Below, piece by piece: positions 1 to 25,601 of a stretch of DNA of 25,601 nt. The stretch covers positions 1 to 25,601 of IMG/VR virus record IMGVR_UViG_3300028008_000097. One strand, written 5' to 3'. The stretch comes from a virus. Position numbers and translations under genes: made by a program. Numbering within the stretch: the stretch's first letter is position 1; every line of letters starts with the position of its first letter. Under the pieces are notes generated by a model. That model was not told where the DNA came from, made no database searches, and worked only from the letters and a program-made list of their open reading frames with translations.

Positions 1-566
1 TACTGTACTTTCCAAGTGCTGGTATTGTTTATGCTTTTGATACTAAGACACCACTACAGGACGGTGCTTTAAGAATTACTAAGTGGTTGGGTATAACTCA
101 TACTAACTTTATTTATGATGCTGATGAACGCAAGCTACTCTTTTGCCAAACCAACGGTTTAGCTGAATACTTTGGTTCTCAAGATAATGGTAGTGCATTT
201 AACTTTAAGTATTATACTAACTACTTTGACTTAGGCAATAGTAATATAACTAAGATAGCCAAGAGATTAAGCGTGACATTGATTGCACCAGACAATCAAA
301 CATTCGTAACTAAACTGGGTTTTGACTACTCTACTAAATACTTTAGTTACCCGTACGTTATTGAAGGTGAGGGTACACCCTACTACTACGGTGAAGATGA
401 GTATACAGTAGCAGAGTACACAGGCGGTATTAGCATTAGAACTGTAAGCAACTCAGTAGGTGGCAGTGGTACAGTTATCCAAGGTGGCTTTGAAGCAGAA
501 ATAAACGGTGCACCCCTCAGTATTCAAAGACTTGATGTATTTATTAAATCTGGAAGAACACAATAA
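1..566 (+). CDS. C-terminal part of tail nozzle-like protein (partial)
   Basis: The reading frame is open from base 3, so this is the 3' end of a gene that begins outside the window; the TTG at 87 is an internal codon, not a start. The visible 187 residues are rich in Tyr, Phe, Gly and Asn, look mostly beta-stranded, and end in a basic tail (IQRLDVFIKSGRTQ). Beta-rich C-termini of this kind are typical of podoviral tail-tube or nozzle proteins (T7 gp12 and P22 gp10 class), which form the channel for DNA ejection. Its place just before the tail fibre gene supports a distal tail component. The assignment rests on context and general sequence character, not a specific motif; another tail protein is possible. 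Confidence 0.5.
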   Translation, partial: LYFPSAGIVYAFDTKTPLQDGALRITKWLGITHTNFIYDADERKLLFCQTNGLAEYFGSQDNGSAFNFKYYTNYFDLGNSNITKIAKRLSVTLIAPDNQTFVTKLGFDYSTKYFSYPYVIEGEGTPYYYGEDEYTVAEYTGGISIRTVSNSVGGSGTVIQGGFEAEINGAPLSIQRLDVFIKSGRTQ

Positions 567-579
567 AGGTATATAAAAT

Positions 580-1392
580 ATGAGTAATTATGTAAAAGCC
601 ACAGACTTTGCTTCTAAGGATGCCTTGCTAACAGGCGACCCCTTAAAGATTGTAAGTGGTACAGAAATCAATGATGAGTACAACGCTATTCAAACTGCGG
701 TAAACACCAAAGCAGATATAAATAGTGCTACTTTAACAGGAGTGCCTTCTGCTCCAAAGGCGGCTGCTGGCACTAATACAACTCAGCTAGCTACTACGTC
801 TTTTGTAAAAACTGCCGATGATGCAGTTACAACAGCTTACCAAGCAGCAGATAGTTCTTTGCAAAGTACTTTACAAGCTGCAATAGATTTAAAATCAAAT
901 ATAAACTCTCCTTCTTTTACAGGCACACCTACTACCCCTACAGCAGCAGCTACTGATGATAGTACGCTAATAGCAAATACAGCTTTTGTTCAAGACGCTA
1001 TAGGAGCAGGTAGAGGTTTTATAGCTTTTAATGGTGCTACAGGAGCTACTATAGCTTCTCAAAGTTTAACACTATCTAAAGTAGGCACTGGGGACTATAC
1101 TATTACTTGTGATGCTTCATTACAAGATGGTACATCTAACTGGGCAGTTACAGTAGGTAATGTAGACGAGGGTACTTTATCCCAAAGTTCAGCTGTAACT
1201 ACTGCTGATAACACTCTTGCTGTTTATAACTGCTTTGTTAGTAGTAGGTCTGCAACAACTTTTACTTTAAAAGCAAAAAATATTTTTAATGATTATAAAG
1301 TGTTTAGTGCTGCTGATACCGATGGTAACGCCACACAAATGTTTGGTATTACAGCGGTAGACCCAACTTACATTGTAGCAACTCTTTACTAA
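580..1392 (+). CDS. Tail fibre protein with phage tail-fibre repeats
   Basis: A 270-residue receptor-binding or fibre protein. Two copies of the classic phage tail-fibre repeat are visible at about residues 44-78 and 105-139, each with the pattern KA/SNINS..FTG.P..P.AA....T.IA.T.FV. Such repeats form a trimeric shaft. Between them is an Ala/Gln-rich helical stretch (about 80-103). The C-terminal 125 residues are Thr/Ser/Ala-rich and probably form a beta tip. The protein is short for a fibre, so it may be one segment of a multi-protein fibre or attach through its N-terminus to the nozzle encoded upstream. A weak AAAGG ribosome-binding site precedes the ATG. Start and end are clear; host specificity cannot be inferred. 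Confidence 0.8.
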   Translation: MSNYVKATDFASKDALLTGDPLKIVSGTEINDEYNAIQTAVNTKADINSATLTGVPSAPKAAAGTNTTQLATTSFVKTADDAVTTAYQAADSSLQSTLQAAIDLKSNINSPSFTGTPTTPTAAATDDSTLIANTAFVQDAIGAGRGFIAFNGATGATIASQSLTLSKVGTGDYTITCDASLQDGTSNWAVTVGNVDEGTLSQSSAVTTADNTLAVYNCFVSSRSATTFTLKAKNIFNDYKVFSAADTDGNATQMFGITAVDPTYIVATLY

Positions 1393-1401
1393 GGATTATA
1401 A

Positions 1402-1887
1402 ATGAAAAACATTTTCTTTCAATTTCCAGAAGGCACTCCTAAAGTTGCTTTAACTGTATCTGACAAGTCTGTAGAGGAGCTAAAAGAAATAGGAGTTATT
1501 CCTAAATCTTCTAAAACTGTTATTAAACCTTTTAGTAAAAACCCCAAGGCAAAAGAATTGGGTATGTCTATACACATAGATAAGCTAAAGTTTAATAATA
1601 ACTTTACAGATGTAGAGTTTGACTTAGAGTTACTTGCTTTATGGTTTTTAGATTTCTATAGAGAGATTAGAGTAAACGTGTTTAAGGTTTTAGATATGTA
1701 TCAATCTAGAGCTTTAGCAGAAGGTAGACAAGATTTACTAGAAGTTATTAACTCTGATAAGCAAGCTTTAAGAGACTTAACTACTACTTTAGATTTACAA
1801 AGCTGTACTACCCCAGAGCAGATAGCTAATAAAGTACCTTTTGAGTTAGCAATAGATTACGATGAAAAATACAAAGATTTATTCTAA
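1402..1887 (+). CDS. Hypothetical protein, possible tail-fibre-associated
   Basis: A 161-residue soluble protein with an AAGGA ribosome-binding site 6 bases before its ATG. The N-terminal 60 residues are Lys-rich and the C-terminal 90 are acidic and helical. I see no signal peptide, membrane segment or motif. It sits directly after the tail fibre, where many tailed phages carry a fibre-assembly chaperone, but nothing in the sequence itself shows that function. The last 26 bases overlap the next gene in a different frame, so the two are probably translationally coupled. Confidence 0.6.
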   Translation: MKNIFFQFPEGTPKVALTVSDKSVEELKEIGVIPKSSKTVIKPFSKNPKAKELGMSIHIDKLKFNNNFTDVEFDLELLALWFLDFYREIRVNVFKVLDMYQSRALAEGRQDLLEVINSDKQALRDLTTTLDLQSCTTPEQIANKVPFELAIDYDEKYKDLF

Positions 1888-2371
1888 GGCAGAAAGTTTA
1901 GCAAAAGATATTATACTAACTTATAAAGATGTTGCAGAAATAGATTTAGATGCAAAAGATAATGTTTCTAAACAGTCACTGCCAGGTGCAGATATTGATG
2001 TGGCTACCAACAGGAACTTGGTAGACTTAAGTTACAAAGGTTTAAATAATAAGTTTATTCATTTACTACAAGAGATATACCCTACCTATAACATCATAAA
2101 TAGTGGTTTATTTTATTACCCTCCTACTGGATATATGGGCTGGCACACTAATTCTGAGAAACCTTGTAAAAGAGTTTATATTGTTTACTCGGACGGCAAA
2201 TCTTTCTTTAGGTATAAAGACGCACAGGATAATATTGTTACAGATTGGGATAAGAAAGGCGTAGATATAAAAGAGTTTGATATACCAGAAGATGACAAAT
2301 TGTGGCATTGTATTTATAGTGAAGGTAACAGGGTTAGTATAGGGTTTAGATTATATGATACATCTTCTTGA
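1862..2371 (+). CDS. 2OG-Fe(II) oxygenase-like (cupin-fold) protein
   Basis: A 169-residue protein whose second half resembles the double-stranded beta-helix of small phage 2-oxoglutarate/Fe(II) dioxygenases. Visible landmarks are GYMGWHTN (about 90-97), a strand plus SFFRYKD (114-120), LWHC (147-150, distal His149) and NRVSIGFR (156-163; Arg157 or Arg163 could hold the 2OG carboxylate). The usual metal triad is HxD...H. Here the first pair reads H95-T-N97, so the acid is replaced by Asn, which could weaken iron binding or mark a variant family. The ATG lies inside the previous gene, with no strong ribosome-binding site, suggesting coupled translation. Its 3' end overlaps the ParB-like gene. 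Substrate unknown; a hydroxylase of protein or nucleic acid is only a guess. Confidence 0.6.
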   Translation: MKNTKIYSKAESLAKDIILTYKDVAEIDLDAKDNVSKQSLPGADIDVATNRNLVDLSYKGLNNKFIHLLQEIYPTYNIINSGLFYYPPTGYMGWHTNSEKPCKRVYIVYSDGKSFFRYKDAQDNIVTDWDKKGVDIKEFDIPEDDKLWHCIYSEGNRVSIGFRLYDTSS

Positions 2372-2705
2372 AGGCGAATGGGCAATTACAGAAGAGTCAT
2401 TAAAGGTAGATTGTAAAAATTTATATAGCCTCATTAAGTTAAGAGGATTAGCTTCACAAGAAATAAATGTATCTAACATAGGTTATAAAGATTTAGACAG
2501 TATAGATAAAGAAAGTATTAGATATAGATTAGCTAATTGTAGTTACCCTAGTATTGTAGCCACTATGGAAAATCCTAAAGGTAAACAATACAGACTTATA
2601 GATGGTAGACATCGTATATTAAAACAAATTGACAACGGGGTTTTAGACATACAAGCGTATGTTTTAAACAAAGAAGATATTTTAAAATTTGTAGAAAAGG
2701 TATAA
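2355..2705 (+). CDS. ParB/sulfiredoxin-fold protein
   Basis: A 116-residue protein with a ParB/sulfiredoxin-like signature in its second half: YRLIDGRHRI (about 78-87), preceded by a strand around PSIVATMEN and followed by a helix and AYVLN. In ParB-fold proteins the GxxR-type loop binds nucleotides, and stand-alone phage members include nucleases and kinase-like enzymes. Nothing here points to partitioning: there is no helix-turn-helix domain and the protein is short. It overlaps the previous gene by 17 bases, and its stop shares a base with the next ATG (TAATG), so it belongs to one tightly coupled block. Precise activity unknown. Confidence 0.6.
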   Translation: MIHLLEGEWAITEESLKVDCKNLYSLIKLRGLASQEINVSNIGYKDLDSIDKESIRYRLANCSYPSIVATMENPKGKQYRLIDGRHRILKQIDNGVLDIQAYVLNKEDILKFVEKV

Positions 2706-3130
2706 TGAAAATCACACATTTCCCTAATCAAGAAGTAGACGTAGTTTGGCACAGAGTAAAAGAATACTTTGAAGGTTGTGCTGAATACACTTACGGTAGA
2801 TTTACAGCTAATGATATTCGTAACGCTGTAAAGAAAAACCCCAACCAACAATTATGGATTGCTCACGAAGAAGATAAGATATTTGGTTTTGTTATTACAG
2901 AACCTATGGAGTACCCACAGTTAAAGTCTCTTGTTATGCACTTTACTGGTGGTACACAATTAGAACTTTGGAAAGAAGATATGTTAAAGACTATACAAGG
3001 TTTTGCCCATTCAACTGGTTGTGACATTATTGAATCATTAGGTCGTAATGGTTGGGGTAAAGTATTTAAAGATGATGGGTTTAAATCCCGTTTTACATTT
3101 TATGAATTACCAGTACAGGAGATAGTGTAA
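2705..3130 (+). CDS. GNAT-like protein, T7 gp13-type internal virion accessory
   Basis: A 141-residue protein that fits a GNAT acetyltransferase-like fold. A core strand pair (QQLWIAHEEDKIFGFVITEP, about 49-68) is followed by a segment GGTQLELWKEDML, a helix, and a late strand CDIIESLGRNGW ending in a GF motif. This pattern matches GNAT-like proteins placed just before internal virion proteins in T7-like phages (gp13 class), which are needed for virion assembly rather than shown to acetylate. It lies directly before three candidate ejection proteins and is joined to both neighbours by TAATG overlaps. I infer a role in making infectious particles; a catalytic role is not established. Confidence 0.6.
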   Translation: MKITHFPNQEVDVVWHRVKEYFEGCAEYTYGRFTANDIRNAVKKNPNQQLWIAHEEDKIFGFVITEPMEYPQLKSLVMHFTGGTQLELWKEDMLKTIQGFAHSTGCDIIESLGRNGWGKVFKDDGFKSRFTFYELPVQEIV

Positions 3131-4170
3131 TGGGTGGTGGCGGAAAAGGTGGTGGTGGAGATGAGGCAAAAATTGACCCAGAAGCTAGGAAATATGCAGC
3201 ACAAGCTGTATTTAAACCTTATACTTTAACTACTTCTGTAGGTACTACATCGTACGATAAAGATAGAGGTTTTAATCTAGGTTTATCACAGCCTTTATTA
3301 GATATACAGCAAGCAGGTTATGGTGGTGCTGGACAGCTTATTGGTGAAATACCAGAAGCATTTGGCAGAGAAGTAACTCCTTTTGAATTTGAGCGTGATT
3401 TAGCAGGGCGTACTTCTGATATATTCAGAGAACAGTCTGCATTACTAGAACCAGCTTTTGCACAACAAAGACAACAACTACAGTCAGACTTATTTGGCAG
3501 TGGTCGTATGGGTCTTATGCTTGCAGGAGAGGCTGCTGGAGCAGGTGCAGGTGGTATGGTAAGCCCTGATGCATTTGGACTCGGTAGAGCGCAATCTGAG
3601 ACGTTAGCCAACCTAGCTGCTCAATCAAGACAACAAGCACTTGGTGAACAACAACAAGCATTTGGTATTGAGTCTGGTATCTTTGGTATCAATGAAGGTC
3701 TTGAACAACAACGAGCACAGAACTTACTTGCAGGTACTACAGGCTTGTTTGGTCTTGGTTCTGGTATTACTGGAACTGAGCAAGACTTGTTGAAACTTGG
3801 CTTAACTGCTGAAGCTGCTAGAGGCGGCTCTTATGCTGATGCTGCTAGTGCTTTGGGTGCTAACACAAGACAAGACCAACAAGGAACTGATTTATTAGGT
3901 TCAGCAGTTCAAGGTGCATCTGCCGCAGCAATGGCGTATGCTATGAGTGCCAGTGATATAAGACTTAAAGAAAACATTGTTAAATTAGGTAAGTATAATA
4001 GTGGTTTAAATATGTACACTTGGGATTGGAACGAAGAGGGTAAGAAGATTGCACACCCTGACCAACCTACTGTAGGTGTTATGGCACAAGAAGCTATGTT
4101 AGTATTCCCTGAAGCTGTTATGAAAGGTGATGATGGGTACTTAAGAGTTGATTACGGGAGAATTTCATAA
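3130..4170 (+). CDS. Internal virion-like protein with C-terminal S74 chaperone/peptidase domain
   Basis: A 346-residue protein. It starts with a glycine-rich leader (MGGGGKGGGG), continues through a Gln/Ala/Gly-rich helical body (about 90-270), and ends with a recognisable intramolecular chaperone of the S74 (endosialidase) family from about residue 273. In that domain S275-D276 followed by IRLKENI is the self-cleavage dyad, then come the typical NMYTWDW, VGVMAQE and Y-rich DYGRI motifs. In fibres and spikes the S74 domain guides trimerisation and is then cut off. The body lacks fibre repeats and instead resembles ejection or internal core proteins, and the next two genes look the same. Linked by TAATG overlaps on both sides. 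Confidence 0.75.
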   Translation: MGGGGKGGGGDEAKIDPEARKYAAQAVFKPYTLTTSVGTTSYDKDRGFNLGLSQPLLDIQQAGYGGAGQLIGEIPEAFGREVTPFEFERDLAGRTSDIFREQSALLEPAFAQQRQQLQSDLFGSGRMGLMLAGEAAGAGAGGMVSPDAFGLGRAQSETLANLAAQSRQQALGEQQQAFGIESGIFGINEGLEQQRAQNLLAGTTGLFGLGSGITGTEQDLLKLGLTAEAARGGSYADAASALGANTRQDQQGTDLLGSAVQGASAAAMAYAMSASDIRLKENIVKLGKYNSGLNMYTWDWNEEGKKIAHPDQPTVGVMAQEAMLVFPEAVMKGDDGYLRVDYGRIS

Positions 4171-5222
4171 TGGCTGGAATGTTTGATTTTAAAAGTGCAG
4201 AACAAATACTTGCTGAAAGACAAGAAAAAACTAGGCAAAACACACTTGGTTTAATTAAGAGTTCTCAAGAAGGTATGAAGAGTTCTGAAAAAGCTGCTAG
4301 TAATCTAGGTGCAATGCTTACTAACCTAGTTATAAGTCAGTTTGGTGGTAAGTCAGATGCAGAATTACTTACAGATGTTCGTGATATGAGTGAGACGACT
4401 CAGGTTATGGAACAAGCTGGGGTTGGTGGTGAGGGTTCTGCCCAGTTTGATGGCAAAGGTTCTAGTTATGGTGCTGGTGTAATACAACAAGCAAGGGCAG
4501 AAGAACAAAGAAGGTTAGGTTTGTTACCACAGGATGTGCAAAAGGCTATTGGAGAGGAAAGACAAGCTAAACAACTACAGCAACAATTTTCATCAATTGA
4601 TATGAGTTCTCCTGAAGCCTTACAGAAAGGGTTTAAGGCTGCTGTTACTGCTGGTAATACTGAACTTGCTAATGTATATGGAACTATGTATAAACAATCT
4701 GTAGCAAATAAGAAAGCAGAACAAGCAGTAGAAAAGAAACGTACTTTTAGTAATGTTCAACAACAAGTTATGACACAGTTTGACCCTACCAAAGACCCTG
4801 TAGGATTTAACCAAACTATGTTTAAACAACTTAGCGCAAACCCTTTAACTTCTGATTTAGCTAAAACTTATCAAGATAATCTATTGAAGATAGGTAATGA
4901 TAACATGCAGAAAAAAGCAGACAAAGCCAACGAGCCTTGGACTGCCCCAAACACTAATGTTATAAAAACAGTTTCTTCTGGTACAGTAAATGACCCTTTT
5001 GCTAAAGATTTAAGTGATAATGATTTAATGAATTACAACCTCTATATTTCTTCACGAGCAACAGAACTCCTTAAACAAGTTCCACTTGACCAAGCAATGG
5101 CAAGAGCTAGACAAGAAGCCCAAGCAGGTGTTAAGAAGGGAACAAGTTGGTGGACTGATGATAAATTTAAATCTCCTCGTAAAAAGGGTAACGGAGACTG
5201 GTCAATAGAGGAAGCCAACTAA
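4170..5222 (+). CDS. Putative internal virion (ejection) protein
   Basis: A 350-residue soluble protein, rich in Gln, Lys, Ala and Glu, predicted mostly helical with probable coiled-coil stretches (about 10-45 and 105-150, and around 180-195). No membrane segment, Cys-based motif or enzyme signature is visible. Its position between an S74-containing internal protein and a 924-residue core-like protein, with one-base TAATG overlaps on both sides, suggests it is part of the podoviral internal core or ejectosome (the T7 gp14-16 role). That role is inferred from context; sequence similarity to a named family was not recognised. Confidence 0.6.
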   Translation: MAGMFDFKSAEQILAERQEKTRQNTLGLIKSSQEGMKSSEKAASNLGAMLTNLVISQFGGKSDAELLTDVRDMSETTQVMEQAGVGGEGSAQFDGKGSSYGAGVIQQARAEEQRRLGLLPQDVQKAIGEERQAKQLQQQFSSIDMSSPEALQKGFKAAVTAGNTELANVYGTMYKQSVANKKAEQAVEKKRTFSNVQQQVMTQFDPTKDPVGFNQTMFKQLSANPLTSDLAKTYQDNLLKIGNDNMQKKADKANEPWTAPNTNVIKTVSSGTVNDPFAKDLSDNDLMNYNLYISSRATELLKQVPLDQAMARARQEAQAGVKKGTSWWTDDKFKSPRKKGNGDWSIEEAN

Positions 5223-7996
5223 TGCCAGAGTTTACTATAACTGCACCAGACGGTACTAAGTTTAATGTTACTGCGCCAGAAGGGGCTACTGAGGAAGAAG
5301 CTCTTGAGAAAGTTAAACAGCAGTATAGTAGTCAACAGGAAGAGGTTGAAGAACCTTCTACACTAAGGCAAATAGAGTTTGGTTTTGATGAATCCTCTAG
5401 TGATGTAGAAAACTTAGGGATGATAATGGAATCCTACATGCCTCTTGGTAGGATAGCGTTGGGTGGTGAAGGTTTTATAGATTATGTCTCTCCAGAAGAA
5501 GCCTATGGAACAGAGTTTATGGATGCGTCTTATGACGAAAGAAGAGAGATGCTAAATAAACTAAGAGAAGATGGGTTAAAAAGAGAGTACCAAGACATTT
5601 ATCAAGCTGGGTTAGAAGATAGCACTGCTACTACTGTAGGTGGCTTTGCAGGTATTCTAGCTTCTCCAACCACCCTTGCTCCAGTAGGGCAATCTTATAA
5701 AGCAGCAGCTGGTATTGGGGCTTTGTTAGGTGCGGAGATGACTGCATTAGAACAACTTAGAGTAGAAGGGGAGTTAAGTCCAGAGAAGGTACTTACTTCT
5801 GCTGCTCTTGGTGGTGTGCTTGCCCCTGTTGGTATTGCTGCTGGTAGGGCTGTAACCAAAGGCTTAAATAAAAGAAAGGTAAAAAAAGAAGTAGCTAAGG
5901 CTGATGCAGAAGTTGAGAAGATAGAAACAGTTATGGCTGAAGCAGTTCTTCAAAACGTACCAGTCAAAGAGCTGTCTAACTTTGTACAAAAAGCTACAGG
6001 TAAAACTAAAGAAGAGTTGGTTGAAGTTGCAACAACTGCTAGTAGAAAACCTAAAGTTCCTACAGTAGAACAAGCTAAGATTATCAAGGAAGCTAAAGAA
6101 ACTGGGTTTGATGCTGTGTCTAGGGGTAGTAACTCTACCTTAGACCAATTCTTAGGTGTGGTTAGCACTCGTGTTGGTATGATTAGTGAACCTTTAAAAC
6201 AAAAACTACGTAAGATGGATATGGACATTCATATCAATACTCACGAGGCACTAAAGAAAGTAGAGCCTTTTGCTAAAGCAGTTCAAAAGCTACCGAAACA
6301 ATCTCGTGTACAGATGAATAAGATGTTAATCAATGGAAATTACAAAGGTGCTAATTTACTATTGTCTAGGTACACTGATGATGCTGATACAGTATTAAAG
6401 GGAGTGACCGACCTTCTTGATGAACAACATAATGCGTTAGTTAATGCTGGCTATACAGACCTAACTAAAATTGAAAACTACTTTCCTCGTATGGTAAAAG
6501 ATAAGAAGGGTTTATTTAATGCTATTGGCAAACCCCAACAATCTTTAATTCAAAAAGCTATAGCAGACAGAAAGAGTAAGCTAGGTGTTGATGAGCTGTC
6601 TGCTCTTGAAGAAGATAAAATTATTAACAATGTACTACGAGGCTTTAGTCCTAAAGTTGGTACTGGTGGACTAAGTCAAACTCAAGCTAGAACTATACAA
6701 AACGTTAATGATGATTTATTACAGTTCTATGCAGACCCACTAGAATCTTTAGAGGGTTACATAAGAGGCAACGCATCTAATATAGCAAGACGCAAGTTCT
6801 TTGGTCAGAGTGCTGTACACAAAGGTGACGATTTAATTCGTGTAGAAGACTCTGTAGACAGTCTTATTGCAAGAGAAATGAAAGACTTGTCTCCAGAAGA
6901 TGTAGATACTTTAAAGGGTTTATTAAACGCTAGGTTTATAAACGGAGAAAAAGGTTCTAGCAGAAGTATTCAAGCTCTTAGGAACATAGGCTATGCCACC
7001 ACCATTGCTAACCCTGTTTCTGCGGTAGTCCAGTTAGCTGACTTAGGTGTGTCAGCATATGTTAATGGCTTCAAAAATACTTTAGCTGCAATGATTTCTC
7101 CAAATAAAAAACTTTCTGTTGAAGATTTTGGGTTGCTTGATAAGTTGGCAGAGGAGTTTGCTAACGAAAAGTTTATGGCAAGTACTATGCACACTTTGTT
7201 TAAAAGGTCTGGATTCCAAGCTGTAGATAAATTAGGTAAAAATACTTTTATTAGGGCTGCTTTTAATAAAGGCAAGACAATGGCTAACTCTAAGAAGGGT
7301 CTAGAAAAACTAAGAGATAAGTATGGTAAGGCTCTTGGTAAAGAGTTTGATGTTTTAGTTGATGACCTTAAAGCAGGTAAGGTTACAGATACTACTAAGC
7401 AATTCTTGTGGAGTGAGTTAGCAGACGTACAGCCAATATCATTATCTGAAATGCCTCAGAAGTATTTAGAAGCCCCTGATGGTAGGGTATTTTACTCTCT
7501 TAAATCTTTTATGTTAAAACAAATAGACTTACTAAGAAGAGATATACCCCATCAATGGAAGAAGGGTAATAAAAAAGAGGCAATGAAAAATGCAATAGCT
7601 TACTCTTTAATAGTACCTACAGCTAACATGACAGTTGACCAGCTTAGAAGTATGATGTTGGGCAGACCCCCAGAAATAGAAGATTTAGAAGATGTACCGG
7701 GAGAGTATGCCTCTAATGTACTAAAACTATTTGGTGGTTCTGAATATCTTTTAAACAGGTACATTAAGAGGGGAAATATAGGGCAAGCTGCTCTCTCTGT
7801 AATAGCACCCCCACTCAACCTTCTTGATTCTTTTGGAGAATCTGTTATACAAGCTACTAAAGGAGAAGCCCCTACTGCAATCCTTAAAGATGCGCCTATA
7901 TTTGGTAGGTTCTGGGGTAACTGGTTTGAGGGTGGTTTAGAAAGGCACTTAGAAAATAGACAAACTGAGAAGGAAAAAGAGTTTTATGGCAACTAA
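5222..7996 (+). CDS. Large internal virion protein (DNA-ejection core)
   Basis: The longest gene here, 924 residues. The N-terminus holds a short motif common at the start of large phage virion proteins (FTITAPDGTKFNVTAPEG.TEEEAL, residues about 4-29). A Gly/Ala-rich hydrophobic stretch follows (about 139-170 and 190-210, possible membrane-interacting helices), then a long helical region with Lys/Glu-rich coiled coil (215-290). The motif ENYFPRMVKD (about 418-427) recurs in large phage internal proteins. Another Ala/Val-rich stretch lies near 590-610. I do not see the lytic transglycosylase motif of T7 gp16. Its size and place at the end of the virion block support a channel-forming ejection protein. 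Confidence 0.7.
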   Translation: MPEFTITAPDGTKFNVTAPEGATEEEALEKVKQQYSSQQEEVEEPSTLRQIEFGFDESSSDVENLGMIMESYMPLGRIALGGEGFIDYVSPEEAYGTEFMDASYDERREMLNKLREDGLKREYQDIYQAGLEDSTATTVGGFAGILASPTTLAPVGQSYKAAAGIGALLGAEMTALEQLRVEGELSPEKVLTSAALGGVLAPVGIAAGRAVTKGLNKRKVKKEVAKADAEVEKIETVMAEAVLQNVPVKELSNFVQKATGKTKEELVEVATTASRKPKVPTVEQAKIIKEAKETGFDAVSRGSNSTLDQFLGVVSTRVGMISEPLKQKLRKMDMDIHINTHEALKKVEPFAKAVQKLPKQSRVQMNKMLINGNYKGANLLLSRYTDDADTVLKGVTDLLDEQHNALVNAGYTDLTKIENYFPRMVKDKKGLFNAIGKPQQSLIQKAIADRKSKLGVDELSALEEDKIINNVLRGFSPKVGTGGLSQTQARTIQNVNDDLLQFYADPLESLEGYIRGNASNIARRKFFGQSAVHKGDDLIRVEDSVDSLIAREMKDLSPEDVDTLKGLLNARFINGEKGSSRSIQALRNIGYATTIANPVSAVVQLADLGVSAYVNGFKNTLAAMISPNKKLSVEDFGLLDKLAEEFANEKFMASTMHTLFKRSGFQAVDKLGKNTFIRAAFNKGKTMANSKKGLEKLRDKYGKALGKEFDVLVDDLKAGKVTDTTKQFLWSELADVQPISLSEMPQKYLEAPDGRVFYSLKSFMLKQIDLLRRDIPHQWKKGNKKEAMKNAIAYSLIVPTANMTVDQLRSMMLGRPPEIEDLEDVPGEYASNVLKLFGGSEYLLNRYIKRGNIGQAALSVIAPPLNLLDSFGESVIQATKGEAPTAILKDAPIFGRFWGNWFEGGLERHLENRQTEKEKEFYGN

Positions 7997-8270
7997 GAAA
8001 GATAGTAAGCTAAGTAAGATAGGCGTATCAGGTTATAACAAACCTAAACGTACACCTAATCATCCTACAAAGTCTCATGTGGTTGTAGCCAAGGAAGGCG
8101 ACAAAACTAAGACCATCAGGTTTGGTCAACAAGGAGTAAGTGGTGCAGGTAAGAGTCCTAAGACTGCTGCACAGAAAGCTAGGAAGAAGTCGTTCAAGGC
8201 TAGACACGCCAAGAACATTAGTAAAGGTAAGATGAGTGCAGCCTATTGGGCTGATAAAGTTAAATGGTAA
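7986..8270 (+). CDS. Small conserved basic phage protein
   Basis: A 94-residue, strongly basic protein (many Lys and Arg, few acidic residues) with a recognisable conserved core: KSHVVVAKEGDKTKTIRFG (about 29-47), then QQGVSGAGKS, then KARHAKNISKGKMSAAYWAD near the C-terminus. I recognise this pattern from small proteins of unknown function in marine podoviruses. The charge suggests nucleic-acid binding, perhaps with packaged DNA, but that is inference. The ATG overlaps the end of the large internal protein by 11 bases. It is the first of four tiny basic genes surrounding the AlkB-like gene. Confidence 0.75.
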   Translation: MATKKDSKLSKIGVSGYNKPKRTPNHPTKSHVVVAKEGDKTKTIRFGQQGVSGAGKSPKTAAQKARKKSFKARHAKNISKGKMSAAYWADKVKW

Positions 8271-8287
8271 TAGGAGGAAATAATTAA

Positions 8288-8386
8288 ATGCCAATGGTAA
8301 AAGGTAAGAAGTACCCATATACAGCAGCAGGTAAGAAAGCTGCAAAGAAAGCTGCTAAAAAAGGTACTACTAAAAAACGTAAATAA
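8288..8386 (+). CDS. 32-residue lysine-rich peptide
   Basis: A very short gene with a strong AGGAGG ribosome-binding site at 8273-8278, 9 bases before the ATG. The peptide begins MPMVKGKKYPYTAAGKKAAK and continues with more Lys-Ala repeats; close to half of its residues are Lys or Arg. Small lysine/alanine-rich peptides starting with a K.YPYTA.GKKAA pattern occur in other marine phages. The composition resembles histone-like or DNA-condensing tails. Function unknown; the strong ribosome-binding site is the best sign that it is translated. Confidence 0.65.
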   Translation: MPMVKGKKYPYTAAGKKAAKKAAKKGTTKKRK

Positions 8387-8404
8387 ATTTAAAGGTAATA
8401 TATC

Positions 8405-9583
8405 ATGAAAAAACTTTTAGTTAATATGAGATATTGGATGGCTCCACTACTAATCATTGTTACTGTGCTTAGTATTGTAATGGGTGGTGCTTTTGTATGG
8501 GTTGGTGTTGCATTGTTTGGTGTTGGTATTATTCTTGATACTGCAACAATGAATATAAACCCACCGGGTGCAGGTTTTGATGAGAGTGGTGATACAATGG
8601 GTATGCCAGCACTTCAAAACGCTGTAATGTACGTAATGCTACCTGTATTTGCTCTATTGCAAGTAGTGTTAGCATGGCGTGTAATGCAGTACGTTGATGC
8701 TGTACCCCTAGAAATGACTACAATGCTAGGTCTACCTGTACAGATGGGTATCACAGGTGTAGAACTTGTTGGTGCTGCAATTTCAACAGGTATCTTCGCA
8801 GGTATCGGTATCATCTATGGCCATGAGTTATCTCATACTAAAGGTTTCGCCTTCGTTATCTCTCGTCTTATGATGGGTTTAAGTGGTTCATCTCACTTTA
8901 CGTATGCTCACGTGTACAACCATCACTTAGAGTTAGCACATGAAGATGACCCTGCTACGTCTCCTCGTGGTCGTTCTATCTACCGTCACTTCTGGTTGTC
9001 TCATATGGGTCAATCTAAATTCTTGTACGGCATGGAACGTACACGGTTAGCTAAACTAGGTAAACGTTTTGTAAGCCTAGATAATCGTTGGATTAAAGGT
9101 TATCTTATGAGCCTACCTACTATGTTATTATTCGCATGGGCTGGTGGTTTAGTTGGTATCGCTGCTATGTTCTTAGTATGGACAATCTCTAACTTTGAGT
9201 TAGAAGCATTGAACTACATGGAACATTACGGTCTTATCCGTGAGAAAGGTCAACCTATTGACTACCGTCATTCTTGGGATAACGCTAACTTATTCTCTGC
9301 GTGGTTCTTTATAGAGATAGGTAGACAAGGTGACCATCATGATCGTGGTGAAACACACTTCTGGGAATTAGATGAAGTGGGCTCTCCTAATGCACGTTGT
9401 GGTTACTTTACTGAGTTCGTAGTAGCACTGTTCCCACCCCTATATCATGCTATGATGAAGAAGAAGTTAGCTACTTGGGATAGAGACTTTGCTACTGAAG
9501 GTGAGTTACAAATAGCTGCTAAGATTAATGAGCAAGCAGGTTATACAATGCCTGAAGGTCACAACTCTTATAAGGCAATCTAA
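8405..9583 (+). CDS. alkB-like: AlkB-like membrane di-iron alkane monooxygenase family protein
   Basis: A 392-residue integral membrane protein of the AlkB/fatty-acid desaturase-hydroxylase superfamily. AlkB enzymes hydroxylate terminal carbons of alkanes in the cytoplasmic membrane using O2, a di-iron centre and electrons from rubredoxin. Visible features: hydrophobic segments at about 12-44, 70-97, 115-137, 235-262 and 335-350; His box 1 H140-E-L-S-H144; box 2 H169-V-Y-N-H173-H174 followed by EDDPATS, matching the EDPAxS of AlkB; the HYG motif NYMEH274YGL; and box 3 RQGDH311H312. In canonical AlkB box 3 is LQRHSDHH, so the first His is Gln308 here. Length is near the family norm (about 400), so the gene looks intact. 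Arginine codons are 12 CGT, 1 CGG and 3 AGA, unlike neighbours dominated by AGA/AGG, which suggests separate ancestry. No rubredoxin is nearby. It could instead act on another hydrophobic substrate such as a fatty acyl or aromatic side chain. Confidence 0.88.
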   Translation: MKKLLVNMRYWMAPLLIIVTVLSIVMGGAFVWVGVALFGVGIILDTATMNINPPGAGFDESGDTMGMPALQNAVMYVMLPVFALLQVVLAWRVMQYVDAVPLEMTTMLGLPVQMGITGVELVGAAISTGIFAGIGIIYGHELSHTKGFAFVISRLMMGLSGSSHFTYAHVYNHHLELAHEDDPATSPRGRSIYRHFWLSHMGQSKFLYGMERTRLAKLGKRFVSLDNRWIKGYLMSLPTMLLFAWAGGLVGIAAMFLVWTISNFELEALNYMEHYGLIREKGQPIDYRHSWDNANLFSAWFFIEIGRQGDHHDRGETHFWELDEVGSPNARCGYFTEFVVALFPPLYHAMMKKKLATWDRDFATEGELQIAAKINEQAGYTMPEGHNSYKAI

Positions 9584-9585
9584 CT

Positions 9586-9765
9586 ATGGCGGCTAAGAAG
9601 TCTACAGTAAATAAAGCAGGTAACTACACCAAGCCTACTATGCGTAAGAACTTATTCAACAAGATTAAATCAGGTTCTAAAGGTGGTAAGGCTGGTCAAT
9701 GGTCTGCTCGGAAAGCTCAGATGTTAGCTAAGGAATATAAAGCTAAAGGTGGGGGTTATAAATAA
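9586..9765 (+). CDS. 59-residue basic protein
   Basis: Starts 2 bases after the AlkB-like stop and was found by reading the frame from ATG 9586. The 59-residue product is rich in Lys, Gly and Ala and contains NYTKPTMRKNLFNKIKSGSK (13-32) and KAGQWSARKAQMLAKEY (35-51). The regular K/A/Q helix near the end and the net charge point to nucleic-acid contact. Similar small proteins with a GQWSARKAQ.LAK..K pattern are present in other marine phages; function unknown. Tight spacing suggests it is translated together with the AlkB-like gene. Confidence 0.7.
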   Translation: MAAKKSTVNKAGNYTKPTMRKNLFNKIKSGSKGGKAGQWSARKAQMLAKEYKAKGGGYK

Positions 9766-9766
9766 T

Positions 9767-10021
9767 ATGGCTCTCAAGAAATCACAGAAGAGTTTGAAGA
9801 AGTGGACTAAGCAGGACTGGGGTACGAAGTCAGGGAAGCCTAGTACCCAAGGCAGTAAAGCAACAGGTGAACGATACCTACCTAAGAAAGCTAGAGAAGC
9901 TCTCACTAAGAAAGAGTATGCTGCGACTAGTGCTAAGAAGCGCAAGGACACAAAGGCAGGTAAGCAAGTATCTAAGCAACCAAAGAAGGTAGCTAAGAAA
10001 ACTGCAAGACATCGTAAGTAA
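9767..10021 (+). CDS. Conserved basic phage protein (last gene of virion arm)
   Basis: The 84-residue product starts at ATG 9767, one base after the previous stop. A longer reading from GTG 9749 is less likely because the G-rich stretch at 9748-9755 serves as ribosome-binding site for ATG 9767. Over a third of the residues are Lys or Arg. Recognisable blocks are KKSQKSLKKWTKQDWGTKSG (4-23), GERYLPKKAREAL (33-45) and EYAATSAKKRK (49-59), ending in KKTARHRK. I recognise this as a widespread small protein of unknown function in marine phages. A transcription terminator begins 12 bases after the stop, so this gene closes the rightward transcript. Confidence 0.75.
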   Translation: MALKKSQKSLKKWTKQDWGTKSGKPSTQGSKATGERYLPKKAREALTKKEYAATSAKKRKDTKAGKQVSKQPKKVAKKTARHRK

Positions 10022-10032
10022 TACACACCTAC

Positions 10033-10073
10033 AAAAAAGCCCCCAAGGATATTTTCCAAGGGGGCTTCTTTTT
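10033..10073. terminator. Bidirectional intrinsic terminator between converging arms
   Basis: The stem is AAGCCCCC (10037-10044) paired with GGGGGCTT (10060-10067). It has a 2x2 AA/AA internal loop, a further GGA/TCC pairing (10047-10049 with 10055-10057) and a 5-base loop. On the plus strand it is followed by TCTTTTT, and on the minus strand by six T. It lies between the last plus-strand gene and the last minus-strand gene, exactly where transcripts from both sides would collide. Confidence 0.85.
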
Positions 10074-10082
10074 GCCTATAGT

Positions 10083-10232
10083 TTAGTGAACCTTTTCTTT
10101 TGTACCTAGCATTGCACCTACCTGAGATTCTAAAATATTAACTAACTCTCTCAGTTCAAGGTAGTTCTTAGCCCAGCGTACTGGGTCTGCCTCCATTGCA
10201 TTAGCTAGGTCGTTTACATCTTTATCTATCAT
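10083..10232 (-). CDS. 49-residue hypothetical protein downstream of RNR
   Basis: Starts 3 bases beyond the stop of the ribonucleotide reductase alpha gene, with a GAGGG ribosome-binding site inside the end of that gene. The product (MIDKDVNDLANAMEADPVRW...) is acidic and helical; the stretch at about 19-40 (RWAKNYLELRELVNILESQV) has leucine spacing consistent with a short coiled coil. No known family recognised. It is the last gene of the leftward transcript, just before the shared terminator. Confidence 0.6.
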   Translation of the reverse strand: MIDKDVNDLANAMEADPVRWAKNYLELRELVNILESQVGAMLGTKEKVH

Positions 10233-10235
10233 ACT

Positions 10236-11933
10236 CTAACCCTCACAAGCTACACACTCTCCAGTTGAACCACGAACCCCTGCTTCACTACGTATGTAGT
10301 ACAGGGACTTAATATACTTATCTTTAAACGCCAGCTTATGCACTCTACTAATCTCCTCTTCTGGAGCATCTGCTGGGAAGAATAGGTTTAAGCTTTGTGC
10401 TTGACATATAAACTTCTGTCTTACACTAGCTAACCTAATCAATACCTCTTGGTTAATCTCAAAGGAAGTCTTGAACACTACCTTCTCTTCATCAGTTAGC
10501 CAGTCTACCAACTGTACTGAACCATTGTCTGCTATAATAGCATTGATGTTATCATCGTTATAAACTCCTTTAACTCTCATCAAGTCTACTAACACAGGGT
10601 TGATACGGTTAATCTCTCCTGCTGGGCTACCCTGTACAAACACATTCTTATATACAGGCTCAATACCTTGGCTAACACCACCACAAATAAGTGCACTAGA
10701 ACTGTTAGGAGCAATGGCTAGGAGGTGTGTATTACGTACCCCTGTACCCTTACACCACTTAGGCTCTCCCTTCGTCTTAGCGAGCCACTCAGAGCCTCTC
10801 TTAGCCTCCTTCTGAATGTCTCTAAAGATAGTAGAGTTTAGCATATGTGCTTCCATTGATTCAATATCAATCATGTTCTGTTGTAGGTAGCTGTGGAAAC
10901 CTAGTGTACCTAGACCCAAAGCCCTACCACTCTCTGTAAAACGCACTGCTTTCTCTAAACCTTTAATACCTCTACCCATCTGTATAAACTCTTCAGCCAC
11001 ACAGTCTAGGAATACAATAGCATTTTGTACTGCGTCTGTATCTTTCCACTCATCATACTTAGCTAGGTTCATAGAACTGAGTACACACGTAAAGGTATGG
11101 AACTCATCAGCAGGTAGGGTTATCTCTGTACATAGGTTAGAAGCCTTTACAGTTAAACCATGAGTCTTGTATGCCTCTGGATTAGCCCTGTTCATTCTAT
11201 CTATAAATACAAAGTAACCTTTACCTGTTACCATCTTAACTTTGAGTGCACGTTGGTATCGACTAACAGCTTCTTCCTCACCTGCCTCTAATTGCTCGAT
11301 GAACTTGTCTGTTACTAGCCAACCAATGTTACAATCATCTGGGTTGTTTAATGTATGTGCTGCTACTTCCCAGAAGTCTGTATGCTCTAGTTCGATGTAC
11401 CCTGCCCATGCACCTCTTCGTGTATTTCCTTGCGACACATCTCTGCTAAGTTGGATATAGTCTCGAAGGACTGGCAATACCCCAGAAGCATTACCTCCTG
11501 AACTGATGGAATCTCCTCTACCTCTAATTGCGCCAAGATAAGATGAAGTTCCAAAACCGTTTTTTGTAAGTATTGCAGTTTCTTTTTGTGATTCGTAAAA
11601 TTCATATACACTATCTCCTACATAGTTACCTGAACAACTAACTGGGCATCCTCTGTTTGTGCCCATGTTAGCTAAGACTGGTGTAGAACAAGCTAGGTGT
11701 CCAGACCAGAGTAGGTTAAAGAATACCCTATCCCAATGGTCTTTGTCAACACCCATATGTTTAGATGCTGTACTACTAATACGTTTATAAATACTATATA
11801 AGTCTGGGTACTCCTCTGTTGTGTACTTCTCTTTAAGTAACTGCCAAGCAGAGGTACTATACCATTGTGGTAGCTTACCTGTAGCTTGTAGTTGCTTTCG
11901 TTCTGCGCTTAGTTCTTCGTATATACTCTTCAT
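10236..11933 (-). CDS. nrdA: Class I ribonucleoside-diphosphate reductase, alpha subunit
   Basis: Catalytic subunit that reduces ribonucleotides to deoxyribonucleotides for phage DNA synthesis. From ATG 11933 the protein has 565 residues; a longer reading to 12053 would overlap the beta gene and adds no family sequence. Active-site parts are present: N266, C268 and E270 in SNLCTE, redox cysteines C100 and C283, radical-transfer Y545-Y546, and the C-terminal shuttle pair C560-V-A-C563. The PNSSSALICGG loop (409-419) is typical. The N-terminus lacks the roughly 95-residue ATP cone of E. coli NrdA, so overall shut-off by dATP is predicted to be missing. Its ATG follows the beta stop by one base, so the order is beta then alpha and the subunits are probably coupled. 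Confidence 0.93.
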   Translation of the reverse strand: MKSIYEELSAERKQLQATGKLPQWYSTSAWQLLKEKYTTEEYPDLYSIYKRISSTASKHMGVDKDHWDRVFFNLLWSGHLACSTPVLANMGTNRGCPVSCSGNYVGDSVYEFYESQKETAILTKNGFGTSSYLGAIRGRGDSISSGGNASGVLPVLRDYIQLSRDVSQGNTRRGAWAGYIELEHTDFWEVAAHTLNNPDDCNIGWLVTDKFIEQLEAGEEEAVSRYQRALKVKMVTGKGYFVFIDRMNRANPEAYKTHGLTVKASNLCTEITLPADEFHTFTCVLSSMNLAKYDEWKDTDAVQNAIVFLDCVAEEFIQMGRGIKGLEKAVRFTESGRALGLGTLGFHSYLQQNMIDIESMEAHMLNSTIFRDIQKEAKRGSEWLAKTKGEPKWCKGTGVRNTHLLAIAPNSSSALICGGVSQGIEPVYKNVFVQGSPAGEINRINPVLVDLMRVKGVYNDDNINAIIADNGSVQLVDWLTDEEKVVFKTSFEINQEVLIRLASVRQKFICQAQSLNLFFPADAPEEEISRVHKLAFKDKYIKSLYYIRSEAGVRGSTGECVACEG

Positions 11934-11934
11934 A

Positions 11935-12888
11935 TTACCATGCAAACCTTGTCTCTTGCCAGTCCCTATTATAACTGTTTCCTTGCTTGTGGAAGAAGTC
12001 ATGTAGCTGTGGTGTGTTAATGTTTTTGTAGAACCACTTAGAGATAGGGTCATAGTCTACCTCATACAGTGGTGCTAACCTTAGTTGTTCAAGGCAAAGG
12101 TTTAACCTAGCTTGAATAAAGTTCTTCATCTGTAAGTCTGTGATACCTTTAATCTCTCCCTTCTCGAATATCATATCAATGATACGGGACTCGTGCTCAT
12201 AGATTTTACCACAGGTCTTATAGATTTTCTTATCTAGTTCTTTGTTGTTTAGCTGCTCACTCTCTTCTCTTAGTGTATTGAATAACCAAGCACCTGCTAG
12301 GCTGTGTAGGTTCTCATCCCTTACACTGAAGTTAATACCTGCTGCCATGTTGACTAACTTGTTCTTACCCTCAGCTTGGAAGTGTTTTAGAAAGGCGAAG
12401 TTAGAATACAGTACAGCACCCTCTACGATAGAGCCAACTGCTAGTGAGGCTAACATATCATCACCATCGAACTGTCTGTCTAACCAGTCCATACGTCCAC
12501 GTAGGGTCTTATCTTTAACGTAACTGTTATAGAACTCCTCAGTGTTTAGGTTCAGCACCTCGTTAATCTTGTTGTAGAAAGGTGCGTGTACGTTCAGTTC
12601 AAACATACCAAACACAGAAGCCATACGCTGTATCTCTGGTCGTCTAAACTTCTTACGAATAAAGTCTAGCCAGTAGTCATTACCTACGTGTGTCTCATAC
12701 AAGGTAAATAGTTTTAGCACAGTAACTACCCCGTGCATCTCTGCTTCTGTCAGATTGTTGTGTAGGTCGTGCAAGTCCTTATCCATACCAATCTCTTTAG
12801 CAGTCCAAAATATATCCTCCTGCAACTCTGCAAACTGCTCTGCCTGTGGATATGCAATAACGTAAGCCTCTTGTTTGTCTGTAATCAT
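11935..12888 (-). CDS. nrdB: Class I ribonucleoside-diphosphate reductase, beta subunit
   Basis: Radical-generating partner of the alpha subunit, 317 residues. The di-metal ligands can be placed by comparison with E. coli NrdB: E65 at the D84 position, H101 (H118), E156 (E204), E192 and H195 in DENLH (E238, H241). The radical tyrosine is Y105, four after H101, as in E. coli. The glutamate normally three residues before the first His is Leu here; Glu97 is four before it (FELNVHAPFY), a shifted spacing that may be a subfamily feature. The C-terminus ends in aromatic residues (ETRFAW), as expected for the tail that docks on alpha. The start at 12888 directly follows the MazG gene. Confidence 0.92.
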   Translation of the reverse strand: MITDKQEAYVIAYPQAEQFAELQEDIFWTAKEIGMDKDLHDLHNNLTEAEMHGVVTVLKLFTLYETHVGNDYWLDFIRKKFRRPEIQRMASVFGMFELNVHAPFYNKINEVLNLNTEEFYNSYVKDKTLRGRMDWLDRQFDGDDMLASLAVGSIVEGAVLYSNFAFLKHFQAEGKNKLVNMAAGINFSVRDENLHSLAGAWLFNTLREESEQLNNKELDKKIYKTCGKIYEHESRIIDMIFEKGEIKGITDLQMKNFIQARLNLCLEQLRLAPLYEVDYDPISKWFYKNINTPQLHDFFHKQGNSYNRDWQETRFAW

Positions 12889-13203
12889 TTACCCTTCCTT
12901 TACAAATATGCCATCTATCATCTGACCCCTACGGTCTTTGATATCATTATACGCGTGTTCTAAACATTGATCAATAGATAATTTATGTCTCTCTGCTATG
13001 TTGATTAACACTACAATAATATCACCAATATCATCAATAGGACTTTGCCCTGTAGATAATGAGTCTACTAACTCTGTTACCTCTTCGATTAACTTCTTTA
13101 CTTGTGCTTGGTCATTAGAGCCATTGATTAAGTTCCTTGCATAATGCCAGTTAGTTATCTTCTTAATAGTAAACGTAGCCTTTGGGTTTTCATTATTCGT
13201 CAT
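12889..13203 (-). CDS. mazG: MazG-like nucleotide pyrophosphohydrolase
   Basis: A 104-residue all-helical NTP pyrophosphohydrolase of the MazG/dUTPase-like superfamily. The metal-binding pattern is clear: E40-E41-x-x-E44 in LIEEVTEL, then D58-x-x-D61 in DDIGDIIVVL, followed by an Ile/Leu helix and AYNDIKDRRG near the end. Marine phage MazG proteins are thought to adjust host nucleotide or alarmone pools, or clean up non-canonical dNTPs. Here it is directly beside RNR, pointing to nucleotide metabolism. It overlaps the upstream membrane-protein gene by 11 bases. Substrate cannot be read from sequence. Confidence 0.85.
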   Translation of the reverse strand: MTNNENPKATFTIKKITNWHYARNLINGSNDQAQVKKLIEEVTELVDSLSTGQSPIDDIGDIIVVLINIAERHKLSIDQCLEHAYNDIKDRRGQMIDGIFVKEG

Positions 13204-13414
13204 TCCAATCTTCCTCTTCCATCATCTGTACTACCTCTATCTTATACACAAGTGCGTAGCCAATAATCCACTGTACTAAGAACGCGTGTTCGTATGCTTT
13301 ATACTTAGGGTTAAATATATCATCGTACTCTACGTAAGTTACAAACCCTATAAACGGTAGCCAGAAGCCAAATAGGTTCTTACCAAACAACTTAATAGGG
13401 TTGTTAGTATTCAT
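13193..13414 (-). CDS. Small membrane protein
   Basis: A 73-residue protein with two probable membrane segments, about 14-28 (FGFWLPFIGFVTYVE) and 45-62 (FLVQWIIGYALVYKIEVV), and an acidic C-terminus (EEEDWNDE). There is no cleavable signal. It lies between DUF3310 and MazG in the nucleotide-metabolism block and overlaps both neighbours. Two-segment topology and short length would be compatible with a holin, but this early position argues against that; function unknown. Confidence 0.6.
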   Translation of the reverse strand: MNTNNPIKLFGKNLFGFWLPFIGFVTYVEYDDIFNPKYKAYEHAFLVQWIIGYALVYKIEVVQMMEEEDWNDE

Positions 13415-13746
13415 CAGATACTCCGTTTTTCTAACAACTTCTCAAGGTAGTGGATAGCTTTCTTAATATCTTCTTCTCTACTACCTTTGGTTCTTAGCAA
13501 ATACTTAAGTGCATTACCCTCGTAGAAATCTAAATGATAAGCATCAATAATATCCCAAGGTTGTATTAGGTGTTTCTTATAATGGTCTCCTCCTACCTGT
13601 TTATCTGATGCCCTCTCTTCATAGTGTAACCCATCATTGCCGTTCTGCCCAATAATATCTATTCTACTTGTAGCTTTACCACAAGCACCCTTATTGATTA
13701 GGTCATATCTACCTAACTCTGCAAACTTATACTCATCACTGTTCAT
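13414..13746 (-). CDS. DUF3310 family protein
   Basis: A 110-residue protein whose C-terminal half carries the DUF3310 signature: DKQVGGDHYKK (about 48-58), then QPWDIIDAYHLDFYEGNALKYLLR, and a final helix DIKKAIHYLEKLLEK. The family is common in phages and sometimes annotated as a nucleotide kinase, but its biochemical role is not settled. The N-terminal 45 residues are specific to this phage. Overlapping starts and stops tie it to the metallophosphoesterase upstream and the membrane protein downstream. Confidence 0.85.
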   Translation of the reverse strand: MNSDEYKFAELGRYDLINKGACGKATSRIDIIGQNGNDGLHYEERASDKQVGGDHYKKHLIQPWDIIDAYHLDFYEGNALKYLLRTKGSREEDIKKAIHYLEKLLEKRSI

Positions 13747-14503
13747 ACTTACCTCTTAAATATTCTAAGCTAATAGGCATCTCATCAAAGCTACCGTTAT
13801 TAACTTCGTTTAACATCCAGATACCTTTCCAACTACCGTTACCCTGACTGCCCAAGTAAGCCTCATCATGTTGGTAAAAGATACCAGCAAAGATACCAGT
13901 CAATGCAGTACCATCACCACGCTTACTAAAGGCTATGTCCCTATCTTGTACATGACCCATCACACAACTCATGTGCTTCTTGGTAAGCATAGCCCTAGCA
14001 CTTGATACTGGTCTGCCCATAACACCACTGGTAAAGAAGTGGCAGAAGCCAACACCCTCAATGATTACTGGTTCTTTGTAGTCGATAACTTCCCAGTCAC
14101 TTAGGTTTAAATCCTGATAACCAATAACATCTTCCAGCACTGCGTCACATTCCACTGCACGCTCTATACGTTCTTCATGGTTGCCCATTGTAAACACCAT
14201 ACGTGGTTGCCACGACTTCTTCTTATTGCGCTTTAACCTTTTCATCTCTTTCTTAATAGGCTCTAGGAATAAATCCATAGCTAAGTTACCAGAGTCAACA
14301 TCATCTTTGTATCGTCTACCCTCAAAAGACTTCTTACCCTTATCATAGTGAGATAGGCTAGGCATATCCCAATGGTCTCCAAGGTGTACGATAACATCTG
14401 GTTTCTTATCTGCTATGTACTTACCTGCATACAACAAGTGTTCCATAGGTACATCTTTCTTCATCTGTGTGTCTGGTATTACTACTATCTTAGTCATAGT
14501 CAT
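13736..14503 (-). CDS. Calcineurin-like metallophosphoesterase
   Basis: A 255-residue enzyme of the calcineurin-like phosphoesterase superfamily. The metal-binding blocks appear in order: D11-x-Q13 (PDTQ), G42-D43-H44, G107-N108-H109-E110 and a late GHVQD. It has no signal peptide, so it acts in the cytoplasm. The second ligand of the first block is Gln where many members have His, a known variation. Possible substrates include nucleic-acid ends, cyclic nucleotides or phosphoproteins; the location among DNA-processing genes favours a nucleic-acid role, but that is inference. It overlaps both flanking genes. Confidence 0.85.
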   Translation of the reverse strand: MTMTKIVVIPDTQMKKDVPMEHLLYAGKYIADKKPDVIVHLGDHWDMPSLSHYDKGKKSFEGRRYKDDVDSGNLAMDLFLEPIKKEMKRLKRNKKKSWQPRMVFTMGNHEERIERAVECDAVLEDVIGYQDLNLSDWEVIDYKEPVIIEGVGFCHFFTSGVMGRPVSSARAMLTKKHMSCVMGHVQDRDIAFSKRGDGTALTGIFAGIFYQHDEAYLGSQGNGSWKGIWMLNEVNNGSFDEMPISLEYLRGKYEQ

Positions 14504-14783
14504 AGTCCTCTAGGTAATCTAGGAAGGCATCTTTATGAGCTTCTATTAAGTCGTTATTAAAGTCTAGCTCAAGTTCATTATACTCTTCGTCTGTTACGTC
14601 TTCAACAAAACCTTCGGGTAGTAAACCTCTAAGGTAGAGTTCGTTTAATAAGTCAGTCATTTCAGTTATTTCTAACACACTAGCTTTACCTCCACACTCA
14701 GAACAGTTTCTACTATACCCAACTACTTCGTAGTCTGGGTCTTCCGCACCACATTTGTAACATATCTTATTCACATTTCTCAT
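14490..14783 (-). CDS. Zinc-ribbon protein with acidic tail
   Basis: A 97-residue protein. The N-terminal third is a zinc ribbon: CYKCG (8-12) and CSECG (27-31), two CxxC knuckles about 16 residues apart. The remainder is very acidic (LYLRGLLPEGF then many Glu/Asp, ending EDYDYD). This mix suggests a DNA- or RNA-polymerase-binding regulator or DNA mimic, but no specific family was recognised. The spacing is too short for a rubredoxin. It overlaps endonuclease I by 17 bases and the phosphoesterase by 14. Confidence 0.65.
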   Translation of the reverse strand: MRNVNKICYKCGAEDPDYEVVGYSRNCSECGGKASVLEITEMTDLLNELYLRGLLPEGFVEDVTDEEYNELELDFNNDLIEAHKDAFLDYLEDYDYD

Positions 14784-15177
14784 CCTCGTTCACCCATCCA
14801 ATAGGAACTTTCCCAATAGCATATTTAATCTTACGCTTATTGCACCACTCGCTATACTTCTGTGTTTTCTTTTTGGTAGTCCATCCATCTTTTTGAAACA
14901 GCATACGTATATCTAATTCTGGGTTACACTTAATAACAGACTCCATCTTAGTTCTGTCACTGGGTTTAAACCACCCCTTCACTTCAATGTATATACCATT
15001 AGGCAATCTAAAGTCTGTAAGATACTTAGCCTTCTGCAATACGTGTAGACTACCACAATCTAAACACACCATCTTCCTAGTGGTTCGCTTGTTGTATAGT
15101 AACGTGGTACATTCATAGGTAAAGTCTTTCAAGTCTTTAGCTACCCTCTCTTCAAACTTACTGCGGTACTTGTTCAT
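14767..15177 (-). CDS. T7 gp3-like endonuclease I (Holliday junction resolvase)
   Basis: A 136-residue endonuclease that cuts branched DNA to debranch replication intermediates before packaging, and in T7 helps degrade host DNA. The catalytic pattern of the family is visible: Glu near residues 9-10 (SKFEERV), D55 in LTDFRLPNG, and E65-x-K67 in YIEVKGW. The NPELDIRMLF block (85-94) and IGWV ending also match. A CxxC pair at 38-41 (VCLDCG) sits in the loop before the catalytic strand and is not part of T7 gp3. The gene lies after the exonuclease, as expected for a T7-type recombination module. Confidence 0.9.
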   Translation of the reverse strand: MNKYRSKFEERVAKDLKDFTYECTTLLYNKRTTRKMVCLDCGSLHVLQKAKYLTDFRLPNGIYIEVKGWFKPSDRTKMESVIKCNPELDIRMLFQKDGWTTKKKTQKYSEWCNKRKIKYAIGKVPIGWVNEDEKCE

Positions 15178-15189
15178 AGAATTTCTCTT

Positions 15190-15309
15190 TCACCAGTGAC
15201 GAATACAGTTCGCAATAATTGCCAGCATCGTGACCAACTCAATGGCTAGAAGTGCAAGTCTAAATGTTGCAGTGCTTGTCCAGTTTATTAAAATGTTAGT
15301 TATCTGCAA
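15190..15309 (-). CDS. Possible 39-residue membrane peptide (TTG start)
   Basis: Between the exonuclease and endonuclease I genes a short frame runs from TTG 15309 to TGA 15190. A strong AGAGGAG ribosome-binding-like sequence lies about 9 bases before the TTG, inside the exonuclease gene. The product (MQITNILINWTSTATFRLAL...) has one hydrophobic helix at about 16-36 and a short basic tail (IRHW). It fills an otherwise empty 120-base gap in a compact genome. With a non-ATG start and no family recognised, it is plausible but unproven. Confidence 0.4.
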   Translation of the reverse strand: MQITNILINWTSTATFRLALLAIELVTMLAIIANCIRHW

Positions 15310-16012
15310 TCTCTATGTCTCCTCTAATATCCATTGGCATCTTCACTTCTTTTTGAAGCATCCAAAGAAGTTGCGTATTCTGTACCATACGTTGATACCA
15401 CCCTTCCCCGAACTCATCTTCATAGTAGCTTTCAATAGTAGCATCTCTATCCTTGCTCTTAGCCAATATCTTCTCAGCTTTCTTAATACCAATGCCGTGT
15501 ATTCCGATAATGTTATCAACTTTATCTCCCATTAACATTTGCATATAGAACCAGTGTATACCTGCTTCGTAAGTAACATGGTTGAACTCCTTCTTCACGA
15601 AGTTATAATGTTCACCTTCTACCATAAGCAGGTCTTTATCTATACTTGCAATCATAGTGTTGTCTGTTTGATTAAGTGCAAGGGCATCGTCAGCTTCCAT
15701 GCCTTCGATAACCTCTGCCTTAAAGTGCTTAACCATGTAATCCCGTATGGCTTGGTAGTGAATAGGTTTAGCTGTACCTTTACGATTAGCTTTGTACTCA
15801 CTATCAACTTTTAGTCTAAAGTTATTTTTTCCTGTCAGGAATAACCTGTAACTATCAGCACCCGTATCTTTAATCATACCATTGATAAACCTCTTGGTAC
15901 TGTGTAAGGCATAGGGCAAAGGCTCTGGTACAATGTTTCCATTGTCGTTCTTCCTCTGTGTTGCAAACCCTATACGATACACAATAACATCACCATCAAT
16001 TAGCAGTTCCAT
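15296..16012 (-). CDS. 5'-3' exonuclease (T7 gp6-like)
   Basis: A 238-residue nuclease of the FEN/5'-3' exonuclease family, used to remove RNA primers and generate recombinogenic ends. Acidic metal ligands appear in order: D6 and D8 (LIDGD), E106 with D108-D109 (GMEADDA), D125 and D127 (SIDKD), D163 and D166 (GDKVDN). The helix-three-turn-helix that clamps DNA follows at about 168-183 (NIIGIHGIGIKKAEKI). Length is close to the phage stand-alone forms. Its ATG overlaps the stop of the SSB gene (TAATG), so the two are coupled. Confidence 0.9.
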   Translation of the reverse strand: MELLIDGDVIVYRIGFATQRKNDNGNIVPEPLPYALHSTKRFINGMIKDTGADSYRLFLTGKNNFRLKVDSEYKANRKGTAKPIHYQAIRDYMVKHFKAEVIEGMEADDALALNQTDNTMIASIDKDLLMVEGEHYNFVKKEFNHVTYEAGIHWFYMQMLMGDKVDNIIGIHGIGIKKAEKILAKSKDRDATIESYYEDEFGEGWYQRMVQNTQLLWMLQKEVKMPMDIRGDIEIADN

Positions 16013-16644
16013 TAGAATGGAATATCTACTTCTGCACCAGTAAGTTCTTCTAGCGACTCTGGTGCATCAATTCGGTTGCCGTGAATATATAGTGGTAATC
16101 CAAACATACTAGCTTGTGCTGGGTTATCCATATCATCTGCATCACCAGTACAACCATCGGTAATAAGTCCAGCTTCTACACCACCCTTATACTTAGTAGG
16201 GATTGGTGTTAGTGAATCAATGTTGTCGTATGTACGACCAGAGTTATCACCCTTACCTTTGGTATGAATAACCACCACGTTACAAGGCTCGTTAATCATG
16301 CTATCCCAATCAGCCTCTACACCTTCTACTGCTGCTTGGTCAAACACCTTGAAGTATTGCAACTCTTTACCGCGCTCAGTCAACTCATGGAACACATTAA
16401 AGCCAGATGTCCATAACAATCTAGGTTGTTCTTTGCCATCAATCTCTACAGACTGTCCGATAATCTCAATACCTAAAGCCAGTTGCTGTGCTGGTGGTTT
16501 CTCCTCTCCCATGTACTCACGCTTCTGCATACCTAAGTCTGCTACATATCGTAGTCTACCCTCATGCTCACCTGCTTCTAGGTTTACATACTCAATATCA
16601 CTACGCTCAGTTGTTTGTTGTTCGCCACGTCTTTTAATAGCCAT
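16012..16644 (-). CDS. Single-stranded DNA-binding protein
   Basis: A 210-residue protein placed directly before the exonuclease. The middle region has the alternating hydrophobic strands of an OB fold (LRYVADLG, QQLALGIEIIGQSV, CNVVVIHTKG). The C-terminus is acidic and ends VDIPF, matching the DIPF tip by which bacterial SSBs recruit partners. These points and context (polymerase upstream, exonuclease downstream) support an SSB that protects single strands and recruits polymerase and helicase, the role of T7 gp2.5. It is preceded by its own strong promoter and a GAGGA ribosome-binding site. Confidence 0.7.
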   Translation of the reverse strand: MAIKRRGEQQTTERSDIEYVNLEAGEHEGRLRYVADLGMQKREYMGEEKPPAQQLALGIEIIGQSVEIDGKEQPRLLWTSGFNVFHELTERGKELQYFKVFDQAAVEGVEADWDSMINEPCNVVVIHTKGKGDNSGRTYDNIDSLTPIPTKYKGGVEAGLITDGCTGDADDMDNPAQASMFGLPLYIHGNRIDAPESLEELTGAEVDIPF

Positions 16645-16682
16645 TTGTTATTTTATCCTCTATTGTTGGAATAACAGTTTTG

Positions 16683-16711
16683 ATTATATCATACCTTTTT
16701 GTAGATGTCAA
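16683..16711 (-). promoter_or_regulatory. Consensus sigma-70 promoter before SSB
   Basis: On the minus strand TTGACA (16711-16706) and TATAAT (16688-16683) are separated by 17 bases, with TG at the extended -10 position: a perfect match to the bacterial housekeeping consensus. The -35 box overlaps the stop codon of DNA polymerase. It should fire the SSB, exonuclease, endonuclease and RNR genes with host RNA polymerase, starting near 16676. Confidence 0.82.
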
Positions 16712-18552
16712 TGTATTTCTGCATAAGTTTTACCAAAATCTACATCTACATCTAACTCTCTGTTTAGATTAAGTTTTTTGTTTACCTCCTTTACACATTC
16801 TTTTAATAGTTTAGTAATACCCTCTCGATATGCACAGGGTACATCTAGAATAACCTCGTCATGAAACTGTGCTAACAAAGTCTTAGTTCTTTTTATTATC
16901 TCCTGTACCCACATATCAAAACAGTAAGTGCCAGTGCCTTGATTAAGCGTACTAAAAATATCCTTCTTGCTTCGTAGTTCATAGTATAAACCACTGACTG
17001 GGTTATGCAACCATAGCTTACCATTTACATTCTTAGTAGTCTGGTCATCTGCTATAGCCTTTAGACTCCAATTCCTATCCCAATATGCTTTGTGTAATGC
17101 TTCTCCCTCTTCAAGTGTAGCCTCTGCCCCTCTGGCAATAGTCTGTGCACCTGCACCGTACGTACTCGCATAGTTAGTAGTCTTACCCTTATGCCTTTGT
17201 GCAGATAACGTAGCCTCATCGAACTTACTAAAGTCTTTAGCCTTGTAAGCATCGGCTTGCTCTTGTGTTAAGAACTTAGCCTCCACTGCAATATCTAAAT
17301 GCGGGTCAAACCCCTCTTTGTTCATTTCCTCTACATAATCGGAATCATGTGGCATCATGTAATGCTGCTTAGTCCTGTCTTCTAAACTGCTCATATCACT
17401 ACCACATAACTCCCTGCCTTCTCTTATCGTCAGTAAGCTACGTATCTCGCTACCATACGGCATACGTGGGCTAGGAATGTTCACACATACTGCGTGCTTA
17501 AACCTTAACGTATTGGTAAGACCTTGTATAGCAGCTATAACGTAACCATCCTCATCACAGTTCTTAATCAACCCGGACACCAATGCTACCCTGTGACCTA
17601 ACACCCCAAGTTCTTCTAGGTTCTTTAACTCTGGGTGTTTGTCTACCATTCTAATAACAGAAGGGCATAGCATATCACCTTTCTTTATCTGTGGTATCTT
17701 GCGTTGCTTCTGTTTACCCTGTAAATCATAGCCATCTTCTACATACTTGTATGTCTGTGGCTTCCAACCTAAACTAAACAACCAGTCTTTAATCTGCACG
17801 GGTGAAGTAGCCTTTGGTTCTTTAAAACCATTAGGTATCTTATGTTTGGCGTAACTATTAAAGTTAATACCATGCTCTGCACACACTTTAGACCACCTCT
17901 TACCCACTTCTGATAGTGTACCATCCTGTTTAAAGGGCTTCTGTGGTCGTGTAACGTCCTTAAACACTTGTACTGGTGGCATAGTAGCTTCAAGAGATTT
18001 AACAGCCTTAGATTGCTTCTCAGTAAGTTCTACTAATAAGGTGTTAGCTTTATCCACATCTAACTTCCACTTGTTCTGCTCTTGTAACATGGCACAGTGC
18101 ATTTTAAATGTAAGGTACTCTACCAAATCGCTGTAGTCATTGCCGTACAGTGCAACTAGGTACTGCTCTTGTAGCTGCCATAGCCTAGTGTTAATCTTAA
18201 CATCCTCACTACATCTGTGTATGTACTCATCTTCGCTTAAGTTATCCCAATCTTCTATCACTGGCTTAGGTATTCCAAACTCAACACCCCAGTCTGCTAG
18301 CCCATGCTTGTTACGTTCAGCAAACAGATACCAACTCAATGCTAGTGTGTCTATTAGCTTGGCTTTAATCTTAATGCCCAGTAACTTCTCTAACACTGGC
18401 ACATCATAACGTATAATGTTATGCCCTATAAGTACATCATCTTCTGTCAAGTTGACAAAGAAGTCTTTGTGTACCTGCTTACCATTGGCCACCATACAAT
18501 GTATCTTGTCTGGGTTTAAACCATTTGCTTCAATATCAAATACGTAATTCAT
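16708..18552 (-). CDS. Family A DNA polymerase with 3'-5' exonuclease
   Basis: The 614-residue replicative polymerase. Proofreading domain: D6-x-E8 (FDIEANGL), N45 and D50 in IGHNIIRYD, and the Exo III block around HRCSEDV (112-118). Polymerase domain: motif A D386-M-S-S-L-E391-D-R, motif B R453...K457...Y461...Y465-G (equivalent to E. coli R754, K758, F762, Y766), and motif C H564-D565-E566. All catalytic residues are intact. The O-helix residue is Tyr461, as in T7 polymerase, a state linked to fast, accurate virulent replication and poor discrimination against dideoxynucleotides. The gene overlaps the methyltransferase upstream and ends in the -35 box of the SSB promoter. Confidence 0.95.
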   Translation of the reverse strand: MNYVFDIEANGLNPDKIHCMVANGKQVHKDFFVNLTEDDVLIGHNIIRYDVPVLEKLLGIKIKAKLIDTLALSWYLFAERNKHGLADWGVEFGIPKPVIEDWDNLSEDEYIHRCSEDVKINTRLWQLQEQYLVALYGNDYSDLVEYLTFKMHCAMLQEQNKWKLDVDKANTLLVELTEKQSKAVKSLEATMPPVQVFKDVTRPQKPFKQDGTLSEVGKRWSKVCAEHGINFNSYAKHKIPNGFKEPKATSPVQIKDWLFSLGWKPQTYKYVEDGYDLQGKQKQRKIPQIKKGDMLCPSVIRMVDKHPELKNLEELGVLGHRVALVSGLIKNCDEDGYVIAAIQGLTNTLRFKHAVCVNIPSPRMPYGSEIRSLLTIREGRELCGSDMSSLEDRTKQHYMMPHDSDYVEEMNKEGFDPHLDIAVEAKFLTQEQADAYKAKDFSKFDEATLSAQRHKGKTTNYASTYGAGAQTIARGAEATLEEGEALHKAYWDRNWSLKAIADDQTTKNVNGKLWLHNPVSGLYYELRSKKDIFSTLNQGTGTYCFDMWVQEIIKRTKTLLAQFHDEVILDVPCAYREGITKLLKECVKEVNKKLNLNRELDVDVDFGKTYAEIH

Positions 18553-19237
18553 TCTTCCTGCCTACCTTTAATATATGTATTGGTGTACAACCTATATTTT
18601 TTGAAACTTGTGCTAAATACCTTACATCTTTTATTTCTAGGTTATTATCTCCTATCATATCCTTAAAATCTTCAAAGGCTGGTCTATTTCTTTTATCATA
18701 AACCTCCCCATCTAAAACTACTGTATCTGAAAACATATTTACCTCTGATATAAATATGACACCATCAGGGGTAAGCCTATCTTCTGCCTGTTTGTAAAAT
18801 TCTTTGTGGAACTTCCAACCTCTATCTGAAGGTCTTAAATCGTTACTTAAAAACCCATACTTTGAATGGCTTGATTGTATATCAAAGTAATTCGGGGGGT
18901 TAGAGACTATACAGTCAAACTTTATACCTTCTGGTACAGACTTGAACATATCTGATACGTAAGTATTAACCTTTTCAAGCCCCTTAACTGTCTTGTTTAC
19001 TACATCTATCGCCTCTGGGTTTATGTCTACTAGGTGTAGGTTATTACAATGCCCCTTCTCCTTTAACCATAAACCTATCCAACTTGGTCCGCAACCAGCT
19101 TCTACTAAGTTATCATAAACTTTGCTTTCCTCACTGATAATCCTTTCAAAGTCTGGGGCTATCACCCTGCCCCCTCCATCTAAATTTTCTCTGTAATATA
19201 CATAATTACAAAAGTTATTAAACTCTTCTGACATCAT
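18536..19237 (-). CDS. SAM-dependent methyltransferase with NPP motif
   Basis: A 233-residue Rossmann-fold methyltransferase. Motif I is VEAGCGPSW (45-53), motif II carries the acidic LVDINPEA (69-76), and motif IV is CIVSNPPNYF (109-118). The NPPY/F type of motif IV occurs in enzymes that methylate a nitrogen on adenine, cytosine or a protein glutamine (HemK/PrmC family). There is no DNA-recognition domain, so protein or RNA substrates are as likely as DNA. Placed between primase-helicase and DNA polymerase it may protect phage DNA from restriction, but that is inference. Start at 19237 or one codon later. Confidence 0.8.
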   Translation of the reverse strand: MMSEEFNNFCNYVYYRENLDGGGRVIAPDFERIISEESKVYDNLVEAGCGPSWIGLWLKEKGHCNNLHLVDINPEAIDVVNKTVKGLEKVNTYVSDMFKSVPEGIKFDCIVSNPPNYFDIQSSHSKYGFLSNDLRPSDRGWKFHKEFYKQAEDRLTPDGVIFISEVNMFSDTVVLDGEVYDKRNRPAFEDFKDMIGDNNLEIKDVRYLAQVSKNIGCTPIHILKVGRKNELRI

Positions 19238-19265
19238 TTTCTTAACGTCCCTCTATACCCAAACA

Positions 19266-20918
19266 TCATACTTCTAAGTACGTGATAGTCTTCTCATCGA
19301 AGTACACATCACACTGGTAGTTCTGACCGAAGTCTCTATCAAATAGCATATAAAACTCACTAATGTTATGCTTCTCTTCAGGGCAATCAGGGCTTCTATC
19401 CCTGCTAATACCATGCCCATAGTGTGCCCACTTCTCCATTGCTCGTGAACCTGTGAACTCATGACTCAACACCCTAGCACCTTGCTCATGTGAGCGTGAC
19501 CCTTTAGGCTTAGGGTTGACATGACTATAACAAAAGATAGTAATTGGATATTTCATCACCAAGTCTGCCATATCTGTCATTATCTCGTTCAGCTTGTCGT
19601 TCGCTTCGCTTGCTGTAAACATACTAACCAGTGCTGTAAGTGGGTCAAGGATAAAGATGTTGATGCCGTCAAGCAAGTGCATCTCCTCCATAGCTATTCT
19701 TATATCTTGCCAATCACGACTTGCGCTTCTATCATAGAATCTAACCCTACCTTGCATTGATAATAGGGTGTGCTTTAACATCTCAGGGTCATAGCTAACA
19801 TCAGGTCTTGAATAGTCTATCCTATCGTGCTTCCCTGCTAACTTCTTAGCTGTCTTAGCTGGTGCGTTCTCAAGGTCAAACATCCCTACGTTCTGACTCT
19901 CACTATAAACCAGATGTTCTACTAACTGATGCTGGTGGTCTGTCTTGCCAATCTTAGGTGCTGCCCCTACTATGTGAATAGTGTTAGGTCTGATACCGAA
20001 TGTCGCCCTTGTAACTGTAGCCCAAGGAAAACTGATACCCATCTTGGGTTGTTCAAGTGCTTTGTCTATGAAGTCCTCAATATCTAACACTTCACCTTGT
20101 CTGATAGGCTTACTATCCCATACTGCTGCTTGATATAATTCCTTTCCTCTGTCGGCTAACAGCATATCGTTAGCATCTTTTAATGGTAGGTTCGCGACCT
20201 TAAACAGTGGAAAAGATTTAATAATATCCTTTGTTGCCTTGTTACCAGCCTCATCATTGTCTAATACTAGGATAACCTCGTTGTACTTCTCTACGAAGTC
20301 CCTATTATTAACCATATCCTTTAATGCAGATGACGCACCACGTGTAAGTGATACGACCGAAGGAAGGTATTGTTTGTACTTGGCTGGAGTATTATCAATA
20401 ATGGTCTGGTATAACGCCATAGCATCACACCTGCCTTCCGTAATGAACAGTTTATTACTGCCATTCTTACTAGCTAGGCTCTTACCCCATAAATCAACAG
20501 CACCTTTTCTATCCCCTAACGCTTTAAAGTCTTTGGTTGCTACCTCTCTGACCTCATAGCCCGTAACCTCTCCCGCTTTAGTGTCTGGATAGTAGTGGTG
20601 GGTAATGGTCTTGCCGTCTGACTCACTCAATGCTACCCTAACACTATACAGTTCAGCTATCTCCTGCCTTATACCCCTATCCGATAACTCACGAAAGGGA
20701 AGTTTGCTATAGTCTATCTTCATTTCCTTAACCTTTTGTTTAGGTCTAATACTTGTTACGTTGTCATTGGGTGGAAAGTAAGTCTGACAAGCAAAACAAT
20801 AGCTATCATCGGGCTGGTTGTCATAGGTGTACACTTGATTGCCATCACTACTTCCACAATCAGGACAAGGGATTTTGTGACTCAGTTGTCCCCTCTCTCT
20901 CTGCTCTAAGTTATTCAT
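19266..20918 (-). CDS. T7 gp4-like bifunctional primase-helicase
   Basis: A 550-residue protein that makes RNA primers and unwinds DNA at the fork. Order of parts: zinc-binding domain C18/C21...C41/C44; primase core with TOPRIM motif FITEGRCDA (158-166; E161) and the metal pair D220-x-D222 (LVLDNDEAG); linker near 270-300; RecA-type helicase with Walker A GAAPKIGKT (318-326), Walker B IFILDPLTAL, the H-loop YSHVNPKPKG and an arginine-finger region SRAMEKWAHYGHGISR. All key residues are present. Start at 20918 has no strong ribosome-binding site; it follows an AT-rich leader and a promoter. Confidence 0.95.
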   Translation of the reverse strand: MNNLEQRERGQLSHKIPCPDCGSSDGNQVYTYDNQPDDSYCFACQTYFPPNDNVTSIRPKQKVKEMKIDYSKLPFRELSDRGIRQEIAELYSVRVALSESDGKTITHHYYPDTKAGEVTGYEVREVATKDFKALGDRKGAVDLWGKSLASKNGSNKLFITEGRCDAMALYQTIIDNTPAKYKQYLPSVVSLTRGASSALKDMVNNRDFVEKYNEVILVLDNDEAGNKATKDIIKSFPLFKVANLPLKDANDMLLADRGKELYQAAVWDSKPIRQGEVLDIEDFIDKALEQPKMGISFPWATVTRATFGIRPNTIHIVGAAPKIGKTDHQHQLVEHLVYSESQNVGMFDLENAPAKTAKKLAGKHDRIDYSRPDVSYDPEMLKHTLLSMQGRVRFYDRSASRDWQDIRIAMEEMHLLDGINIFILDPLTALVSMFTASEANDKLNEIMTDMADLVMKYPITIFCYSHVNPKPKGSRSHEQGARVLSHEFTGSRAMEKWAHYGHGISRDRSPDCPEEKHNISEFYMLFDRDFGQNYQCDVYFDEKTITYLEV

Positions 20919-20961
20919 AATAATTAATAATTCCTAATAATAAATATAAATAAGAAAATTT

Positions 20962-20990
20962 ATTTTATACTATTTTAACACTTCTGTCAA
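20962..20990 (-). promoter_or_regulatory. Sigma-70-type promoter before primase-helicase
   Basis: On the minus strand TTGACA (20990-20985) is followed after 17 bases by TAAAAT (20967-20962), 12 of the 12-base consensus except one -10 position. It overlaps the end of the small gene at 20970. It would start the transcript for primase-helicase, the NPP methyltransferase and polymerase. Confidence 0.6.
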
Positions 20991-21095
20991 GTCTACATCC
21001 TCGGGCTCTACTTCCTCCCAGTAGAACTGATTAAGGTGGTTGTCTTGTTCGTAAACTGGTACTGATAGTTCGTCCAACTCTTTTTGTAACTCCAT
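20970..21095 (-). CDS. 41-residue acidic protein
   Basis: A small gene with a strong GGGGAG ribosome-binding site 6 bases before ATG 21095. The product begins MELQKELDELSVPVYEQDNH and has a very acidic second half (about one residue in three is Glu or Asp), ending LTEVLK. No Cys or membrane segment. Small acidic early phage proteins often bind host enzymes or mimic DNA, but no function can be assigned. Its last codons contain the -35 box of the primase-helicase promoter. Confidence 0.6.
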   Translation of the reverse strand: MELQKELDELSVPVYEQDNHLNQFYWEEVEPEDVDLTEVLK

Positions 21096-21097
21096 AA

Positions 21098-21310
21098 TTA
21101 TCTCCCCTTATTAACAGTAAACTTTTGCGGTCTGTTTTCTAAATACCATACCTCATCAAACAGTTCACCTTTGATTGTTTGCAGCTGCATGACTGACATC
21201 GTGTCGACTATGTAATCATAGCCTGACGCGTCACGGTCTAACACGTACAACGCTCGGTCTATCTGCTCTATGATGCGTAGTTTCTTGGCTGTTATTACTT
21301 TATTTGTCAT
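21098..21310 (-). CDS. 70-residue hypothetical protein
   Basis: I place the start at ATG 21310, not at the ATG 15 bases upstream, because the AAGGGG ribosome-binding site lies between the two. The protein (MTNKVITAKKLRIIEQIDRA...) is helical, with Asp/Tyr-rich segments near 25-36 and a basic C-terminus ending NKGR. No family recognised. Its stop codon overlaps the ribosome-binding site of the next gene (AAGGGGAGATAA), a layout repeated in this cluster. Confidence 0.6.
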   Translation of the reverse strand: MTNKVITAKKLRIIEQIDRALYVLDRDASGYDYIVDTMSVMQLQTIKGELFDEVWYLENRPQKFTVNKGR

Positions 21311-21479
21311 TTTTTGCCCCTTCATAATTTCTGATTTCTCTGGCTAGTTTAAGGATAGCCTGACTCATAGCATAATACGCTTTGTCGTCGTCGTGATTGT
21401 GCCTGTCCTTATGTTGCAAGAACAACAAACGGCGCTCAATCTCTTCTTTTTCTTTTCTAATCTGTTCTAATGTTTTCAT
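21300..21479 (-). CDS. 59-residue coiled-coil-like protein
   Basis: Begins at ATG 21479, whose ATGA overlaps the stop of the gene upstream; a GGAGAG ribosome-binding site lies about 7 bases before. The product starts MKTLEQIRKEKEEIERRLLF, a heptad-like charged helix suited to a coiled coil, followed by a His/Asp-rich turn (HKDRHNHDDDK, 23-33) and a second helix. It ends with NDK, overlapping the next gene by 11 bases. The HxxxHxHDDD stretch could bind metal; unproven. Confidence 0.6.
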   Translation of the reverse strand: MKTLEQIRKEKEEIERRLLFLQHKDRHNHDDDKAYYAMSQAILKLAREIRNYEGAKNDK

Positions 21480-21673
21480 TGTACTCTCTCCATAATATAT
21501 TTGTTAGGAATGATATCACAAGTATAATCTCTAACGCCTTGTGTTTCGATATAAGCACACTTCCCGTCTTGGTTGATGCCTACTATAGGCAGGTCAATAT
21601 AACCCACTAGGCTAGTATATAGGGCGTATATCATAACGCCTGTGATTGTTGCTAGGTATAAGTAATATTTCAT
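21476..21673 (-). CDS. Small membrane-anchored protein
   Basis: A 65-residue protein with an N-terminal hydrophobic segment (about 3-24, YYLYLATITGVMIYALYTSL) that would act as a signal anchor, then a polar domain with two Cys (C39 and C52) and many Tyr/Ile. An AAGGA ribosome-binding site precedes the ATG. The polar part would lie in the periplasm and could form one disulfide. Early phage proteins of this shape can block superinfection, but there is no direct evidence for that here. Confidence 0.6.
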   Translation of the reverse strand: MKYYLYLATITGVMIYALYTSLVGYIDLPIVGINQDGKCAYIETQGVRDYTCDIIPNKYIMERVQ

Positions 21674-21715
21674 TTTGGTTTATCCTTTTGGTTGGTTGGT
21701 TTAGGTCACACTGCA

Positions 21716-21739
21716 AAGCATACCACAGATGATATGCTT
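21716..21739. promoter_or_regulatory. Hairpin between two early genes
   Basis: AAGCATA (21716-21722) pairs perfectly with TATGCTT (21733-21739) around a 10-base loop, in the only gap above 80 bases inside the early cluster. No T run follows on either strand, so it is not a classic terminator; it may protect a 3' end or guide processing. A GGTTGGTTGGTT run lies beside it on the plus strand (21690-21702). Confidence 0.5.
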
Positions 21740-21756
21740 CACGCTATAGCCTAATT

Positions 21757-21927
21757 TTATTCCCCTTGGTTTAGTTTGCGAGCGGTGAAGTAATCACCAT
21801 TCAATTGAATTGATATTTCGCTTAGGTCATAGTTGCTTTTTAACCCGTCATATTGATTGTGAGACAAGGCCAAACACATACCATCATCTAGCAAATCCAT
21901 CAAAAAATTCAAATGTTCGTTATTCAT
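21757..21927 (-). CDS. 56-residue hypothetical protein
   Basis: The start is ATG 21927, preceded by AAGGGG; an upstream ATG that would add 16 hydrophobic residues lies before the ribosome-binding site. The product (MNNEHLNFLMDLLDDGMCLA...) has a leucine-rich amphipathic N-terminal helix, and ends NQGE with the last codons forming another AAGGGGAATAA box. No family recognised. Confidence 0.6.
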   Translation of the reverse strand: MNNEHLNFLMDLLDDGMCLALSHNQYDGLKSNYDLSEISIQLNGDYFTARKLNQGE

Positions 21928-21928
21928 T

Positions 21929-22111
21929 TTATTCCCCTTCATTATAAATCGTAGGAAGCCTACCAAGTATATCACTTACCTGAACAGTGGTGTCATGATG
22001 AAACTTATCAGATGTTAGATACCTTTCTAAATCTATGATGTCTTCTCTATGTTCGTTTAGTGTAGACTTAAGCAAGTCAATTTCTAATTGTAATTGTTGT
22101 ATATAGTTCAT
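21929..22111 (-). CDS. 60-residue hypothetical protein
   Basis: Starts at ATG 22111 after AAGGGGAAATAA; a longer frame to 22150 overlaps the methyltransferase and lacks a ribosome-binding site. The product (MNYIQQLQLEIDLLKSTLNE...) is a probable coiled coil over residues 5-33, followed by a His/Asp-rich stretch and a short hydrophobic end, closing with NEGE. Function unknown. Confidence 0.6.
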   Translation of the reverse strand: MNYIQQLQLEIDLLKSTLNEHREDIIDLERYLTSDKFHHDTTVQVSDILGRLPTIYNEGE

Positions 22112-22112
22112 T

Positions 22113-22679
22113 TTATTTCCCCTTAGTGATGATAGCACCAGCCTGACCAAGGTTTAACCTTTCTACAGTAAACCCGTTGCCTAGCGTGGTTTTAAGATAA
22201 TCTAATAGTTCTGCTACTTTGAAGCCTTTTTGATACGTGTTCCGTGATGTCACCTTGGACATGGGCTCAAGGCCGTTTCTACCTGCTGCTTTCATAACAT
22301 CAGAGCCGCGTGTGGTGATGATAGCCTGGCCACCTACTTTCAGTACCCTGCCGATGTCTCTCACGATGTCATCCCTGTCTGACCTCTTCACTACGTTTAA
22401 AACGTTTAAATTGGTTACCCTGCTGTATGTATTTGAAGGGATATCTTCTGCCTTGTTGAAGTCTGGAGCCCATTTTTTAGCGTAAGGCTCAAACGTCTCA
22501 TACCCAATCTCACTAGCACCAATTCCAAGTCCAGCACCAAAGTCAATTGACCGCCCTTGTGGCGCTCTCTCATCAAGAATGGCGCTTGCATTGTGGTATG
22601 TAGGCAACGTGCCTTTGATTTGAGTTTTGGCTGCATTTTCAGCAGCAGGGTAATCAAAATCATCTAAATGTATATTCAT
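22113..22679 (-). CDS. SAM-dependent methyltransferase (early)
   Basis: A 188-residue Rossmann-fold methyltransferase. Motif I SIDFGAGLGIGA (44-55), acidic residue of motif II in YETFEPYA (60-67), motif IV around VTNLNVLNVV (88-97), and the post-motif strand VLKVGGQAIITTRG (112-125). The catalytic NPPY is absent, so a small-molecule, RNA or protein substrate is more likely than DNA adenine. As the second gene expressed from the leftward control region it may modify a host target or defend against restriction. A GGAG ribosome-binding site precedes the ATG. Confidence 0.75.
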   Translation of the reverse strand: MNIHLDDFDYPAAENAAKTQIKGTLPTYHNASAILDERAPQGRSIDFGAGLGIGASEIGYETFEPYAKKWAPDFNKAEDIPSNTYSRVTNLNVLNVVKRSDRDDIVRDIGRVLKVGGQAIITTRGSDVMKAAGRNGLEPMSKVTSRNTYQKGFKVAELLDYLKTTLGNGFTVERLNLGQAGAIITKGK

Positions 22680-22693
22680 TTTATTTTCTCCAA

Positions 22694-23092
22694 TTAATTA
22701 TCTTTTACTACTTGGTAAACACTTCTAATGCGGTGTCTCCTACCTTCTGTCCAGTCCATTACTTTACCATCTCTAACCGTTAAGACATGGCCACTTACAA
22801 AGATTAAAAACTTTCCCTTGCTTGGTAATTTCTTTGTAATAGTTGATACTGTACCATATTTCGCCAACTTGTAAGGAATAAGGTTAAAACCATGTAGTTC
22901 AATAGCTTTCATAATCATACTAGGATAAGCACCTTGCCTAATCCTTCTGCCTAGTTTAGCTAGCGTATTTAGTGCAGTTCCGTATGCCTTACCTGTACAG
23001 ATAGACACAGCAACCACTGAACAATTATTACTGTCATTGTAATACTTGTGGCCTATCTTATACACCTTAATTGCGTCATCATATTGTTTCAT
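22694..23092 (-). CDS. Papain/C39-like cysteine peptidase-like protein (first early gene)
   Basis: A 132-residue protein that resembles the minimal papain-like (C39) peptidase fold. A Cys at the start of a helix (NNCSVVAVSICTG, C24), a strand FLIFVSGHVLTVRDG with H102, and a following Asp in VMDW (D113) give a Cys-His-Asp order typical of the family. No signal peptide or membrane segment. As the gene closest to the control region on the leftward arm it is probably made first, where phages often attack host proteins. Two 13-base palindromes lie directly upstream. The peptidase call is from motif order only; a related non-catalytic fold is possible. Confidence 0.6.
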   Translation of the reverse strand: MKQYDDAIKVYKIGHKYYNDSNNCSVVAVSICTGKAYGTALNTLAKLGRRIRQGAYPSMIMKAIELHGFNLIPYKLAKYGTVSTITKKLPSKGKFLIFVSGHVLTVRDGKVMDWTEGRRHRIRSVYQVVKDN

Positions 23093-23109
23093 AATATTTA
23101 ACTCCTATT

Positions 23110-23151
23110 GTTTAAGTTAAACGCCCTGTTTCAAAGACGTTTAAGTTAAAC
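23110..23151. promoter_or_regulatory. Two copies of a 13-base palindromic operator-like site
   Basis: GTTTAAGTTAAAC occurs exactly at 23110-23122 and 23139-23151. Each copy is a perfect inverted repeat around a central G, and the centres are 29 bases apart. They lie 18 bases before the start codon of the first leftward gene. This is the geometry expected for a dimeric repressor or activator binding twice on nearly the same face of the helix. Confidence 0.65.
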
Positions 23152-23270
23152 CTAAACCAGCTAAGAAGCTATAACGTGTTCACCCTTAAGAGGCACTCAG
23201 AACACAGCTTCGCTAGCTAGTTTAGATGTTAGTTAGTATCTTTCGGGTGTCTTGCATTGCCTAGACCGTT

Positions 23271-23310
23271 CCACCTTATTGGCTATCTTGACCCACCTTA
23301 CTTGGCTATC
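23271..23310. repeat. Tandem imperfect 17/18-base direct repeat
   Basis: CCACCTTATTGGCTATC (23271-23287) is repeated as CCACCTTACTTGGCTATC (23293-23310), differing by one inserted C. The period of 22-23 bases is like that of replication iterons or tandem protein-binding sites. Only two copies are clear. Confidence 0.55.
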
Positions 23311-23346
23311 CTAACGTTGAACAAGATTTATATGCTTGGGCTAAAT

Positions 23347-23408
23347 CAACTAGAGCACCAAATGTACCCCGATCGCCTAAGTATTTTACAACAATACTTG
23401 CTCCGTTG
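23347..23408. other. Nested hairpin element
   Basis: An inner perfect stem AAGTATT (23379-23385) / AATACTT (23393-23399) with a 7-base loop is enclosed by GAGCA (23353-23357) / TGCTC (23399-23403) and CAAC (23347-23350) / GTTG (23405-23408). The arms share one base, so the inner and outer stems may alternate. It could be a cruciform or a small structured RNA; not a recognisable tRNA. Confidence 0.45.
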
Positions 23409-23685
23409 AGGTGAACTATTACATAGCCTAAACAGCTACACAACAACTGTTTTCAATTCATTTTATATTCTTAATGTTTTCAATAACTTACAGAGCAAAT
23501 TAATTGTAGACAGACCATAAGATACCCAAAACAGCGACAAATTTTGGCCTATAAAATAGGGTCGATATAGCCTAGTGAATTTCCCCAAGGATGCACCATC
23601 CTCGACACTCACTGTCAAACATTCTCAGTAAGGTATGCAAGTATCGTGCCATAAATAATTGGCATGGAAGTTGCATAGGAAGGGA

Positions 23686-23694
23686 GGGGGGGGG
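23686..23694 (+). other. G9 homopolymer tract in purine-rich stretch
   Basis: Nine consecutive G follow GGAAGGGA in a strongly AT-rich surrounding. A run this long is unusual in this genome, may fold as a quadruplex with the neighbouring G runs, and is also a place where sequencing length errors occur. Confidence 0.6.
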
Positions 23695-23817
23695 CTGTAT
23701 AGTATATAAATTATATGTAGTACCACCCCAGATACAAAAAAAAGTGAAATTGGATTAGGGGGATTTTTGCATATCTATCTATAAAAAACTAGACGTAGAG
23801 AATATCACCGTAAGATA

Positions 23818-23845
23818 TTGATATATAAACCTATTTGGTTATAAT
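23818..23845 (+). promoter_or_regulatory. Upstream rightward sigma-70-type promoter
   Basis: TTGATA (23818-23823) and TATAAT (23840-23845) are separated by 16 bases. Eleven of twelve consensus bases match. It lies about 240 bases before the small terminase gene and 110 bases before the stronger promoter. Confidence 0.5.
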
Positions 23846-23954
23846 TAAATATTATAAGAAAAGGAATAGATAATACCTCTTGCGCAGTTTCTAGGAAATT
23901 TACTAAGGTAGTAAACTAAATATATAATAATTACAGTAGCTTATAAATTAGTGC

Positions 23955-23983
23955 TTGACAAACTAAATGATTTATGATATAAT
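23955..23983 (+). promoter_or_regulatory. Perfect consensus rightward promoter for terminase arm
   Basis: TTGACA (23955-23960), 17 bases, TATAAT (23978-23983) with an extended -10 TG. The ATGATATAAT block is identical in the SSB promoter. Transcription would start near 23990, giving a leader of about 95 bases before the small terminase start. Confidence 0.85.
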
Positions 23984-24005
23984 ACCACCTTTCTAAGGTA
24001 TATTA

Positions 24006-24047
24006 CCCAGTTAGGTTTAATTATTAGTAATTAGTTATTCTACTGGG
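24006..24047 (+). promoter_or_regulatory. Structured leader hairpin before small terminase
   Basis: CCCAGT (24006-24011) plus AG pairs with CTACTGGG (24040-24047) around a one-base bulge, and an inner stem TAATTA (24018-24023) / TAATTA (24028-24033) has loop TTAG. It lies wholly in the predicted leader and ends next to the direct repeat and ribosome-binding site, so it could tune translation. Confidence 0.5.
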
Positions 24048-24084
24048 GAAATTTACTAAGCACAATATCCTTAAGGGGGTAGTA

Positions 24085-24474
24085 TTGTCTGATTACTCGG
24101 AACAAAGAAAGAAAGAAGTTAAAGTCCCTAAGAAGAGGGGTAGACCACCTAAAGCATTAGTACAGTCCAAGAAGAAAGGAGCTAGACCTCCCGGTAGACC
24201 TCCGGGTGATAAAGCTATAATGGATGAGTACAAGGCTAGGCTTCTTGCGTCTCCCAAGTCTCGTAAGGTTTTAGATACTATACTAGATGCTGCTCTAGAT
24301 GATGAGCATAAACATCAAGCTGCTGCTTGGAAACTTCTAGTAGATAGACTTATGCCACTCTCTTCGTTTGATGCTAGTACGGGTGGTGGGGACAAACCTA
24401 GTATTAACATAACTATTTCAGGTGTTACTGAGGTAGAGAATATAATAGATGGAGAGGTTATAGATGGCGACTAG
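24085..24474 (+). CDS. terS: Small terminase subunit-like protein with AT-hooks
   Basis: A 129-residue protein starting at TTG 24085, 5 bases after a strong AAGGGGG ribosome-binding site. The N-terminus contains two AT-hook-like sequences, KKRGRPPK (16-23) and PGRPPG (36-41), that grip the minor groove of AT-rich DNA. A helical middle follows (DEYKARLLASPKSRKVLDTI...LDDEHKHQAAAWKLLVDRLMPL) and then a strand-rich tail (SINITISGV). Its position before lysozyme and large terminase and its DNA-binding character fit the small terminase that recognises phage DNA for packaging. I recognise the pattern from marine phages but cannot compare directly. Confidence 0.75.
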   Translation: MSDYSEQRKKEVKVPKKRGRPPKALVQSKKKGARPPGRPPGDKAIMDEYKARLLASPKSRKVLDTILDAALDDEHKHQAAAWKLLVDRLMPLSSFDASTGGGDKPSINITISGVTEVENIIDGEVIDGD

Positions 24475-25189
24475 TTTCGGATTAGGTAATGAGCCTGATA
24501 TTATCGGTGAAGATATTCCTACGTATACACAGGAAGATGTGCAGAAAGCTGTAATGGATGCTGGTTATTTAGATGCCCCTCCTGAGTTCTCACAACAAGG
24601 TGCTATAGCCCAGCTAGAGGCTGACCTAATGAATGATATTATGGTTAGAGACCAGCTAAGAGAAGAAGAGTTGTTAGGACAACAGAATGTAAAAGCGTTG
24701 GATAATGAAGAAAAAGATTTTAATTTTAAAGTATTAGAGCACATTAAAGACAGAGAAGGTTTTAGAAATAAAACTTACAAAGACTCTCTTGGTAAACTTA
24801 CTGCTGGTACAGGTCATTTATTAAGTAAGGAAGAACAAAAAAAATATCCACTTGGAACAAAAATACCACAAAACATTTTAGACGGCTGGTTAGAAGAAGA
24901 TTCTAATACTGCTAAAGAAGCTGCCCGTAAACAGGTAGCTCAAATAACTAATCTTAAAGATAGAAGAGATTTAGAAGCTGCACTAGTTTCGGTAAACTTC
25001 CAATTAGGTAAAAACTGGACAAAGAAATTCCCTACTGCGTGGAAACATTTAAAAAAAGGTGAATGGGAAGAAGCTATTTCTGAAATAGAGTTTACTAGTA
25101 AAAATAGTAAAAAAGAATCTGAGTGGAAAAAACAAACTCCAGTTAGGGTAAAAGATTTTGTATCTGCTATTAGAAGGCAGTATATTTAG
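24464..25189 (+). CDS. T4-type lysozyme (endolysin) with N-terminal extension
   Basis: A 241-residue glycoside hydrolase family 24 muramidase that cuts peptidoglycan. The T4 catalytic triad is exactly spaced: E98 (DREGF), D107 (YKDSLG), T113 (KLTAGTGH), matching E11, D20, T26. A later helix LVSVNFQLGKNWTKKFPTAW is also typical. The first about 85 residues form an acidic, Gln-rich extension with no signal peptide or membrane segment; a holin from elsewhere would be needed for export. The gene overlaps small terminase by 11 bases and is followed at once by large terminase. Confidence 0.9.
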   Translation: MATSFGLGNEPDIIGEDIPTYTQEDVQKAVMDAGYLDAPPEFSQQGAIAQLEADLMNDIMVRDQLREEELLGQQNVKALDNEEKDFNFKVLEHIKDREGFRNKTYKDSLGKLTAGTGHLLSKEEQKKYPLGTKIPQNILDGWLEEDSNTAKEAARKQVAQITNLKDRRDLEAALVSVNFQLGKNWTKKFPTAWKHLKKGEWEEAISEIEFTSKNSKKESEWKKQTPVRVKDFVSAIRRQYI

Positions 25190-25601
25190 TTGTCTAACGA
25201 CCTCAGTATTAAACTACTACCTTGGCAACAAGATGTTTGGAATAGTGACACTAGATTTAAGATAGTAGCTGCTGGTAGACGTACTGGTAAATCCAGACTA
25301 GCTGCTTGGTTACTTATTGTAAATGCTCTACAGCTAGAGAAGGGTCATGTTTTCTACGTAGCCCCCACACAAGGGCAAGCAAGAGATATTATGTGGACTA
25401 CTCTATTAGAGTTAGGTCATCCAGTAATAAAGTCTAGTCATATTAACAACCTACAGATTACACTGGTTAATGGAGCTACCATTAGCTTGAAGGGTGCAGA
25501 TAGACCAGAGACTATGCGTGGTGTGTCTCTTAAGTTCTTAGTACTGGATGAATACGCTGATATGAAACCAGCAGTGTTTGACCAAATCCTTCGTCCTGCC
25601 C
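25190..25601 (+). CDS. terL: Large terminase subunit (N-terminal part)
   Basis: The first 137 residues of the packaging motor, continuing past the window end. It starts at TTG 25190, the base after the lysozyme stop; the same TTG-TCT start is used by small terminase. Walker A is A28-G-R-R-T-G-K34-S35, the VAPTQGQARDIMW block (57-69) matches the Q/motif Ia region, and Walker B is FLVLD120-E121-YADM. ATPase parts are intact as far as can be seen; the nuclease domain lies outside the window. Confidence 0.93.
   Translation, partial: MSNDLSIKLLPWQQDVWNSDTRFKIVAAGRRTGKSRLAAWLLIVNALQLEKGHVFYVAPTQGQARDIMWTTLLELGHPVIKSSHINNLQITLVNGATISLKGADRPETMRGVSLKFLVLDEYADMKPAVFDQILRPA

Follow-up and report, generated by a model that had tools for sequence, protein, structure and literature searches.

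AlkB-type enzymes hydroxylate methyl groups and demethylate ethers. In FtAlkB, the irons are bound by nine histidines (PMC10110569), and rubredoxin is the redox partner of AlkB. XylM, encoded on pWW0, is likewise a membrane di-iron hydroxylase, but is paired with the [2Fe-2S]/FAD/NAD reductase XylA. For DMS, the conversion to methanethiol and formaldehyde is known from DmoA of Hyphomicrobium sulfonivorans, a soluble flavin-dependent enzyme that is unrelated to the AlkB/XylM-like oxygenase family described here, for which the same reaction is only proposed. Bacterial SBP56 was identified as the methanethiol oxidase MtoX (PMC5739008).

When Kroeber and Schaefer compared Methylophaga thiooxydans on DMS versus methanol, mtoX (MDMS009_211 and 768), a 'fatty acid desaturase' (MDMS009_226), a porin (MDMS009_906) and an 'NAD(P)H flavin reductase' (MDMS009_61) were raised on DMS (PMC6548844). 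The first enzyme of DMS metabolism was not found; the authors took the induced 'desaturase' as a sign of lipid repair and raised the possibility of an unrecognised hydrolase or monooxygenase (PMC6548844). The gene for the missing step 'remains unidentified' (PMC9563715).

Here we analyse an oxygenase gene carried by a virus. We give an about even chance to the proposal that it is a host-derived auxiliary metabolic gene for a membrane DMS monooxygenase in a podovirus-like phage infecting Methylophagaceae, a proposal in which substrate, reaction and host are our inference, as is expression of the gene in infected cells.

Genomic context of the phage gene

The window, which is the whole stretch of DNA analysed, corresponds to an entire linear virus record of 25,601 bases from a metagenome collection (IMGVR_UViG_3300028008_000097). 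On its plus strand, an intact open reading frame of 392 aa extends from ATG to TAA at 8405-9583. This matches exactly what an earlier note on this DNA had claimed, and the HELSH, HVYNHH, NYMEHYGL and DHH motifs listed there were all found. Family, structure and residue comparisons identify the product as an AlkB/XylM-like membrane di-iron monooxygenase of a QxxHH-type subfamily. Judged from sequence only, an A+G-rich stretch (aaaggtaat) 5' of the start codon (8391-8404, plus strand) is a putative ribosome-binding site. A 32-aa lysine-rich reading frame (8288-8386, plus strand) lies immediately 5' of the gene and a 59-aa basic one (9586-9765, plus strand) starts right behind its stop codon.

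Further upstream on the same strand are the genes of a 924-aa protein (5222-7996) without family match, likely an internal virion protein by position, and of the small basic phage protein phrog_7595 (7986-8270; E 1.7e-39), which occupies the same position in the related records L001-L003 and L005-L008. Downstream, the gene of another small phage protein, phrog_14910 (9749-10021, plus strand; E 1.3e-34), ends the plus-strand block, and a convergent minus-strand block begins with the large and small subunits of ribonucleotide reductase (RNR; 10236-12888; PF02867, 1.2e-77; PF00268, 2.7e-49). An S74/ejection-type virion protein and a tail fibre complete the plus-strand surroundings, and the facing minus strand also encodes DNA polymerase, primase-helicase, exonuclease and metallophosphoesterase; a terminase gene is found at the end. 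The earlier placement of the gene between virion genes is therefore correct as to phage genes on both sides and slightly loose otherwise, since the gene stands near the end of the virion block, opposite the RNR/replication block.

Three other IMG/VR records (L001, L002 and L003) align collinearly with positions 7985-10300 of the window at 98-99.5% identity, that is over 2.3 kb and across both gene borders, and L005-L008 keep the order phrog_7595 gene, oxygenase, RNR. These independent contigs rule out an assembly join at contig level. The earlier note had seen no sign of such joins and had named reads that do not span 8270-9770 as evidence against its view, a check to which the contigs give an answer at their level. 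Directly 3' of the oxygenase gene, about 426 bp with the lysine-rich phrog_14910 reading frame (window 9590-10014) are present in L001-L003 and missing in the otherwise matching L005 and L006.

Distribution and selection in phages

In IMG/VR, 185 stretches encode the oxygenase, and 220 were obtained with a profile search. By gene content the carriers include podovirus-like phages (the group of the window), a siphovirus-like one (L010, with terminase, portal and protease-capsid-like genes) and T4-like phages (such as L075, which encodes prohead protease, major capsid, a UvsW-type helicase and gp46/47-type proteins), the gene identities in such carrier loci being judged by eye from translations. 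A tree of 106 sequences requires at least seven switches between phage and bacterium, which argues for repeated capture from bacteria. The dN/dS values were 0.07-0.09 in the window's podovirus group, 0.05-0.14 for T4-like pairs and 0.07-0.09 for bacterial copies. The gene is under purifying selection in phages (dN/dS about 0.08), and the metal ligands are all intact in 81 phage-side copies. An intact host-type gene under selection in a true phage genome has the genomic features of a phage auxiliary metabolic gene.

One might suspect a passive passenger or an artefact of assembly that does nothing for the phage, given that the window is a linear 25.6 kb record from a metagenome collection. The independent contigs across both borders, the three phage types, the low dN/dS and the intact ligands reduce the probability of this explanation to almost nothing, and it is refuted in the main.

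No redox partner, GST or globin was seen in the phage loci, and mtoX was found in none of 24 viral records, which may be fragments. Among cultured phage records there was no carrier. The only two matches, both named 'Acinetobacter phage MD-2021a', were to bacterial alkB1; CAKLQH020000011.1 was rejected as a phage, its isc/hsc, ppiD and siderophore genes marking a bacterial chromosome filed as phage, and CAKLQF020000009.1 also bears this name. Literature searches for AlkB in phages and for virome genes of alkane metabolism yielded nothing specific. Several T4-like carriers contain, by eye, ALAS-like genes (L015 3639-4817, L029 5407-6606 and the region 4473-16904 of L047), and L047 additionally has hemC-, hemE-, PRPP-synthetase- and ClpP-like genes; ALAS in phages is already published (PMC11480375). 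In several T4-like contigs, a permease-like membrane protein adjoins the oxygenase (L015 8603-9565, L029 11288-12253, L047 11231-12190).

Predicted fold and iron site

The sole Pfam match of the 392-aa protein is FA_desaturase (PF00487; E 3.6e-25, 89.6 bits versus a cut-off of 29.7), and neither PHROGs nor NCBIfam assigned a family. A sequence search of solved structures (PDB) returned only the AlkB entries 8sbb and 8f6t. The AlphaFold2 model (pLDDT 79, pTM 0.84, with pLDDT of only 45-66 in the vicinity of boxes 2 and 3) superimposed on AlkB 8f6t with a VIA Z of 33.8 over 352 aligned residues (rmsd 3.0; Foldseek E 5.6e-11), and unrelated entries scored far lower. No desaturase is among the fold matches listed for this model, an absence that proves nothing. 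The protein thus shares with FtAlkB (8f6t/8sbb; PMC10110569) the fold over nearly the whole chain, the order of the His-rich motifs and the NYxEHYGL glutamate, but is only 22-25% identical to AlkB. Identity to XylM is about 27% over most of the chain.

His box 1, HELSH (8822-8836, plus strand; H140, H144), and His box 2, HVYNHH (8909-8926, plus strand; H169, H173, H174), are invariant in 155 relatives and seven references. In the NYMEHYGL box (9212-9235, plus strand), H274 is invariant and E273 occurs in every phage copy. The difference lies in box 3, GRQGDHH (9320-9340, plus strand), where H311 and H312 are retained and Q308 replaces the first histidine of AlkB RHSDHH and XylM NHINHH. All 155 relatives have this glutamine (RQxDHH), versus a histidine in 7/7 AlkB/XylM references, so that eight of the nine iron-binding histidines of AlkB are retained. 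The QxxHH pattern also occurs in front-end fatty acid desaturases; such an iron site can therefore be active. A subgroup of 14 bacterial members is altered near the iron site, with Glu273 replaced by Gly and His318 by Tyr (L134, L135, L137, L138, L142-L144, L146, L149, L150, L153, L155, L157 and L161, from SAR86, Porticoccaceae, OCS116 and others).

In the tree, the family is set apart as a clade with a support of 97 and a long stem, outside AlkB and XylM references that are few and have long branches. It is a separate subfamily with an AlkB fold, not AlkB proper.

The Pfam match would also fit a membrane-lipid enzyme: an acyl desaturase or hydroxylase might alter fluidity or serve lipid repair in infected cells, in the manner of cyanophage lipid desaturases. 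Phage desaturases are known (Roitman 2018, as cited in PMC11480375), an acyl-CoA desaturase occurs in Nitrospirota phages (PMC7678222), and Kroeber and Schaefer read their DMS-induced gene in this sense. In two Methylophagaceae MAGs, moreover, the oxygenase gene lies near glycosyltransferase-like (sugar/LPS-type) genes, a context that we set aside as a lipid clue because it is not general. Against a lipid enzyme, both fold and sequence are nearest to AlkB, and the XylA-type reductase, TodX-like channel and mtoX linkage of bacterial relatives suit catabolism better. We consider a lipid role unlikely.

Operon partners in bacteria

Among 80 bacterial loci, a XylA-type Fer2/FAD/NAD reductase was the commonest neighbour family (28 loci), followed by GSTs (22 loci). 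The oxygenase heads a cluster of globin, glutathione S-transferase, XylA-type reductase and TodX/FadL channel in M. sulfidovorans and M. thiooxydans, with a CbbQ gene and a VWA (CbbO-like) gene divergent. The cluster of a streamlined marine gammaproteobacterium consists of oxygenase, GST-like gene, FadL-like porin, reductase and SBP56, with SCO1/SenC divergent; its GST-like gene and porin were recognized by eye and gave no Pfam match. At 17 of the 80 loci, the oxygenase has a MerR-type regulator nearby (e.g. L082 1838-2803, L097 4875-5831 and L170 9660-10568). The one in L170 is beside a gene that by eye is photolyase-like, and light control is possible there.

AlkB reference loci carry rubredoxin, whereas XylM and XylM-like references adjoin a reductase of the same XylA type as the family. 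The reductase partner was encountered in the bacterial relatives and not in the phage loci. The family differs from XylM/XylA in its RQxDHH box, its clade and the lack of a benzyl alcohol/benzaldehyde dehydrogenase context.

These data bear on the earlier note, which had proposed an alkane hydroxylase supplied by host rubredoxin. The AlkB fold and the common HExxH, HxxxHH and NYxEHYGL boxes speak for a true AlkB, and to this extent the assignment to an AlkB-like family stands. Yet with Gln308 in 155/155 relatives, a separate clade and bacterial operons in which a XylA-type reductase takes the place of rubredoxin, there is no support for rubredoxin-fed oxidation of alkanes, and we regard a true AlkB as very improbable. 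The phylogeny that the note had asked for places the family outside the AlkB and XylM reference clades, subject to the few references and long branches; the rubredoxin need gives way to the reductase, and the link to alkanes and oil to a bacterial context of methylated sulfur compounds (mtoX linkage and probable DMS induction). The note is right in that a phage truly carries a membrane di-iron oxygenase with an AlkB fold, which probably acts on host metabolism.

The enzyme may also serve in the catabolism of some other small hydrophobic compound (an alkene, a short alkane, a methylated aromatic or a different methyl sulfide), working as a monooxygenase in XylM fashion and gaining energy and carbon for the phage. 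An operon in which the oxygenase is joined by [2Fe-2S]/FAD reductase, GSTs, globin and TodX/FadL channel would suit this, as would the same reductase type beside XylM and XylM-like references, and GSTs often act on epoxides. The linkage to and co-occurrence with mtoX in three lineages and the probable induction by DMS favour methyl sulfides, which leaves another substrate as a minor but serious possibility.

Linkage to mtoX in DMS degraders

One genome (G058) contains an SBP56/mtoX reading frame (C25 256503-257906) with coordinates identical to those published for MDMS009_211 and is therefore the M. thiooxydans strain of PMC6548844. Its oxygenase family gene (C25:247669-248847) lies 7.7 kb from mtoX. 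The genome has just one further PF00487 gene, on a different contig, and the locus tags that were published for this scaffold's mtoX cluster have low numbers, like 226 and 61. MDMS009_226 is therefore very probably the family member of M. thiooxydans, as judged by scaffold and tag ranges, and MDMS009_61 is probably its reductase partner. The M. thiooxydans family protein is 75% identical to that of the window and 88.5% to that of L009, a phage of the window's group by its RNR genes. MDMS009_226 (PMC6548844) is chromosomal and clustered with globin, GST, reductase and TodX-like channel, whereas the phage carries the oxygenase alone.

In the family of M. sulfidovorans (57 genomes), oxygenase and SBP56 occurred together in ten genomes, the oxygenase alone in one, SBP56 alone in two and neither in 44. 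SBP56/mtoX was thus found in 10/11 oxygenase carriers versus 2/46 non-carriers (Fisher p 1.6e-8, with counts that ignore relatedness). In the family of Hyphomicrobium zavarzinii (103 genomes), all four carriers had an mtoX-type SBP56, which is present in 11 genomes (p 7e-5; the split between mtoX-type and higher-scoring SBP56 was chosen post hoc, and p is 0.006 versus any SBP56). Two of these four have the oxygenase within 5-8 kb of the mtoX-type gene. In the family of L119 (25 genomes), co-occurrence tells little because both genes are common (oxygenase in 21/25, SBP56 in 18/25). Here, eight streamlined marine gammaproteobacterial genomes have the two genes 4.5-4.7 kb apart. Genomic linkage of the oxygenase to mtoX in DMS degraders was therefore encountered in three lineages. 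Many bacterial loci are not beside mtoX, among them the second copy in streamlined genomes and most Thiotrichaceae-like copies. In the tree, the T4-like phage copies related to the L119 family branch as sister to its two paralogues together and not specifically to the paralogue that is linked to mtoX.

Likely host and proposed role in infection

The window gene nests in a Methylophagaceae clade (support 99 for the set of ten), and its product is 82-86% identical to proteins of Methylophagaceae MAGs and 75% to that of M. thiooxydans. The L009 copy pairs with Methylophaga sulfidovorans (support 97), and its protein is 88.5% identical to that of M. thiooxydans. Judging from this one gene, Methylophagaceae are the likely hosts. 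When 57 Methylophaga-family genomes were searched with the remaining DNA of the window, no prophage or near match was revealed. The lone weak match (64%; G030:C183:17110-17753, L196) was to the window's metallophosphoesterase gene and perhaps stems from a phage contig in the bin.

As we picture it, a podovirus-like phage would have taken the oxygenase gene from a Methylophagaceae host. During infection, probably late by gene position, the phage protein would be inserted in the host inner membrane and receive electrons from the host's XylA-type [2Fe-2S]/FAD reductase. It might then hydroxylate a methyl group of DMS, or a near relative, to CH3-S-CH2OH, which would break down to methanethiol and formaldehyde. 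These predicted products are the substrates of MtoX and of DMS-induced C1 pathways, and their conversion by the host methanethiol oxidase and C1 pathways would supply energy and carbon for phage production. Since the phage records showed neither a reductase nor a GST, globin or mtoX gene, the phage would contribute the membrane subunit only. In this it would resemble the phage-borne pMMO subunit pmoC and similar energy-metabolism genes, with which a phage provides a single membrane subunit for an oxidation pathway of its host (as cited in PMC8319345), but in another enzyme family and with another substrate.

Several points weigh against DMS as substrate. In M. thiooxydans, Boden et al. 2010 observed no activity of a DMS monooxygenase and suggested a methyltransferase (as cited in PMC6548844). 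A membrane enzyme could have been missed in extracts, which is an excuse and not a proof. The authors of PMC6548844 favour lipid repair for the induced 'desaturase', many bacterial loci are away from mtoX, the phage records are without reductase and mtoX, and M. aminisulfidivorans was reported to grow on DMS without mtoX.

We give a little less than an even chance to the wider proposal that the family is a membrane di-iron DMS monooxygenase with a QxxHH iron site and the long-missing enzyme with which Methylophaga and other mtoX-bearing bacteria begin to degrade DMS, so that several unrelated phage groups would drive DMS consumption during infection. The phage gene has thus led to a specific family as candidate for this enzyme. 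If this is true, a climate-relevant step, present on about 220 viral contigs from phages of three types, would join those carried by phages, and surveys based on dmoA would undercount DMS degraders. Even with another substrate, this would be a subfamily of AlkB-fold monooxygenases that phages have captured repeatedly and of which we found no description in the literature searched.
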